This document shows, piece by piece, positions 1 through 64,000 of a stretch of 64,000 bases of DNA. Below the pieces are notes generated by a model, which made no database searches, was not told the origin of the DNA, and was given only the letters and a program-made list of their open reading frames with translations. This DNA comes from an uncultured Lachnospiraceae bacterium (GTDB taxonomy: Bacteria > Bacillota > Clostridia > Lachnospirales > Lachnospiraceae). The stretch covers positions 1 to 64,000 of the forward strand of contig CACZBK010000008.1 of NCBI GenBank assembly GCA_902779395.1, in the 5' to 3' direction. Position 1 is the stretch's first letter. Each line of letters starts with the position of its first letter. The position numbers were made by a program, and so were the translations under genes.

Positions 1-2452
1 CCCAGTGCCAGAAATCTATATCCAAGTAGTCGATGTAGTCATCGGTACGTCCAAAATCGATGGCTCTCTTCATGCCTTTTGTATTTTCGGCATATCGCAT
101 CAGCATAAACATCAGATCCTGTCTGGTAACAAATGCATCCGGTTCAAAATCATCACCCGGTATATAGGGGAAGCCTGCAAGCATATGCATACTCTCTCCC
201 CAGAGTAAAGCAGTTTCATATTTATGCCCTTTAACATCCGTAAAACGGGAAGTCTTTAAGCCTGCCTTAGGCTTACCGGCAAATTCATAGAGCTTTTGAA
301 CAGCCTCAGCTCTGGTCAAGAGTCCTTCTTCGGATATCCCAAGGTCTGAATAAGGATAAGGGCTGAGTGAAGGAAGAGTATAGCCGTTTTCATCCATGCT
401 GAGATCTACCACATCATCAAAGCAGATGAACAGCAGGCTGTCGTATCCGACTTCTCCTCCCGTGGTGGAATCGTCCCAGCTGTAATCTATCGTCCATGAA
501 TGTATTGCCTTTCCAAGATGTGCCGTTTCATCTTTTTTCTTCCCCTCGTTATATGCCTTCATAAGGAACGGATTCCGGCCGATATTCAATTCTGTCATGC
601 TGCCGTTTCCAAAGGCCTGCAGAAAATGCATATAATGATTATTGGAAAGGTCTATGCTTTCGATGGGACAGCACTCACATATAAGTATCTCAAGCTTCGG
701 ATTGTTCGATACATCCAATGAAGTGAGTGTTGAATTATATGCGCAGTTTAATTTGAACAGCTCCGGATTATGACTCAGATCCAGGCTTGTAACATCATTG
801 TCGGCACAGTTGTAATACTGAAGTTCAGGGCACTTGCTTATATCTATGCTGCCCAGCCTCTTTTCCTGAGGAGTCTTCTCATTAATAACATTATTCCATA
901 CATCAAGGCGCTTCATCTTAGGGCATACAGTTACATCCAGCTCTGTCAGATGATTGTTGAATGCATCAAGATGCGCAAGCTTGGGACAGTGGCTCAGATC
1001 AAGCTCTGTCAGCTCGCAGGTACCGCAGGTCAGATGTTCCAGTTCCTTACAGTTACTAAGATCCAGTTCCTTGATAGGATTGGTATTACACTCGATAAAT
1101 GCCATCTTGGGAGTATTTGAAAAATCAAGCTCCGTCAGTTCGCAGTCAAAGCAATATACCCATAACAGCTCTTTATTATGAGACATATCCAGCTCTTTTA
1201 AAGGATTACCGGAGCACCATATACCGGTAAGTTCAACATTTTTACTGATATCGATCTCAGAGATATTATTGTCTTTACACCAGAGCCCGACCAGTTCAGG
1301 GAAAAACTCTATTCCCTTAACAGATGAAACGCCGGATTTCTCGCAGTCTACATTCCTTATATAAAAGATCTCATTCTCATCAAGCGTACCGTTACCGTCT
1401 TTGTCATAAGCAGGCCCGGAAATGATGTTTCTGAATGCAGGATCCGGGAAATTAGTTTTATTGATCTTAACAGCCCTGATCTCCGGCTTCTCGGGATTAA
1501 CCGGCTCATCCGGTATTGTTGTAGGTTCTGCAGGCTTTGTAGGTTCTCCGGGCTTAGTAGGCTCCGCAGGTTTTGTGGGTTCTCCGGGCTTAGTAGGCTC
1601 CGCAGGTTTTGTGGGTTCTCCGGGTTTTGTGGGTTCCGCAGGCTTTGTAGGTTCTCCGGGTTTTGTAGGCTCCGCAGGCTTTGTAGGTTCTCCGGGCTTA
1701 GTAGGCTCCGCAGGTTTTGTAGGCTCCGCAGGCTTTGTGGGTTCACCCGGCTTTGTAGGCTCTGCAGGTCCGGTCGGCTTTTGAGTCCCTTCTTTCGGGA
1801 TATCTTCAACTATGCTGAAATACATCCTGCCGGCTTTCTTTGAAGCTGCACTGTTTATCTTTGATATGCCTTTTTTTAACCTTGTAAGGTTTTTTCCTTT
1901 ATATCCTTTATTTTTTGCTTCTTTCTTATTTACCTTTAATTTTACAGTAAAATAAGCTTTAGAACCTGTCTTCTTATTTTTATGTCCTGTGAATATATAT
2001 TCTACAACACCAGTAAGACCTTTATAGTTCTCTCCAAAAATATCACGCGCAAACTGATCGAGATTAGTCCTGTTTATTTCCGCTTCCAGATCATAATCTG
2101 CCTTGATCTTATTTCCGCTGTATTTTACCACATCATAATAAGAAAACTCTGCATAAAGATCATAAGTTATCTTATTTATCTTTAAGGGTTTAGCGTTGAT
2201 CATAAAATAGCTGACACTGCTCTTATCAACTGTCGCCTTTTCGGCAGGCGCTTTTGCCGCAGCAGGATGTACCTCACCGCTAATGTCATCTGCATCTTCA
2301 CTAAAAGAAGGAAGCTCAGCCAAAGCTTCCGTATCTTCAAAAACAACATTATCGCTTACTGTTACAGATGTATCATCAGATGCAAGAACCGGCTGAACAG
2401 AACCGATCAGCAGAACCGCAGACAATAGCCCTGCCATAAGCTTTTTTCTCAT
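1..2452 (-). CDS. Leucine-rich-repeat surface protein with SLH domains (C-terminus beyond window)
   Basis: Reading on the minus strand from ATG at 2452, the frame stays open to the window edge, so the C-terminus is missing. A GAGGAGG ribosome site lies just upstream and the N-terminus is a signal peptide (MRKKLMAGLLSAVLLIG). After about 200 residues of unknown fold comes a Pro/Thr-rich linker of repeated EPTKP(A/G). Next is a FPDPAFRNII stretch with an acidic DKDGNGTLDENE loop, then about ten leucine-rich repeats of roughly 22 residues (LTELDLSHCPKL type). The visible end has SLH-type sequence (LLTRAEAVQKLYEFAGKP, then FVTRQDLMFMLMRYAE). SLH domains usually bind secondary cell-wall polymers, so this is probably a cell-wall-attached adhesin or binding protein; its ligand cannot be told. 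It is preceded by its own promoter and appears monocistronic at its 5' end. Confidence 0.85.
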   Translation of the reverse strand, partial: MRKKLMAGLLSAVLLIGSVQPVLASDDTSVTVSDNVVFEDTEALAELPSFSEDADDISGEVHPAAAKAPAEKATVDKSSVSYFMINAKPLKINKITYDLYAEFSYYDVVKYSGNKIKADYDLEAEINRTNLDQFARDIFGENYKGLTGVVEYIFTGHKNKKTGSKAYFTVKLKVNKKEAKNKGYKGKNLTRLKKGISKINSAASKKAGRMYFSIVEDIPKEGTQKPTGPAEPTKPGEPTKPAEPTKPAEPTKPGEPTKPAEPTKPGEPTKPAEPTKPGEPTKPAEPTKPGEPTKPAEPTKPGEPTKPAEPTTIPDEPVNPEKPEIRAVKINKTNFPDPAFRNIISGPAYDKDGNGTLDENEIFYIRNVDCEKSGVSSVKGIEFFPELVGLWCKDNNISEIDISKNVELTGIWCSGNPLKELDMSHNKELLWVYCFDCELTELDFSNTPKMAFIECNTNPIKELDLSNCKELEHLTCGTCELTELDLSHCPKLAHLDAFNNHLTELDVTVCPKMKRLDVWNNVINEKTPQEKRLGSIDISKCPELQYYNCADNDVTSLDLSHNPELFKLNCAYNSTLTSLDVSNNPKLEILICECCPIESIDLSNNHYMHFLQAFGNGSMTELNIGRNPFLMKAYNEGKKKDETAHLGKAIHSWTIDYSWDDSTTGGEVGYDSLLFICFDDVVDLSMDENGYTLPSLSPYPYSDLGISEEGLLTRAEAVQKLYEFAGKPKAGLKTSRFTDVKGHKYETALLWGESMHMLAGFPYIPGDDFEPDAFVTRQDLMFMLMRYAENTKGMKRAIDFGRTDDYIDYLDIDFWHW
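1531..1764 (-). repeat. 18-nt tandem repeat encoding the EPTKP linker
   Basis: About 13 tandem 18-nt units, alternating two variants, encode EPTKPA and EPTKPG in the frame of the LRR/SLH protein. Copies differ by only a few third-position changes, so this tract is likely to expand and contract. It would form an extended linker between the N-terminal region and the leucine-rich repeats. Confidence 0.9.
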
Positions 2453-2509
2453 TTCATCATCCTCCTCATTATCACGGAAGGAACTTCCTCCCTCAAAAAT
2501 CCATTGAAA

Positions 2510-2538
2510 ATACTACCATACCAAAATATCATTAACAA
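2510..2538 (-). promoter_or_regulatory. Predicted promoter of the LRR/SLH gene
   Basis: On the minus strand TTGTTA (2538-2533) and TAGTAT (2515-2510) are separated by 17 nt, about 60 nt upstream of the start codon. Called by eye from the vegetative consensus. Confidence 0.5.
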
Positions 2539-2573
2539 TAATGAGGTAATGAATCAATAATAATATGTCATGG

Positions 2574-3863
2574 TCAGCGCGTGATCACCCGGTTTCTGCC
2601 TTCGGATTTTGCCTTATAAAGGGCACTGTCCATACGTTCAAAGGCTTTGTTCATTTCATCCTCAGCTTCGATTTCCGTAACCCCTATGCTGCAGGTGATA
2701 TGACCGGCCTTTTCAAACTCAGCTTCTGCAACTTTCTTACGCAGCTCCTCGGCCAGTTCTCCGGCTTTTTCTATCGGAGTATCATAGCAGACAATAACAA
2801 ATTCTTCACCGCCCCAGCGTCCGAGAACTGCATTCTTATCTTTTATATTCTCATTTAAGATCTCTACAAAATGCTTAAGCGTAACATCTCCAGTGGCATG
2901 CCCGTATTCATCATTTATGCCTTTAAAGAAATCGATATCCAGCATCATAACGGATGTCCTGGTTTCATTTTTGGCACGTTCAACCACCGCATTGTTAAAC
3001 TCGGTCTCTATACGTCCATGATTATACACATCGGTAAGCGAATCCACGGATGCCAGATGTTCATACTTCTTTAACGTCTTACGAAGCTCAACCGAATCTT
3101 CATGTATATTCTTTACCATGAAAACGAAACGATAGTCATCGTCATTATTAGTCTCGGCACGGCTGAATATCAGTTTGACCCAGATGAACACGCCTTCAAG
3201 GTTCATCATCATGCAGTCAAATGAACAGGTCTGTCCGGGAACATATTTCTTTTTGAGAGTCTCCGGATCAGTCTCCTCAAGGAACTGCGCCTGATACTCC
3301 TTTGCTATCATATTTACGATCATCATTCTCCATTCACTGTATTTAAGCTGCTGGTTCACAACCTCATCGGAGATCTCGGTCACGCTGATATTGCTAGTGG
3401 TATCCCTGGCAATATCGATATACATGGAGAAAAGATATACATTGGCGTTTATCTGATTGTTTATCTCCTCATCATGGAACATGCTCCTGTCAAGCTCATC
3501 CAGAAAGAAAAGATACCTGTCATCACCTAAGGGATATACCATAAACTGTGTAACATGCAGGACATCATCTATCATCAGATTTACCCTTCTGCTGTACTTA
3601 TCACGGAATTTTCCGGAAGTGGGAATAAATACCTGATAATCCTCTACGATAGTCTGCGAACTGTTATTAAAATGATACCACAGCTTCTCGATAAGATCCG
3701 TATAGCTGAAATCATCTCTGACAAAATCCTTAAATATGCCGTTTTTTACCAACGGCTTGATCTTATTTGCATTTGCATCCACAAAAAGGATAGCTCCAAC
3801 CTTATCCTTATACAGTTCTATAGCTTTTTCCACAGAAAATGTTTCAAGATTGTATTCGGACAT
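2574..3863 (-). CDS. Diguanylate cyclase with PAS-like N-terminus
   Basis: This 429-residue soluble protein would make cyclic di-GMP from two GTP. The C-terminal GGDEF domain (about residues 265-429) carries an intact active-site loop, RWGGEEF, and the DIDFFKGINDEYGH metal/substrate stretch. No RxxD inhibitory site is apparent five residues before the loop. The first 250 residues have no membrane segment and look like one or two PAS-type sensor folds; the signal is unknown. ATG 3863 is preferred over a start 16 codons upstream because GGAGGG lies 6 nt before it. The gene is alone between its own promoter and the LRR/SLH gene. It is one of four c-di-GMP-family genes in the window. Confidence 0.9.
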   Translation of the reverse strand: MSEYNLETFSVEKAIELYKDKVGAILFVDANANKIKPLVKNGIFKDFVRDDFSYTDLIEKLWYHFNNSSQTIVEDYQVFIPTSGKFRDKYSRRVNLMIDDVLHVTQFMVYPLGDDRYLFFLDELDRSMFHDEEINNQINANVYLFSMYIDIARDTTSNISVTEISDEVVNQQLKYSEWRMMIVNMIAKEYQAQFLEETDPETLKKKYVPGQTCSFDCMMMNLEGVFIWVKLIFSRAETNNDDDYRFVFMVKNIHEDSVELRKTLKKYEHLASVDSLTDVYNHGRIETEFNNAVVERAKNETRTSVMMLDIDFFKGINDEYGHATGDVTLKHFVEILNENIKDKNAVLGRWGGEEFVIVCYDTPIEKAGELAEELRKKVAEAEFEKAGHITCSIGVTEIEAEDEMNKAFERMDSALYKAKSEGRNRVITR

Positions 3864-3893
3864 ATCTAACCCTCCGCACATAATAATGTATGC

Positions 3894-3921
3894 ATTATAC
3901 CGCAAAAGCAATTAATTTCAA
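3894..3921 (-). promoter_or_regulatory. Predicted promoter of the diguanylate cyclase gene
   Basis: TTGAAA (3921-3916) and a perfect TATAAT (3899-3894) on the minus strand, spacer 16 nt. The start codon is about 30 nt downstream. Confidence 0.6.
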
Positions 3922-3959
3922 ACACATTTTGCTTGTTTTTCTTATTCCATGCTTATTCC

Positions 3960-4844
3960 CTAAATGGCCGTATTCCCTGCCTTAACTCTTTCAATATCCC
4001 TTCGCATTTTTTCCAGAGCCTGTTTTCGCAATTGATTTACTGCATTTTTTTCTGCTGCATCAACACGCTCCGAAGCTTCCTCCAGCCTTCCGCATTTAAG
4101 GCAAACCTTGGCAATGAGAAGATTTCCGATATAAGAACGATAAGGATCATCACCTTTTATACAGCTTTGTGCGCATTCCATAGCTTTATCCGAATCGCCT
4201 TTCAAAGTATAATACAACGTATAGACTTCGTTTATCATCATATCATAGACCACAGACTTTCCATATTCCTTTTGAAGATACGGTGCTGCATCCTGCATGA
4301 CCGCCTCAGCACGGAACGGATCATTCAGCTCATCACATATAGCCATCTGCACGTCAAAAAATCCTAAAAAGGAATTTTTATCTATCTTTTTCAGAAATGT
4401 CAGCAGATCCTTCAGATTAAGCCGGTTTATACTGTCGATCGCAGCATAAACATTATCGCTAAAAAGATATCCATCCGCCTGAAATATTACATACATTGCA
4501 AAGAAACGATACTCCTTATATACCCTGCCCGCAGAAATGATACGGTTGATCTCCTTTTCGGAAAGTTCAAAAAAGCGCTGAGTATATCCGTTTTTGTCGA
4601 GTTCCGTCATTATTTCAAGGTGATTTTTTGATATAGGATATGCATTCAGAAAAAAGATCAATAAAAGCAAAGCCGAAAAGAAAGCTGCCACAGCCGCAAA
4701 AATAAATTTCAGAAAACCGTTCATATTTGCAAAAAAAGCCAGATCCCATATATCCCACAGATCGAAGAGCAGATATATCGCTATCATGCAAACCGGCCAC
4801 ATAAGAAACATATCGACAATATAAGTTTTCTGCTTATAGCTCAT
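3960..4844 (-). CDS. Membrane protein with TPR-like helical C-terminus, unknown function
   Basis: A 294-residue protein that I do not recognise by family. Two hydrophobic segments near the N-terminus (about residues 8-28 and 45-65) would anchor it in the membrane. The remaining 220 residues are predicted helical and cytosolic, with alternating Ala/Leu/Tyr patterns like degenerate TPR repeats (for example YTLKGDSDKAMECAQSCI and CLKCGRLEEASERVDAAE). ATG 4844 is chosen because GGGGGA lies about 8 nt upstream; a start five codons earlier has no ribosome site. It is divergent from the small plus-strand gene at 5030 and may act as a protein-interaction scaffold, which is inference. Confidence 0.7.
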   Translation of the reverse strand: MSYKQKTYIVDMFLMWPVCMIAIYLLFDLWDIWDLAFFANMNGFLKFIFAAVAAFFSALLLLIFFLNAYPISKNHLEIMTELDKNGYTQRFFELSEKEINRIISAGRVYKEYRFFAMYVIFQADGYLFSDNVYAAIDSINRLNLKDLLTFLKKIDKNSFLGFFDVQMAICDELNDPFRAEAVMQDAAPYLQKEYGKSVVYDMMINEVYTLYYTLKGDSDKAMECAQSCIKGDDPYRSYIGNLLIAKVCLKCGRLEEASERVDAAEKNAVNQLRKQALEKMRRDIERVKAGNTAI

Positions 4845-4924
4845 TATATGATCCCCCATTTATCTTTTCAGTCTGATTATAACAAAAGTCCCCGGTATTA
4901 TCCAAGGACTTTTTAAACATAACG

Positions 4925-4933
4925 TGATATAAT
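4925..4933 (+). promoter_or_regulatory. Predicted extended -10 promoter
   Basis: TGATATAAT is a TGn extended -10 element with a perfect hexamer; no good -35 is visible. Transcription would begin near 4940, exactly where the folded leader starts. Confidence 0.5.
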
Positions 4934-4940
4934 ATGATGA

Positions 4941-5016
4941 CGGGTCAAAAGCTCATGAGACGAACATGCATGATCCGGCTCATGATTTTGGGACCCGCAC
5001 GAACATGAGCAATCCG
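4941..5016 (+). other. Strongly folded leader with inverted and direct repeats
   Basis: CGGGTC (4941-4946) can pair with GACCCG (4992-4997), AAAA (4947-4950) with TTTT (4986-4989), and TCATGA (4953-4958) with TCATGA (4980-4985), giving 16 bp with two small bulges. The 21-nt loop holds ACGAACATG...ATCCG, which recurs after the stem (from 4999). A CATGAGC at 5004-5010 could instead pair with either GCTCATG (4951 or 4979). Transcription is predicted to start at its first bases. It matches no riboswitch class I know. Confidence 0.5.
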
Positions 5017-5029
5017 TAAGCATCATAAA

Positions 5030-5365
5030 GTGAATCAAAAAACAATTGACCTTAACATCACAATATTATTCATGGAAAAAAAAGTATTTGATCAGGCACT
5101 TTCAAATATGAGTTTTGATATGGCGGCAAGAGGCGCCATACGGCATCTTCATGATTCGGGATACACCGCAGCCGAGATTTCCGAAAGATTATCTTATCCG
5201 CTAAGTATTCCCCGTATAAAAGAAGAGATTTCCCTGTATGAGGAAGAAAAGTCTTCTCCTGATGCTAAATACGAGTTTATTCGGACCACCGATGCCTACG
5301 GCCGCTCTTCCTATAAGCGTGTACGCATAGATGAAGGACGTTCTCCGGAAAAAGGCTCTGACTGA
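5030..5365 (+). CDS. Small protein with HTH-like helical pattern, unknown function
   Basis: Up to 111 residues from GTG 5030, or 97 from ATG 5072; neither start has a convincing ribosome site, so the start is uncertain. The core (AARGAIRHLHDSGYTAAEISERLSYPLS) reads like a helix-turn-helix that recognises site families by 'GYTAAEISERL'. The C-terminus ends in basic and aromatic residues (YEFIRTTDAYGRSSYKRVRI). Its last 55 nt overlap the 3' end of the convergent SGNH hydrolase gene. The strongly folded leader upstream suggests RNA-level control. A DNA-binding role is possible but not shown. Confidence 0.55.
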   Translation: MNQKTIDLNITILFMEKKVFDQALSNMSFDMAARGAIRHLHDSGYTAAEISERLSYPLSIPRIKEEISLYEEEKSSPDAKYEFIRTTDAYGRSSYKRVRIDEGRSPEKGSD

Positions 5366-6321
5366 GACTTATCCTCCTCATCCGTCTGCGGCTTAAGAAG
5401 CAGGAACTCCTGTGCATACTCCTTAAACGCTTTATCCCAGATCCCGTAAGCAGCTGCTGTTTCGTGGATCAGTCCATCGCTGCACAGCTCCGGAGGAAGG
5501 GCTTTTCCGCCGCATTTAAGTGCTGTATTGATATCTATATAGCCCCATCCGTTATCTTCTGCCATTTCTTTTAGCGTAGCATTAAGGATATTGATATTCT
5601 CATTTGTAAGATGATTTTTAGCTGCTCCGGGATATGCAGGTGTCATGCTGACCAGATGTATCTCTATTTCCGGAACTTCTTCTATTATCCTTGCAGCAAG
5701 ATCATAAATCCCCTTTGCAGTATGCTCTACATCCCAGCATATCAGATCATTGGTCCCAAGCATTATAAACACGCGGTCAACTTCCATGGATGAAACACTC
5801 TTCCAGACAGGCTGTTTGACACCGCGCCACATAGGATGCAGATTGCTCTCTTCTTTAAGTGCATGAAATGTGGCATAACTGTTGGTAGCCAGGAAGTATC
5901 CGTCGGAAGCCAGCGAATCGTAATAATTTACATACATTTTATAGCCGGTCATTACAGAATCACCGATGAATACAGAACGTGAATAGAATTCACGAACATC
6001 ATTATCGCTTACCGCCTTCTTCTTTACAGTGTCATTCCTGGATATGGTATCGGCAGATACGGCATTCTGTGACGCCGCCTCTTCACGTTCTTTTGTAGGA
6101 AAACGCCCTTCCTGTCTGCCATATGTCCTGTAATGATCATATAAAGCCTCAGTATCATCGGTCTGGAGGACCTCTACAACATCGGGATATTTCTCTGCGT
6201 AATATTCCCCGTCAAAGATCACGCCATCAGACATGGTTTCGGGTTCAGAATATACAGGGAACCCGGAAGTAACAACAGTTAATATGATCATGGCCGCAGC
6301 CAGTTTTGTGATTTTTTTCAA
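5311..6321 (-). CDS. Secreted SGNH/GDSL-family hydrolase
   Basis: A 336-residue protein with a signal peptide (about 25 residues), so probably exported. It starts at TTG 6321 with GAGAGG 8 nt upstream. Residues about 36-75 (FDGEYYAEKYPDVV ... YGRQEGRFP) match a small module common on secreted Clostridia proteins. The hydrolase core has the three family blocks: FIGDSVMTG with the nucleophile Ser, MLGTNDLICW with the Asn, and DGLIHETAAAY with the Asp/His pair. Such enzymes cleave esters, often acetyl groups on polysaccharide or cell wall; the substrate is unknown. It lies 101 nt after the MoxR gene on the same strand. The C-terminal tail overlaps the convergent small gene. Confidence 0.85.
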   Translation of the reverse strand: MKKITKLAAAMIILTVVTSGFPVYSEPETMSDGVIFDGEYYAEKYPDVVEVLQTDDTEALYDHYRTYGRQEGRFPTKEREEAASQNAVSADTISRNDTVKKKAVSDNDVREFYSRSVFIGDSVMTGYKMYVNYYDSLASDGYFLATNSYATFHALKEESNLHPMWRGVKQPVWKSVSSMEVDRVFIMLGTNDLICWDVEHTAKGIYDLAARIIEEVPEIEIHLVSMTPAYPGAAKNHLTNENINILNATLKEMAEDNGWGYIDINTALKCGGKALPPELCSDGLIHETAAAYGIWDKAFKEYAQEFLLLKPQTDEEDKSQSEPFSGERPSSMRTRL

Positions 6322-6422
6322 TTTAACAGCCTCTCATCAATATCTTGTAGTTTTAACCTGTCACATTGTACCAGATATTGAAGATAATTGCATCTGTTTT
6401 TTTGAAAAAATCAAATATTTTT

Positions 6423-7364
6423 TTATGTTCCTGTCGGTATCCTGGCCTTAAGTATCAGTTCCTTCAGTATACGATCCGTGTCCTCTTTACGTATCTTTGC
6501 CTCCGGAGTCAGACTGAGGCGGTGATGGAGCACATTTACAGCTACCGCTTTCACATCATCCGGCTTAACAAATTCTCTTTCATTTATATAGGCATGGGCC
6601 TGCGATGAACGTATGAGCATCAGCATGGCTCTTGGACTGGCTCCGGTTACAAAACTGTTTTCTTCACGTGTAAGCCTTATGATATCCCTGATGTAACTGA
6701 TCACACCGTCGCTGACATGTACTTTTTTAACAGCTTCTTTCATATTAATGATATCTTCTGTTCCTAAAACACTTGCGGCATCATTTACGGTTTTACCCGC
6801 CAAAAAGTTTTTGGCCAGTCTTATTTCTTCCGTCTCATCGGGATAACCGATCGAAAGACGCATCATAAAACGATCCATCTGCGCTTCCGGCAGCGGATAT
6901 GTTCCCATAAATTCAACAGGATTCTGTGTTGCTATGACCATAAAGGGCTGCGGAAGCGGATATGTTTTTCCGTCTACACTGACCTGTCCTTCAGCCATTG
7001 CTTCAAGCAGACTTGCCTGAGTCCTCGGCGAAGTCCTGTTTATCTCATCAGCCAGTATTATCTGATGCATGATCGCTCCTTCACGATATGTAAATTCTCC
7101 TGTTTTCATGTTATATACGGAAGATCCGGTAACATCACCCGGCAGAGTATCAGGCGTAAACTGTATACGGCCAAAATCACAGTCGATCGATCTGGCAAGG
7201 ATACGGGCCAGCGTGGTCTTTCCTACCCCCGGCACATCCTCCATCAATACATGCCCGTCTGATAAGATACATATCAGAAGATCATCTATAATACTCTCTT
7301 TACCGGCAAAATGCTCATGAAGATTATTTCTTAAACTGTTAAGCTTTTCAGCTGCCATATCCAT
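6423..7364 (-). CDS. MoxR-family AAA+ ATPase
   Basis: 313 residues with Walker A (EDVPGVGKTTLAR, about residues 42-54), Walker B (IILADEINR), sensor 1 (ATQNP) and an arginine-finger region (RFMMRLSIGYPD). MoxR ATPases act as chaperones that insert cofactors or activate vWA/DUF58 partner proteins. The AAGGAG site 5 nt before ATG 7364 fixes the start. It is the fourth gene of the run EAL fusion, DUF58, TgpA-like, MoxR. The more common order places MoxR first, so here it is at the distal end, after a 92-nt gap that could hold its own promoter. Confidence 0.92.
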   Translation of the reverse strand: MDMAAEKLNSLRNNLHEHFAGKESIIDDLLICILSDGHVLMEDVPGVGKTTLARILARSIDCDFGRIQFTPDTLPGDVTGSSVYNMKTGEFTYREGAIMHQIILADEINRTSPRTQASLLEAMAEGQVSVDGKTYPLPQPFMVIATQNPVEFMGTYPLPEAQMDRFMMRLSIGYPDETEEIRLAKNFLAGKTVNDAASVLGTEDIINMKEAVKKVHVSDGVISYIRDIIRLTREENSFVTGASPRAMLMLIRSSQAHAYINEREFVKPDDVKAVAVNVLHHRLSLTPEAKIRKEDTDRILKELILKARIPTGT

Positions 7365-7456
7365 TTATTCTCCTTCCGAATTATTACGGTAAACGAAAAA
7401 CTCTTTCCGTTTGTCATTTATTACGCTAACCGGCAGATGCGCCCGTCATAACAGTA

Positions 7457-9730
7457 TCATATCATATACTTCAGCTTTATAAATAAAGTCCTTACATAGC
7501 CTTTATACCATCTGATCATTAAAAACAGTTCATCTATGTTATTTAATATACCGTTAAGTTCCTCATCATTTACCGTTTTACCGGAGTATAATATAGTTTC
7601 ATATCTGCTTATAAAATCCAGACACTCAGCAGGATCTGTTTTTTCTCCGTCCGCATCATTTTCCGGATATTCATATTCATGATCATCAGGATCAAACAGC
7701 TGATCTTTTGCACGTATCCCGAATTCTTCAAGCGTTTCTCCCCGGGCAGGTACAAGTCCGAAAACTGACAAAAGCCTTAAGCCATATCTGCAGTATACTG
7801 CGGCTTTTTCATTCGGCGCCATCCTCTCAAGTCTTCTTTTGCGCAGGATCCTGTCTGTCAGTATAAACACAAACATAAAGACCGCAACAAGTACCGCAGA
7901 TAATATGACCGCATGCCAGTTGATATTTAATCTCTCTTCTTCATCCAGTTCAGGCAGTATAACAGCTTCATCTTCTTCATTCGCGTGCGGATCGGCCGTT
8001 CCCACTCCTTCTTCCATATCTTCTGCCCTCTTCATAAAAGGCCAGCTGAGATCATATTTTATACCGGGTGTAGGTTCGAAGCTTATCCAGCCGACATTAT
8101 CAATATATACCTCCGGCCATGCGTGTGCCATAGAGCTCATTACAGGGTAAGGCTGACGTCCGTTAAGCGGTACCAGAAAGCCCTGTACAAATCTGGCGGG
8201 ATACCCAAGACTACGCGCCATTAGAACAAACGCAGTAGCATAATGTGTGCAATACCCTTCCTGTGTTTCAAATAAAAGACGGTCTAAAAACGCAGCGGGG
8301 CTGTCTGTTTTTTCCGGGAGTTCTCCCGGGTTCAAAGTATATCGCATGGATGACAAAGCTTTTTCGATACGCTTTAGTACTTCCATATCATCTTCGGCAC
8401 CCTCGGACAGTTCAGATATATATTCTGCCGCACGATCTGATATCTGTGTCTGCGGAAGGTAATACTCATGCATCCTTTTAACATATTCACGGTACCGGGA
8501 GTAAGATATGACGGGCGGTCCGACATTTTTAAAGGCAGCCTGTGTATTCATCCAGTTTTCCTCATCGATCGCTGCAGCATTATCATACAATACGTCAAAC
8601 GACGGATTGGTACTATTGATCCTGATATATGTCAGGTCATATTCTGTATGGTAACCAAGACGTTTAATACTCTTTAACTCTCCTCCCTGCGCTACGATAC
8701 CCTCCTTTTCATCATGCAGAGTGATCCCAAGCGTCTTTTGCGGTACAAAATAATAAGCGGTATTAAATTCATCATAAGTAACCGTAAGCTGAACACGCTT
8801 ATAAAAATCGATGGCATGTGTCCTGTCATAGGTAAGGATTGCCGTGAGCGTTTCAAGCGAGTCTACTGTTTTATCCGGATTTTCCTCTTCATAGATGCTG
8901 TTCCATGTTCTGCCGTCGAAACTGTCAAGTATACGGCCCGCAAGATAAACAACCCGTCCCGCATCGCGTGAAGTTCCAAGGCGCATGACACACTTATCAT
9001 CAACACTCAGATTGCCGAAATATGTTCCTTTATCCTTAAATCCCATCGTACCGGCATATTCTTCCTTATCAGCATTAAGCAGCCGGTTTCCGTATTTGAT
9101 ACTGTCAGATATCCTTTGCATTATGACTTTTACAAAATGCCAGTCATATGCCTTATCCGGCGCCGGAATAAAATATACGGCGGCTGTCAGCAAAAGCACA
9201 AAAGGCGCGATCGAAACAAGATGTCCTCTCCTGTTTTCACCGCCGCTTTTCTTCCAGTAAAGCTGGACTTTATCCGTTATGATCAGCACGATCATCATCA
9301 GTGCCAGAGCAGCTTCAAGCTTATCCGGCACCGGTCCCCTGATCATCGTATATATCAGTCCAAACGTGATCATCACCGCAGCAACGAGTTTAAGGAGTTC
9401 CTTTTGTGATATCAGTCTGCCGGCTGCATATGAAGCCGTTACTATCAGCAGAGTCCATAAACACCAGATATTATCAAAGACAAATCCAAGCAGAGTTCCT
9501 CTCTCCTGCATCAGAAGGATACCGGTGAGAAGCATCAGGCTTATACCCGGCAGCAGAAATCTCAGTCTTCCGCGTATATGCTTTACGGAAAAACAGCAGG
9601 CAAGTATCAGCAGCGCAGCTATATAATAAACAGCTTTCTTTTCCGGAAGCTGCAAAAAGCCCGCTGACACACTAACGGCCAATGCCGCTATAGGAAATAT
9701 ATATATAAGATCATATAAAAAACCGATCAT
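7457..9730 (-). CDS. TgpA-like membrane protein with transglutaminase domain and DUF4129-type tail
   Basis: 757 residues. The first 190 hold six or so membrane helices; a periplasmic-side domain follows. The transglutaminase core has EGYCTHYATAFV with Cys about 494 and MSSMAHAWPEVYID with His about 536. A FEPTPG motif follows where many relatives have DPT, so the third catalytic residue may be Glu or lie elsewhere. One more membrane helix (about residues 620-642) precedes a cytosolic tail resembling DUF4129. Start ATG 9730 overlaps the DUF58 stop by 4 nt (ATGA), implying translational coupling. TgpA-type proteins accompany MoxR/DUF58 genes; their substrates are mostly unknown but the active site faces the cell exterior. 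Confidence 0.88.
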   Translation of the reverse strand: MIGFLYDLIYIFPIAALAVSVSAGFLQLPEKKAVYYIAALLILACCFSVKHIRGRLRFLLPGISLMLLTGILLMQERGTLLGFVFDNIWCLWTLLIVTASYAAGRLISQKELLKLVAAVMITFGLIYTMIRGPVPDKLEAALALMMIVLIITDKVQLYWKKSGGENRRGHLVSIAPFVLLLTAAVYFIPAPDKAYDWHFVKVIMQRISDSIKYGNRLLNADKEEYAGTMGFKDKGTYFGNLSVDDKCVMRLGTSRDAGRVVYLAGRILDSFDGRTWNSIYEEENPDKTVDSLETLTAILTYDRTHAIDFYKRVQLTVTYDEFNTAYYFVPQKTLGITLHDEKEGIVAQGGELKSIKRLGYHTEYDLTYIRINSTNPSFDVLYDNAAAIDEENWMNTQAAFKNVGPPVISYSRYREYVKRMHEYYLPQTQISDRAAEYISELSEGAEDDMEVLKRIEKALSSMRYTLNPGELPEKTDSPAAFLDRLLFETQEGYCTHYATAFVLMARSLGYPARFVQGFLVPLNGRQPYPVMSSMAHAWPEVYIDNVGWISFEPTPGIKYDLSWPFMKRAEDMEEGVGTADPHANEEDEAVILPELDEEERLNINWHAVILSAVLVAVFMFVFILTDRILRKRRLERMAPNEKAAVYCRYGLRLLSVFGLVPARGETLEEFGIRAKDQLFDPDDHEYEYPENDADGEKTDPAECLDFISRYETILYSGKTVNDEELNGILNNIDELFLMIRWYKGYVRTLFIKLKYMI

Positions 9731-10893
9731 ATCCCTGCGCTCGCCAGCTCCTGTTCAACACCTATATATTTCATGACAAATCCGGGGATCCCTGTATTAC
9801 CCTCATGATCTTTAACCTCATTATCAATAATGCAGGCCAGTGTAAAAACATTATTATCCCTTAAGCTATGCACAAATTCTTCTGCAGCCGCACTCCATTC
9901 ATGAAGGACCAGAAAGACACTCTTACAGCTGTAAACCTCTTTATGCCGGGAGCACAGAGTCAAAAGCTTATCTTCATCCGAATCCGTTCTGAATATCATT
10001 CCCGAAGCACGTTCATAAAACAAATCAAAATCGTCAAGCGAACGAACATTATTTTCACGAAGCTCACCATCAAGATATAAACTGCTTACAGATATATTCT
10101 CAGATGCAAAATAATAAGCTAATGCTATAGTAAGTTCCAGGATCTTATTTTCCAGCGGAAGATATACCGACATATCCCCGTCTATCCTTTTAGTGCCATT
10201 GATCACACACACACCTTCCCGTTCACGGGCGATCATTTTTCTGACAAGCAGCTCCCCGCTTCTGGCACTCGCCTTCCAGTTTATCATACGCACATCATCA
10301 CCGTCCGAGTATTTCCGGACTTCTATATCCGGCTCCGTAGGGTTTACGAATGCATTCCTGAACATAGTCTGCGAAAGATCCATACTTTTTATCTCTTCCA
10401 GTTTTATCAGATCAGGTTTAACCGCTACACGCAGGGTTTCCTTGTTATTATATCTGAATCTGAACAGACGGAGGAAATCGGTGATCTCCACCGTCTTTAT
10501 CCCGACTTCATATTCTCCGCGATACCGGCATATCAGCTGTGTATCTTTTTTTATGCCGCTATGGGGCAGCAGCTCATATTCGGTATCATCATCCAGAGAA
10601 CTTATCTTGGAATATGAAGAAAAGAAATGCACCTTAATACTGCAGAAACCGAAATGATATTCATTCATAAGTGTAAAATAAAACGGGACCGGCCGGCCAG
10701 CCACCAGATTTCTGCTGTCGATCTGCTGATAGATCCTGAAAAAAACAAAAACAGCCAGGAGATAAATAAACAAAATAAAAGGCAGGATAGTGAGCATCGT
10801 AAAAAAACCGTAACTCACTGCCCCGCCATAAAAACTTATCCCGACCAAAGAAAATATCCAGAGGATAAAATAGATCAGACGGTTACGTTTCAT
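9727..10893 (-). CDS. DUF58-domain protein
   Basis: 388 residues with two N-terminal membrane helices (about 8-25 and 30-50), then a beta-rich stretch. The DUF58 signature follows: VRKYSDGDDVRMINWKASAR with GELLVRK (about residues 193-220). The C-terminal part would adopt a vWA-like fold. DUF58 proteins are typical partners of MoxR ATPases and TgpA-like transglutaminases. It overlaps both neighbours by 4 nt (ATGA) and so is tightly coupled to the EAL fusion gene upstream and the transglutaminase downstream. Confidence 0.9.
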   Translation of the reverse strand: MKRNRLIYFILWIFSLVGISFYGGAVSYGFFTMLTILPFILFIYLLAVFVFFRIYQQIDSRNLVAGRPVPFYFTLMNEYHFGFCSIKVHFFSSYSKISSLDDDTEYELLPHSGIKKDTQLICRYRGEYEVGIKTVEITDFLRLFRFRYNNKETLRVAVKPDLIKLEEIKSMDLSQTMFRNAFVNPTEPDIEVRKYSDGDDVRMINWKASARSGELLVRKMIAREREGVCVINGTKRIDGDMSVYLPLENKILELTIALAYYFASENISVSSLYLDGELRENNVRSLDDFDLFYERASGMIFRTDSDEDKLLTLCSRHKEVYSCKSVFLVLHEWSAAAEEFVHSLRDNNVFTLACIIDNEVKDHEGNTGIPGFVMKYIGVEQELASAGI

Positions 10894-13800
10894 ACTTCGC
10901 CAAAGCTTTCTTTAACTCCGTTAACAGTATAATCCCCTCTGCATCCGGGATCTATAAGGATATTTTTTTCGCTATAAGTACATGCTCTTCCGCCCTCATT
11001 ACGAAGACGCACGGTGATCGCACAATCGATAGCCGTAAATCTTCCGTCTCCGACAAGACCGCCGTATGCATATGCTTCTATACCATTGCCGGTAAAATGA
11101 TAGGATATATTCTTGAAAGTCACATCCGAATCACCGAAGAAACATCCCGCACCACTCGCCCTGTTTGCCCGAAGATCAATATTACTGCCTATATCCTGCA
11201 GAAGCACTTTTGCCCGCCTTCCGTTTATACTGCCCGCAACAAGCATGGATTTGCCGCTTCCGAAGAAATGGATGAATACATTTTTAATCTTAACATCGGC
11301 ATCCGAATTAAACGATCCGACCCCGCACGCTTCATCACAGGCAAATGTAAGATCCATCTCACAATTGGTAATGGCTATCTTACAGTCTTTATCAAACGAT
11401 CCGTAAGCCAGGGCCTGTCCTCCGTTAAACTGAAGAACATATCTTCCCTGTGTGATCACTATATCGCAGGTACCTTTACCGCCTATACCTACACCTCTGT
11501 TTCCGAAGGCATCCATTATAATGGTACCTGTCTGGTAGAATTCTATCCTTCCTGCATCCCCGTTTGCACAGCCAATACCGCAATAATCGTTATTTTTTAT
11601 CTGGAAATTGAGATCTCCGTCACCTATAAGCGTAAGCGCAGATCCTTTGGGAACATTTATGCCCCCGCCGCTTAAGATATTCTCCCCGACAAGGAGAAGC
11701 GTCAGCTTAACTCCCGGTTCAAGATCGATAATAGGCGCATGTCTGGAACTGCCAAGATATACGTGTTCAAGCGTTATCTGTCCTTCATATCCCGACTTGA
11801 TCTCAAGCCTGAGATCCGTGCGCTGTCCGGGAGTACCGCTAAGCACAAAATCCCTGTATGTGGAAACATCACCTTTGGTAAGCAGTATATTATAACCTTC
11901 TTTGGTCAGTGCCGATGCCGCAAATCGCCCGGTCTTACCTGTTTCATAAATACGGCGGCCACTGCCCTGTATACGTTCCGTATAATATTTCCTGATCTCC
12001 TCGGAGATACGTTCCTCTATTTCTGACAGCACCTCCGGAGCAGGTCTGCCGGTATAATATCCCTGAATAAGATCGCATCCCAGGTTAATTACGGTTCGAA
12101 GCTCCTCTCCGGTTTCAACCCCCTCCGCAAGCACCTGGATCGAATTATCATGAGCGAATGTAACTATCTCCCTGACAAAGTGCTGCTTCTGCGGGCTGTC
12201 CTGAATCCCCGATAAAAGCGATCTGTCAACCTTGACATAATTGGGCATATACCGAAGAAGATTTGACACATTCGAATATCCGGTCCCGTAATCATCTACG
12301 GCTGTACCTATCCCAAGCCTTGCATAGCGCTGCTTCATCTTCTCAAGTTCATCATCCGCGACTTCCGCCCGTTCGGTAAGCTCGATCACGGCCTGTTCTC
12401 CTCTTCCCGAAAGCATCGCATCTATCTTCTTATAATCTTCCTCGGAAAGTTTTGTCCCCGGAATGCTGTTGATAAAGATATGCCTGCCCTCAAAAGCCTT
12501 TTCGTTAGCCTCCATCTGTCCGAGAACATTAAGAAATGTAGCCTTTTCCACATCGGAAAGCCGCTTTAAATGTGAAGCGTATTTTAAGATCTGAAGCGGC
12601 GATATCTTCATCTCGCTCCTGGCCCGCATCAAAGCTTCGAAAGCATAGATACTGCCGTCCACAGCACTGACTATTGGCTGATAGTAATAAGTAAGCCTGT
12701 TCTCATCAAGGATCCTGCCGACTTCGAGCATGCATTCCTCTTCTTCAGCAGAGAGTTTCTGCTCGGTCTTTACTTCCTTTTTGTCCTTATTGATCGCAGC
12801 CGTAAACAATATCGCCCTTCTTACATTCTCAAGTCCCCGGGCGACAGCCTGTATCCAGAGCCTGTAAACTTCATCATAGGAACGCGGTTCTTTCCCATAA
12901 TTGATAACCGCATAACCCAGGCAGTTTGATTCGTAAAATATCGGGGTAAATGTATAGGCGCGCGGTGAATCATGATATTCATCCAGTTCGGGATGAAGGA
13001 TCGAAGTATCAAATCCTTCATGAAGACTTATCTTATCTTCTGTCTTCTCATCCTTATAAACAGAAAGAGCCTTTAACATACGATCGGTATAACCATGATC
13101 CAGCAGTCTTCCCTGTGTCAGATAATCGGGAGTCATCCACTGATCGCACAGGCAGAGATGAAAAGATTCAAAACCTTTTACCTGATAGATATGTTCGTAT
13201 ATACAATCCAGAGCGCCCTGAAGATCAAACTGTCTCATAAGATCTTCCTGCATCGTATTATGAAGCGAGAAAAAGCCGTCTTCCGATAACTCCGTCTCCC
13301 ATTTTTCTCTCAGCTTCGGACGGAATGACATTTTATAAGAACTGCATCCGCAGCTCATACCGGTATAAATTTCCACCTCGGTATCCGGATCTTTGATATC
13401 CTTTCCTTCCATCAGACGCTTGATACTCTTTGCCGCATGACTGCCTGTTGATGCAGCCGGAATATATGCGGAAGTAATGGGACACGGTGATAACCTTCCT
13501 TCTTCCACACTGTCAAAGCCCACTACCGCAACATCCTCGGGAACTCTTACTCCGTTTTCCGTCAGTACACGGCATACGCCTATTGCCATCTGATCATTAG
13601 CACAGGCGATCGCACGCGGCATATCATCCCTGTTTTTAAGCAGTTCTTCGGAATATGCTCCGCCACTGGTATACCAGAAATCTCCGTATTTGATACGGTC
13701 ATCCCTGATCTGAAGACCATGCGCGATCATCGAATCCTTATATGCATTCAGTCTCTGCTTAGAGTGTGCATGCCATTTTTTACCTGTCAGATAAGCTATA

Positions 13801-14204
13801 TCCTTATAACCATGATCTTCTATAAGATGATCGATAAGTTTACGCACCGGTGTATAACTGTCTGTCCAGATAGAACGGAAATGCTTGCTCTCAAGATCCA
13901 CAACCAGGACCGGTCCGGAAAATCTGTTCTTGATCTCATCCTCCAGAGCATCTGCCACCCCGGGTGTCTGAATTGTATCAAGAAGTACCACAACCGCGTC
14001 AAAAAGGCTGTAGTTAACAAGATTAAAGATGTTCGAATCACCGATCTCACGTGCTACGGTATCCTGATACTTTATATACATGGAAAAAATACAGACATCC
14101 ATATCATCCGAAAATGCCTGTTTCAGGAAGCCTTTCGCAAAGCGCTCCTGATAGAACTCATCAGCCTGCCCCATCAAAAGAGCTATTCTCTTTCGTCGTA
14201 TCAT
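10890..14204 (-). CDS. Three-part protein: LacI/periplasmic-binding-like sensor, EAL phosphodiesterase, beta-helix-like tail
   Basis: 1104 residues, no signal peptide or membrane segment, so predicted cytosolic. Residues 1-290 resemble the sugar-sensing domain of LacI-type regulators (IACANDQMAIGV, VPEDVAVVGFDSVE), but there is no HTH before it. Residues about 300-480 are a linker or GAF-like region. The EAL domain (about 500-735) is complete: FEALMRA, FINSIPGT, ELTERAEV, VDDYGTGYSN, YVKVDRSLL, LAEGVET. So c-di-GMP hydrolysis is expected. Residues about 760-1104 are Gly/Asn/Asp-rich repeating strands (SALTLIGDGDLNFQIKN, GNRGVGIGGKGTC) typical of a right-handed beta-helix or carbohydrate-binding fold, odd for a cytosolic protein. 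GGAGGG 8 nt before ATG 14204 sets the start. Its stop overlaps the DUF58 start. Confidence 0.9.
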   Translation of the reverse strand: MIRRKRIALLMGQADEFYQERFAKGFLKQAFSDDMDVCIFSMYIKYQDTVAREIGDSNIFNLVNYSLFDAVVVLLDTIQTPGVADALEDEIKNRFSGPVLVVDLESKHFRSIWTDSYTPVRKLIDHLIEDHGYKDIAYLTGKKWHAHSKQRLNAYKDSMIAHGLQIRDDRIKYGDFWYTSGGAYSEELLKNRDDMPRAIACANDQMAIGVCRVLTENGVRVPEDVAVVGFDSVEEGRLSPCPITSAYIPAASTGSHAAKSIKRLMEGKDIKDPDTEVEIYTGMSCGCSSYKMSFRPKLREKWETELSEDGFFSLHNTMQEDLMRQFDLQGALDCIYEHIYQVKGFESFHLCLCDQWMTPDYLTQGRLLDHGYTDRMLKALSVYKDEKTEDKISLHEGFDTSILHPELDEYHDSPRAYTFTPIFYESNCLGYAVINYGKEPRSYDEVYRLWIQAVARGLENVRRAILFTAAINKDKKEVKTEQKLSAEEEECMLEVGRILDENRLTYYYQPIVSAVDGSIYAFEALMRARSEMKISPLQILKYASHLKRLSDVEKATFLNVLGQMEANEKAFEGRHIFINSIPGTKLSEEDYKKIDAMLSGRGEQAVIELTERAEVADDELEKMKQRYARLGIGTAVDDYGTGYSNVSNLLRYMPNYVKVDRSLLSGIQDSPQKQHFVREIVTFAHDNSIQVLAEGVETGEELRTVINLGCDLIQGYYTGRPAPEVLSEIEERISEEIRKYYTERIQGSGRRIYETGKTGRFAASALTKEGYNILLTKGDVSTYRDFVLSGTPGQRTDLRLEIKSGYEGQITLEHVYLGSSRHAPIIDLEPGVKLTLLLVGENILSGGGINVPKGSALTLIGDGDLNFQIKNNDYCGIGCANGDAGRIEFYQTGTIIMDAFGNRGVGIGGKGTCDIVITQGRYVLQFNGGQALAYGSFDKDCKIAITNCEMDLTFACDEACGVGSFNSDADVKIKNVFIHFFGSGKSMLVAGSINGRRAKVLLQDIGSNIDLRANRASGAGCFFGDSDVTFKNISYHFTGNGIEAYAYGGLVGDGRFTAIDCAITVRLRNEGGRACTYSEKNILIDPGCRGDYTVNGVKESFGEV

Positions 14205-14244
14205 TGAACACGCCCTCCGATGCCTATATACATACAGATAGTTT

Positions 14245-14273
14245 ATTTTACCCTAAAAATCCCTATCGCGCAA
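14245..14273 (-). promoter_or_regulatory. Predicted promoter of the EAL-DUF58-TgpA operon
   Basis: TTGCGC (14273-14268) and TAAAAT (14250-14245) on the minus strand, spacer 17 nt. It lies back to back with the promoter of the plus-strand operon; the two -35 elements are only 7 nt apart, so the two promoters may interfere or share a regulator. Confidence 0.5.
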
Positions 14274-14280
14274 GAATATC

Positions 14281-14309
14281 TTGCTAATATTCACACCAAG
14301 TGATAGAAT
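14281..14309 (+). promoter_or_regulatory. Predicted promoter of the PPIase/amino-acid ABC operon
   Basis: TTGCTA (14281-14286) and TAGAAT (14304-14309), spacer 17 nt, about 50 nt before the start codon. A small inverted repeat (CTCTGTGACAAACAGAG) follows at about 14314-14330, near the predicted +1. Confidence 0.5.
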
Positions 14310-14358
14310 ACAACTCTGTGACAAACAGAGATGTTTCAAAAAATTCAGAGAGGTAATT

Positions 14359-15693
14359 ATGAAAGAATCAGAAAAAGAACTTGAAAAGGAAACAACCGAA
14401 GAGATCAATGAGGGTTCCTCTGACGATGCTTCCGAAAATACCGTGGCAGCTTCCGCAGATGAAACTGCAAAAGATCCCCTTTCCGATATTGATGAAGAAA
14501 CCCTTTCCAAAAACAAACGTGCCATCATATTCGAGATAGTATTAGCCATAGCTGCTGTAGCCGTGATCGTTATTGCCATAGTGATCAAGCAAAATCAGAA
14601 ACCGGCTGAACCTGTTGCTCCCGATGCAGAAGTTTCTGCCGAAAACGAAATGATCCAGATAGATAATTCTGTTCTTTTTGAGGGAGTTCCCGCTATCCCT
14701 TCTATGATACAAAACGAAGATCTTGATTATGATTCACTTGTTTCAGAAGGTAAAATGCTGAAGCTCACCGGCCCGAATGGTGAAGAGGTCTATGTACACA
14801 ATTATACAAACAGTACATATTTTAATAACGAGACCGTTCTTGATGAAAAAGAACTTGATGCGCTTATAGTCAAAAACGTTCTGAGCAACTATCTTGAACC
14901 TGAAGAAGCAAACCGCGATACCGCTCAGATGTATGACACCGTAAGCATAAACTATGTCGGTACCATGGACGGTGTGGCTTTTGAAGGCGGAACCGCAAAC
15001 GACCAGGAGCTTACTATAGGTGTAAGTGCATTTATAGACGGATTTACCGAAGGCATAGTCGGAATGAAGGTCGGCGAGACAAAGGATGTACATGTAACCT
15101 TCCCCGCCGATTATCACAGCGCCGATCTTGCCGGAAAACCTGCCGTATTTGCGATAACATTAAACCAGATCATCACAGGAAATAAAGTACCTGAACTGAC
15201 TGACGAAATGGCTTCAACAATAACCGGAGGAGAATTAACAAAAGCTGCCGATCTGAGAGACTATTACAGAAAGAGTCAGCTTTCGGTTTTGATATGGGAT
15301 TTCATCGACACTGATTTTCATATTAACAGCATTTCGGATGATTTAATACTCTCCTATTATAACAAGCTTTTGTCACAATTAGATAAGAGTTCACAGACTT
15401 ATCAGATGAGCGCCGAAAGTCTTATAAGCATGTCCTACGGTATGGATATCGAAGCCTACAAGGAGCAGATGATGGCTGAAGCTGTCGAATCCATGCGTCA
15501 CGCCGTACTCTATAATGCCATTGGTGCAAAAGAAGGTATTGATGTAAGTGAAGAAGATATACTCAAGCTGGCAGCCGACTACGGATATGCCGATAATGTT
15601 CAGGAGTTCAAGGACAATTTCGGCGAAGAAATGATACACGATTACATTCTTCAGTCCAACCTTATGGATTACTTTATAACATTACATAAATAA
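14359..15693 (+). CDS. Membrane-anchored trigger-factor-like peptidyl-prolyl isomerase
   Basis: 444 residues from ATG 14359, chosen for AGAGAGG 5 nt upstream. The N-terminal 55 residues are acidic and cytosolic; one membrane helix (about 57-77) follows, placing the rest outside. An FKBP-type domain with the trigger-factor signature comes next (SINYVGTMDGVAFEGGT, FIDGFTEGIVGMKVGE, FPADYHSADLAGK). The C-terminal third is helical, like the trigger-factor chaperone arms. The ribosome-binding N-domain of true trigger factor is absent, so this is an extracytoplasmic foldase rather than the ribosomal chaperone Tig. It leads an operon with a polar amino-acid ABC importer, 20 nt before the lipoprotein gene, and may help fold exported proteins. 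Confidence 0.88.
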   Translation: MKESEKELEKETTEEINEGSSDDASENTVAASADETAKDPLSDIDEETLSKNKRAIIFEIVLAIAAVAVIVIAIVIKQNQKPAEPVAPDAEVSAENEMIQIDNSVLFEGVPAIPSMIQNEDLDYDSLVSEGKMLKLTGPNGEEVYVHNYTNSTYFNNETVLDEKELDALIVKNVLSNYLEPEEANRDTAQMYDTVSINYVGTMDGVAFEGGTANDQELTIGVSAFIDGFTEGIVGMKVGETKDVHVTFPADYHSADLAGKPAVFAITLNQIITGNKVPELTDEMASTITGGELTKAADLRDYYRKSQLSVLIWDFIDTDFHINSISDDLILSYYNKLLSQLDKSSQTYQMSAESLISMSYGMDIEAYKEQMMAEAVESMRHAVLYNAIGAKEGIDVSEEDILKLAADYGYADNVQEFKDNFGEEMIHDYILQSNLMDYFITLHK

Positions 15694-15713
15694 AACGATC
15701 GGAGGAAAAAATC

Positions 15714-16550
15714 ATGAAAAAGAAACTATTGACCATACTGGCCGTTTTAGGCAGCTGCACACTCTGCGCATGCGGCACAAGCGATAATACTCCGGCCGCC
15801 GAGAGCAGCGCTCCCGCTGCCGAAAGCGATTACGATTACATCAAAGGCAACGGTAAAATGGTTATAGGAATAACCATCTATGAACCCATGAATTATTATG
15901 ACGAAAAAGGTGAGCTTACCGGTTTCGATACCGAATTTGCCAATGATCTTTGCTCCCGGCTTGGTGTCACTCCCGAATTTCAAATCATAGACTGGGATAT
16001 GAAAGAGACCGAGCTAAAGTCCAAAAACATCGACTGTATCTGGAACGGTCTTACCGTTACCGAAGAACGCCGTGCAAACATGGACTTTACCGATACCTAT
16101 CTGCTCAACAAACAATGCGTTGTTATAAATAATGCTAATGCCGGCACTTATACCGATAAAGCAAGCTTAGCCTCCGCAATGCTTTCAGCAGAAAGCGGCT
16201 CGGCTGGTGAAAGCGCCATTGTAGATGATGATACATTAAAAAACGCAAGCTATACCGCTTCCAATTCCCAGCAGGATGCTCTCGTAGCATTAAACGCCGG
16301 TAATTATGATGCTATCGTCATCGATTACACTATGGCTAATGCTTCCGTAGGAAGCGGAGACTTTGCATCACTTCAGATAGTAGACGGGATAGAGCTTGCC
16401 AACGAGGAATATGCTATCGGTTTCCGTGTCGGTTCCGATATGACCGGCAAGGTAAATGCTATCATCAGCGAAATGATCAGCGACGGAAGCCTTGCGGCTC
16501 TTGCCGATAAATATGATATGAAAGAGCTGTATGAACAGGCTGTAAAATAA
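15714..16550 (+). CDS. Amino-acid ABC transporter substrate-binding lipoprotein
   Basis: 278 residues with a lipoprotein signal ending in LCAC (Cys about residue 20), so anchored to the outer face of the membrane. The mature part is a type II periplasmic-binding fold of the SBP_bac_3 family: MVIGITIYEPMNYYDEKG, LTGFDTEFANDLCSRLG, WNGLTVTEERRANMDFTDTY. These features match binders of polar amino acids, glutamine or cystine; the ligand cannot be chosen. GGAGG precedes ATG by 8 nt. Permease and ATPase genes follow, giving a complete importer. Confidence 0.93.
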   Translation: MKKKLLTILAVLGSCTLCACGTSDNTPAAESSAPAAESDYDYIKGNGKMVIGITIYEPMNYYDEKGELTGFDTEFANDLCSRLGVTPEFQIIDWDMKETELKSKNIDCIWNGLTVTEERRANMDFTDTYLLNKQCVVINNANAGTYTDKASLASAMLSAESGSAGESAIVDDDTLKNASYTASNSQQDALVALNAGNYDAIVIDYTMANASVGSGDFASLQIVDGIELANEEYAIGFRVGSDMTGKVNAIISEMISDGSLAALADKYDMKELYEQAVK

Positions 16551-16575
16551 ATCACTGTACAGAAAGGCGCAGGGT

Positions 16576-17259
16576 TTGGAAACATTCTTCAGTGTAACCG
16601 CAAAACTTGCTCAGGGATTCGGCACAACGCTCTCCCTCTTTTTCCTGACCCTGCTTTTTGCTATTCCTTTAGGCCTTTTGTTCGCATGCCTGTCACGTCT
16701 TCGCATCAGACTTTTTCGTTTTCTGATGCGCGCCTTTATCTATATCATACGAGGCACTCCTCTGCTTTTACAGCTTATGATCGTAGTATATCTCCCCGGT
16801 ATCGTCTTTGACAGACCTCTTACCAAATGGGAGATATTTCATCAGAACGTTCCTCTCGCATACTTTTGCGGAGCTCTTTTTGCCTTTGTTATAAACTATG
16901 CCTGTTACTTTGCAGAAATATTCAGAGGCGGTATAGAGAATATTCCCAAAGGCCAGTATGAAGCCTGCGAAGTTCTGGGCATGAGCAAAACCCAGGCATT
17001 TTTCAGGGTAATACTTCTCCAGGTTATCCGGAACATCGTGGCTCCTATGAGCAACGAGGTTGTTACTCTGGTTAAAGACACCGCTCTGGCGCGTACCGTG
17101 TCCGTAGTTGAGATATACTTTGCCGCCAGCGAGATATTAAGGCTTCAGTTTATAATATGGCCGCTGTTCTATACGGGAGCCTTCTACCTTGCATTCAGCG
17201 CACTTGTAACACTCTTGTTCGGTTTACTCGAAAAAAGACTGTCTAGATACTGGAGATAG
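16576..17259 (+). CDS. Amino-acid ABC transporter permease
   Basis: 227 residues of the HisM/GlnP family with about five membrane helices. The EAA loop that docks with the ATPase is clear: IPKGQYEACEVLGMSKTQAF followed by VILLQVIRN. The first residues GFGTTLSLFFLTLLFAIPLG match the family N-terminus. The start is taken as TTG 16576; AAAGG lies upstream at a slightly long spacing, so this is less certain. It is between the binding lipoprotein (25 nt) and the ATPase (3 nt). Confidence 0.93.
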   Translation: METFFSVTAKLAQGFGTTLSLFFLTLLFAIPLGLLFACLSRLRIRLFRFLMRAFIYIIRGTPLLLQLMIVVYLPGIVFDRPLTKWEIFHQNVPLAYFCGALFAFVINYACYFAEIFRGGIENIPKGQYEACEVLGMSKTQAFFRVILLQVIRNIVAPMSNEVVTLVKDTALARTVSVVEIYFAASEILRLQFIIWPLFYTGAFYLAFSALVTLLFGLLEKRLSRYWR

Positions 17260-17262
17260 ATA

Positions 17263-18039
17263 ATGGCATTACTCAGAGTAGAACAACTTACAAAATCCTT
17301 TGGTGAAACCCGTGTACTTAAGGGCATTGATTTTGAAATGGAAAGCGGCGAAGTCCTTTCCATAATCGGATCTTCCGGCAGCGGAAAGACCACTCTCCTG
17401 CGCTGTCTTAATTTTCTTGAGACCGCTGACGGCGGCAGCATATATGTTGACGAAAAACCGATATTCAATGCAGAGGATCCATCTCTGATGACACCTAAAG
17501 CTATCCGGCATAACCGAATAAATTTCGGCCTGGTTTTTCAGTCCTTTAATCTGTTTCCGCAATACACCGTCCTTCAGAATCTTACGCTTGCAGCCATGAT
17601 GAAGGCCAAAGAAGAAACATCTGATTATTCAAAGCAGAAAAGAGCCATTAATGCCGCGCTTGACAAACAGGCACTCAAGCTCCTTGAACGTATCGGATTA
17701 AGTGAAAAAATGGACGCCTATCCCTGTGAGCTTTCCGGCGGGCAGCAGCAACGCGTTGCAATAGCCAGAGCGCTCATGTTAACTCCCCGTATACTCTGCT
17801 TTGACGAGCCCACCAGCGCTCTTGATCCAGAGCTTACAAAAGAAGTACTGCATGTTATCAAAGACCTGAAAACAGCCGGAAATACTATGATAGTAGTCAC
17901 TCATGAAATGGACTTTGCCAGAAATGTTTCCGATAAGGTCATCTTCATGGCCAAAGGTATAATAGAAGAAAGCGGCACTCCCGAAGAGATATTCGAATCT
18001 CCCAAGAGCCCGCTTCTTAAATCATTTCTTAAACAGTAA
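17263..18039 (+). CDS. Amino-acid ABC transporter ATP-binding protein
   Basis: 258 residues with Walker A GSSGSGKTT (about 36-44), Q-loop GLVFQSFNLFPQ, signature LSGGQQQR, Walker B ILCFDEPTSALD and switch His in VVTHEM. The GlnQ/HisP-type energy subunit of the importer. It starts 3 nt after the permease stop. Its 3' end faces the convergent SH3-protein gene with only 8 nt between stops. Confidence 0.95.
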   Translation: MALLRVEQLTKSFGETRVLKGIDFEMESGEVLSIIGSSGSGKTTLLRCLNFLETADGGSIYVDEKPIFNAEDPSLMTPKAIRHNRINFGLVFQSFNLFPQYTVLQNLTLAAMMKAKEETSDYSKQKRAINAALDKQALKLLERIGLSEKMDAYPCELSGGQQQRVAIARALMLTPRILCFDEPTSALDPELTKEVLHVIKDLKTAGNTMIVVTHEMDFARNVSDKVIFMAKGIIEESGTPEEIFESPKSPLLKSFLKQ

Positions 18040-18047
18040 GTTTTTCT

Positions 18048-19613
18048 TTACTGAACTTCCAGATATTCAGATTTTATAAACGCCTGTTTACCGTTATATA
18101 CTATGGCTGTCCAGCCGTCTTTTTCATCCTCTATCATATCGTAGGTAGTACCTGCAAAAGCAACACCGAGCAATTCCGAATTAATATCAGCTTTAGCACG
18201 GATATTTACGGTAGATATTACATTTACCTTGCCTTTAACCTTAAGCTCTTCACCTACTACCGTAAGATACTCTGATTTAATATATGCATCCTTGCCTTCA
18301 TAGATCACGTGACTCCATCCGTTTGCAAGCTGTTCCTTGCATGTCAGTTTTGTTCCCGGCCCCACATTACCGATCCTGTCAGCATTTTCACTGTCTGAAG
18401 CACGCACATTAACATAGGTGGTAGCCTCAACCTCAAATTCAACCGGCGCTGCAGGCTCAGTTTTCACCTGATCCTCACTTACCTGATCATCTTCCGTACC
18501 GGTATCCGCTTCATTGCCTGCATCCGGCTCATTATCCGAAACGGTATCTTCATCATCATCCGAATCAGCTGCCGCAGCAAGCCTTACGCCAACACCGTCA
18601 CGTATCAGCTGTTTTAAAGACGCCATATATTCTTCATAATCGGGATCGGCATCCATTATCTCCTGATACTCGGTATCTATCCGTTTGAAAAGATCCACGA
18701 CATCATCCTGGGCAGTAACAGCCTTTATGTAATCAACAGCATTCTCATCGAAGCTGCCGCTGTATACATAAAGCTCTCCGGGCTGATCTCCGACAGACTC
18801 TTTTCTGCACACTACAAGAGTCTCCAGAGCAGGTACCGTCTTATCCCATTCCTTAAGCTTAAGGTCATAAGAAACATATACCATATATGAATCTTCATAA
18901 GGTCCCTTCTTTGTATAGCACTTAAGATTCCGATAACCTTCAATATATTCGCTCTTTGCTTCCAGTTTAGCCTGTTCAAGGCTGTCGGTATAACTTCTCA
19001 GGCTTGAGTAAGTGTCTATATCACGATCCTCTCTGGCGCCAAAATACTTCTTTATAAGTTCGTTAAGGTCGGCCTCTTCATTAAGTGTCAGCGGATCATT
19101 TGCCAGCAATGTGGCATCTTCAGAGATAGTTGAAGTATTTGCTGAAGCAGAATCAAGTGACACCGCCACTCCCTTCCCGGGCATTTCGGAACTCTTTGAA
19201 TGCAGCCACACTGCAAGCAATACCCCGCATAGTACTATCACAGTCAATGCCACTGCAAGACAGGCACCTCTGTGTGCCTCTATCCAGTTACGAAGTCCTT
19301 TCTTCTTTTTTCCATCATCAAACGCATCCTGAAGAGCTAATGCTTCTTCCTGATAGTTTTCATCATCGGTGTCCGGCTGTTCAACAGATCCGATTATATC
19401 ATCCGCATAGAAAGCATTTCTCATTATGTCCGGCCTGTTGCGATACTGCATACTTTCGCCCGCATCATCCGATATCTCACGGCCAACCTGTTCGAGTATA
19501 TCCGCTTTTCTCGCCTCAAGACTTCCCTCTTCATACTCCGGAAGCGGTGGCATGGCATTTTCTTCACGCCTTACACTATCATATTCTGCTTTTTGTCTGT
19601 TTTTCCTGCCCAT
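18048..19613 (-). CDS. Membrane protein with two C-terminal SH3b domains
   Basis: 521 residues. A cytosolic, charged N-terminus of about 110 residues precedes one membrane helix (GACLAVALTVIVLCGVLLAVWL). The extracellular part has an NTF2-like or helical region, an acidic Asp/Glu-rich linker, then two bacterial SH3 domains (ATTYVNVRASDSENADRIG and STVNIRAKADINSELLGVA). Such SH3b domains usually contact peptidoglycan or surface polymers. ATG 19613 is preferred because TTGGAG lies about 8 nt before it; an earlier start would run into the tRNA gene. Only 22 nt separate it from the tRNA-Arg 3' end, so it is probably expressed by read-through from the tRNA promoter. Confidence 0.85.
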   Translation of the reverse strand: MGRKNRQKAEYDSVRREENAMPPLPEYEEGSLEARKADILEQVGREISDDAGESMQYRNRPDIMRNAFYADDIIGSVEQPDTDDENYQEEALALQDAFDDGKKKKGLRNWIEAHRGACLAVALTVIVLCGVLLAVWLHSKSSEMPGKGVAVSLDSASANTSTISEDATLLANDPLTLNEEADLNELIKKYFGAREDRDIDTYSSLRSYTDSLEQAKLEAKSEYIEGYRNLKCYTKKGPYEDSYMVYVSYDLKLKEWDKTVPALETLVVCRKESVGDQPGELYVYSGSFDENAVDYIKAVTAQDDVVDLFKRIDTEYQEIMDADPDYEEYMASLKQLIRDGVGVRLAAAADSDDDEDTVSDNEPDAGNEADTGTEDDQVSEDQVKTEPAAPVEFEVEATTYVNVRASDSENADRIGNVGPGTKLTCKEQLANGWSHVIYEGKDAYIKSEYLTVVGEELKVKGKVNVISTVNIRAKADINSELLGVAFAGTTYDMIEDEKDGWTAIVYNGKQAFIKSEYLEVQ

Positions 19614-19635
19614 TATAAATCTCCAAAAATTAAAA

Positions 19636-19707
19636 CGCACCCGGCAGGGATCGAACCTGCATCAACGGCGTCGGAGGCCATCATTCTATCCATTAGACTA
19701 CGGGTGC
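19636..19707 (-). tRNA. tRNA-Arg, anticodon CCG
   Basis: Minus-strand cloverleaf: acceptor GCACCCG pairs with CGGGTGC, anticodon stem ATGGC/GCCGT encloses loop CTCCGAC with anticodon CCG (codon CGG), and the T arm is GCAGG TTCGATC CCTGC. The CCA end is not encoded. A promoter ends 9 nt before its 5' end. Confidence 0.93.
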
Positions 19708-19716
19708 ATCCTGTGT

Positions 19717-19745
19717 ATAATATCACAATCTGCACCCTTTGTCTA
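19717..19745 (-). promoter_or_regulatory. Predicted promoter of tRNA-Arg
   Basis: TAGACA (19745-19740) and TATTAT (19722-19717) on the minus strand, spacer 17 nt, 9 nt from the mature tRNA 5' end. It probably also serves the SH3-domain gene. Confidence 0.6.
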
Positions 19746-19798
19746 CAATTTATAATAAGGTAAAATTAAACGAAAAGCCTATATTTATTGAAGATTTC

Positions 19799-20791
19799 TT
19801 ATGCGATCGCAGTTATGCATTCTCCCCTTAATACACTGATATCCCCCTTTTCCCTGTCATAATAATATACCGAATCAGACAGGACTTCATCGGGCGAAAG
19901 CTGGGTCCTGTTTACCTCATATACCATTTTTTTAAGTTCGTCAGCATTCTCGAATCCCATATCAGGCAGAAGTATAACTTCATGCACAGACGAAGGAAGT
20001 ATATAGATATTGCAATCTTTTTCTTCGGCAAATCTTCCGAGTATATCGGTATATATCATTCCGGCCGCACCAAAATACTTGTTTTTATTTGTGAGTATGT
20101 ACATCGGAACACCCTGCCGCGATAAAAGTATGTCATTTATTACTTCTTTTGCTATCTCATCAGCTTCTATCCGGCTGTCATATTCTCCGGAATTTCTTAA
20201 TTTTCTCTTTATATCTTCCATAAAAACATCTTTCATAAGCTCCCCCATATTCTGAAGCTGTGGTTTAAGTATCTTTCGCGTATTTGCCAGAGCCACTGAA
20301 TATAGCATTTCCGTATCTGCTCCCCAGTATTCCAAATGAGTGTTTCTGACAAGTATTGAAGCGTTTCCGAAATACTTCTCGCCTATAAGATAGTAAAATA
20401 CTATGGACATATCCATAAAAGGGACCGAAGGTACCTCCTTTAAGAGCTGCTCGTTTTTCGAAGAGTTGATCAGTTTGAATGCAATACGTGTTTCTGCCTT
20501 CTCCCATTCGGTAAATTCACTCACATCAAACTCCACCGCATTTTCATTATTCCTGATCACCATAATGATATCATTTATGATATCACCGAAAGCCATGCCT
20601 GCTTCATATTTTCCGAGATAATCATCCAAGTATACCGTAGGTGTGATACTGCACCCCGGCCTGCACATAGATACTCCCGTTAAAACTATGCCGTTATTTT
20701 TATTTACACGGCTTATCTTTACCGTATATTCAGGCCCTCCGTACTCCGTCAGAGCCTTTAAAACTTTATTTTGAAATTCTGTCATTTCCAT
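19799..20791 (-). CDS. DUF5688-like conserved protein, unknown function
   Basis: 330 residues, soluble, no signal peptide. The overall pattern (N-terminal LKALTEYGGPEYTVKISRVNKNNG, and C-terminal GAAGMIYTDILGRFAE and ILPSSVHEVILLPD) resembles DUF5688 proteins found in many copies in Lachnospiraceae. Their role is unknown. GGAGGA lies 8 nt before ATG 20791. It is the only gene between the tRNA promoter and the efp terminator and shows no functional link to either neighbour. Confidence 0.75.
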   Translation of the reverse strand: MEMTEFQNKVLKALTEYGGPEYTVKISRVNKNNGIVLTGVSMCRPGCSITPTVYLDDYLGKYEAGMAFGDIINDIIMVIRNNENAVEFDVSEFTEWEKAETRIAFKLINSSKNEQLLKEVPSVPFMDMSIVFYYLIGEKYFGNASILVRNTHLEYWGADTEMLYSVALANTRKILKPQLQNMGELMKDVFMEDIKRKLRNSGEYDSRIEADEIAKEVINDILLSRQGVPMYILTNKNKYFGAAGMIYTDILGRFAEEKDCNIYILPSSVHEVILLPDMGFENADELKKMVYEVNRTQLSPDEVLSDSVYYYDREKGDISVLRGECITAIA

Positions 20792-20883
20792 CTTTATATT
20801 CCTCCGGATCTATATTATTTATACAGGGCCGTATCCGGCAACAGCCGGAATCCTTTCCTTACGCGTCCCTGCGGCAAATAAAA

Positions 20884-20921
20884 AAGACAACTCAGACTGC
20901 CGCAGCAGTCGTTGTTGTCTT
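20884..20921 (-). terminator. Intrinsic terminator after efp
   Basis: AAGACAAC...GTTGTCTT with an inner CTGC/GCAG stem forms a hairpin with a small internal loop; on the minus strand it is followed by TTTTTTATTT. Confidence 0.75.
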
Positions 20922-20966
20922 ACATGGTCTTATACAAGGCGTCTTAAACGCCTATACGATCATAAC

Positions 20967-21524
20967 TTAAACTCGGCTTAAATACTCTCCCGTTCTTGTA
21001 TCGATCTTGATCTTCTCACCGATCTCAACAAAGAGAGGTACTGCAACCTGTGCTCCGGTCTCAACCGTAGCAGGCTTTGAAGCTCCTGTAGCGGTATCAC
21101 CCTTGAAGCCGGGCTCGGTATCGGTAACTTCCAGCTCCACAAATAAAGGAGGCTCAATAGCAAATACATTACCATTGTGAGAACATACCTTAACCATTTC
21201 GTTTTCCTTTACGAACTTGAGCGCATCACCTATGGTTTCAGCGTTAAGCGCTACCTGCTCATAATTCTCGGTATCCATGAAATTGAACAGATCTCCGTCT
21301 GAATAGAGATACTGCATTTCCTTCCTGTCAATACGTGCCTGAGGACATTTTTCGGTAGGTCTGAAGGTACGCTCTACAACACCGCCGTTCTTGATATCCT
21401 TAAGCTTGGTCCTGACAAAAGCCGCACCTTTGCCGGGTTTTACGTGCTGGAACTCAACTATCTGATAAACACTGTTATCCAGCTCGATCGTCATGCCGTT
21501 TCTGAAATCACCTGCAGAAATCAT
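20967..21524 (-). CDS. efp: Elongation factor P
   Basis: 185 residues, the usual length. EF-P binds stalled ribosomes and promotes peptide bonds at polyproline. Its three beta-barrel domains are present; the tip loop [14 protein letters not shown] carries the Lys (about residue 32) at the position often modified. The C-terminal signature ([25 protein letters not shown]) is nearly canonical. It has its own promoter and terminator, so it is a single-gene unit. Polyproline-rich linkers in nearby surface proteins would be plausible clients, which is inference. Confidence 0.97.
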
Positions 21525-21569
21525 GATTCTTCCTCCTGAATTGTCTTAACTTTGCGATAATACCTGCCT

Positions 21570-21598
21570 AGTATAACCTAAGCCGTATTATTTTTCAA
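21570..21598 (-). promoter_or_regulatory. Predicted efp promoter
   Basis: TTGAAA (21598-21593) and TATACT (21575-21570) on the minus strand, spacer 17 nt, about 45 nt before the start codon. Confidence 0.65.
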
Positions 21599-21641
21599 CT
21601 GTTTTTTTAGCTACTTAAACTTAATTCAAAACCTTTAAAAC

Positions 21642-21673
21642 AACGAAGGCAGAGATCTATCCCTGCCTCCGTT
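21642..21673 (-). terminator. Intrinsic terminator after pnp
   Basis: AACGGAGGCAG and CTGCCTTCGTT form an 11-bp stem with one G-T pair, followed on the minus strand by GTTTTAAAGG. It lies just past the pnp stop codon. Confidence 0.65.
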
Positions 21674-21685
21674 ATCATAAGCATT

Positions 21686-23779
21686 TTACTGCTCTACATC
21701 CTTCATCGAAAATGTATATCTGCCGGGATTCTTGGGATCCTTTCCAAGGCAGATGACTTTAACATCATCTCCTACAGACAGAACATCCTCAACTTTATCG
21801 ATCCTGCGGTTGGCAATACGTGAAATATGTACCATGCCTTCCTTGCCGGGTGCAAATTCAACAAATGCGCCGAAATCCTTAATACTTACGACTTTTCCAG
21901 AGAAGATCTGACCTTCCTCAAATTCGGTTACGATGGTCTGGATCATCTTAACAGCATCATTCATGGCAGCGATATCAGTACCGCATACGCTCACTGCACC
22001 GTCATCGGTAATATCCACCTTAACACCGGTACGGGCGATTATCTCATTTATGGTCTTTCCACGCTGTCCTACCACTTCACCGATCTTATCGGGATCTATG
22101 GTGATCTGTATGATCTTGGGTGCATACTCATTAACACTCTCACGAGGCTGGGCGATAGCAGGCTTCATGCAGTTCTCCATAATAAAGAGCCTTGCATCAC
22201 GACAGCGTGCGATAGCACCTTCAACGATAGGTCTTGTAAGACCATGGATCTTGATATCCATCTGTATAGCTGTGATACCATCCTTTGTACCGGTAACCTT
22301 GAAATCCATATCCCCGAAGAAATCTTCAAGTCCCTGAATATCGGTAAGCAGTACAAAATCATCATCTGTATCACCGGTAACAAGACCACAGGAAATACCG
22401 GCAACCATCTTCTTGATAGGCACACCTGCCGCCATAAGCGACATACATGATGCACAGGTACTAGCCATTGACGTAGATCCGTTAGACTCAAATGTCTCAC
22501 TGACCGTACGTATAGCATAAGGGAATTCCTCCTCATCGGGAAGTACGGGGAGCAGGGCACGTTCAGCCAGAGCACCATGCCCTATCTCACGGCGTCCGGG
22601 ACCACGGCTCACCTTAGTCTCACCTACCGAATATGAAGGGAAATTATAGTGGTGGATATATCTCTTAGCCTTAACATTATCATCAAGGCCATCTACTTTC
22701 TGTGCCTCTGAAAGAGGAGCCAGTGTACATACGTTGCAGATCTGGGTCTGTCCGCGGGTGAACATTGCCGAACCGTGTACACGGGGAATGATATCGACCT
22801 CAGCCGCAAGTTTTCTGATCTGGGTTATCTCTCTGCCGTCAGGACGTTTGTGATCCTTAAGGATCATCTTACGAACGGTCTTCTTCTCATACTGATAAAG
22901 AGCCTCACCAAGTATTGCAAGCCACTCTTCATTATCTGCAAATGCTTCTTCAAGACGCTTCTGTATATTGGAGATATTCTCCTCTCTTACCTGCTTTTCA
23001 TCAGTAAATACAGCGACTTCCATCTCCTCGGGAGGAACGATCTCTTTCATCTTATCAAAGAGTTCCTGAGGTACTGCGCAGCTTACATATTCGTGCTTGG
23101 GCTTTCCTGACTCTGCAACGATCTCATTGATCCACGCAATGATCTTCTGGTTAACATCATGAGCGGTGTAGATCGCCTCGAGCATCTTAGACTCAGGGAT
23201 CTCGTTTGCACCGGCCTCGATCATTATAACCTTCTGTGCGGTAGATGCCACGGTAAGTTTAAGATCACCGGCAGCCCACTGTTCCTGTGTGGGGTTGATG
23301 ATAAGTTCTCCGTTTATCATCCCCATCTGAGTCATTGCGCAGGGGCCGTCGAAAGGTATATCCGAAATGCAGGTTGCCACAGCACTTCCGAGCATGGCAA
23401 CAAGCTCGGGACGGCATGCCGGATCTACACTCATAACGAGATTGTCAAGTGTAACATCATTTCTGTAATCCTTGGGGAAAAGGGGACGCATGGGCCTGTC
23501 TATAACACGGCTTGTAAGCACAGCATTCTCCGATGCCTTTCCCTCTCTCTTATTGAATCCTCCGGGGATCTTTCCTACGGCATACATCTTCTCCTCATAT
23601 TCAACTGACAGAGGGAAGAAATCGATGCCATCCCTGGGCTTTTCCGATGCTGTAGCAGTAGATAATACCGTGGTATCACCGTAATGCATGAAGGCTGCAC
23701 CGTTAGCCTGTGCAGATACCCTTCCGATATCAACGGAAAGTGTTCTGCCGCCGATCTCAATACTGTAAGTCTTGAACAT
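21686..23779 (-). CDS. pnp: Polynucleotide phosphorylase
   Basis: 697 residues, normal length. It degrades RNA 3' to 5' using phosphate and takes part in RNA turnover. Two RNase PH domains (about 1-140 and 310-530) flank a helical domain. A KH domain (IGEVVGQRGKTINEIIARTG) and an S1 domain (GQIFSGKVVSIKDFGAFVEF, KEGMVHISRIA) follow. The active-site stretch KVTGTKDGITAIQMDIK is present. It follows rpsO, as in many bacteria. The 208-nt leader between the two folds strongly (separate entry), which fits known autocontrol of pnp mRNA. Confidence 0.97.
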   Translation of the reverse strand: MFKTYSIEIGGRTLSVDIGRVSAQANGAAFMHYGDTTVLSTATASEKPRDGIDFFPLSVEYEEKMYAVGKIPGGFNKREGKASENAVLTSRVIDRPMRPLFPKDYRNDVTLDNLVMSVDPACRPELVAMLGSAVATCISDIPFDGPCAMTQMGMINGELIINPTQEQWAAGDLKLTVASTAQKVIMIEAGANEIPESKMLEAIYTAHDVNQKIIAWINEIVAESGKPKHEYVSCAVPQELFDKMKEIVPPEEMEVAVFTDEKQVREENISNIQKRLEEAFADNEEWLAILGEALYQYEKKTVRKMILKDHKRPDGREITQIRKLAAEVDIIPRVHGSAMFTRGQTQICNVCTLAPLSEAQKVDGLDDNVKAKRYIHHYNFPSYSVGETKVSRGPGRREIGHGALAERALLPVLPDEEEFPYAIRTVSETFESNGSTSMASTCASCMSLMAAGVPIKKMVAGISCGLVTGDTDDDFVLLTDIQGLEDFFGDMDFKVTGTKDGITAIQMDIKIHGLTRPIVEGAIARCRDARLFIMENCMKPAIAQPRESVNEYAPKIIQITIDPDKIGEVVGQRGKTINEIIARTGVKVDITDDGAVSVCGTDIAAMNDAVKMIQTIVTEFEEGQIFSGKVVSIKDFGAFVEFAPGKEGMVHISRIANRRIDKVEDVLSVGDDVKVICLGKDPKNPGRYTFSMKDVEQ

Positions 23780-23843
23780 ATTTCCTCTCTTTCCGGCTCT
23801 TACAAGCCATGATACGGTCTTACGACCTTACTTTGGATACTTC

Positions 23844-23913
23844 CCGGAGAGGATCGCCTCGAAAACACTGAACAATGTTCAAAGCATTTGAGCACTCTTC
23901 AGTGATCTCGCCG
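23844..23913 (-). other. Folded RNA element in the pnp leader
   Basis: On the minus strand CCGGCGAGATC pairs with GATCCTCTCCGG (ends 23913 and 23844) with one mismatch and one bulge. It encloses a second stem, CACTGAA/TTCAGTG (23903-23866), with a further TCAAA/TTTGA hairpin at its tip. Shorter hairpins GGTC-GTAA-GACC and GGCT-TGTAAG-AGCC lie between it and pnp. Enteric pnp leaders are cut by RNase III at a similar stem and repressed by PNPase; the same job here is inference. Confidence 0.55.
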
Positions 23914-23938
23914 GCATCTCCTTTCCATGGATAAAGAC

Positions 23939-23973
23939 AAACGGACACGGAACCGCAACGATCCCGCATCCGT
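23939..23973 (-). terminator. Possible weak terminator or processing hairpin after rpsO
   Basis: AACGGA/TCCGTT closes a stem with an inner CGGGA/TTCCG pairing just past the rpsO stop, followed on the minus strand by TGTCTTTATCC. The T run is short, so partial read-through into pnp is expected. Confidence 0.45.
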
Positions 23974-23987
23974 TATTCTTTTTAAAA

Positions 23988-24254
23988 TTACTTACGAAGA
24001 CCGAGCTTCTCGATCAGCGCACGATATCTTTCGATATCCTTCTCCATCAGATAATTCAGAAGTCCGCGGCGCTTACCGATGAGCATATACATACCGCGGC
24101 GTGAGTGATGGTCAAGAGGGTGATCCTTAAGATGAGCCGTAAGCTCCTCTATTCTTGCGCTGAGCACAGCTACCTGTACCTCAGGTGAACCTGTATCTCC
24201 CTCTGTACGCGCATACTCCTTCATGATCGCCTGTTTCTTCTCTGCTGAGATCAT
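23988..24254 (-). CDS. rpsO: 30S ribosomal protein S15
   Basis: 88 residues, the standard length. S15 binds 16S rRNA early in 30S assembly. The family core [42 protein letters not shown] and LLNYL is intact. AGGAGG precedes the ATG. It has a strong promoter and sits directly upstream of pnp. Confidence 0.97.
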
Positions 24255-24345
24255 TTGATTGTCCTCCTTTTTATTATTCGGCCGTATCCGGGATAAGGGT
24301 CGGAGTTTCCCTTTACTCAGATGCGGTTAACACACAACAGTCGAT

Positions 24346-24374
24346 ATTTTATCACAGTGAAAATATTCTGTCAA
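24346..24374 (-). promoter_or_regulatory. Strong predicted promoter of rpsO-pnp
   Basis: A perfect TTGACA (24374-24369) and TAAAAT (24351-24346) on the minus strand, spacer 17 nt. The leader to rpsO is about 85 nt, enough for S15 feedback control. The promoter begins 18 nt past the stop of the LacI-like gene. Confidence 0.75.
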
Positions 24375-24391
24375 CCATAAGTGCCTGTTGA

Positions 24392-25249
24392 TCACACACT
24401 CCTTCTTTCAACAAGTTTTCCGTTAACAACAACGCTTCCGTGACGGTAATCGGGATCCTTAGTACGCTGTTTTATGATATAGACACACTGTCTGACCATC
24501 TCTTCTGTATTAACATGCCAGGTAGTCAGTTCCACCCCTTCCGGGATCCTTTCCGCATAATCATCATACCCGGTGACCGCAACATTTTCCGGCACTTTAT
24601 ATCCGTACCGGTTAAGGTTGGCTATCAGGCGGTATGCTGTCTCATCACAGTTGCACACAAAAGCCTCCGGCATATCAACCGGCAGCATCACGTCAATGAG
24701 GAAGCCAAGCTTGTCACGGTCAGGGATTATCCACCTGTTATTGATCTCGATATCCCTGGCCATCAGGTATTTAAGATATCCCATCATGCGGTCAAGTATA
24801 GATCTTGTTGCTTTGTAACTGCCGACAAATGCGATCTTTCTGTATCCCTTTTTCGCCAGATAACGTGTCATGCAGTATCCGCCGTTCATATTATCCCCGG
24901 AAACCGAATCCACATCATATTCCTCATTCACATAATCAACAAATATAAGCTTTACTCCCGCCTTAAGCAATGCATCAATATAAGAGCTATGCATTTCACC
25001 GATCATCACGCACTGATGCGCTTCATCATCACATATGATCCGGGGGAGTATGCACATTTCCTCATTGACATGTGATATGACCTCGATGTGGCCTGCATAT
25101 CCGGCAGCTGATAAAGATACCGTCAGCTCCCGGCATATCCTGGCATAAAACGAACGTTCCGACATAAAACGCTCTGCCACAAGGATCACAACATTCAAAG
25201 CTTTCCTGTCAGCCCGGGACTTTTCATTTTTACCGTCTGTTCCCTGCAT
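24392..25249 (-). CDS. LacI-like ligand-binding protein lacking the DNA-binding domain
   Basis: 285 residues matching the sugar-binding half of LacI/GalR regulators: GDNMNGGYCMTRYLAKKGYRKIAFVGS, AFVCNCDETAYRLIANL and YKVPENVAVTGYDDYAE. No helix-turn-helix precedes it; the first 17 residues are polar and lack a signal peptide. GGGAGGGGG just before ATG 25249 shows this is a deliberate start, and the 41 nt to glyQS leave no room for a lost HTH. It could be a cytosolic sugar sensor acting on another protein, or a degraded regulator. The same fold begins the EAL fusion protein at 10890-14204. Confidence 0.75.
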   Translation of the reverse strand: MQGTDGKNEKSRADRKALNVVILVAERFMSERSFYARICRELTVSLSAAGYAGHIEVISHVNEEMCILPRIICDDEAHQCVMIGEMHSSYIDALLKAGVKLIFVDYVNEEYDVDSVSGDNMNGGYCMTRYLAKKGYRKIAFVGSYKATRSILDRMMGYLKYLMARDIEINNRWIIPDRDKLGFLIDVMLPVDMPEAFVCNCDETAYRLIANLNRYGYKVPENVAVTGYDDYAERIPEGVELTTWHVNTEEMVRQCVYIIKQRTKDPDYRHGSVVVNGKLVERRSV

Positions 25250-25290
25250 ACCCCCTCCCTTCTTATAAATGATCAGATCCCCCTGACACT

Positions 25291-26691
25291 TCAGAACGTA
25301 AACTTATCAGCAAAGAAGGCCTCAAGATCATCAATGGCAACTCTCTCCTGCTCCATCGAATCACGGAAACGTACTGTCACCTTATGATCCTCTTCCGAAT
25401 CAAAGTCATATGTGATGCAGAAAGGAGTACCTATCTCATCCTGGCGGCGGTAACGCTTGCCGATAGCTCCCCTGTCATCAAACTCGCAGTAATACTTCTT
25501 TGAAAGCTGATTGAAGATCTTTTCAGCCCCTTCATTGAGCTTCTTGGAAAGAGGCAGCACTCCTATCTTAACGGGTGCAATTGCAGGATGGAAATGAAGC
25601 ACCGTACGTATATCGGGAGCTTCCTCAGTCCCCAGATTTTCCTCATCGTATGCAGCGCAGAGGAACGCAAGCACCATACGGTCCGCTCCCAGCGAAGGCT
25701 CTATTACATAAGGAATATACTTCTCATTCTTATTTTCGTCAAAATATGTCATGTCCTGCTTTGATACATTCTGGTGCTGTGTAAGATCATAATCCGTACG
25801 GTCCGCGATGCCCCAAAGTTCGCCCCATCCGATAGTCGGGAAAAGATACTCTATATCCTGGGTTCCCTTTGAATAGAAAGCAAGCTCCTCAGGATCATGC
25901 TCGCGGAAACGCAGTTCCTCCTCTTTCATTCCAAGAGAAAGAAGCCAGTCCTTACAGAACTTCTTCCAATACTCATACCACTCAAGATCTGTGCCGGGCT
26001 CACAGAAAAACTCAAGTTCCATCTGCTCGAATTCCCTTGTACGGAATGTAAAATTACCGGGAGTTATCTCATTTCGGAATGATTTACCTATCTGTCCGAT
26101 CCCGAAAGGTATCTTCCTTCTGGAAGTACGCTGTACATTCTTGAAATTAACAAATATACCCTGTGCGGTCTCAGGGCGCAGATATACTGTAGCCGATGCA
26201 TCTTCCGTAACACCCTGGAAAGTCTTGAACATCAGATTAAACTGCCTGATATCGGTAAAGTTATGCTTGCCGCAGTTAGGGCAGGGGATACTCTTATCCC
26301 TGATGAAATCCATCATCTTTTCTCCGCTCCAGCCGTCAACACTGCTCTCAAGAGCCACGGCGTTGTCATGCGCCCAGTCCTCTATCACCTTATCTGCACG
26401 GAAACGCTCATGACATTCCTTACAATCCATAAGGGGATCCGAAAAACTGCCAAGATGACCGCTGGCCACCCATGTCTGGGGATTCATCAGAATTGCACAG
26501 TCAACTCCCACATTATAAGGATTCTCCTGAACAAATTTCTGCCACCATGCACGCTTAACATTATTCTTAAGCTCAACACCAAGATTTCCGTAATCCCAGG
26601 TATTCGCAAGACCTCCGTATATCTCCGATCCGGGATAGATAAAGCCCCTTCCTTTACAAAGATTCTTTACTTTGTCCAATGTCTTTTCCAT
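25291..26691 (-). CDS. glyQS: Glycyl-tRNA synthetase, single-chain class II type
   Basis: 466 residues, the usual length for the alpha2-type enzyme that charges tRNA-Gly. Class II motifs are visible: [25 protein letters not shown] (motif 2) and the C-terminal [12 protein letters not shown] (motif 3 region). A Cys pair region ([21 protein letters not shown]) would form the zinc-like insertion. GAGGAGG precedes the ATG. Only 16 nt separate it from the upstream lipoprotein gene, so no T-box leader can be present here. Confidence 0.96.
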
Positions 26692-26707
26692 AACTGTTCC
26701 TCCTCGT

Positions 26708-27301
26708 TCAATATATTATTATATATGTCCCGTCCTCTGAAGCTTCAACGGTATCTTCCCCCGTCTGCTTCATGCTCTGGGTATAATACTTTATCCTGCC
26801 CGGTACTTTGATACTTTTTTTACCGGAAAACACCATTATCCTCTGATCAGCCATATTCATCAGATCATTCTTGCCGATGATATGTTCCGGAGTATCTGCC
26901 ACAGCCAGAGCCTGATCCATATCATATCCCTTATCATAAGCCTCCTGTACCGTTCCTGTAAAGAGGGAATCCGGCATAAATGCATCATAGTCTTCCAAAG
27001 ACGCAAATGAAAGCTTAACCTTCATGATACCATCATTCAGCTCACTGCCGTTAAATGTAATGCTGCCGGCTCCGTGAATCGAATTATATGAAGACAGCTC
27101 AGTGTCAATGTATGCTTTCAGCTCACTTTCCACATATTCATCTTTTGAAAAATCATCCAGGAGCACTGCATCAACTCTTCCGTCCTTACTTATATCAACG
27201 CTTCCAAGCCCGCTCTGCGGTATATCATATTCCTTACCGCAGCCCGCAAGGATCATGCATGTCATGGATATGCAAATCAGTTTTCTGATCCCGGAACACA
27301 T
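26708..27301 (-). CDS. Lipoprotein of unknown function
   Basis: 197 residues from ATG 27301 (GAGGTGG upstream). The signal peptide ends in the lipobox ILAGC (Cys about residue 22). The mature part is mixed alpha/beta with no motif I recognise; it ends in a strand-rich section ([14 protein letters not shown]). It lies 13 nt downstream of the Ig-like reading frame of the split protease and 16 nt upstream of glyQS, so it is probably co-transcribed. Confidence 0.75.
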
Positions 27302-27314
27302 CTTCAGATCCACC

Positions 27315-29042
27315 TCATTTACCCGGAACAACCTTTATCCTGATCTTATAGGTTTTTCCGTTTATCTTTGTACTGACAACAGACTCCCCCGTATCAACAG
27401 CATATACGAACCCATATTCATCTGCAAATGCCTTAAACGGTTTTGAACTTTTATAAACAGGCTGCTGATACAGGGCATGCCCTTCTTCTGCAGGATATAA
27501 AAGCCTTAGCTTTTCTCCTTTTTTCATTTCAAGGATATAATTGTTTTTGCCCGCGGAAAACAGACGGTCTTTTATCATAAATGCAGGTTTCTCGGCATAT
27601 ACTTTTATAGCAAACCGAAAACCGGAGCCTTCAACAGGATATGGATTGCAGTAACATTCCACTTCTGCTTCGCCTGCCGCAAAAGCTTTAACCACACCCT
27701 TTTCATCAAGCGATATGACATCTTTTCCTTTTTTTAGGATCCAGTATACTTCGCTGTTCTTTATCCCGTTTATCTTAAGTCTCCTGCTACCCGAAGCATT
27801 AAGATAATATACGCGTTCCGAAGGTTCTCTTACCGTAACGGTAAATCTGATCCCGTTAGAACACTCTATTTGTGTTGTACCTGAGCCTATAGCAGTGAGC
27901 CTGCCGGTTTTACCGATAAATACTACTCCGTCTGCACAGCCGTTTCTGTATGCAAGCTCTGTCATTCCAAGGTCCGAACTCCATTTTACATTTTTAAAGC
28001 TGTATCCGCTCAGCTTAAGCTGCACGCTCTGCATCGGTGACAGCACCAGTGTATCACCGTTCTTGGAAAGCTTCTGCTCTTTATGTTCGGAAACCTTCAC
28101 CTTGAACATACAGGTCTTTGAATTGATAACGCAGCGTATAACCGCACTTCCGGCCGAACGCGCGACTGCCTTTTTTCCCCTCACACTTACAACCGACGGA
28201 TCGGAACTGTAAAAGAAAGCAGGATACTCATCGGAAAGATCCGTATTATCTACATTGAGCGCGATACTGTCATTAAGATCCAGTTCGTCTCCCGCTATAA
28301 GCTTTACGTTCTTTTCCTTAATCTCAGGCTTCGTAACGAAAACATTGATGTTTCGTCCGGATGCACTTCGAAGTTCACATTTTCCGACTTTTACCGCTGT
28401 GATCTTACCGCCTTTACCGATCTTGACTATATTGCTGTCCGTGCTGTTGAACCCTTCATCCTCCAGCGGTACAAAACTCTGTCCTTTTACCAGATACACC
28501 GTATCTTTTTCCATATTGGGCAAGGGTGAAAAAGGCGTAGATGGTATTATGACATCGGTATCATCTGTCAGTACGTTTAATGCAAAATTGCTCCGGTTAT
28601 TGTTTGAAGAAGACCCTACTACATCGGTCCATGCAACGCCGTCAGAGGAATAAAAACTCTGGCATTTATCACAGCTTACGGTATACTCTATTCCGTTGTC
28701 CCTGGAATATGCTCTCTCATAACATGCGGTATAATTGTCACTGCGCTTAAGTACTACAGCAAAGGTCTCCCCTGCCGCAACATTCACACTCTTTCTCAGA
28801 TCTATCGTATATTTCCCGTCAAGATAAAGAACACCGCGCGTTATCGAAGCTTCATCAAGCACACCCGATGCCGGCCCTTTTTGCGGATCCACGCCGGTAT
28901 AGATGCTTACCTCATATTCCGTGCCGTCTTTGCTGAGTCCGAGAACATTAACTCTTTGAATGGATCTGTGATGTATAGAAATAATTGTTTTGGGGTATTT
29001 CCAAAGGATCAGCCACGTCAAAAGTCCAGACTGATTTTTCAC
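27315..29042 (-). CDS. C-terminal part of split papain-like surface protein: Ig-like domains
   Basis: This frame continues the protease encoded just upstream but is offset by one base. Its first 30 residues (to about 28960) are merely the out-of-frame reading of the protease end; a GTG at 29042 has no ribosome site. From RVNVLGLSKDGTEYEVSIYTG onward it matches the region that normally follows the papain domain in such proteins. Then come about four bacterial Ig-like modules with repeated 'KGQSF', 'GKITAV', 'AVARSAGSAVIRC' and 'GRLTAIGSG' elements and a final KTYKIRIKVVPGK. The KGQSF module is also near the C-terminus of the giant protein at 39677-45466. No sortase motif is seen. If the frameshift is real, this part is not made. 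Confidence 0.7.
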   Translation of the reverse strand: MKNQSGLLTWLILWKYPKTIISIHHRSIQRVNVLGLSKDGTEYEVSIYTGVDPQKGPASGVLDEASITRGVLYLDGKYTIDLRKSVNVAAGETFAVVLKRSDNYTACYERAYSRDNGIEYTVSCDKCQSFYSSDGVAWTDVVGSSSNNNRSNFALNVLTDDTDVIIPSTPFSPLPNMEKDTVYLVKGQSFVPLEDEGFNSTDSNIVKIGKGGKITAVKVGKCELRSASGRNINVFVTKPEIKEKNVKLIAGDELDLNDSIALNVDNTDLSDEYPAFFYSSDPSVVSVRGKKAVARSAGSAVIRCVINSKTCMFKVKVSEHKEQKLSKNGDTLVLSPMQSVQLKLSGYSFKNVKWSSDLGMTELAYRNGCADGVVFIGKTGRLTAIGSGTTQIECSNGIRFTVTVREPSERVYYLNASGSRRLKINGIKNSEVYWILKKGKDVISLDEKGVVKAFAAGEAEVECYCNPYPVEGSGFRFAIKVYAEKPAFMIKDRLFSAGKNNYILEMKKGEKLRLLYPAEEGHALYQQPVYKSSKPFKAFADEYGFVYAVDTGESVVSTKINGKTYKIRIKVVPGK

Positions 29043-30249
29043 TTGAACCGTTTGGTTTGCTTAGACCGCTGTCCTCATACGAGATCCAGAAATAATCATT
29101 ATAACTTAACAAAGCAGATCCATCGGCATTCCAGCTGTTTCTTACCAGCCATGCACCATTATTATCAGGATATTTCCCGGAGGATGCCTTAAAATTCTCA
29201 GCCGGAAAATCATCATCCCAGCCGACAAGGCAGATAGCATGATTTGTCTTGGTCTGGGTAGCACAATAATATGAATTATACTGGTAGCTGTAATACGAAT
29301 CGCTCGAATAAACAGAAGCGCCGACAGCACCGTTTTCCATTATGCACTGCTTTATTATTTCAGTATTCTTTATATTTATCTCTTTGGCATTCTTAAGCCT
29401 TACAAAAGATGAAAACTCATTATCTTGTGGGGTATATGTCCCGCTGTTTACAGAAGCTGCCAATGAATAAGGCATTTCATTTTCCGATACCGCTCCTCTG
29501 GCACACATGAGTGTCTGCGAAGCAAAATCAAGATTGCCGCCGGCATTGAGTATCCCGCCGCTCCCCTTAAAGAACACCATATCGCCGGTATCTCCTGCCA
29601 GTGAAGGGCTTCCCTGATTATAGGTATAATAAATGGTATGGAGCTCAGAGAGATCAATATCAGTTCCTGCACCGAGCATACCATGATTGATCATATAAAA
29701 TTCGATAAGAGCCATGGCCGAGTGAGCCCAGCAGCTTCCGTAAGGATTCTGATCCCGGTTTACGGGATATCTGGTACCGAAATATTCCTCAAGCTGTTCC
29801 TTCTCCGTATATGAGAAAGGAAATGCTCTGCCGATCTGCGTTTCCCGGCCCGGCGCATAAGATAATACTATATCAGCTTCACCATCTTCCGCCACACGCT
29901 CAATAAGCTCTGCTTCTATTCGGCCATAACCGATACCTTCTTCAACGCAGCTTACCGCCTCCTTTCCGGGAAGCTCAAAATATCCGGATACAAATGTATC
30001 CACCCCCGGGGCAGGTTCCTCCTTACGTTTTTCAGAAATCTCCGGAACATTCTCCGAAACAGTATCTTCCGAAACAGTGTCTTCTGAAACAGTATCTTCA
30101 AAAGCAGAACCTTCTGAAACAGCATCTTCAGAAGCAGAACCTTCCGAAACGGTATCACCGTCTCCTGCATAAACAGAAGCTGTAATATCAGCTGTCAAAC
30201 TGATACATAACAATATGGATAATAATATCTTCTTAATCCTGATCTTCAT
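28948..30249 (-). CDS. Exported papain-like (C1A) cysteine protease, truncated by a frameshift
   Basis: 433 residues from ATG 30249 (1 nt past the RluA stop). A signal peptide (KKILLSILLCISLTADITA) precedes a low-complexity linker of repeated (E/D)TVSED. The papain core is complete: oxyanion Gln and nucleophile Cys in RDQNPYGSCWAHSAMA, His in TNHAICLVGWDDDF, and Asn in GAWLVRNSWN. It ends at DPLEIPQNNYFY... then stops at 28948, where relatives continue into Ig-like domains. The missing part is present in the next frame. Such proteases sit on the surface of gut Clostridia; substrates are unknown. The catalytic domain may still be functional without its tail. Confidence 0.85.
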   Translation of the reverse strand: MKIRIKKILLSILLCISLTADITASVYAGDGDTVSEGSASEDAVSEGSAFEDTVSEDTVSEDTVSENVPEISEKRKEEPAPGVDTFVSGYFELPGKEAVSCVEEGIGYGRIEAELIERVAEDGEADIVLSYAPGRETQIGRAFPFSYTEKEQLEEYFGTRYPVNRDQNPYGSCWAHSAMALIEFYMINHGMLGAGTDIDLSELHTIYYTYNQGSPSLAGDTGDMVFFKGSGGILNAGGNLDFASQTLMCARGAVSENEMPYSLAASVNSGTYTPQDNEFSSFVRLKNAKEINIKNTEIIKQCIMENGAVGASVYSSDSYYSYQYNSYYCATQTKTNHAICLVGWDDDFPAENFKASSGKYPDNNGAWLVRNSWNADGSALLSYNDYFWISYEDSGLSKPNGSSEKSVWTFDVADPLEIPQNNYFYTSQIHSKS

Positions 30250-30250
30250 C

Positions 30251-31195
30251 TTACCATTCCCTGCTGATATCCTTTGCGGTAAACTCCCGCCCCGAAAGAT
30301 ATGAAAACTCACCTTCCGTATCAGGGAAACATAGTTTATAGGCCCTGAGTTTCTGTCCCTTTCCTTTATAGGGATGACCGCCGTATTTAACATCCCCGGC
30401 CAGCGGATGTCCTGCTGAAGCAAGATGCGCCCTTATCTGATGTGACTTGCCTGTAAAGAGCTCGACTTCAAGCAGTGTAAGGCTACCGATCACACGTATC
30501 ACTCGATATGCCGTTTTTACATATCCATCGGACATTTTACCCGACATTTCATTCTTTGGCAACGGTCTTATAGATACCTTATTTTTCTTTTCATCCTTAT
30601 GCCATATTCCTTCAAGAACAGCTCTGCCGCTCATTTTTCCTTCAACCAGCGCCAGATAGAATTTTCTGAGACTGTGGTCTTTGATGATACCGGAAAGATA
30701 ACGGCTGCCTGCATAAGTCTTTGCACACAGCACAAGTCCGGAAGTATTCCGGTCCAGTCTGTTGCATACTGCCGGTGTAAAGGCTTCTTTGGGATAGCCT
30801 TCTGCCTTAAGATACATCTTCAGCCAGTCATTAACACTTACATCCCCGCTCTTATCGGACTGACTCAGCATCCCGGCAGGTTTATCAACTATGAGGATAT
30901 GCTCATCTTCATATACTATATCCGGCTGCAGTCTGGGGAGAATAAGCTGATCCGCGTCCGGATCTTCTTCCTCATTCCCGCGCATCTTCTCAAAGGTCTC
31001 ATCCGAAAAAAACATCTTTATGACATCATCTTCTTTAAGCAGTTCAGACCCTTCGGCTTTTTTACCGTTTAATGTGATATTCTTTTTGCGGAGCATCTTA
31101 TATATAAACCCGCTCCCTGCTTCTTTCAGAAATTTTTTAAGATATTTATCAAGACGCTGGGAGGCATCTTTTTTTTCGATCTTAAGTTCCTGCAT
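30251..31195 (-). CDS. RluA-family pseudouridine synthase
   Basis: 314 residues. An S4-type RNA-binding domain is at the N-terminus (DASQRLDKYLKKFL ... GSGFIYKMLRKKNITLNGKKA). The catalytic domain has ILIVDKPAGMLSQ and CNRLDRNTSGLVLCAK with the catalytic Asp in RLD. HQIRAHLASAGHPLAGDVKYGG closes the family pattern. It isomerises uridine in rRNA or tRNA; RluC/RluD-like, with the exact target not assignable. It starts 2 nt after the membrane-protein gene upstream, so is part of the same operon. Confidence 0.93.
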   Translation of the reverse strand: MQELKIEKKDASQRLDKYLKKFLKEAGSGFIYKMLRKKNITLNGKKAEGSELLKEDDVIKMFFSDETFEKMRGNEEEDPDADQLILPRLQPDIVYEDEHILIVDKPAGMLSQSDKSGDVSVNDWLKMYLKAEGYPKEAFTPAVCNRLDRNTSGLVLCAKTYAGSRYLSGIIKDHSLRKFYLALVEGKMSGRAVLEGIWHKDEKKNKVSIRPLPKNEMSGKMSDGYVKTAYRVIRVIGSLTLLEVELFTGKSHQIRAHLASAGHPLAGDVKYGGHPYKGKGQKLRAYKLCFPDTEGEFSYLSGREFTAKDISREW

Positions 31196-31197
31196 AA

Positions 31198-31788
31198 CTA
31201 TATCGAAACTGACTTCATGATCCCAAGAAGTTCATCACTTTTATCAGAAGCATCAGAGGTTTTGCGTATACGTTCAATAAAAGCTTTTTCATCTGTAAAC
31301 AGTTTAACGCTGACTCCGTTCCTGCCTTCCTTCTTCAGTATGGCTTTGATATGTTCCTCACCTCTTCCTGCTTTTTTTTCATCGAACGGTCCGAAAGAAA
31401 GCACTTCATTTTCGGTACATACGCAGCAATAAAGAGGATATTCCTCCTTGTAGGCTGTCAGGTACAGTTCATAAGCCACAGAGGCGCGGCAGCATGAATC
31501 TATCTTTTCAAACAGTTTTCCGGGGCAGGAATATTTCCTCGCTTTTTCGAACATTATCGCCGATATCATAAACCTGGCTGAAGGTAAGATACCAAGCACA
31601 GCTGCAACGGTAAGAAAATTATTACGGGATGCCGACCACGAGATGTCCGGATTTCTGTGCTTTGTTATCACCATCCCTAAAAAAAGCATTCCGAACGATA
31701 TGCAAAAAAGCAGGAGGGTCTTTATCCACTCCCGCTTTCTCTGAACATTTAAATAGCCGAAAGCACCTTTATAAGTACGTTCTCTCAC
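31198..31788 (-). CDS. Small membrane protein, unknown function
   Basis: 196 residues with two membrane helices (about 24-43 and 58-78) and a cytosolic C-terminal half that is alpha/beta (EVLSFGPFDEKKAGR, GVSVKLFTDEKAFIERI). I do not recognise the family. Its ATG overlaps the stop of the coiled-coil gene upstream by 4 nt, so the two are translationally coupled. Confidence 0.7.
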   Translation of the reverse strand: MRERTYKGAFGYLNVQRKREWIKTLLLFCISFGMLFLGMVITKHRNPDISWSASRNNFLTVAAVLGILPSARFMISAIMFEKARKYSCPGKLFEKIDSCCRASVAYELYLTAYKEEYPLYCCVCTENEVLSFGPFDEKKAGRGEEHIKAILKKEGRNGVSVKLFTDEKAFIERIRKTSDASDKSDELLGIMKSVSI

Positions 31789-32417
31789 TGAACATCCCCG
31801 CTTTCCGCATCCGGGTTTGATTCAAACATACTTGGCGGTTCTGCAGCTGCAGCAGCTTCGGGTTCTGCCGGAACGGCATTCAGTTCATTAAGGTTATCCT
31901 GCACCGTCTGTCCTACTACATTTAACGAATCAAGGAACCTGTTTGTATTCCTTGTCGTAGATTCTATACAATCATAGATTATGCCGTTAAGATTAATAAG
32001 CATGTCATTAAGATATGCCTGAGCCGAAGCCAGATATCCGTCAGCCTCATAACGCGCCTTGCTCACTATATTTTCAGCTTCTTCAGCAGCTGCTTTAACA
32101 AGCGCATCTGCATTTTTAGTCGCCTGGTTCGTGATCTCAGACTCACTTATCATCTCACTTGCCTGTCTGTGAACGTCAGCGATCAGTTTGTCAGCTTTTT
32201 CCCTGGCATCCTGTTCAACGATATCGGCATTTGATAAAAGCCTGCGGTATTTTTCAATCTCCTCAGGAAGATTATTTTTAAACTGTCTTACCAGATCTTC
32301 AAGCCTTTCCCTGTCTACAGAAATATGTGTACTGCTTAAAAATACCGGCTTACTCTGCTCGATCAGCTGCTCCATCTGTTCAATGACGCTTTCAAGCCTG
32401 CTGTTAACCCTATCCAT
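31785..32417 (-). CDS. DivIVA-like coiled-coil protein
   Basis: 210 residues. Nearly all of residues 1-160 is charged coiled coil (SRLESVIEQMEQLIEQ, REKADKLIADVHRQASEMI, ADALVKAAAEEAENIV), followed by an Ala/Glu/Pro-rich tail. The AREKAD...AEEAENIV pattern resembles DivIVA/GpsB-associated and ATPase-b-like proteins linked to cell division or cell-pole organisation. It lies 39 nt after coaD and is coupled to the small membrane protein downstream; the two may work together at the membrane, which is inference. Confidence 0.7.
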   Translation of the reverse strand: MDRVNSRLESVIEQMEQLIEQSKPVFLSSTHISVDRERLEDLVRQFKNNLPEEIEKYRRLLSNADIVEQDAREKADKLIADVHRQASEMISESEITNQATKNADALVKAAAEEAENIVSKARYEADGYLASAQAYLNDMLINLNGIIYDCIESTTRNTNRFLDSLNVVGQTVQDNLNELNAVPAEPEAAAAAEPPSMFESNPDAESGDVQ

Positions 32418-32456
32418 CTTTTTCCCCTCCGAAAAAATCTATTTAGGTAATGATCG

Positions 32457-32945
32457 TTATTTTCGCCCCTTAAACTTATCGTATATACGGTCAACCAGAA
32501 ACTCCGGCACACACTGACTTATATCTCCTCCGAAAGACGCGATCTCCTTTACCGAAGAAGAACTTAAGTAAGCATATTCAAGGCTGGTAGTAAGGAAGAC
32601 CGTATCCACATCACCATGAGATAGTTTTCTGTTCGTCTGAGCCATCTGAAGCTCATACTCAAAATCGGTGATAGCCCTCAGGCCACGGATAACAACATGC
32701 ACACCTTTTTCGTGACAATAGTCAATGACCAGCCCGCTGAAAGAATCTATCTGTACATTCTTTAAATGCGATGTTGCTTCCTGCAGTATTTTAACACGTT
32801 CTTCCGTAGAAAACAATGGAGATTTAGCTTTATTGTTAAGCACCGATACCGTAAGCGTATCAAACATCTGTGCCGCACGTTCTATCACGTCCAAATGTCC
32901 AAGTGTCATCGGATCAAAGCTTCCCGGATATATCGCATGCTTCAT
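32457..32945 (-). CDS. coaD: Phosphopantetheine adenylyltransferase
   Basis: 162 residues, typical length. It transfers AMP from ATP to 4'-phosphopantetheine, the fourth step of CoA synthesis. The nucleotidyltransferase signature [19 protein letters not shown] is at the N-terminus; [20 protein letters not shown] and [15 protein letters not shown] follow. The ATG overlaps the rsmD stop by 4 nt, the common rsmD-coaD pairing. Confidence 0.97.
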
Positions 32946-33502
32946 AATTCTTTTCTCCTGAAAAATATATGTTTATTAGTTTTATAGACCTTTTCTTTGA
33001 TAATGTCAAATCCCAGGGCAGATGCAATATCCGAAAGATCACGTTCTTTTTTTTCTTCGATAACTATTATAGTTTCCGGTCCGACTGCCTTTGAATTTCT
33101 TGCCGATATCAGCACCTGCTCATCAAAGCCCTGCCCGTAAGGAGCATCAGCGAATACAACATCCGCTTCTTCCCTGACTCCGTAACTTAATGCAGCAGCT
33201 GCATCCTGTCTGAAAACAAGCGCCTTATCAAACAGCTTCGTATGTTTAAGATTATACTCTATACACCCTATAGCTGTCTTATCCATTTCGAAAAAATATG
33301 CTTTTTGAGCCCCGCGGCTAAGCGCCTCTATACCTATAGCACCGCTCCCCGAAAAAAGATCCACAAAAACACAGCCGGGGATATCGTTTTGAAGAACATT
33401 AAAAAGAGTTTCTTTAACCCTGTCGGTTGTAGGCCTTGTATTATCTCCCTCTGGAGTCTTTAACTGGAGGGAACGGGCGCTGCCCGCTATAACACGCATC
33501 AT
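32942..33502 (-). CDS. rsmD: 16S rRNA (guanine966-N2)-methyltransferase
   Basis: 186 residues. Begins with [17 protein letters not shown] and has VKETLFNVL and the SAM-binding [20 protein letters not shown]. The catalytic motif usually (D/N)PPY is DAPYGQG here, a mild variant. It methylates G966 of 16S rRNA. It overlaps parC by 4 nt and coaD by 4 nt, so the three genes are translationally linked. Confidence 0.93.
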
Positions 33503-35742
33503 TTAAGCTTTGTCCCCTTAGCATCACGCTTCTGAGCCCTGATAAGAGCCAGATCTATCTTCTTTTCATGAAATTCCACAACATTTCGTTCATTATGGGC
33601 ACTGCCCACTACAGCCATCTCAATATAATCATCCTTCTCAAGTTTCATGCCTCTCACGCCAACGGCCGCCTTTTTCTTCATAGGCACCTCAAGCGCATCT
33701 ATCTTGAGAAGATAACCCTTATGGGTAAACATTGCAAGATATGACTGGTCATAAAGAATATCTACCTTTACCACCTCATCATCATCCGAAAGTTTTGTTG
33801 CAGCCACCATACGCTTTGCCACATCAAACTCGTCGCCGGTGCAGTATTTTATCATAGCCTGTTTTGTGACGAACAAAAGCCTGTAGGTGCTCACCTCTGA
33901 CTGATTAAGCACGCATATGATGTCCTCCTGCTGCGAGCTGTAATTACTCACATTATCAATAGGTACACCCTTATCCCTGAAACGGCCATGCGGCAGATCT
34001 GATACCTTTATTGTATGTAGATTCCCCTTATTTGTAAAGGCACAGAGTTTTCCGGTATTTTTACATTCTACTATCCATGCGTTTTCCGCTTCTATTGCTT
34101 CCCTGTTACGTTCCAGAGTAGCATTATCCACGGTCTTACAGTATCCGAAGCGGTCCATCAGGAATATAACGTCCATTTCTTCCATCTTCTTTTCTTCATA
34201 TACCGCTTCCTGCGCATTTTCTATGGAAGTCTTTCTGGGAACCGCATATACCTTCTTCATAGCCTGCAGATCATCCATTATGACCTGTGCCATAGATTCA
34301 CGACGATCGAGTATATCTTCATAACGATAAATATTCGCAGTGGTCTGCTCATATTCACGATTCAACGCTTCGATCTCAAGGCCGATCAGACGATACAGTC
34401 TGAGTTCAAGTATGGCATCCGCCTGACGTTCGGTAAAATGAAGCATACCGGCCATTATCTTTGATTCTTTGCTTTTGAAATTAATTCCTTCAGTGATACC
34501 TTCAACAAGACATGCTTTAGCCTGCGGGCGGTCTTTGGAACCTCTGAGTATCTCTATAATAAGGTCGATCACGTTGCAGGCCTTTATAAGACCTTCCTGC
34601 ACTTCCTTCTTTTCGCGCTCTTTTGCCAGAAGGTTGGTATACTTCCTGCGGTTTAATTCAAACTGAAAGTTCACATTATGCCTTATGATATCCTTAAGGC
34701 TCATGGTCTCGGGTCTGCCGTCGGCAATAGCCAGCATATTCATACCGAATGTATCCTCGAGCTTGGTCTTCTTATAGAGCATATTGGTGAAGTTCTCCAC
34801 GTCAGTGTCCTTCTTAAGCTCTATAACTATACGAATGCCTTCCTTTGAGGACTGGTTTGAAATATCCACCACATCGGTGGTCTTGCGGCTTTCAGCCAAC
34901 GCTGCCACATCGCTGAGGAACTTTGATATACCTGCACCTATCATAGTGAAGGGGATTTCTGTTATAACTAACAGTATGTGCCCTCCCTTGGCATTCTCAG
35001 TCGTTACCTTACCACGGATCTTAACCTTTCCGCTGCCTGTCTCATATATCTGCAGCAGTTCATCCTTATTTGTAACTATGCCTCCGGTAGGGAAATCCGG
35101 CCCTTTGACATACTTCATCAAGCCCTCATTCGTGATATTCTCATTCTTTATATATGCGATAGTGGCATCGATAACTTCTCCCACATTGTGTGGCGGGATC
35201 TTTGTTGCCATACCTACCGCTATACCTTCACTTCCGTTAACCAGCAGATTGGGAAAACGCGCCGGAAGCACGGAAGGTTCTTTCTCCGTCTCATCGAAAT
35301 TAGGTATAAAATCAACAACATCCTTATCAAGATCTGCCAGAAGGCCTTCCTGAGATATACGCGCCAGCCTTGCTTCGGTATATCGCATTGCTGCGGCGGG
35401 ATCCCCTTCAATGTTTCCGAAGTTTCCGTGACCGTCTACTAAGGGTATGCCTTTCTTGAAATCCTGTGTCATCACTACCAGTGCATCATATATTGATGAA
35501 TCTCCATGGGGATGATACTTACCCATGGTATCGCCGACTATACGGGCACTTTTACGGTGCGGTCTGTCAAAACGCACTCCGAGCTCATGCATATCATATA
35601 AAACACGGCGCTGCACCGGCTTAAGCCCGTCTCTTACATCAGGTAATGCACGGGATATGATCACGCTCATGGCATAATCGATATAGTTTTTCTGCATTAC
35701 CTCGCTGTACTCTGTTTTTAAGATTCTGTCATTGGATTGCAT
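33499..35742 (-). CDS. parC: Type IIA topoisomerase subunit A, ParC-like
   Basis: 747 residues. The breakage-reunion domain has KPVQRRVLYDM, GKYHPHGDSSIYDALV and AAAMRYTEARLA with the DNA-attacking Tyr. The C-terminal propeller region is shorter than in GyrA and lacks the GyrA-box QRRGGKG, so topoisomerase IV subunit A is favoured over gyrase. It separates linked chromosomes together with ParE, whose gene ends 58 nt upstream. AAGGAG precedes ATG 35742. It begins the coupled parC-rsmD-coaD segment. Confidence 0.88.
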   Translation of the reverse strand: MQSNDRILKTEYSEVMQKNYIDYAMSVIISRALPDVRDGLKPVQRRVLYDMHELGVRFDRPHRKSARIVGDTMGKYHPHGDSSIYDALVVMTQDFKKGIPLVDGHGNFGNIEGDPAAAMRYTEARLARISQEGLLADLDKDVVDFIPNFDETEKEPSVLPARFPNLLVNGSEGIAVGMATKIPPHNVGEVIDATIAYIKNENITNEGLMKYVKGPDFPTGGIVTNKDELLQIYETGSGKVKIRGKVTTENAKGGHILLVITEIPFTMIGAGISKFLSDVAALAESRKTTDVVDISNQSSKEGIRIVIELKKDTDVENFTNMLYKKTKLEDTFGMNMLAIADGRPETMSLKDIIRHNVNFQFELNRRKYTNLLAKEREKKEVQEGLIKACNVIDLIIEILRGSKDRPQAKACLVEGITEGINFKSKESKIMAGMLHFTERQADAILELRLYRLIGLEIEALNREYEQTTANIYRYEDILDRRESMAQVIMDDLQAMKKVYAVPRKTSIENAQEAVYEEKKMEEMDVIFLMDRFGYCKTVDNATLERNREAIEAENAWIVECKNTGKLCAFTNKGNLHTIKVSDLPHGRFRDKGVPIDNVSNYSSQQEDIICVLNQSEVSTYRLLFVTKQAMIKYCTGDEFDVAKRMVAATKLSDDDEVVKVDILYDQSYLAMFTHKGYLLKIDALEVPMKKKAAVGVRGMKLEKDDYIEMAVVGSAHNERNVVEFHEKKIDLALIRAQKRDAKGTKLK

Positions 35743-35800
35743 TAATATCTACTCCTTAAAACGCCGTGGGTCTTTGCGGCCATGGCTCATTCTTGATCAT

Positions 35801-37732
35801 TTATATATCCAGTACCGCATCTGTGGCATTTTCATGGATGAAGCTGCGGCGCGGTGCGACCTCACTGCCCATCAAAAGCTCCGTAGTGTCGGATGCAAGG
35901 ATGGGATCTTCAATATCAACGCGCTTTAAAAGGCGGCGTTCGGGGTCAAGCGTAGTCTCCCACAGCTGCTCCGGATCCATTTCTCCAAGTCCTTTATAGC
36001 GCTGCAGTGTAAAGCTGCCCTTATGGGTCTTTCTGTATTTTGCCAGAGCCGCATCATCATAAAGGTATTCTTCTTTTCCCTTTGAAGGCACTGCCTTGTA
36101 CAGGGGCGGCATAGCAATATAGACATGACCTTCCTGTATGAGCTCCGGCATAAAGCGGTAAAACAGGGTGAGCAGAAGCGTACAGATATGCGCGCCGTCC
36201 ACATCGGCATCGGCCATTATTATTATCTTATCATATCTTAATTTACTGATATCAAAATCATTGCCGTAACCTTCGGAAAAGCCGCAGCCAAAAGCATTGA
36301 TCATTGTTTTTATCTCGGCATTAGCCAGCACCTTGTCTATGCTTGCCTTCTCTACGTTAAGTGTCTTACCTCTGATAGGCAGAATAGCCTGAAATTCGCG
36401 GTTGCGGGCAGTTTTTGCGCTGCCGCCTGCGGAATCACCCTCGACGATGAAAATCTCGCACTTGGATGCATCGCGGGATCCGCAGTTCGCAAGCTTTCCG
36501 TTTGAATCAAATGAATACTTCTGCTTGGTAAGGAGATTGGTCTTTGCCTTTTCCTCGCTCTTACGTATCTTGGCTGCTTTTTCTGCGCAGCCGATGATAT
36601 TCTTTAGTATCTCCAGGTTACGGTCAAAGAAATGCACGGTCTCATCACCGGTAACCTTGCTCACAGCTTTGGCTGCATCCTGATTATCAAGTTTTGTCTT
36701 TGTCTGGCCTTCAAAACGGGGATCCCTGTGTTTTATCGAAACAACAGCCGTCATACCGTTACGTACGTCGGGGCCGGTAAAATTGGCATCCTTGTCCTTC
36801 AGAACGCCCAGCTGCCTTGCATAGCTGTTGATGACCGTAGTGAACATGGTCTTAAAGCCGGTAATATGAGTACCGCCTTCAGCATTATATATATTGTTAC
36901 AGAAGCCCAGAACTATCTCATGGAACTCATTGACATACTGAAATGCGCATTCAACCTCGACATCTTCCTGTTCGCCTTTAAAATATACCACATCATGTAC
37001 CGCTTCTTTACCCTTATTAAGCGCGGCTACAAAGCCTCTTATTCCTTCGGGTTCATGGAATTCCACTTCATCAGGCTCTGCCCCGCGCAGATCCTTAAAG
37101 TAGATCGTAAGCTTAGGATTCAGGTATGCAGTCTCATGAAGACGCGATTTGATATCTTCAGCTTTGAACCAGGTCTTGTCAAAGATCGTGTCATCCGGCG
37201 TGAAATTTACCTTGGTACCGGTCTTTTTCGAATTGCCGATCACAGGTAACAGCCCGGCTTCAAGTTCCGTGACGGGATTACCTCTTTCGTATTCATCTTC
37301 ATAGATATGACCGTTACGTTTAATTGTCACCTTAAGATGGCTTGAAAGAGCGTTTACGACCGAGGAACCCACACCATGCAGCCCGCCGCTGGTCTTATAA
37401 GCGCTGTCATCAAATTTACCGCCTGCATGAAGCGTGGTGAACACCAGACGCTCGGCGCTGATGCCTTTTGCGTGCATCTCTACAGGCATACCGCGGCCGT
37501 CGTCTTCCACAGTGGCAGATCCGTCCTTTTCAAGCGTGACCCAGATATGATCACAATGCCCCGCGAGATGCTCATCTACAGAGTTATCAACGATTTCATA
37601 AACCAGATGGTTCAGGCCCTTCGTAGAAACCGAACCTATATACATACCCGGGCGTACTCTGACCGCCTCCAGGCCTTCCAGCACGACAATATTTTCCGCG
37701 CCGTAATTATCTTTCTTATTATCTACAGCCAT
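35801..37732 (-). CDS. parE: Type IIA topoisomerase subunit B, ParE-like
   Basis: 643 residues. The GHKL ATPase fold has YEIVDNSVDEHLAGHC, EDDGRGMPVE and GLHGVGSSVVNALS. The Toprim region has VEGDSAGGSAK and MADADVDGAHICTLLL, and the C-terminus has RYKGLGEMDPEQLWETT. GyrB and ParE are similar; pairing with a ParC-like partner favours ParE. ATG 37732 has GAGGAA 4 nt upstream and is preferred over an upstream start 13 codons earlier. A near-consensus promoter precedes it, so this heads the operon running to about 24.4 kb. Confidence 0.88.
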   Translation of the reverse strand: MAVDNKKDNYGAENIVVLEGLEAVRVRPGMYIGSVSTKGLNHLVYEIVDNSVDEHLAGHCDHIWVTLEKDGSATVEDDGRGMPVEMHAKGISAERLVFTTLHAGGKFDDSAYKTSGGLHGVGSSVVNALSSHLKVTIKRNGHIYEDEYERGNPVTELEAGLLPVIGNSKKTGTKVNFTPDDTIFDKTWFKAEDIKSRLHETAYLNPKLTIYFKDLRGAEPDEVEFHEPEGIRGFVAALNKGKEAVHDVVYFKGEQEDVEVECAFQYVNEFHEIVLGFCNNIYNAEGGTHITGFKTMFTTVINSYARQLGVLKDKDANFTGPDVRNGMTAVVSIKHRDPRFEGQTKTKLDNQDAAKAVSKVTGDETVHFFDRNLEILKNIIGCAEKAAKIRKSEEKAKTNLLTKQKYSFDSNGKLANCGSRDASKCEIFIVEGDSAGGSAKTARNREFQAILPIRGKTLNVEKASIDKVLANAEIKTMINAFGCGFSEGYGNDFDISKLRYDKIIIMADADVDGAHICTLLLTLFYRFMPELIQEGHVYIAMPPLYKAVPSKGKEEYLYDDAALAKYRKTHKGSFTLQRYKGLGEMDPEQLWETTLDPERRLLKRVDIEDPILASDTTELLMGSEVAPRRSFIHENATDAVLDI

Positions 37733-37776
37733 ATCTTCCTCACTAGATATTGTATATTTTGACACGCACAAGCGCT

Positions 37777-37805
37777 ATTTTAACAAAAAGGTCGACATAA
37801 GTCAA
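37777..37805 (-). promoter_or_regulatory. Strong predicted promoter of the parE operon
   Basis: TTGACT (37805-37800) and TAAAAT (37782-37777) on the minus strand, spacer 17 nt, about 40 nt before the parE start. Confidence 0.7.
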
Positions 37806-37845
37806 CAGGTAACCGAACTTTTGTTCGCCCGTTTTTTTCTCAAAT

Positions 37846-37917
37846 AAAAAAATCCTTCTTCTCCGTCCGGGCCGGCTAAAAAATCCTGCCGTCAGAGCCT
37901 GAGCCTTCCCGGACGGA
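37846..37917 (-). terminator. Double terminator region after the 37.9-kb gene
   Basis: A 10-bp perfect stem TCCGTCCGGG/CCCGGACGGA (37917-37862) leads to a T run at 37852-37846. A second, mutually exclusive hairpin CCGTC/GACGG (37916-37889) sits just before another T run (37883-37878). Both lie between the upstream gene's stop and the parE promoter. Confidence 0.6.
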
Positions 37918-37927
37918 TCCCGGGATC

Positions 37928-39652
37928 TTACATTAAATTACCGTAATAGGGCATGGAATTTGCTGCGCCGCATTGCTTAGCATAGTCAGGATTTATAATA
38001 TCCTGCGAATCTTCATAGTGTATCATGCAATCGCTGATCCAGGGCTGACGCGTTTCATCAAGGTCACACTGGAAATTGATCTTCATGCCATCGTCATACA
38101 TTTCAAAGCCCATACCGCCCAGCGTTTCAGGCGTGGTAAGTCGTTTTCTTAAGACCTCACGATATTCGGGACTTACCAGCTTATCATGCATGGGTCCATG
38201 AGAATATCTGCCGGAAAGCTGCCTGATCAGTATATCGATCAGCTTCTCCGTGTCCGTATAGAATTCCGCCACGCTCATCTGATGTCCGTCTGTTGTACTG
38301 AAACAGTATGTCTTGTGATCTCCGTAAGGATCTGCATTTTGAAGGCCGCCTTCTATCGGCAGATAGTAAGACTCACACCTGAGCATCAAAAACCAGAAAA
38401 AGCCCTTTCCGTACTTTGCCCGGAAATCACCCAGCAGGCGGGCTGCGTGGCACATACCCGTTCTTTTATCTTCCGGGACCTTTGCCATTGCGTCATAAAG
38501 CCACAGTCCCCTGGCCTTCTCTTCTTTATTGACCTGTTCCATCCACAGATCCAGGCTGTTTTTCAGCGCCTCCGGCACCTCACCGAAGGTTTTCCATCTG
38601 CCGGCGGGATATTCCACATCATAATCATACACTTCCCCTTTAAGGGTGACGGTTTCCTTATCCCCACCTTCCTGGCTCAGATAAATACCGTAAGCATCAT
38701 TATCTCTTTTTGAAACTATCCGCAGCATGGGCTTTGTACTGTGGAATTCCATCCTGCCATAGTCAAGTCCGGCCTTTATCAGAAGCTTTAAGATAAACAG
38801 ATGAAGTTTATATCCATCCTTTTTCCATTCCTCGGGAACAAATATATGATTTGCTCTCGCATGATACGGTTCTTTATAAAACTGTATCGAAAGATCGAAG
38901 CTCTCCACAGCCGCAGGTACACCGTCCTGCCATGCATCAAGACCGTTTATCTGATCCAGCTTTCCGTTAGCTATACAAAGAGCCAGCTTGTTCATGTCCT
39001 CAGGGCTTATCTCTACATCCGGTACCTTAAAGCCACGCTGTTGCATCCCGGCCATCATCATCATACCGCCGAACATATTGGTATCTAAGGAACCGGGCGC
39101 ACAGCCGCCCTTATCCATCACAGCTTTTATGATACCACCGCCGTCTTGTGTCCGCTCTATATCAAAGGTATAATAGCCCTGATAAGGCGGCATCGGCGCC
39201 ATCATACCGCTGCTCTCCTTAAACGGTACCTGGACTTTTAAAGAAAGTTTTCTTACGCGGTAATCCTGAAACCACTTGATCGCTTTTTCATTTGTATTGA
39301 TATGCACCTCACCGTATTTGGGCGCTTCATAAGGTTCTCTCTCAAAACACCTCGGGCTGTATTGCATATCATAGACTACCATGTTCATCCTGGTCGTCAG
39401 AGCGCAATACTCGGGATTGACCGACGTATGATATACAAATGTGGTAAAAGAATCGGGAATATCATTTGCGCACAGGATCCAGTCCGGTTTACTGTCCGGA
39501 TCCTGCTTAAGAGCATACGAAGCCGTCTTCTTTTCCCCGTACTTTTCATATATCAGAGTTCTTTCTTCAACTGTAAGTACGGCACCGTTTTCACACTGCT
39601 CATACCACTTGCCCAGTAGCTGCTCTGCTATCTTTTTGTTCTCTTCGTCCAT
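37928..39652 (-). CDS. Conserved hypothetical protein, unknown function
   Basis: 574 residues, no signal peptide or membrane helix, so probably cytosolic. No motif that I recognise. It has an N-terminal part reminiscent of lipocalin-like or stress-response sensors (LLGKWYEQCENGAVLTVEE), a Met/Gly-rich patch (MFGGMMMMAGMQQRGF, about residues 195-210), and a C-terminal domain rich in His, Tyr and acidic residues (YCFSTTDGHQMSVAEFY). GGGGGGAA precedes the ATG. It lies only 24 nt past the giant surface-protein gene on the same strand, suggesting read-through, and ends in a double terminator. Confidence 0.7.
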   Translation of the reverse strand: MDEENKKIAEQLLGKWYEQCENGAVLTVEERTLIYEKYGEKKTASYALKQDPDSKPDWILCANDIPDSFTTFVYHTSVNPEYCALTTRMNMVVYDMQYSPRCFEREPYEAPKYGEVHINTNEKAIKWFQDYRVRKLSLKVQVPFKESSGMMAPMPPYQGYYTFDIERTQDGGGIIKAVMDKGGCAPGSLDTNMFGGMMMMAGMQQRGFKVPDVEISPEDMNKLALCIANGKLDQINGLDAWQDGVPAAVESFDLSIQFYKEPYHARANHIFVPEEWKKDGYKLHLFILKLLIKAGLDYGRMEFHSTKPMLRIVSKRDNDAYGIYLSQEGGDKETVTLKGEVYDYDVEYPAGRWKTFGEVPEALKNSLDLWMEQVNKEEKARGLWLYDAMAKVPEDKRTGMCHAARLLGDFRAKYGKGFFWFLMLRCESYYLPIEGGLQNADPYGDHKTYCFSTTDGHQMSVAEFYTDTEKLIDILIRQLSGRYSHGPMHDKLVSPEYREVLRKRLTTPETLGGMGFEMYDDGMKINFQCDLDETRQPWISDCMIHYEDSQDIINPDYAKQCGAANSMPYYGNLM

Positions 39653-39676
39653 AGACTTCCCCCCGGATATCTACGA

Positions 39677-42600
39677 TTATGGTCTGACAACTACGTTTAT
39701 CGTTATTGTCTTGCCGTAAATCTTTGTGCTGAATTTACCTGTCCCTTCCTTCCTTGCAGTCACGTGGCCTTTCTCATCGACAAAGGCGATATCCGTTTTG
39801 CTGCTCTTGAATATCACAGACTGCTTTACTCCCGGAATCTCTATATCCAGCTCTTCACCTTTATCCAGATAAAGTTTGTATTTGTTTTTACTAACCGGCT
39901 CAAGTTTCGACGTAATCTGCTTGATATTAATATCTTCAACTATCACATTAACCGTGTAAACCCCAGCTTCGGTCTGCGCGCTGAGAACTGCCGTTCCGGC
40001 AGAAACAGCTTTAAACCTGCCTTTTTCCACAGCACAAACATTCTCATCAGAGCTGATCCATACAGGATTCTTATAACCGATTATTGTAAGCTTTTTACTT
40101 TTTCCTGCTATCATATGCAGCGTGCGCTTCTTAGGCGTAACTCTTTCCTTTACCGTAACAGTACAATTATACGCCTTGCCGTTGATATATGCAGTGATCT
40201 TTGCCTTGCCTTTTGCTACGGCTGTCACCTTCCCGTCCTGATCCACAGTTGCCACATCAGGTGCTGCACTGTACCAGTATACCGGCAGATCATCGTCATT
40301 GAACAAAACCAGCCGCTGTGTATATATAGCATTCACATCCTCAATCGTAAACCTGTAAGATTTAGTTAACGAAGGCACACTCACATGAACTTTGATAGTC
40401 CTGTCTGAGCCTTCATAACAGATCACCGCTTCGCCGGCTTTCTTAGCCTTGAATACCCCCTTCTTGCTAATGCTGACTATTTTTCTGCTGTCCTTATCTG
40501 TCTTACTCACATACCAGCCTTTACCAATATTAAAACTCTGCCCCTTTACAAGATATATATCTTCAGTTTTATCATCGATAAACGGCAATGAATCCAAAGC
40601 GGATCTTCCACCTTCCGGATTGTCAGTTTTCGCTGTCCACTTAGCATACAATGTCAGATCAGAATTTACCGGATCTAAAAAATCATATTCTGTTCCATCC
40701 TTACAGGAAGGATCAGTATACCAGCCTCCGAAGATATAACCATCTTCCCTTGGATCTGACGGTCTGTTTACAGGCAGCCCCTGTTCAACTCTCTTATCTG
40801 TTATTTCTTTGCCATGACCATTCATAGCAAATTTTACAGTAAAATATACTTTTTCCGGTTCAGGTTCAGGCTCCGGTTCGGGCTCAACTTCCTTCTTCGT
40901 CCAAAAAGCATATAGTGTCATATCAGCTTTCACAGGATTTTCAAAATCATATAATGCCTCACACTCAGCTTCTTTGAACCAGCCGCCAAAAATATAACCT
41001 TCAACTTCCGGAGCGACCGGTTCAATAACCTTTTCCCCATGCTTGATCGATTGATCACCAGGTGCGGTTCCGTGGCCGTTTGCATCGAAGCAGACAGTAT
41101 ATTTCAACTCTTCCCACTTTGCGATAAGAAGTATATCCTCAGTAACAGCTGTATCAAAATCAAATATATTTTCGCTGTCATCATCTTTATGCCATCCCTT
41201 AAATACACAGCCTTCAACCTCGGGATCTGCAGGCCTGAAAACATATCCGCCTTTCTCTATTACCTGTTTTGACGGAGCTGTACCATCTTTTCCGCTCAGG
41301 TCAAAACTCACGGTATAATATTCCGTATCTGCTTTTTTTTCAGTCCACAGCGCATAAAGAGTAATATTTTCATTAACCGCCTCACCGAAATCAAAGCGAT
41401 TCTCACATGTGGCTTCTTTATACCAACCTCCGAATATAAAGTTTTCTTCTTCAAGCGCTGCAGGCTCAGCTGCCTTTCTGCCCTTCTTCACTTTCTGATC
41501 TTCAGGCTTTGTACCATAGCCATTATTATCAAAGCTAACAGTATATAATTCTGCCCACTTTGCAAAAAGAGAAATACTTTCTTTTACCAGTATGTCAAAA
41601 TCGTATTCTTTGGTTAGAGCCTCATCAGTATACCAGCCGTCAAATTCATAGCCGTTTCTCAGAACAGCTTCAGGTCTGCTGACTTTTGTCCCCCAGTCAA
41701 CCTTAACTTCATATGGTGCATCACTGTTATTATTCGGATAAAACGTTACGTTAAACTGCTTCACTGTCCACTTTGCATATAAGGTTATGTCCGAAGTAAC
41801 AAGCTCACCAAAACCATATTCAGTATTGCAATCCGGATCAACACACCATCCACTGAAAATATACCCTTCTGCATCGGGATCACCGGGTTTTTCAACAGCT
41901 TGTCCCTTCTCTACTCTCTTTGCAGCTATAGGGCTTCCATGATCTTTCATGTTAAAGGTTACAGTATAATAAACCTTAGGAATCCATTTGGCATATAAAG
42001 TGAAGCTTCCGGTTACTGCAGTATCAAAATCAAATCTGCTCGTGCACCCGGGGTCGGTGAACCAGCCGCCAAAATCAAAACCCTGGGCCGTGGGCGGATC
42101 AGGTTCCTGTACTTTACCTCCCGATTTAACCGTCTGATCTTCCGGCGCTGTTCCATGACCATTTCCATCAAAGGTCACAGTAAACTCTGCCTCCGCCCAT
42201 TTGGCATATAAAGTGAAGTCCTCAGTAACAGCCTGATCAAAATCATATACATTATTACATCCTTCATCTATACACCAAAATTCAAATTCATATCCGTCAG
42301 CTTTCGGATCAGCAGGCTTCTTAACCTTCTCTCCGTCTTCAACACTAATATCGAAAGCTGCTCCGTGTCCCTTCATATCAAAGGTTACAGTATGATAAAC
42401 CTTTGATCTTTCTTTCCATCCGGCATACAGGGAAATATCCTTCTTTACAGCTGTTTCAAAGTTATACTTATTTATGCAGGAACTTTCAGTAAACCAGCCC
42501 TCAAAATCAAAACCGGCTTTTTCCGGGGTATCCGGTTCGTCAACAGCAGCCCCCCAATCTACCGATACAGCAGAAGGTACACCATCAATATAAAACGTTA

Positions 42601-45466
42601 CGGTCAGCCTGATTATTGTCCATTTAGCATAAAGGGTTATATTCCCGTTAACGGGAGTACTGAAATCATAAGCATTCTTGCAGCTCTGCTCTTTATACCA
42701 GCCTCCAAACTCATATCCTTCTGCTTCAGGTGCCGATGGCTCACTTGCAGTTTTTCCCTTTTCAACTGTTTGAGTAAATATCTCTCCATGACCATTCATA
42801 TCAAAGCTGACTGTATAGCTTTGTACAGCAGCTTCCCCCCATTTTGCATAAAGAATGATATCCGACTTTACGGCTTCAGAAAAACTGTATATATTTTTAC
42901 AGGCTTTTTCCTTATACCAGCCCAAAAATATATATCCTTCAGAAGTGGGGACAGAAGGCTCCCTGGCAGCTTTCCCATCTTCTATATACTGTGTATCCGG
43001 AGCTTTCCCTTCTTTTCCGTTAAGATCAAATTTCACTTCATGCAGATTATCGAACCCTATAAGAACCTCAGCAGCAGCGTTTCCGTCAGCATCTCCGATA
43101 AACCGTCTTATCATATTATTATTTAATTCATATGCATCCGTTTTCCCACCAGCCGGCCGCAATAACTTAGCTGAATCAGCCAGTGAAAAAGGAGAGCCCG
43201 GATCTTCCATAAAATCATTATACGGCATAAAGGGTGTAGCCACCGCAAATTTCTTTCCTGCAGCGTGAAGCTTTCCGCCAAATTCCATGGTATAACCTGA
43301 ACTATATGAAAATTTACCATAAATACCGTAACTATAAACATCATATGCAGCTTTTCCGCCAAATGCGTTTATCCCGGCATCTTTCTCAAGTTTCAGGCTT
43401 TTATTGCACAAGATACCATAACTGCCACTGCTTCCCCATCCTGCATGTGCATTTAATTCTCCGCCGGAAACATAGATATTTGAAGCTTCAACACAATACA
43501 TGTAATTTGAACTCTTAAGTTCTTCTCCGTTCACCTTATATGGTTCTATATTAACAGTGCCACCACTTTGGGAATAAGATGAAACCGAAATCCCGCGGGT
43601 GTACGACAAAATTGCTGATGCAGGCATAGTGATTATGTTTAATATGCCACCTTTTATCTCTATGCTTTTTCCGGACATGAGACCACAGGCTGATGATTCA
43701 ACAATATTCTCCAATATATTCAGTTCTGTTGTTCCACCGCTTATTTCTTCTACAATAAGAGCATCTCCGCTATATATGCCGCAGCAGTTTATTATTTTAT
43801 ATTCCTCTTTTCCATTATTATACTGATCCAGACTTAAAGAGCCGCTCTTTCCTGATGCATTTCTTATATTCAGTTTTCCTTTAACATATATCCCGTATTG
43901 ATAATTTACATCCGACTCAGCTGTCGCCGTAATATCATTATCTCCTTCTATTTCTATTATCAGATCTTCAGAAGAGTAGATCCGGCAATATTCGTCATTT
44001 CCGAAGAAATGTCCCCCTTTCACAGAACTGATATCTTTCAGGTAAAGTGTTCCCGTAGACGGATCATAAGAAGCACTGCCATCCACTCCGGGGATCGCAG
44101 TCTTATTAGAATCATTGACCTGCTGGTCACCGATCCATAGCGGATATCCCTCCATTTTATCAAATTGAACTTCCTTTGCCGCCTTCCCCTCCGGATCACA
44201 AACAGTATAATATTTTATATTTTCTTCAAATGCGAATTTGACTACACCCTGTACAGGTTTTACAAAGGCATAACCATCCATGTCAATGGCCGGAACAAGA
44301 AGCGCATAATCATCCCCTTTCATGGTAGCTTTTGCCCATTGGTTTAATTTGCAGCTTGCTCCGGATACAAGCAGGCCTATGCTCTGGCCTTTTGATGAAG
44401 ATCCACCTTCGATGATGATCTCTGTCTTAACGGTAACACTTCCATCCACGGCAACTCCGACACTTCTTTCAGCATTCGAAGTGTCATTGCTTTTTGCATA
44501 AAGTTCACCACCACTCACTTCAGCTGCGGCTGAAGAATAGATACCTACCGTTACATTCTCCGAACTGCCGGCAGATGCAGAAGGCGAAACCGATACATTA
44601 CCACCGCTCTGAATATACCCTCTTGAAGAAATGCCATACGTTCTGTACTCACCCGCTGACGGATTGATATTCAGACTTCCTCCGGTAATTGTAAAACTTC
44701 CGCCGTCCGCTTTAATACCATATGCCCAGCCCTTAGACCCTGAATCCTTTTTAGCGGCACCCCCACCGATATTTACCGCCAGTTTACCACCGTTCTGTTC
44801 CTCAAACCTGACTCTGCCATCATAAGCCAAAACACCATACGTAGTATTTGCTTTTCCGCTTCCCGGATTTCCGTTTAGATCAAGATCCAGGCTGCCGTTT
44901 TTACCGACGGCATTTCTTATAGTGAGTGACCCCTTTACATAAATACCGTTTTGAACAGGAACATCTCTGCTAAGCCCAAGTTGAAGTGAATTTTCCCCCT
45001 CAAGTTCTATGATAAGATCCCCATTTGCATAAATACCATAGTATTCCTCTTCATTACCTCCCATATTGTTTTTTTCCGCATAACCGCCGGTATTGTCTGA
45101 GGCTTTGTAATTATTCAGTTTAAGTACACCATTACTTAATGAAACATCGTTCCCGCTATAATACCCATCCGAATCAGTCCTCAGATCTCTCTTTCCTCCT
45201 GAGGTTACAATCCTGACCCATGTAGCTGCAGCATGATCATCTGCAATTTCGTCAGCCAAAACATCTTCTGTCATTTCAGAAAAAGTATCTGCTATATCTG
45301 AAAAAGCATCAGTTTCTGCTGTCTCTCCATCTTCATATTTATCTTTTTCCTGTTCATCATCCGCAGCAAAAACATTAATTCCAGCTTCTGCAAATTCACC
45401 GAAGATCATTGCCAGCATAAGAAGCATCGTTGCTATTCTTCTTCCGATAATGTGTTTCTTATTCAT
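39677..45466 (-). CDS. Giant surface protein: two beta-helix modules, 11 InlB B-repeats, Ig-like tail
   Basis: 1929 residues with a signal peptide (ATMLLMLAMIFGEFAEAG). Residues about 75-800 hold two similar beta-helix modules, each opening with short 'GIYANGDLIIELEGEN' / 'RIYSSEDLIIEIEGDN' and 'NGIYVKGSLTIRNA' / 'YGIYVKGKLNIRNA' elements. Then 11 InlB-type repeats (PF09479-like) of about 70 residues follow, each ending near ITLYAKW and containing GYxFGGWY. An (EP)n linker lies within the last repeats. The C-terminal 350 residues are Ig-like with DIYLVKGQSF, found also in the protease tail at 27315-29042. No LPxTG or SLH is seen, so the anchoring is unclear. Probably an adhesin. Confidence 0.9.
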   Translation of the reverse strand: MNKKHIIGRRIATMLLMLAMIFGEFAEAGINVFAADDEQEKDKYEDGETAETDAFSDIADTFSEMTEDVLADEIADDHAAATWVRIVTSGGKRDLRTDSDGYYSGNDVSLSNGVLKLNNYKASDNTGGYAEKNNMGGNEEEYYGIYANGDLIIELEGENSLQLGLSRDVPVQNGIYVKGSLTIRNAVGKNGSLDLDLNGNPGSGKANTTYGVLAYDGRVRFEEQNGGKLAVNIGGGAAKKDSGSKGWAYGIKADGGSFTITGGSLNINPSAGEYRTYGISSRGYIQSGGNVSVSPSASAGSSENVTVGIYSSAAAEVSGGELYAKSNDTSNAERSVGVAVDGSVTVKTEIIIEGGSSSKGQSIGLLVSGASCKLNQWAKATMKGDDYALLVPAIDMDGYAFVKPVQGVVKFAFEENIKYYTVCDPEGKAAKEVQFDKMEGYPLWIGDQQVNDSNKTAIPGVDGSASYDPSTGTLYLKDISSVKGGHFFGNDEYCRIYSSEDLIIEIEGDNDITATAESDVNYQYGIYVKGKLNIRNASGKSGSLSLDQYNNGKEEYKIINCCGIYSGDALIVEEISGGTTELNILENIVESSACGLMSGKSIEIKGGILNIITMPASAILSYTRGISVSSYSQSGGTVNIEPYKVNGEELKSSNYMYCVEASNIYVSGGELNAHAGWGSSGSYGILCNKSLKLEKDAGINAFGGKAAYDVYSYGIYGKFSYSSGYTMEFGGKLHAAGKKFAVATPFMPYNDFMEDPGSPFSLADSAKLLRPAGGKTDAYELNNNMIRRFIGDADGNAAAEVLIGFDNLHEVKFDLNGKEGKAPDTQYIEDGKAAREPSVPTSEGYIFLGWYKEKACKNIYSFSEAVKSDIILYAKWGEAAVQSYTVSFDMNGHGEIFTQTVEKGKTASEPSAPEAEGYEFGGWYKEQSCKNAYDFSTPVNGNITLYAKWTIIRLTVTFYIDGVPSAVSVDWGAAVDEPDTPEKAGFDFEGWFTESSCINKYNFETAVKKDISLYAGWKERSKVYHTVTFDMKGHGAAFDISVEDGEKVKKPADPKADGYEFEFWCIDEGCNNVYDFDQAVTEDFTLYAKWAEAEFTVTFDGNGHGTAPEDQTVKSGGKVQEPDPPTAQGFDFGGWFTDPGCTSRFDFDTAVTGSFTLYAKWIPKVYYTVTFNMKDHGSPIAAKRVEKGQAVEKPGDPDAEGYIFSGWCVDPDCNTEYGFGELVTSDITLYAKWTVKQFNVTFYPNNNSDAPYEVKVDWGTKVSRPEAVLRNGYEFDGWYTDEALTKEYDFDILVKESISLFAKWAELYTVSFDNNGYGTKPEDQKVKKGRKAAEPAALEEENFIFGGWYKEATCENRFDFGEAVNENITLYALWTEKKADTEYYTVSFDLSGKDGTAPSKQVIEKGGYVFRPADPEVEGCVFKGWHKDDDSENIFDFDTAVTEDILLIAKWEELKYTVCFDANGHGTAPGDQSIKHGEKVIEPVAPEVEGYIFGGWFKEAECEALYDFENPVKADMTLYAFWTKKEVEPEPEPEPEPEKVYFTVKFAMNGHGKEITDKRVEQGLPVNRPSDPREDGYIFGGWYTDPSCKDGTEYDFLDPVNSDLTLYAKWTAKTDNPEGGRSALDSLPFIDDKTEDIYLVKGQSFNIGKGWYVSKTDKDSRKIVSISKKGVFKAKKAGEAVICYEGSDRTIKVHVSVPSLTKSYRFTIEDVNAIYTQRLVLFNDDDLPVYWYSAAPDVATVDQDGKVTAVAKGKAKITAYINGKAYNCTVTVKERVTPKKRTLHMIAGKSKKLTIIGYKNPVWISSDENVCAVEKGRFKAVSAGTAVLSAQTEAGVYTVNVIVEDINIKQITSKLEPVSKNKYKLYLDKGEELDIEIPGVKQSVIFKSSKTDIAFVDEKGHVTARKEGTGKFSTKIYGKTITINVVVRP

Positions 45467-45496
45467 AATATTCTCCTTTTTCTAAAACGACCGTCT

Positions 45497-45524
45497 ACTA
45501 TATATGCAAAACGTCTGCCTTCAA
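45497..45524 (-). promoter_or_regulatory. Possible promoter of the giant surface-protein gene
   Basis: TTGAAG (45524-45519) and TATAGT (45502-45497) on the minus strand, spacer 16 nt, directly after the stop of the dehydratase-activase gene. Confidence 0.4.
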
Positions 45525-45525
45525 A

Positions 45526-48500
45526 TCAACCCTGTTCTTTTTTAAGATTTTTATTCGCTGTTGAAAGCATCAGCTTTATACGGTTGAGCTGGTTAACCTC
45601 GCTGGCGCCGGGATCGTAATCGATAGCCACGATATTGGACTGAGGGTAATGCTTGCGCAGCATCTTTATAACGCCCTTGCCTACCACGTGGTTCGGCAGA
45701 CAGCCGAAAGGCTGTGTACATACGATATTAGGGGTGCCCGAATGGATAAGTTCAAGCATCTCACCGGTAAGGAACCACCCCTCACCCGTCTGGTTGCCTA
45801 TGGAAACGATATCCTTAGCATATTCAACAAGTTTAAATATACTTACAGGTGCATCAAAATGTCTGCTTTTCTTAAATGCCTCTGTGGGAGCTTTTCTCAC
45901 AAAGTCCATGCCCTTGATACCCCAAAGTGAATTTCGCGCAGTTTTCTTGCTCATGCCAAGATGCTCCGCCTTGTAGATCTGATTATAAAAACAGTAGTAC
46001 ATAAAGTCTATCAGATCAGGCACGACAGCTTCCGCCCCCTCATGCTCGAGAAGATCCACCAGATGATTATTTGCAGTCGGCGCAAATTTAACAAGTATCT
46101 CACCAACTATACCTACTCTTGGTTTACGTGTCTCATTTATCGGGATATTATCGAACTCCTCTATCATCTGGCGGCACATCTTTTTATATGTACCGAAAGA
46201 AGGATGCGAAGACGTTATGAAGGCATTGCAGCGTTTAAGCCACTTCTGATGTACCGCCTCAACGCTTCCGGGTGTAAGTTCATAAGGACGCATACGGTAA
46301 ATACAGCGCATGAAAATATCCCCGAACAGCGCCGCATATAATACTCTGACTCCCATCTTAAGACTCAACTTAAATCCGGGATTGGCTTCAAGGCCGCTTA
46401 AATTAAGTGATATGACCGGGATATGGCCATAGCCGGCCTTTTCCAGTGCCCTGCGGATAAAGCCTACATAGTTAGTCGCCCTGCATCCGCCGCCTGTCTG
46501 AGTCATCATAAGCGCCAGATGGTCCGTATCATATTCACCGGAGAGTACGGCTTCCATAAGCTGTCCTACAACGCAGAGCGAAGGATAGCATGCATCATTA
46601 TTAACATATTTAAGCCCTACATCCACGGAATGCTTGTTATCATTTGTCAGTATCTTTAAGTTGTATCCGCATGCACCGAAAGCAGCTGCGAACATATCGA
46701 AATGAAGCGGCGACATCTGCGGAGCCAGTATGGTATAACCGGCCTTCTGCATATCTTCGGTATATAGTACCCTTTCGAAATTGGTAGGAACGATCTTGCG
46801 TTCCTTCTGCCTCTTTTCCTTAACCTCAAGAGCCGCTATAAGTGAGCGTATACGTATACGTGCAGCTCCAAGGTTATTGACTTCATCTATCTTTAAACAG
46901 GTATATATCTTATCCGACCTCGACAGTATATCATTAACCTGATCTGTCGTTACCGCATCCAGACCGCAGCCAAAAGAGTTAAGCTGTACCAGATCAAGAT
47001 CATCACGTAGACGTACAAAACTCGCCGCAGCATAAAGCCTTGAATGGTACATCCACTGGTCCGAAACAATCAGCGGTCTTTCGGGATTACCGAGATGCGC
47101 CACCGAATCCTCTGTCAGCACTGCAATATCATATGAATTGATAAGCTCGGGTATACCGTGGTTTATCTCGGGATCTATATGATAAGGCCTGCCGGCAAGG
47201 ACTATTCCTCTTTTCCCGTTCTCGGCCATGTACTTAAGCACATCTTCGCCTGCCTTATGCATATCTTCATGAGCCTTTGCCAGTTCATCCCAGGCCTTTT
47301 CGATAGCCGCACACACTTCCCTGCGGTCCAGTTCTGAAAACTCCTCAACCAGAGATGCGCTTATGGTATCTACTGATGCAAAACTCATAAACGGATGACG
47401 GAATGTCACATCACCCCTGCTTATTTCTTCAACATTGTTCTTTATATTTTCCGGATATGAAGTAACTATCGGACAATTGTAATGATTGCCGGCCCCTTCG
47501 GTCTCTTTCCTTTCATAGAAAAGACAGGGATAGAAGATAAAATCCGGCTTCTGTTCTATCAGCCACTGTATATGTCCGTGCGCAAGCTTTGCGGGATAAC
47601 ACTCGGACTCACTTGGAATAGATTCTATGCCAAGCTCATAGATCTGCCTGGTAGATACAGGTGAAAGTATAACCCTGTATTTAAGCTCTTTAAAGAAGGT
47701 GGCCCAGAAAGGGAAATTCTCATAGACATTCAAAACCCTCGGGATACCAACCGTACCTCTGTATGCCTGATCGGCAGGAAGGGGTTCATAATCAAAGAAA
47801 CGTTTAAGTTTGTATTCAAAAAGGTTAGGGATATTATTGGCGTTTTTAGGCTTACCGATTCCTCTTTCACAGCGGTTTCCGGAAACGTACTTTCTGCCTC
47901 CGGAGAAATTATTGATGGTAAGCCGGCAGTTATTCGTACAGCCCCTGCACTTCGCCATGCTTGTAGAAAACTCCAGATGTTCTATATCATCAAAAGACAG
48001 CATACTGCTCTGATATCCGTCTTCATAACGTTCCCTGGCTATGAGCGCTGCACCGAAAGCCCCCATTATGCCGGCTATATCCGGCCTTATGGCTTCACAT
48101 CCGGCTATCTTTTCAAAGCTTCTCAGAACAGCATCATTATAGAAAGTACCTCCCTGCACCACTATATTCTTTCCGAGTTCCGATGCATCGGATACCTTTA
48201 TAACCTTAAAAAGCGCATTCTTGATAACCGAATATGCCAGTCCTGCAGAAATATCCGCCACTGAAGCACCTTCCTTTTGTGCCTGTTTAACCTTTGAATT
48301 CATAAACACGGTACATCTGGTGCCAAGATCTATAGGATGGGGTGCAAACAGCGCAGTTTTTGCGAACTCCTCAACGCTGTAATCAAGTGACTTTGCAAAA
48401 GTCTCTATAAAGGAACCGCAGCCGGAGGAGCACGCCTCATTGAGCAATACCGAATCAACCGTCTGCTTCTTTATTTTGATACACTTCATATCCTGACCGC

Positions 48501-49767
48501 CGATATCAAGGATACAGTCTACTTCAGGATCAAAGAAAGCCGCCGCATAATAATGAGCCACTGTCTCAACCTGTCCGTCATCCAGCAGGAAAGCCGCTTT
48601 CATGAGTGCTTCGCCGTAACCTGTAGAGCAGGCACGATAGATATGCGCCCCCTCAGGCAGCTTCTGCCGCATCTCCTTAAAAGCCTTTATCGCAGTCTCT
48701 AAAGGCGAACCGTTATTATTGCTGTAGAAGGAATACAAAAGTTTTCCGTCCTTATCAACAAGAGCCATTTTAGTTGTCGTTGATCCGGCATCTATACCCA
48801 AAAAGCAAGGGCCTGACAGTTTTTCGATCTCTGCGGTCTCTACGCAATGTGAATCATGACGCTTTAGGAATTCATCATAATCTGCATGAGTCGCAAACAG
48901 CGGTTCCATACGTTCGACTTCAAATTCCATATGTATATCGGAATTAAGACGTCCGCACATCTCCTTCAGCGTACATTCCCCCTCTTCCGTCGCGTTAAGA
49001 GCAGATCCTATCGCTGCAAACAGATGCGATTTTTCGGTATCTATGATATGCTCTTCATCAAGCTTTAAAGTCCTGATAAACGCTGCTTTAAGTTCCGAAA
49101 GAAAATGAAGCGGGCCTCCAAGGAAAGCAACATACCCCCGTATGGGCTTACCGCACGCCAGACCGGATATAGTCTGGTTAACTACAGCCTGAAAAATCGA
49201 TGCAGCCAGATCCTCACGGGTTGCACCGTCATTTATAAGCGGCTGTATATCTGTTTTTGCAAACACACCGCATCGAGCCGCGATAGTATATAATGACTTA
49301 TAATCTTTTGCATATTCATTAAGACCGGCTGCATCAGTCTGTATCAGCGAAGCCATCTGATCGATAAAGGAACCCGTACCGCCGGCGCAGATACCGTTCA
49401 TACGCTGCTCAACCGATCCGTTTTCAAAATAAATGATCTTTGCATCCTCTCCGCCAAGCTCAATAGCAACATCTGTCTTCGGTGCAAAAGTCTCTAAAGA
49501 AGTACTTACCGCAAGTACCTCCTGAACAAAAATAACTTTCAGATGTTTTGCAAGCGTAAGTCCTCCGGAACCCGTGATCACAGGACGGATACGCATATCC
49601 CCAAGTTCATCAAGCGCTTTCTGGATCAGTCCCTTTAAGCATTCCCTTATATTTGCAAAATGCCTCTCATAATCAGAGAACAGCACCTCATTTTTATCAT
49701 TTATTATCGCTATCTTTACCGTAGTGGATCCTATATCGATACCCAGACGGAATATTCCCTCTCTCAT
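45526..49767 (-). CDS. Fused acyl-CoA dehydratase activase/HgdB-like protein (BcrAD/BadFG family)
   Basis: 1413 residues from ATG 49767 (GGAGG upstream). Two ASKHA ATPase domains of the 2-hydroxyacyl-CoA dehydratase activator type lie in tandem: GIDIGSTTVKIAIIN with CAGGTGSF, and GIDAGSTTTKMALVD with CSSGCGSF. The CAGG and CSSGC Cys would hold the shared [4Fe-4S] cluster. A CRGCTNNCRL motif follows, then DUF2229/HgdB-like domains (ESECYPAKLAHGH, NNDACYPSLCVVGQ). Such proteins use ATP to push electrons to low potential; the acceptor here is unknown, and no dehydratase alpha/beta genes are adjacent. The family is common in gut Clostridia. The next gene upstream is a radical SAM enzyme 22 nt away. 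Confidence 0.9.
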   Translation of the reverse strand: MREGIFRLGIDIGSTTVKIAIINDKNEVLFSDYERHFANIRECLKGLIQKALDELGDMRIRPVITGSGGLTLAKHLKVIFVQEVLAVSTSLETFAPKTDVAIELGGEDAKIIYFENGSVEQRMNGICAGGTGSFIDQMASLIQTDAAGLNEYAKDYKSLYTIAARCGVFAKTDIQPLINDGATREDLAASIFQAVVNQTISGLACGKPIRGYVAFLGGPLHFLSELKAAFIRTLKLDEEHIIDTEKSHLFAAIGSALNATEEGECTLKEMCGRLNSDIHMEFEVERMEPLFATHADYDEFLKRHDSHCVETAEIEKLSGPCFLGIDAGSTTTKMALVDKDGKLLYSFYSNNNGSPLETAIKAFKEMRQKLPEGAHIYRACSTGYGEALMKAAFLLDDGQVETVAHYYAAAFFDPEVDCILDIGGQDMKCIKIKKQTVDSVLLNEACSSGCGSFIETFAKSLDYSVEEFAKTALFAPHPIDLGTRCTVFMNSKVKQAQKEGASVADISAGLAYSVIKNALFKVIKVSDASELGKNIVVQGGTFYNDAVLRSFEKIAGCEAIRPDIAGIMGAFGAALIARERYEDGYQSSMLSFDDIEHLEFSTSMAKCRGCTNNCRLTINNFSGGRKYVSGNRCERGIGKPKNANNIPNLFEYKLKRFFDYEPLPADQAYRGTVGIPRVLNVYENFPFWATFFKELKYRVILSPVSTRQIYELGIESIPSESECYPAKLAHGHIQWLIEQKPDFIFYPCLFYERKETEGAGNHYNCPIVTSYPENIKNNVEEISRGDVTFRHPFMSFASVDTISASLVEEFSELDRREVCAAIEKAWDELAKAHEDMHKAGEDVLKYMAENGKRGIVLAGRPYHIDPEINHGIPELINSYDIAVLTEDSVAHLGNPERPLIVSDQWMYHSRLYAAASFVRLRDDLDLVQLNSFGCGLDAVTTDQVNDILSRSDKIYTCLKIDEVNNLGAARIRIRSLIAALEVKEKRQKERKIVPTNFERVLYTEDMQKAGYTILAPQMSPLHFDMFAAAFGACGYNLKILTNDNKHSVDVGLKYVNNDACYPSLCVVGQLMEAVLSGEYDTDHLALMMTQTGGGCRATNYVGFIRRALEKAGYGHIPVISLNLSGLEANPGFKLSLKMGVRVLYAALFGDIFMRCIYRMRPYELTPGSVEAVHQKWLKRCNAFITSSHPSFGTYKKMCRQMIEEFDNIPINETRKPRVGIVGEILVKFAPTANNHLVDLLEHEGAEAVVPDLIDFMYYCFYNQIYKAEHLGMSKKTARNSLWGIKGMDFVRKAPTEAFKKSRHFDAPVSIFKLVEYAKDIVSIGNQTGEGWFLTGEMLELIHSGTPNIVCTQPFGCLPNHVVGKGVIKMLRKHYPQSNIVAIDYDPGASEVNQLNRIKLMLSTANKNLKKEQG

Positions 49768-49789
49768 TACATCCTCCAATTTATATCAG

Positions 49790-50857
49790 TCAAAAAAGTA
49801 TTCCTTTAAAGCATACTTTCGGCTTTTCATTTTCATAATCCCAGCTGTGATACGCCCCTCCTCTGCACCACTTTTCTTCGGGACAGCTTTTACATTTTTC
49901 GTTTCGTGCGGATAATGGCGTTCTGTATATCTCAAAACGATCCTTCCATATCGAGGTAAAGCTTTTTTCAAAAATATTACCCTGTATGGTCTTAGCATTG
50001 CGCGGTATATCCAGACATGCAGTAACATCACCGTTTTCAAGTATCCCTGCCACATAAACACCTGCATTGCACAAAAAATACCAGTCCCTGACCTCTGCTT
50101 CATAATCAAGTCCGACAAAATGAGTGCAGGAATAAGTAACAGGATATCCGGCCTTCCTTTTTTCTTTGATGAACTCCATCATATAACGGTTGTCATCAGC
50201 GGTAAGATGCATATTTACGGCTTTTTCTGCCCTGCCTATGGGTTCTAAGCCGGTCAAACGCCATTCGTTTATATCCATTTTATCAAATATCTCAAACAGC
50301 GCATCAAGCTCTTTGATATTTTCATGGTTGACTACTGTAGTGACCATTATATTAAAACAATCCATGTCGATAAGATTCTGTATCCCTCTCATCCCAAGCT
50401 CATATGCATCTTTCATCCCCCTGTAGCGGTCATGAGTCTCTTTAACCCCGTCGATGCTTAAGGATATGCTTTTCATCCCGGTCTCTTTCATTTTTTCCGC
50501 CGCTTCTTTGGTGATCAGCGTACCGTTACTGGTGATCCCCCAGGGAAAACCCTGCTCATGTATATATGCGGTGAGCTCAAAAAAATCCTTATATAAAAGC
50601 GGTTCTCCTCCTGTCAGTGCAATAAATACTTTATTGCCGAAATTCTCTTTAACTTCATCAAGTATCTCTTTATACTTTGACAGTTCAAGACCGTCCGGCA
50701 TATTATCGGCACAACTCGAGCCGCAATGAAAACAATGCTCATTGCACTTTAGTGTAAGCTCAAAAAAAAGCTGACGAAGCCGGGGATCTTTCCTTAGACC
50801 TTTGTGATAATCCGCCAGAATGTCCAGATTAGATCTCTTTATCTGTTCCCGCGTCAT
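49790..50857 (-). CDS. Radical SAM/SPASM enzyme
   Basis: 355 residues. The radical SAM cluster motif CNEHCFHC (CxxxCxxC) is near residue 38, followed by ALTGGEPLLYKDF. The C-terminal SPASM-type cysteines (CNAGVYVAGIL...CLDIP, CKSCPEEKWCRGG, ...KVC) would bind auxiliary Fe-S clusters. This architecture is typical of peptide or protein-modifying radical SAM enzymes. ATG 50857 has GGAG 8 nt upstream and is preferred to an in-frame start 6 codons earlier; it overlaps the YkvA-like gene by 29 nt. No small precursor peptide is seen nearby. It precedes the fused activase gene and may share an electron source; inference. Confidence 0.88.
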   Translation of the reverse strand: MTREQIKRSNLDILADYHKGLRKDPRLRQLFFELTLKCNEHCFHCGSSCADNMPDGLELSKYKEILDEVKENFGNKVFIALTGGEPLLYKDFFELTAYIHEQGFPWGITSNGTLITKEAAEKMKETGMKSISLSIDGVKETHDRYRGMKDAYELGMRGIQNLIDMDCFNIMVTTVVNHENIKELDALFEIFDKMDINEWRLTGLEPIGRAEKAVNMHLTADDNRYMMEFIKEKRKAGYPVTYSCTHFVGLDYEAEVRDWYFLCNAGVYVAGILENGDVTACLDIPRNAKTIQGNIFEKSFTSIWKDRFEIYRTPLSARNEKCKSCPEEKWCRGGAYHSWDYENEKPKVCFKGILF

Positions 50858-51212
50858 GCGAATTTCTCCATTCATTATACTTTTTTAGTTCTGCGCCGAC
50901 TCCTCGGTCCATAAGGAATCCGACTACCAGTATATCATCCAGAAATGCCGGAAGCAGATCGATCGGGCTTACCACATACAAAAGCGCCCCCAGTATCGCT
51001 GCCAGAAAGCGCTTAGGTATAGCCGTATACTTCCCATCCGCATAATCATTGACCAGATCGATCATGTCCATCAGATCCTGCGCCGTGCTGCCCGCTAAAG
51101 GCAGATCCTTAAATCTGACGAGCCAGTTTTTCGCTCCTTCAGAGAAGCGTTTCAGCTTTCCTTTATCATTGATCAGCATTTCTGCTTTACGTTTATATAT
51201 TCCCGATCTCAT
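50829..51212 (-). CDS. YkvA/DUF1232-family protein
   Basis: 127 residues. The DUF1232 signature is clear: ILGALLYVVSPIDLLPAFLDDILVVGFL (about residues 74-100), with Pro-Ile-Asp-Leu-Leu-Pro. Small, partly membrane-associated proteins of unknown role. GGAGAA precedes the ATG. Its 3' end overlaps the start of the radical SAM gene, implying coupling. Confidence 0.85.
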   Translation of the reverse strand: MRSGIYKRKAEMLINDKGKLKRFSEGAKNWLVRFKDLPLAGSTAQDLMDMIDLVNDYADGKYTAIPKRFLAAILGALLYVVSPIDLLPAFLDDILVVGFLMDRGVGAELKKYNEWRNSHDAGTDKEI

Positions 51213-51228
51213 ACTTCTCCGTAAGCTA

Positions 51229-51627
51229 TTATGTTGCGGCCAGTCTTGCCGCTTCTATCTCTGCCTGTTTGGCTGCTTCATCAGCAGCTGCCTCCGCCTG
51301 CAGGCGGTTAAATATCTCCATTGCCGCAGCCGCAGCTTCCGGATCCATATCTGCAAAAGGATCCTCATTTTCAGCCATATACATATTATCATTATCACTG
51401 CCAAGTGCATCAGCTAAAAGCTCTTCCGCCATTGCATCGGGATCATAATCATGCCCAGGCAGCAGCACATTTTCTCCATCTTCAATCCCGGGATGCTCAT
51501 CCTCATCCGGACCCCCGATCATACTTTCCGGGTCTACCATATTGATACACCACCACTTTACCAGATTCGAGTGCATAGCCTGGTAAAAGTTGATCTTGTC
51601 AAGTTTATCCATCCGATCTATTCTCAT
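51229..51627 (-). CDS. Small acidic protein, unknown function
   Basis: 132 residues, strongly acidic (Asp/Glu-rich centre: GGPDEDEHPGIEDGEN), then an Ala/Glu-rich helix at the C-terminus (AAAAAMEIFNRLQAEAAADEAAKQA). I do not recognise it. Start ATG 51627 overlaps the stop of the GGDEF-like gene by one base, so it is coupled to it. It may be a partner of the degenerate GGDEF protein. Confidence 0.65.
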   Translation of the reverse strand: MRIDRMDKLDKINFYQAMHSNLVKWWCINMVDPESMIGGPDEDEHPGIEDGENVLLPGHDYDPDAMAEELLADALGSDNDNMYMAENEDPFADMDPEAAAAAMEIFNRLQAEAAADEAAKQAEIEAARLAAT

Positions 51628-52544
51628 CAGCCCTTAACTTCCAGTTTCTTTTTAAGGATCACTTCATTGCAGTACATCTCGGTATCGGCATGCTTATAGA
51701 TATCATCAACATCAAGCTCTCCGGAACCATATGCCCCACCCCATGCGAGCCTGACTTCAAAATTATCCGATTCACGGTTTAAACGTCCCACACGTTTCAC
51801 CCAGTTATTTACGAAATTAACGGCATCTTCCTCGGAATACCCTGTAAGTACCATAAGGAAATGATCATCCACAATACGATAAGTATGTATCTTATCCGAA
51901 GTGATGCGCCTTAACTGTCTTGCAACTTTAGTGATAATGCTGTCTCCGGCCTCAACTCCAAGCCTGTCATTGACCACATGAAGATTAACTATGTTCATAC
52001 TGGCAATATAGAGCTGATCCACAAAAGGATATACTTCTGAAGCCCTTTTATCGAATTTATCTTTGTTATCGAGCATGGTCATCGTATCATGCTCTTCTTC
52101 CCAGTTCCCTTTACGAATGTCTAACAGATACTCCGAAGTATCGATCTGGAACTTCTGTATGGCACGATATAGTTCTTCAACTTCATCACCTGAATCTATC
52201 CCAAGATTCTTTAATGCAAGACGGCTCTGCTTACTGTCACGCTCATCATAATCTTCTGCGCGTCCGTATTCTATCGACTCTATAGCAGATGTAAGCCTCT
52301 TAATAGGTTTCGTTACAAACATCTCTATAAAGACCGTACCTGCAAACACCAGGAGAATGGCTGCTAATACCTCAGACACGGTAAACACCAGAAAAAATGT
52401 CCTTCTGCCAGCATCAATCTGATCCGGAGAACCCGTATTTGAATACAGTATGTAACTCATTGCCACCGAAAAGACCACCAGCACAAACAAAGAAGCTGAA
52501 AAAAGGAACAGGGTCTTACGACGGATACTTGTCCGTTTTTTCAT
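51627..52544 (-). CDS. Membrane HAMP protein with degenerate GGDEF domain
   Basis: 305 residues. Two membrane helices (about 8-32 and 48-72) flank a short extracellular loop; a HAMP-like segment (FVTKPIKRLTSAIESIEYGRAEDY) follows. The C-terminal domain resembles GGDEF (FVDQLYIASMNIVNLHVVNDRLGVEAGD, then QLRRITSD) but the catalytic loop is YRIVDDHFLMVLTG instead of GGDEF. So it probably cannot make c-di-GMP and may bind GTP or c-di-GMP as a receptor, or act by protein contact. It overlaps the gene at 52541 by 4 nt (ATGA). Confidence 0.82.
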   Translation of the reverse strand: MKKRTSIRRKTLFLFSASLFVLVVFSVAMSYILYSNTGSPDQIDAGRRTFFLVFTVSEVLAAILLVFAGTVFIEMFVTKPIKRLTSAIESIEYGRAEDYDERDSKQSRLALKNLGIDSGDEVEELYRAIQKFQIDTSEYLLDIRKGNWEEEHDTMTMLDNKDKFDKRASEVYPFVDQLYIASMNIVNLHVVNDRLGVEAGDSIITKVARQLRRITSDKIHTYRIVDDHFLMVLTGYSEEDAVNFVNNWVKRVGRLNRESDNFEVRLAWGGAYGSGELDVDDIYKHADTEMYCNEVILKKKLEVKG

Positions 52545-52819
52545 GATTCCTCCTTCTGTAACTCCATAAGATGATCAACCGCCTCTTCAAGCCCTTCTTT
52601 ACTGAACGGATATTCTTTTACGATCTTCTTTTCTTCTTCGGTTTTATCAAAGCATAATGGGCCGGGCCACAACCATAACCTCAGTACCGGATCTTCTTCC
52701 TCTGAAGGAGCATATTTGACCAGTTTAAATCTCATGTCTTTAAAACTCCCGGTATACGGTTCTTTTTTTACATAATTCAGGTTGACCTTATACAGATCCT
52801 CTCTCAGATCAACTCCCAT
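52541..52819 (-). CDS. Small conserved protein, unknown function
   Basis: 92 residues from ATG 52819 (GGAGAGG upstream), one base past the J-domain gene's stop. No recognisable domain; a YKVNLNYVKKEPYTGSF start, then LWLWPGPLCFDKT and an acidic-basic helix. It looks like a family seen across Lachnospiraceae, but I cannot name it. It is coupled to the degenerate GGDEF gene. Confidence 0.65.
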   Translation of the reverse strand: MGVDLREDLYKVNLNYVKKEPYTGSFKDMRFKLVKYAPSEEEDPVLRLWLWPGPLCFDKTEEEKKIVKEYPFSKEGLEEAVDHLMELQKEES

Positions 52820-52820
52820 C

Positions 52821-53330
52821 TCAGCCCTCTCCTGTCGTATTCGTAAATTCGGACATTGCCATCTGTATAGCCCTGGCAAGCCGGATCATCCTTATCTCAT
52901 TAAGGATCTCTCTTTCTTTTTTACTGCGCAGCAGTTCATCCTGTCTCTGCTTCAGTTCTTCCTTAAGCTCCTCTTTGTGCTTTTGCTTACGTCTGCGGTA
53001 TTCCTCATCAAAACGCTTTTTTCTTCTTGCGTTTTCATCTGAGGATGTATATGAGCTTATGGGACTTCCAAGTATCCTGCCTGTATTCTGCATGGCAGGA
53101 TCTCCATATTTATCATGATACGACTCAATATAAGTATAAGCCTCCTTCACCAGAAGATATGCATCCCTGACCATGGCGGTCTGAGCCGGATGTGCATCGG
53201 GATGCAGCTGTTTTGAGAGGCTTCTGTAGGCTTTTTTTATCTCTTCTTTTGTCGCAGAGACGCTTACACCCAATATGGCACAGGCCTGCGAGTAATCACG
53301 TATCATAAGCTGTATTTTCTCATTTTTCAT
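52821..53330 (-). CDS. J-domain (DnaJ-like) protein
   Basis: 169 residues. The J domain (about residues 12-70) has the invariant HPD motif in SKQLHPDAHPAQ and the helix II/III pattern ATKEEIKKAYRSL. A long charged coiled coil (RRKKRFDEEYRRRKQKHKEE...) follows. It lacks the Cys-rich and C-terminal domains of DnaJ itself, so it is a dedicated DnaK co-chaperone. The start is ATG 53330; a TTG four codons earlier is also possible. It heads the run of tightly packed genes down to the radical SAM enzyme. Confidence 0.88.
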   Translation of the reverse strand: MKNEKIQLMIRDYSQACAILGVSVSATKEEIKKAYRSLSKQLHPDAHPAQTAMVRDAYLLVKEAYTYIESYHDKYGDPAMQNTGRILGSPISSYTSSDENARRKKRFDEEYRRRKQKHKEELKEELKQRQDELLRSKKEREILNEIRMIRLARAIQMAMSEFTNTTGEG

Positions 53331-53345
53331 ACTTCTTTGCAAGAC

Positions 53346-53374
53346 TTTTTATCACTTATGTGTTATACTGTCAA
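53346..53374 (-). promoter_or_regulatory. Predicted promoter of the J-domain operon
   Basis: Perfect TTGACA (53374-53369) and TAAAAA (53351-53346) on the minus strand, spacer 17 nt. It overlaps the predicted metA promoter on the other strand. Confidence 0.55.
53361..53369 (+). promoter_or_regulatory. Predicted extended -10 promoter of metA
   Basis: TGTTATACT is a TGn extended -10 box with TATACT at 53364-53369; the only -35-like hexamer is at poor spacing. Transcription would start near 53376, about 36 nt before the metA start codon. Confidence 0.45.
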
Positions 53375-53411
53375 ATGTGCAAAAACATAAATCGACTCAG
53401 GAGAAAAAACT

Positions 53412-54329
53412 ATGCCAATACGCGTACAAAGCGATCTGCCCGCAAAAGAGCAGCTTGAAAATGAAAATATATTTGTAATGGACGAAAACAGGGCAATGCA
53501 TCAGGATATCCGTCCCCTGAAGGTCGCCATCCTGAATCTCATGCCCATCAAGCAGGATACCGAATTACAGCTTCTTCGCGCTTTTTCCAACACTCCCCTT
53601 CAGGTGGATGTTACCTTTGTTATGGTTGAAAGCCACATTTCCCAGAACACTTCACTAAACCATTTAAACAGCTTTTATACCACCTTTTCCGAGATCAGGG
53701 ACAAACGCTTCGACGGTCTTATCATCACAGGTGCACCGGTCGAGCAGATGCCTTTTGAGGAAGTAGACTACTGGAAAGAAATGGTAGAGATCATGGACTG
53801 GTCGAAGTCCCATGTAACCTCAACCCTTCATATATGCTGGGGAGCACAGGCAGCACTCTATCATCACTTCGGCATCGAGAAGATCGCGCTTAAAGAAAAG
53901 CTCTTCGGTATTTACCATCACAGAGTCCAGCATCGCCGTACGCCTCTTGTACGCGGTTTTGATGATATATTCTGTGCTCCTCATTCAAGGCATACCACCG
54001 TCTCTCCGGAACGCATACACGCCGAAGAGGGCTTAAGCGTTCTTGCCGAATCGGATGACGCCGGAATACTCCTGTGCATGACACATGACGGACGGCAGAT
54101 CTTCCTTATGGGCCATCCGGAATATGACAGATATACTCTGGATGCCGAATATAAGCGTGATCTTTCAAAAGGGCTTCCGATACATATTCCTGTCAATTAC
54201 TATCCGGATAACGATCCGGAAAAAAAGCCCGAGCTTTCCTGGCGCTCACACTGTAATATACTTTACAGCAACTGGCTGAATTACTATGTATATCAGGTCA
54301 CACCCTACGATCTGGATTCTATTTCCTGA
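53412..54329 (+). CDS. metA: Homoserine O-acyltransferase, likely acetyl-CoA-using
   Basis: 305 residues, close to the usual 300-310. It acylates homoserine, the first committed step of methionine synthesis. The catalytic Cys is residue 142 ([10 protein letters not shown]); [10 protein letters not shown] and the RRTPLVRGF stretch fit the family. Residue 111 is Glu ([15 protein letters not shown]); in biochemically studied MetA proteins Glu here goes with acetyl-CoA and Gly with succinyl-CoA, so this should be a homoserine O-acetyltransferase. AGGAG is 8 nt before the ATG. It is convergent with ligA, with only 2 nt between stops. No SAM riboswitch fits in the short leader. Confidence 0.95.
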
Positions 54330-54331
54330 GT

Positions 54332-56287
54332 TTAAGTCAGATATTCTGCCATAAACTCGTCTTCGGTGATGATACGGATTCCCAATGCTTTGGCCTCCTT
54401 GTTCTTTGTGGATGAGGAGGCCGCATCATTATTGATGAGACATTCCGTCTTTTTGCTGACGGATCCCGCTACCTTTCCTCCAAGTTCTTCTATCTTCGCT
54501 TTCAGTGCATTTCTGTTTTCAAAATGAAGAAGATTTCCCGTAATAACAAAAGTCTTCCCGGATAGCAGCTGCTCCCCATCCGCCCTGCTGCTCTTTTCAA
54601 TTTCAAGCTGCGCCAGAAGGTCATCAAATATCCTTATTTTTTCATTGTCATGCATAAACGAATAAAAAGCATCAGCCATTACAGGCCCAACTCCTTCAAT
54701 AGCCGAAAGTTCATCTTTATCTGCATCCTTAAGTTTTGCCGCATCCTCATCAAAATGTTTTGAGATGAGCTTAGCATTTGCCAGGCCTATTCCGGGTATG
54801 CCGAGCGCATTGATAAGGCGTGCCATACTGGTTTTTCTGCTCTTTTCTATAGCTGAAACCAGTTTATCCGCTGCCTTATCCTTAAAACCTTCAAGTCTGA
54901 GAAGCTCTTCTTTCCTGTCCGCTAAGCCATAAAGATCTGCGAACTCATGGATCAGGCCCGCTGAGATCAGTTTTTCGATGGTCGCTTCAGATAAGCCTTC
55001 TATATTCATGGCGTCCCGCTCTACAAAATGAACATAGGCCTTCAGATCCTTTGCAGGGCAGTCATTTCCGCTGCATCTTAACACCATGGTATCAGCTTCC
55101 TTTTCTATAAAGGCAGGTGAACCGCAAACGGGACATTTTTCCGGTATAGCAAGAGTATCACTCTTATCCAGATTTTCAGAGATCTGGGGGATTATCATAT
55201 TGGCTTTATATACCATGATGCGGTCTCCGATGCCAAGCTTCAGCTGTTTTATTATACTGATGTTATGAAGGCTCGCTCTGGAGACTTCCGTCCCTTCCAA
55301 TTCCACAGTATCAAATACAGCAACAGGATTGATCAGGCCGGTTCTTGATGTATTCCACTCCACCTCTTTAAGTTTTGTCATAGCGGTCTCGTCCGCCCAC
55401 TTAAAGGCGATAGCGCCTCTGGGAAACTTTGCTGTCCTGCCCAGAGAAGCCGCATACACCAGATCATCATATGCCAATACCAGCCCATCCGAAGGTATGT
55501 CGTTATCAGCTATCTTCTGCTCAAAACGTCCTACAGCTTCTACAACATTCGAAGAATCAACTCTTTCATGCTCCACAACGGTAAAGCCGTTTTTTTCCAG
55601 GAAAGCAAACTGTTTTTCCATGGATCCGTCAAAATCCATCCCTTCTGCGCTGACAAGCGAGAATATTATCACCTGCACACTTCGCTTTGCGGTGACCGCG
55701 CTGTCTAACTGTCTGACCGAACCGCTGCACAGATTTCTGGGGTTTTTATATTTTGCGCCTTCTTCAGGTATGCTGTCATTGATCCGTTCAAAATCCCTGT
55801 ATCCTATTACCGCTTCTCCCCTTAAAACCAGTCTTCCTTTGTACTCGATCCTTTGTGGCAGATTGATAAATGTCCTGGCATTATTTGTAACAACTTCTCC
55901 TATCTCACCGTTACCGCGGGTCACACATTTAATAAGTTCTCCGGCTTCGTAAGTAAGCACGACGGTAAGGCCGTCTTCTTTCCATGAAAGCAGGCCTTCT
56001 TTATCTCCCAGCCAGGCAGCCAGCTCTTCCCTGCTCTTCGTCTTCGCCAAAGAAAGCATGGGTGATGCATGCGGCTCTTTCGGAAGGAAATCAACTGCTT
56101 CGTATCCCACTTTAAGAGTCGGGCTGTCCGGAAACACTATCCCCGTCTTTTCCTCAAGTTCTTTTAATTCATCATACAGTGCATCATAAGTGTAATTTGA
56201 CATTATTTCGGTATCTTTTGCATAATATGCCTCTGATGCTTCATTCAAAAGATCCGTCAGTTCCCTTATCCTTTTTTTCTCATCCAT
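54332..56287 (-). CDS. ligA: NAD-dependent DNA ligase
   Basis: 651 residues, slightly short of the usual 670. It seals nicks during replication and repair. The adenylation Lys lies in LLSWKEDGLTV (KxDG). An Ia-type start (EASEAYYAKDTEIMSNYTYDALYDEL), an OB fold, a zinc finger with four Cys (CPVCGSPAF ... CSGNDCPAKD), helix-hairpin-helix repeats (ALGIPGIGLANAKLI) and a C-terminal BRCT domain (GKTFVITGNLLHFENR) follow. ATG 56287 has AAGGAGAGG upstream. It converges on metA. Confidence 0.95.
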   Translation of the reverse strand: MDEKKRIRELTDLLNEASEAYYAKDTEIMSNYTYDALYDELKELEEKTGIVFPDSPTLKVGYEAVDFLPKEPHASPMLSLAKTKSREELAAWLGDKEGLLSWKEDGLTVVLTYEAGELIKCVTRGNGEIGEVVTNNARTFINLPQRIEYKGRLVLRGEAVIGYRDFERINDSIPEEGAKYKNPRNLCSGSVRQLDSAVTAKRSVQVIIFSLVSAEGMDFDGSMEKQFAFLEKNGFTVVEHERVDSSNVVEAVGRFEQKIADNDIPSDGLVLAYDDLVYAASLGRTAKFPRGAIAFKWADETAMTKLKEVEWNTSRTGLINPVAVFDTVELEGTEVSRASLHNISIIKQLKLGIGDRIMVYKANMIIPQISENLDKSDTLAIPEKCPVCGSPAFIEKEADTMVLRCSGNDCPAKDLKAYVHFVERDAMNIEGLSEATIEKLISAGLIHEFADLYGLADRKEELLRLEGFKDKAADKLVSAIEKSRKTSMARLINALGIPGIGLANAKLISKHFDEDAAKLKDADKDELSAIEGVGPVMADAFYSFMHDNEKIRIFDDLLAQLEIEKSSRADGEQLLSGKTFVITGNLLHFENRNALKAKIEELGGKVAGSVSKKTECLINNDAASSSTKNKEAKALGIRIITEDEFMAEYLT

Positions 56288-56329
56288 GATATAGCCTCTC
56301 CTTTCGGGCAGGATATTATAATACATACA

Positions 56330-56351
56330 AAAGGGGCGCTAACGCCCCTTT
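56330..56351 (-). terminator. Intrinsic terminator after the CarD-like gene
   Basis: Perfect 9-bp stem AAAGGGGCG-CTAA-CGCCCCTTT immediately after the CarD-like gene's stop and just upstream of the ligA start. Flanking A/T tracts on either strand could serve both directions. Confidence 0.7.
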
Positions 56352-56372
56352 GATAAAAACGTTCACACTGTA

Positions 56373-56861
56373 TCATCCCAACGCTTTATTAAGTAATGCC
56401 AGTGATTCCTCCATGCTTATGGAAAGCGATACCGCAAGTTCACTCATCACTATCCTTTCAGCGTAAGTCAGATATTTCGCATCTGTTATGTTTAGACTCT
56501 TATGGTTCTTCTTGTTAATGGCACGCACATTACGGAGATGCCTGATAAGATTAGCTACTTCCACGCTGTCGGCATTCTGCAAGATAGCATCACATGCCTC
56601 CCGGTCAGGTAATCCGCCCTCCATGTGCCCTGCCTCGATGAGTCTGACTGTTTCCTGGGCTTTTTTCTTTCCCATTACTTTTCTGGATATCTCTTCTTCT
56701 TTTGTAACAGGAACATAAATAGTATCCCTTGAATCATAAACCGGTTTTAAAGAATAGTAGATTTTGTCCGGACCGCCAAAATCCAGCGGCCCTATCTCAA
56801 CTATCTGACATGCCCCGGAAACACCATACATAACATGATCGCCTATATTGTATTTCTGCAT
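56373..56861 (-). CDS. CarD-family transcriptional regulator
   Basis: 162 residues from ATG 56861 (GGAGG upstream). The N-terminal RNA-polymerase-interacting fold (YNIGDHVMYGVSGACQIVEI and DTIYVPV) is typical of CarD/CdnL/TRCF-like RID domains. The helical C-terminus would contact DNA. Such proteins stabilise open complexes and often control rRNA or stress genes. It sits between HU and ligA on the same strand with its own terminator. Direct GTGAACA repeats lie upstream and could mark its control. Confidence 0.88.
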   Translation of the reverse strand: MQKYNIGDHVMYGVSGACQIVEIGPLDFGGPDKIYYSLKPVYDSRDTIYVPVTKEEEISRKVMGKKKAQETVRLIEAGHMEGGLPDREACDAILQNADSVEVANLIRHLRNVRAINKKNHKSLNITDAKYLTYAERIVMSELAVSLSISMEESLALLNKALG

Positions 56862-56931
56862 AAATCCTCCATTTCCGGTAAACAACAGAAAATCACATGC
56901 TTATTTTATCAAACAACGCCCTCAAAATCCA

Positions 56932-56949
56932 GTGAACAATTTGTGAACA
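56932..56949. repeat. Direct GTGAACA repeats upstream of the CarD-like gene
   Basis: GTGAACA at 56932-56938 and 56943-56949, 11 nt apart (about one helical turn), between the HU terminator and the CarD-like start. A weak TAAAAT -10 box lies downstream on the minus strand. Could be an operator. Confidence 0.3.
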
Positions 56950-56970
56950 TCGGCGATATTATGTAAACAA

Positions 56971-56998
56971 AAAGGTGTTCCCGAAAGGGAACACCTTT
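56971..56998 (-). terminator. Intrinsic terminator after HU
   Basis: A perfect 12-bp stem AAAGGTGTTCCC-GAAA-GGGAACACCTTT, followed on the minus strand by a T tract (TTTTTGTTT). It ends the HU transcript. Confidence 0.9.
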
Positions 56999-57021
56999 AT
57001 AAGAGTTATTTCAATTAATGA

Positions 57022-57321
57022 TTACTTAGACTTCTTAGCTCCGTTAACAGCATCCTTGAATGCCTTGCCGGCCTTAAATCTGGGTGCCTTTGAAGCTTTG
57101 ATCTTAATAGTCTCGCCGGTAGAAGGATTACGGCCGGTACGTGCCTTTCTCTCAGCCACTTCGAAAGTACCGAAGCCAACGAGCTGAACCTTACGATCGC
57201 CCTTCTTGTTAGCCAGTTCCTTCTTAACAACATCAACAAATGCGTTAAGTCCAGCTTCAGCGTCCTTCTTTGAAAGCTTGGTCTGCTTTACAATAGCTTC
57301 TACTAATTCTGCCTTGTTCAT
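57022..57321 (-). CDS. hup: HU-family DNA-binding protein
   Basis: 99 residues. MNKAELVEAIVKQTKLSKKDAEAGLNAF and the arm motif GRNPSTGETIKIKASKAPRFKAGKAFKDAVN match HU. It compacts and bends DNA. Promoter and terminator on both sides show a single-gene transcript. Confidence 0.97.
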   Translation of the reverse strand: MNKAELVEAIVKQTKLSKKDAEAGLNAFVDVVKKELANKKGDRKVQLVGFGTFEVAERKARTGRNPSTGETIKIKASKAPRFKAGKAFKDAVNGAKKSK

Positions 57322-57375
57322 CTCTCTCTCCTCTCAAATGTTTTATTTTACGGCACTTTCACACCGTCTGCACAA

Positions 57376-57404
57376 AGAATACCACTATTATCAGTGTTTT
57401 TCAA
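57376..57404 (-). promoter_or_regulatory. Predicted hup promoter
   Basis: TTGAAA (57404-57399) and TATTCT (57381-57376) on the minus strand, spacer 17 nt, about 55 nt before the start codon. Confidence 0.55.
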
Positions 57405-57451
57405 GAGAAAAACACAACTTTTACCCAAAAAGTCACAACATATTGTGGTTT

Positions 57452-58186
57452 TTAATCGGTTTTTCCGCTCATTCGTTTCAGCTTCTCTCTTTCCCATTCA
57501 AAGATAAATCGTACGAATTCTTCCCTGGCTTCCCTCTTCATATCAACAAATTGCATGCAGTGTTCGTAACGTCCTTTTTGATTATTAAGCAATCCGGTCC
57601 TGACCAGCTTTCCCAGGAAAATATAATTCTTCTTTCCGCCATCGGGGGTCTCCGCTACGAGATGAGTTATCACCATGGCCTGAGGCTGCATTTCGGTTCT
57701 GGTTGTAAAGCGTATACCGCCACCGCTTACATCCAGCGTGGTTCCTTCCTCAAAACCGGGCATGCGCAGCAGTGTACCGTTTTTCGTAGCTTCCCTGAAC
57801 TCGTTTGCATTTTCGGCGGTAAGGACAAGATATCGGACCGGTATAGAGGTTTCAAGCCGGAAAAATTCTCTGCGTTCATATTTCTGCAGGCTCCCTGTAA
57901 GCTTGATATCCACTACACGGATATTACCTTCGCTTCGGCTTTTGACCACCTCTATCGGCGCATTATATATCCTGCTCCCAAAGAAAAAGGCATTAAACCT
58001 CTCACCCGCATGAACAGGTATCAGACGGGCTTTTATCACAGGATTTGTAATGGTCAGATTCTCGCTGTCATCGATGTCATGTATGGCGCTGGCCATTTTC
58101 TTTTCCTGTGCTTCAGGATCATCCAGATTGTATTTACGCCCCACCAGCTCAAGCGGCATACCGGGCTTTAATACTTTTTCCGCCAT
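57452..58186 (-). CDS. YcgR-like PilZ c-di-GMP receptor
   Basis: 244 residues. The N-terminal half resembles the YcgR flagellar-brake fold. The PilZ domain starts at ERREFFRLE (RxxxR) and includes DVSGGGIRF (D/NxSxxG), the two loops that hold c-di-GMP. It therefore probably reads out c-di-GMP to affect motility or surface. GGGGAG precedes the ATG. It follows the aminotransferase gene by 15 nt. A flagellar system is not in this window. Confidence 0.88.
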   Translation of the reverse strand: MAEKVLKPGMPLELVGRKYNLDDPEAQEKKMASAIHDIDDSENLTITNPVIKARLIPVHAGERFNAFFFGSRIYNAPIEVVKSRSEGNIRVVDIKLTGSLQKYERREFFRLETSIPVRYLVLTAENANEFREATKNGTLLRMPGFEEGTTLDVSGGGIRFTTRTEMQPQAMVITHLVAETPDGGKKNYIFLGKLVRTGLLNNQKGRYEHCMQFVDMKREAREEFVRFIFEWEREKLKRMSGKTD

Positions 58187-58201
58187 AAACTCCCCTGCAA
58201 C

Positions 58202-59485
58202 TTATTCTCCCAATATTTTTTCTGCACTGACGATCTTTACGCACAGTACAAAGAGCTCTGCAGCCTTCTTAAGATCTTCAACCGGCGGCAGGGTAGGCGC
58301 TATCCTGATATTGCTGTCCCTGGGATCTTTTCCATAAGGCCAGGTAGCACCTGCTCCCGTCATTACGACTCCTGCTTTCTTAGCCTTAAGAACTATAGCC
58401 TTTGCACAGCCTTCAAGTGCATCAAAGCTGATAAAATAACCTCCCTTGGGCTTGGTCCATTCACCGATATCCAGTCCTCCCAATCCGTCTTCAAGAACCT
58501 TTTCAACCATCTCAAATTTAGGTCTTATGATATCGGCATGCTTTCTCATATGTTCTGTCATGCCGTGAATATCCTTAAAGAAACGCACATGGCGAAGCTG
58601 GTTTACTTTATCATGACCTATGGTCTGATTCTTAAGCTGGTTCTTGATATCTTCAAGATTGTTAAGCGACGTAGCAAGCGCAGCTATACCGCTTCCGGGG
58701 AAAGTTATCTTCGAAGTGGAAGCGAATTTGTATACCATATCGGGATTCCCAGCTTTTTTACACTCTGCAAGTATCTCAACAAGGTAATCCTGATCATCAT
58801 CATACAGATGATGAATGCAATAAGCATTATCCCAAAAGATCCTGAAATCCTTAGCAGCAGGTTTAAGCCTTGCAAAACGGCGGACCGTGGCATCGGAATA
58901 TGAATATCCCTGAGGATTTGAATACTTGGGAACACACCAGATACCCTTTATCGATGCATCCTCGGAAACAAGTTTTTCTACCATATCCATATCGGGTCCT
59001 TCAGGGCTCATAGGAACAGGTATCATCTCTATACCGAAATACTCCGTTATCGCAAAATGCCTGTCATATCCCGGTACAGGGCATAAAAACTTTACCTTAT
59101 CCAGCTTACACCAGGGAGTACTTCCCATAATACCGTGTGTCATAGCCCTTGCAACGGTATCATACATCACATTAAGAGATGAATTACCGTAAATGATTAT
59201 ATTATCGGGATGATTCTCCATCATGTCGCCAAGAAGCTGTTTAGCCTCAGGGATACCGTCTAAGCAGCCGTAATTCCGGCAGTCGGTACCATCCTCACAC
59301 ATAAGATCCACTTTTGAATTGAGCACATCCATCATGCCCATAGATATATCAAGCTGTTCCTTACAGGGCTTTCCCCTGCTCATATTCAAAGAAAGGTTCA
59401 TAGCCAGATACTTCTGATATTCACTGTTAAGCTTCTCCAGCTCTGCCTTCAGCTCTTCTTTTGACATTTCCCTGTACGCTTTCAT
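58202..59485 (-). CDS. PLP-dependent aminotransferase (MocR-like class I, aspartate-type)
   Basis: 427 residues from ATG 59485 (GGAGGAA upstream). The pyridoxal lysine lies in FASTSKITFPGSG, preceded by FWDNAYCIHHL. The pattern ISMGMMDVLNSKVDLM, GCLDGIPEAKQLL and GVVMTGAGATWPYGKDPRDSNIRIAP fits the PF12897 group of aspartate-type aminotransferases. It probably exchanges amino groups between glutamate/aspartate and a 2-oxoacid; exact substrate not assignable. It is followed by the PilZ gene and the two may be co-transcribed, with no obvious functional link. Confidence 0.88.
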   Translation of the reverse strand: MKAYREMSKEELKAELEKLNSEYQKYLAMNLSLNMSRGKPCKEQLDISMGMMDVLNSKVDLMCEDGTDCRNYGCLDGIPEAKQLLGDMMENHPDNIIIYGNSSLNVMYDTVARAMTHGIMGSTPWCKLDKVKFLCPVPGYDRHFAITEYFGIEMIPVPMSPEGPDMDMVEKLVSEDASIKGIWCVPKYSNPQGYSYSDATVRRFARLKPAAKDFRIFWDNAYCIHHLYDDDQDYLVEILAECKKAGNPDMVYKFASTSKITFPGSGIAALATSLNNLEDIKNQLKNQTIGHDKVNQLRHVRFFKDIHGMTEHMRKHADIIRPKFEMVEKVLEDGLGGLDIGEWTKPKGGYFISFDALEGCAKAIVLKAKKAGVVMTGAGATWPYGKDPRDSNIRIAPTLPPVEDLKKAAELFVLCVKIVSAEKILGE

Positions 59486-59585
59486 AACTGCATTCCTCCA
59501 AAACATTCCCGTTACCGGGGGCTTTTAAACATAATATATTATAATACACGTTTACAGAGCTTTTGTAAAACTCTTTTTAACAAAA

Positions 59586-59620
59586 AAAGAAGAGACCGGG
59601 CCCGAATCAGTCTCTTCTTT
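59586..59620 (-). terminator. Intrinsic terminator after tpiA
   Basis: Perfect 11-bp stem AAAGAAGAGAC/GTCTCTTCTTT around a 13-nt loop, continuing into TTTTTTT on the minus strand. Confidence 0.9.
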
Positions 59621-59641
59621 GAGATTCGATATTAAATTGTC

Positions 59642-60388
59642 TTATGCGTTAACGATCTTTCCGAAATCAGGCTTAAGAGAAGCCCCGCCGATAAGACCGC
59701 CATCGATATCCGGCTTAGCCAGAAGTTCTGCAGCGTTGCCTGCATTCATGGATCCGCCGTACTGGATACGTACTGCCTCAGCAGTATCGGTATCATACAT
59801 TTCAGCTATCAGATCACGTATAAGCTTGCAAACTTCCTGAGCCTGATCTGCAGTAGCGGTCTCGCCGGTACCGATAGCCCAGATAGGTTCATATGCGATA
59901 ACCAGTTTCTTCACCTGATCTGCAGTCACACCGGAAAGATCCCAGCTGATCTGTCTCTTGATCCACTCCTGATAGGTTCCTGCCTTGCGAAGTGCAAGTG
60001 ATTCACCACAGCAAAGGATGGGATTTAACCCTGCAGCAAATGCTTTCTTTACCTTTGCATTGATCAGCACATCATTCTCACCGAAAATATCCCTTCTCTC
60101 GGAATGTCCGATGATGATATACTCAACACCTGCATCCTTAAGCATAGGAGCACTGATCTCACCGGTAAATGCGCCCTTGTCTTCGATGTAGAAATTCTCT
60201 GCACCTACATGCACATTGCTGCCTTTTACTGCAGCAGCTACAGGAACGATATCAATAGCGGGTACGCAGTAAACTACGTCCACATCATCGTTCTTTACAA
60301 GATCCTTAAGCTCGTCACAGAGCTTAACTGCCTCACTGGGAGTCATGTTCATCTTCCAGTTTCCGGCTATAATCCTTCTTCTTGCCAT
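59642..60388 (-). CDS. tpiA: Triose-phosphate isomerase
   Basis: 248 residues. It interconverts dihydroxyacetone phosphate and glyceraldehyde 3-phosphate. [27 protein letters not shown] (catalytic His) and [22 protein letters not shown] (catalytic Glu) are intact. ATG 60388 has AAGGAG upstream and is preferred over an upstream in-frame ATG. Last gene of the gap-pgk-tpiA series, with a terminator 21 nt after its stop. Confidence 0.97.
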
Positions 60389-60456
60389 TTTTCTTCTCCT
60401 TTTTTTATTCATGTCGTAACAGTAAGATCTTTCTCCTGCTAAGACATGTTTGTTCC

Positions 60457-61215
60457 TTAATCCAACTTATTCCCGCAGTTACCGCAGAATGCACCGGTCT
60501 GACCGCTGGCACCGCATACGCTGCAGGTCTTTCCATCAGCTTTTTCTTCCTTAACAGGCTCGGCAGCTTTCTCAGCTTCTTCATTTTTAGAAGTTTCTTC
60601 TGTCTTTTCTGCTTCGGAAGATTTTTCTTCGTTATCTGCTTTTTTCGCAGTATCCGCGGAGTTTTCAGTGATCTCCCCAGCCTTTTCCTCTTTATCTTCC
60701 TTCTTTTCTTCAGCGCCGGGCTCTGAGTTAACCGGTACGATGACCGGCGGCACCGGCTGCCCTATAGGCTGTCCCATCACAGGCTGGTTCACAGGCTGCC
60801 CCATGGGCTGTCCCATCACAGGCTGGTTCACAGGCTGCCCCATGGGCTGTCCCATCACAGGCTGGTTAATAGGTTGCCCCATGGGCTGTCCCATCATCGG
60901 CTGCTGATACATGCCCTGCTGGTTAAAAGGCTGTTGACCTATTGCTGCGGTCTCGGCTTTTTTGGCAGCCAGATCGCTCTTAAGCTTATTCAGCTCAGCC
61001 TCCTTGTTCATCAGCAACTGAACAAGATTTCTGCAGGCATCATCCGGATCATTTTTATGGATACTGTAATATGCCATGCCAAGCTGGGCATAGAGATTGT
61101 TCATCTCCTTCTCCTTAGCCGTAACCTGGGAATTAATGCCCATGGCATCAACATTACCGCTAACTTTAGCCCCCAGATTGTCGGCAGCATTAACTATACT
61201 GTCAAAGAACCCCAT
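60457..61215 (-). CDS. Zinc-ribbon protein with MGQP tandem repeats
   Basis: 252 residues. An N-terminal helical region ([25 protein letters not shown] and [20 protein letters not shown]) resembles small zinc-ribbon proteins common in gut Clostridia. The middle is a repeat of [13 protein letters not shown] (13 residues, 39 nt). A long acidic/Lys-rich linker then leads to a C-terminal zinc ribbon ([20 protein letters not shown]). Location is unknown; it has no signal peptide. It lies between pgk and tpiA, an unusual guest inside the glycolytic block, separated from pgk by REP-like repeats. Confidence 0.8.
60767..60900 (-). repeat. 39-nt tandem repeat coding [13 protein letters not shown]
   Basis: Unit boundaries at 60767, 60806, 60845 and 60884 give a period of exactly 39 nt, in frame in the zinc-ribbon protein. 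The copies are nearly identical, suggesting recent expansion. Confidence 0.9.
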
Positions 61216-61235
61216 AAGAAAAGTCCTCCTTTGGA

Positions 61236-61387
61236 AAATTCGCGCTGCGCCTTTGGCTTGCGCTCACCTTAGTCTGTTTATCACTACCCGAATTGCGCTA
61301 AATTCGCGCTACGCCTTCGGCTTGCGCTCATTAAGCTTATCGGGTAAGTTCGAACTAAATTCGCGCTGCGCCTTTGGCTTGCGCTCA
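61236..61387. repeat. Three REP-like 31-nt repeats
   Basis: Copies at 61236-61266, 61300-61330 and 61357-61387 share AAATTCGCGCTGCGCCTTTG and its continuation GCTTGCGCTCA, with two or three changes. Read on the minus strand each has GCGC and GCC/GGC parts that can pair as a hairpin. A fourth partial copy and a GTTCGAAC palindrome lie between them. They fill the 180-nt gap between pgk and the zinc-ribbon gene. Confidence 0.8.
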
Positions 61388-61395
61388 TTAAGTTC

Positions 61396-62628
61396 TCACT
61401 TATCATCAGCTGCAACTACACCGGGAAGCTCTTTACCCTCAAGGAACTCAAGGGAAGCACCGCCGCCGGTAGAGATGTGGCTCATCTTATCAGCAAAGCC
61501 AAGCTGGTTAACAGCTGCTGCGCTGTCGCCGCCACCGATAATGGTAGTAGCTTCGGTCTCAGCCAGAGCCTTGGCTACTGCGATAGTACCCTTTGCAAGG
61601 GTAGGATTCTCGAATACGCCCATAGGTCCGTTCCAAACAACGGTCTTCGCACTCTTAACGGCCTCAGCGAACATCTCCTGGGTCTTAGGTCCTATATCAA
61701 GACCTTCCTTATCTGCAGGGATCTTGTCAGCATCAACGAAGGAAACTTCGATAGGTGCATCGATAGGATCCGGGAAACCGTCAGCGATAGTGGTATCAAC
61801 AGGCAGAAGAAGTTTCTTTCCAAGTGACTCTGCCTTAGCCATCATTTCCTTACAGTAATCGATCTTCTCATCATCAACCAGTGACTTTCCGATCTCATAG
61901 CCCTTAGCCTTAAGGAAGGTGAAAGCCATACCGCCGCCGATGATAAGTGTATCGCACTTCTCGAGCAGGTTATTGATAACATTGAGTTTATCTGCAACCT
62001 TAGCGCCGCCAAGGATCGCAACGAAAGGACGAACCGGATTCTCTACAGCGTTACCCAGGAAGTCGATCTCCTTCTTCATAAGGTAACCAACAGCACAGTT
62101 ACCGCCCTTAGCACGTACCTTCTCGGTAACAACTGCTACGGAAGCATGTGCACGGTGAGCAGAACCGAATGCATCACATACATAATCATCGCAAAGATCA
62201 GCAAGTTCGCTTGCGAATTTATCTCCTGCCTTTGCAGGCTTGGTCTCTTCTTCGCCACGGAAACGTGTATTCTGAAGAAGGATAACATCGCCTTCAGCCA
62301 TAGCTGCAACTGCAGCTGTAGCATCATCACCTGTTACATTATAGTCAGCGATGAACTTAACTTCCTTGCCCAGCTTCTCGGACAGACGCTTTGCAACGGG
62401 TGCAAGAGACTCTTTCTCATTAGGGCCTTCCTTCACCTTGCCAAGATGAGAGCAAAGGATAACCTTTCCGCCATCTGCCACCAGCTTGTTGATAGTGGGC
62501 AGAGCTGCATTGATACGGGTCTCATCAGTGATCTCGCCGTTCTTTAAAGGAACGTTAAAATCACAACGTACGAGTACTCTTCTTCCCTTTGCGCTGAAAT
62601 CATCAACAGATTTCTTATTAAGTGCCAT
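61396..62628 (-). CDS. pgk: Phosphoglycerate kinase
   Basis: 410 residues. Converts 1,3-bisphosphoglycerate and ADP to 3-phosphoglycerate and ATP. The N-terminal [27 protein letters not shown] and [10 protein letters not shown] bind substrate; the nucleotide stretch [13 protein letters not shown] and [12 protein letters not shown] is intact. A GGAGG site lies before the ATG. It lies downstream of gap, past a terminator-like hairpin, and upstream of the zinc-ribbon and tpiA genes. Confidence 0.97.
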
Positions 62629-62666
62629 TTTATATTCCTCCTAAAAAATTATTATCTTTAACAAAC

Positions 62667-62699
62667 AAGGTCCGGCCGGCATATACCGGACCGGACCTT
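62667..62699 (-). terminator. Terminator-like hairpin between gap and pgk
   Basis: Stem AAGGTCCGG/CCGGACCTT (9 bp, extended by CCGG pairing inside) followed on the minus strand by TTGTTTGTTAAAG. It may reduce read-through from gap into pgk, as gap is usually made in excess. Confidence 0.65.
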
Positions 62700-62801
62700 T
62701 ATCTTGATTCATAGTCTCAACCTATCACGCGGTATGGTAGCACATACATTTGTGATGTGTCGCGGCTGATGAAGCATTTTGATCTTAGCTCAGATTATTT
62801 C

Positions 62802-63803
62802 TCAGCCCAGCTCTGCAAAATACTTTATAGTACGTACCATCTGAGAGGTGTAGCTGTTCTCATTGTCATACCAGGATACAACCTGTACCAGGTTATCAGC
62901 GCCAACCATAGTCTGGGTAGCATCGAAGATAGAACCATAGGTGCTTCCTACGATATCGGAAGAAACGATCTCATCCTCGTTGTAGCCGAAGCTCTCGGAT
63001 GCAGCAGCCTTCATTGCTGCGTTGATCTCTTCCTTGGTAACACTCTTCTCTACGGTAGCAACCAAGATGGTGGTAGAACCGGTAGGGGTAGGAACACGCT
63101 GTGCGGAACCGATCAGCTTGCCGTTCAGCTCAGGGATAACAAGGCCGATTGCCTTTGCAGCTCCGGTTGAGTTGGGAACGATGTTGATAGCGCCTGCACG
63201 GCTTCTTCTGAGATCACCCTTTCTCTGAGGACCGTCGAGGATCATCTGATCACCGGTGTAAGCATGGATGGTGCTCATGATACCGCTCTTGATACCTGCA
63301 AGGTCGTTAAGAGCCTTAGCCATAGGTGCAAGGCAGTTTGTGGTGCAGCTTGCAGCAGAGATGATCTTATCATCCTTGGTAAGGGTGGTGTGGTTTACAT
63401 TGTATACGATGGTAGGCAGATCATTGCCTGCGGGTGCGGAGATAACAACCTTCTTAGCACCAGCATTGATGTGTGCCTGAGCCTTCTCCTTAGAGGTGTA
63501 GAAACCGGAGCACTCAAGAACAACGTCTACGCCCAGCTCACCCCAAGGGCAATTGTTAGCATCGGGCTCTTTGTAGATCTTAAGGGTCTTGCCGTTAACG
63601 GTGATGGAATCCTCACCAGCTGAAACGGTATCAGCCAGAGCATACTTACCCTGTGAAGAATCATACTTAAGAAGATGAGCCAGCATCTTGGGAGAAGTAA
63701 GATCGTTGATAGCAACTACCTCATATCCCTCTGCTCCGAACATCTGACGGAATGCAAGACGACCGATACGGCCAAAACCATTGATTGCAACTTTTACTGC
63801 CAT
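62802..63803 (-). CDS. gap: Glyceraldehyde-3-phosphate dehydrogenase, type I
   Basis: 333 residues. [19 protein letters not shown] binds [12 protein letters not shown] carries the catalytic Cys; [15 protein letters not shown] ends the family pattern. The SSQGK and D-loop arrangement favours NAD-linked glycolytic use. ATG 63803 has GGAGGAA upstream and is preferred over earlier in-frame starts. It has a promoter and a palindrome at the predicted transcription start. Confidence 0.97.
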
Positions 63804-63830
63804 TGTTAATTCCTCCATAAAAGATATTAG

Positions 63831-63847
63831 TTGTGAACTATTCACAT
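63831..63847. promoter_or_regulatory. Palindrome at the gap transcription start (Rex-like operator candidate)
   Basis: TTGTGAACTATTCACAT is a near-palindrome of TTGTGAA and TTCACAT half-sites with a 3-nt centre. It resembles Rex sites (TTGTGAA...TTCACAA), though the spacing is one or more bases short. It lies at about +2 to +18 of the predicted gap promoter, where a repressor would block it. Confidence 0.45.
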
Positions 63848-63855
63848 CGCCCACT

Positions 63856-63884
63856 ATTTTAGTACAAAGGCCGTTAAAATTCAA
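63856..63884 (-). promoter_or_regulatory. Predicted gap promoter
   Basis: TTGAAT (63884-63879) and TAAAAT (63861-63856) on the minus strand, spacer 17 nt. Transcription would begin near 63849, about 46 nt before the gap start. Confidence 0.65.
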
Positions 63885-63948
63885 GCAGATTTTTCAGAAT
63901 GTTAAAGCCTTAAGCGCTATTACAAAGTTATGTCGACAAGATCTCCTG

Positions 63949-64000
63949 TCAATCCCTTATAAGCTCATCATTTTTATAATTCTCATAAACATACCAGTCT
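63949..64000 (-). CDS. Possible C-terminal tail of an upstream gene (cut by window edge)
   Basis: Sixteen codons read DWYVYENYKNDELIRD then TGA at 63949 on the minus strand. The composition looks coding, but the fragment is too short to assign. If real, its gene lies beyond the window. Confidence 0.3.
   Translation of the reverse strand, partial: DWYVYENYKNDELIRD

Follow-up and report, generated by a model that had tools for sequence, protein, structure and literature searches.

A conserved clostridial family of EAL phosphodiesterase-like proteins with a predicted beta-solenoid tail, represented in an uncultured Lachnospiraceae bacterium by a protein with a LacI-type sensor

The window analysed here is a stretch of 64,000 nucleotides from an uncultured Lachnospiraceae bacterium (GenBank assembly GCA_902779395.1, contig CACZBK010000008.1, positions 1 to 64,000 of the forward strand). 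On its minus strand it carries an uninterrupted frame of 1104 residues, whose product reads, in order, as a LacI-type sensor without HTH, a GAF-like domain, an EAL domain and a beta-solenoid tail. The features of the locus are as follows.

14213-14218, minus strand: likely ribosome-binding site, GGAGGG, read from the sequence
10893-14204, minus strand: whole coding sequence, 1104 aa, with its stop codon at 10890-10892
13335-14204, minus strand: LacI-type periplasmic-binding-like sensor, residues 1-290, no HTH (Pfam, PDB sequence matches, LacI alignment, fold matches)
13344-13352, minus strand: conserved Cys-Gly-Cys motif at the sensor end, residues 285-287 (C285 55/55, G286 54/55, C287 54/55)
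12780-13253, minus strand: GAF/PAS-like domain and long exit helix, residues 318-475 (AlphaFold2 model; type assigned by eye from secondary structure)
12030-12722, minus strand: EAL phosphodiesterase domain, residues 495-725, catalytic residues present (Pfam, ten positions 55/55, fold matches)
11820-12029, minus strand: helix and cap joining the EAL domain to the solenoid, residues 726-795; tail-less relatives stop at about the equivalent of 743-751
11490-11819, minus strand: first coils of the tail, residues 796-905, homologous to the beta-helix domains that surface-type proteins of clostridia carry
11055-11489, minus strand: regular 28-residue coils of the tail, residues 906-1050 (conserved Gly 908, 935, 963, 991, 1020 and 1049)
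10893-11054, minus strand: last coils and C-terminus, residues 1051-1104, the least conserved part
9727-10893, minus strand: DUF58 gene, its start overlapping the stop codon of the EAL-tail gene (ATGA); neighbouring context, outside the family

The first-pass annotation had described one 1104-residue protein, without stating its strand, and the intact frame bears this out. The start codon is considered right because the GGAGGG motif lies 8 bases upstream of the ATG and the N-terminus aligns across 55 members in the family alignment; together with the intact frame, these features rule out an annotation error, a frameshift or a misplaced start that would split the tail from the rest. L118 and L120, which are close relatives, have a gene similar to the DUF58 gene that starts at the final base of the stop codon, and in the next relative, L121, a different gene lies downstream.

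At the N-terminal end, Pfam matches Peripla_BP_3 at residues 125-277 (6.5e-28), and the sensor shares 29% identity with E. coli LacI across 183 aligned positions. Its nearest solved relatives in a PDB sequence search are AscG, LacI ancestors and CcpA, and a fold search finds solved structures that strongly resemble it. No HTH was detected in the protein by Pfam or in the alignment to LacI, the chain beginning at the sensor's first strand, in agreement with the HTH-less periplasmic-binding-like domain described on first reading. R151, N203 and D231 align with LacI R197, N246 and D274, which we take to be sugar-contacting residues, and are present in 55/55, 55/55 and 52/55 of the aligned full-length members. 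W177 and Y178 (both 55/55) and H126, H131 and H145 (54/55) are also near-invariant. These further residues, together with the statement in an excerpt of a review that PBP-type domains bind many ligands (PMC8846402), allow the sensor to respond to a nucleoside, an autoinducer or an amino acid instead of a sugar, the rest of the protein working unchanged; this overlaps with the other readings given below, and with all three LacI sugar positions kept and sugar-type regulators closest by sequence it is a possibility worth keeping in mind, if a doubtful one. After the sensor, the full AlphaFold2 model contains a structured alpha/beta domain at about 318-475, GAF-like by eye, to which no Pfam model matched above cut-off. 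It had been overlooked in the first-pass annotation, as had a second EAL and tail protein in the same genome, of the form GGDEF-EAL-tail and with no LacI match.

The EAL domain is matched at residues 499-721 (Pfam, 1.1e-51), and solved structures strongly resemble it in the fold search. E523, N579, E608, E611, D637, D638, K658, E694, E697 and Q714, presumably the catalytic and metal residues by mapping to RocR, are each present in 55/55 aligned members, with FINSIPG as the reading of the Asn motif in the alignment. The complete set of catalytic motifs first noticed in the letters is thus upheld, and the domain looks catalytically competent. The suggestion that sugar sensing might set c-di-GMP breakdown gains plausibility from this apparent competence and from the kept LacI positions, as far as alignments go. 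The fold and catalytic residues are those of known EAL phosphodiesterases (PF00563; MorA, MucR, BlrP1, RocR), whereas we know of no beta-solenoid after the EAL domain in such enzymes.

The tail was modelled by AlphaFold2 both within the whole protein, on an alignment of 55 full-length members, and alone, on 64 tails. The full model has a mean pLDDT of 87.6 and a pTM of 0.59, and because of the latter value the arrangement of the domains relative to each other is uncertain; its solenoid part (about 785-1100) consists of predicted beta strands, with block pLDDT of about 84-97 to residue 1100. The tail-only model (mean pLDDT 91.9, pTM 0.86) comprises a helix and cap followed by beta coils. A period of 28 is also present in the column profiles of the tail, the lag-28 score of 0.064 exceeding the maximum of 2000 permutations (0.054). 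The tail is predicted, on these grounds, to form regular beta coils of constant period, of the beta-solenoid or beta-helix type; the beta-helix label is a prediction that leaves the handedness of the coils outside it. The beta-helix-like tail proposed on first reading is accordingly what structure prediction returned, and not some other fold. The same annotation had called the tail Gly/Asn-rich. Residues 760-1104 contain 15.1% Gly and 5.8% Asn, against 5.7-7.2% and 2.7-3.8% in residues 1-490 and 491-725, so that the tail is Gly-rich as described and only mildly Asn-rich.

Strongly conserved non-Gly positions of the tail lie in the cap and first coil: R760, Y806 and E813 (each 55/55) and D785 (54/55). 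Mean pairwise identity among the aligned members is 0.33 at 906-1050 and 0.26 at 1051-1104, and with the distal tail so weakly conserved no binding face stands out. The tail is free of Trp, and the 55-member alignment contains no conserved row of aromatic or acidic residues, as in a glycosidase site; a glycosidase-like enzyme is ruled out by the missing conserved catalytic row. Pfam returned no match for the tail region of the window protein (E up to 10, with filters that drop most matches above 0.1) and weak unrelated names for five tails (best E 0.0059); PF18889, bactofilin, MinC_C and FapA matched neither the window tail nor the five tails at E up to 10. In PDB sequence searches the single protein found YfjZ only (E 0.05) and the five-tail profile found nothing. 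Foldseek gave no significant match for the tail, with best E-values of 0.018 in the PDB and 0.0036 in viral models and, among the matches listed, query TM-scores up to 0.36 and 0.38, respectively. The nearest of these, all weak, are polygalacturonases, alginate epimerases and tailspikes, polygalacturonase-type beta-helices being the best PDB fold matches (E 0.018-0.03).

A scan of named species' genomes yielded 69 loci, and in all 69 the tail comes directly after the EAL domain, of which L120 and L167 retain just a remnant because the contig ends there, and no stop interrupts the matched tail. Locus titles name Lachnospiraceae, Ruminococcus albus and R. flavefaciens strains, Saccharofermentans, Mageeibacillus and unnamed Clostridia; by a count made by eye and without a background rate, 15 of the 69 titles name a ruminant organ and a further 16 bear RUG labels, which we take to mean rumen. 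Within the genus, 33/35 genomes match the tail profile, and the two without a match are 77% and 72% complete. At family level a five-tail profile matched 36/397 genomes, in 26 of which the match starts at the EAL end, the other ten being partial matches elsewhere in the profile. A 64-tail profile matched 17/391 genomes of the class (13 from the EAL end) and 4/398 of the phylum (three from the EAL end, all three already found), and a search of the order with the single protein matched 4/295 genomes. Tail matches cross a stop codon in 12/107 rows of the family and genus searches; in four of these (L035, L038, L064 and L070) the stop is considered a natural end, because 371-377 residues follow the EAL domain. 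The full-length alignment took in 54 of the 69 loci, leaving out 12 that are truncated and three under 1000 aa, and the tail alignment took in 63 of the 69 tails. In the window genome itself 21 of 33 matches cover the EAL region, and a tail is present in two of these and absent from the other 19.

None of the 69 open frames contains a 19-residue window above a mean Kyte-Doolittle value of 1.9, and for this reason the family appears to be cytosolic, by a crude measure that covers the N-terminus in 60 frames (nine lack it) and, among relatives with other N-termini, L172 and L177 only. A secreted or membrane protein is disfavoured by the same scan.

The domains that precede the EAL domain and tail vary, from LacI-GAF and LacI-GAF-GGDEF to GGDEF without LacI and, in L172 and L177, a short N-terminus. 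In 14/55 full-length members 180-186 extra residues stand between the GAF-like and EAL domains, with GNGE or GSGE in place of GGDEF; L159 and L175, the two of these that were scanned, match the GGDEF model, and the insert is absent from the other 41, the window protein included. Given this degenerate GGDEF domain in some members, signalling may differ between them. In a 72-row EAL tree the 49 tail-bearing rows lie on one side of a branch (92/61; 0/500 shuffles as low), with 19 of the 23 tail-less rows drawn from the window genome. By these comparisons the tail appears to stay with one EAL lineage while the N-terminal domains change.

The clean clade of this tree had suggested that the tail is obligatory in the lineage, a view that was dropped after a genus search by EAL profile alone. 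The search gave 71 strong matches (at least 288 bits; the next 143), of which 62 coincide with tail matches and nine have no tail, as judged by eye from overlap; conversely, 2/64 genus tail matches have no such EAL beside them. Eight of the nine tail-less members end 26-34 residues past the last EAL motif and the ninth ends 25 residues past the EAL envelope, and all nine have 645-668 residues before the EAL domain, a length matching that of forms with a GGDEF domain. In L183, L186, L241 and L242 the tail is shorter, at 146-187 residues. L240, which is labelled a half-tail, simply runs off the contig end, and other half-tails may partly be frameshifts in draft genomes. Repeated loss of the tail is suggested by a second EAL tree, because tail-less and half-tail rows lie scattered among full-tail rows, in a tree whose bootstrap has not settled and whose two outgroup rows, on branches of length 10, have a worthless placement. 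Between the window and L118, dN/dS is 0.055, 0.092 and 0.109 in three stretches of the tail, rough values from one pair in which dS is large (incomputable in three of seven stretches and saturated in the sensor). These ratios point to purifying selection on the tail, distal coils included, in this pair, and the tail appears to be old and selected, if not obligatory and seemingly dispensable in some relatives.

The same data bear on whether the tail arose by accidental read-through or recent fusion and has no function. Tail-less and shorter-tailed relatives exist, as such an origin would allow; the sharing of the architecture across families, a tail dN/dS of about 0.05-0.11 in one pair and the lack of any stop inside the matched tail at the 69 loci nevertheless refute it, and we give it practically no credence. 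A second alternative is that the tail lies against the EAL domain and either holds back or supports its active site, activity then being set jointly by sensor and tail. The conserved R760, Y806, E813 and D785 sit nearest the EAL domain in sequence, and in the nine tail-less members another domain may replace the tail's role, judging by their long pre-EAL regions. The length correlation, however, comes from few independent lineages, the interdomain placement is unreliable at the pTM of the full model, and the distal coils, under purifying selection in one pair, are probably too far away to touch the EAL domain if the packing is simple; such an intramolecular regulator therefore seems unlikely, while keeping some appeal.

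The tail profile matches four of seven surface-type clostridial proteins tested: L200, which is matched three times (total E 2.3e-24), and L201, L020 and L202 (E 1.6e-9 to 1.1e-4 for a set size of 10,000). The matches fall mostly on tail residues of about 785-937. L047, L049 and L203 gave no match in that test, though tail profiles had found them in whole-genome searches. Since these surface proteins are matched while 147 reversed or locally shuffled controls are silent, the tail shares a stock with surface-type beta-helices, its first half being, by profile, homologous to their beta-helix domains. Those domains carry GIGGG repeats and, in some, PF18889 (Beta_helix_3, which passes its cut-off in L201 and falls short of it in L200 and L048), whereas the tail has no PF18889 match and has distal coils of its own. 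InlB-type repeats are present in L020, an Ig-like domain in L049, and L202 and L020 start with signal-peptide-like segments by eye. A phage source of the tail was rejected, as a search of 50,697 phage records returned nothing at E 0.01; the tail's matches in the viral structure library were weak, and many were to beta-helix proteins.

The c-di-GMP network of the window genome is large, with 55 GGDEF matches (54 over cut-off, with some proteins counted twice), three PilZ and one MshEN. Eleven of its frames, of 633-665 residues, match sensor and GGDEF; these proteins place a LacI-like sensor before a c-di-GMP domain, as the EAL-tail protein does, and differ in having a synthesis domain where the family has EAL and tail. 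A search for the c-di-GMP-I riboswitch (RF01051) found no match, and the control likewise matched in no genome. At six of the 69 loci (L131, L134, L135, L140, L149 and L152) a gene with a GGDEF motif lies 16-50 bases downstream; the six encode 641-653 residues and start like the one in L134, which is 16 bases away and which Pfam identifies as a LacI-like GGDEF protein. Downstream of the family gene in R. albus L136 come a FIST-EAL gene and a LacI-like protein. The family thus adjoins other c-di-GMP genes in some clades. A conserved operon partner was rejected, as neighbours, mostly judged from sequence starts, differ between clades.

GH10 xylanase genes were recognised at 2/69 loci, most neighbours being judged from sequence starts: one ends 7 bases upstream of the family gene in L184, and L161 apparently has another upstream (by eye). 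They bear on a further alternative, in which the tail binds a polysaccharide, either intracellular glycogen or a nascent envelope polymer, and brings the enzyme there. Such a role would suit the weak likeness to polygalacturonases, alginate epimerases and tailspikes and the surface-type proteins in which the tail's relatives sit. Set against these are the lack of Trp and of a conserved aromatic or acidic row, the lack of a significant fold match and the rarity of recognised GH10 genes, and we regard polysaccharide binding as improbable. The first-pass annotation had tied the tail to sugar or polymer sensing, with a polymer or an assembly partner as its target. The link to sensing fares poorly, because the tail follows the EAL domain whatever the N-terminus and some members have no tail, and of the two targets the polymer finds little support, while an assembly partner fits better.

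A mechanism can be built on the computed features, namely the domains, the intact active-site residues, the predicted solenoid, the family-wide conservation and the homology of the first half of the tail; we infer the cytosolic location, the ligand class, the direction of regulation and, above all, the role of the tail. Binding of a small molecule, most probably a sugar or a catabolite resembling one, would close the LacI-type domain, the change would be relayed via the GAF-like domain and long helix to the EAL domain, presumably dimeric, and the EAL domain would cleave c-di-GMP. The beta-solenoid would be a rigid non-catalytic module that fixes the assembly state of the enzyme or its place in the cell. 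This structural role is proposed because the tail is co-inherited with the EAL domain and not with the sensor, because its predicted coils are regular, and because it has no catalytic or aromatic row, no Trp and only weakly conserved distal coils. Taken as a whole, our best explanation is a soluble c-di-GMP phosphodiesterase of the cytosol that responds to a sugar-like ligand as its gate and has the tail as a rigid assembly or positioning module, and the chances of this explanation seem to us about even. It has to contend with the low identity of the distal tail, where no binding face stands out, with the tail's absence from 9/71 genus EALs and its shortening in others, with the two xylanase genes, which mildly favour a polysaccharide link, and with the modest pTM of the full model. 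Bactofilin, the MinC C-domain and FapA are cytosolic beta-helix scaffolds, and the soluble intracellular beta-helix that they have in common with the tail as predicted is a working analogy only, with no significant fold match and no Pfam match behind it.

The sensor half of the protein has precedent. LacI/GalR regulators (AscG, CcpA, LacI) have the effector domain and sugar-site positions in common with it and differ in that the EAL-tail protein lacks an HTH and has a phosphodiesterase as its output rather than DNA binding; PBP-clan and LacI-like domains in c-di-GMP enzymes are noted in an excerpt of a review (PMC8846402). The open-access literature on EAL or c-di-GMP with beta-helix or C-terminal extension gave, among the matches listed, no description of an EAL protein with a beta-helix tail. 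The remark in the first-pass annotation that this was not a known arrangement was therefore fair, no Pfam model naming the tail either, and the proteins form a conserved family for which no description was found.

Here, an enzyme domain is found joined to an apparently intracellular relative of surface beta-helices, through a tail that is nameless in Pfam. More tentatively, and with no great confidence, a surface-type beta-helix may have been captured intracellularly by one EAL lineage to serve as a scaffold that polymerises or docks, which would confine the destruction of c-di-GMP to a fixed site or to an enzyme filament whose length or state is controlled by the sugar sensor, with the shorter-tailed and tail-less relatives as natural variants. 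Type IV pili have been proposed to aid cellulose binding by R. albus and R. flavefaciens, according to an excerpt of PMC3672088, and a link from the EAL-tail protein to type IV pili or flagella and fibre attachment is speculative. Members of the family occur repeatedly in Clostridia of the rumen and gut, among them the cellulolytic species R. albus and R. flavefaciens, and c-di-GMP signalling in those Clostridia seems little studied. Furthermore, the natural shorter-tailed and tail-less versions make the role of the tail directly testable.

The EAL lineage to which the EAL-tail protein belongs also has natural members without a tail, found in same-genus genomes (L231-L239); these proteins stop 25-34 residues past the EAL domain, and the eight frames measured are 900-917 residues long. 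Profile comparison with the tail also found a surface-type clostridial protein carrying at least three copies of a beta-helix domain homologous to the first half of the tail.

L200:1-3474, (-) strand: surface-type protein with beta-helix domain copies

In the EAL-tail protein, the family alignment places a Cys-Gly-Cys motif at the close of the sensor domain that is nearly invariant among the aligned members (C285 in 55/55, C287 in 54/55), and this motif could be structural, redox or metal-binding in role. By eye, SCGC is also present in a LacI-like GGDEF protein at another family-gene locus, L134.

13344-13352, (-) strand: Cys-Gly-Cys motif, end of sensor domain

In Ruminococcus albus KH2T6 the family gene is directly followed by a FIST-EAL gene and then by a LacI-like protein in which no GGDEF or EAL match was found. 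At L184 a GH10 xylanase gene (Pfam, 1.3e-30) ends 7 bases upstream of the family gene. A fragment resembling this xylanase, recognised by eye, precedes the family gene at L161.

L136:7268-9868, (+) strand: FIST-EAL protein
L184:27-953, (+) strand: GH10 xylanase gene

Within the window, three consecutive genes lie downstream of the EAL-tail gene, of which the DUF58 gene was confirmed by Pfam and the other two were named by eye.

6423-10893, (-) strand: MoxR-like ATPase, transglutaminase-like membrane protein and DUF58 gene

Judged from its 55 GGDEF matches, the c-di-GMP network of the window genome (3.58 Mb) is large, and 11 of these matches fall in frames, 633-665 residues long, in which the LacI-type sensor was matched as well. 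The same genome encodes a second EAL-tail protein, which has a GGDEF domain (signature GSDEF) and no LacI match; other genomes of this genus encode similar proteins. The genome has three PilZ matches, including a YcgR-like protein (PilZNR and PilZ domain matches) that shares the window with the EAL-tail gene and is a possible c-di-GMP receptor.

L019:7675-10875 (contig C19), (-) strand: second EAL-tail protein
57452-58186, (-) strand: YcgR-like PilZ protein
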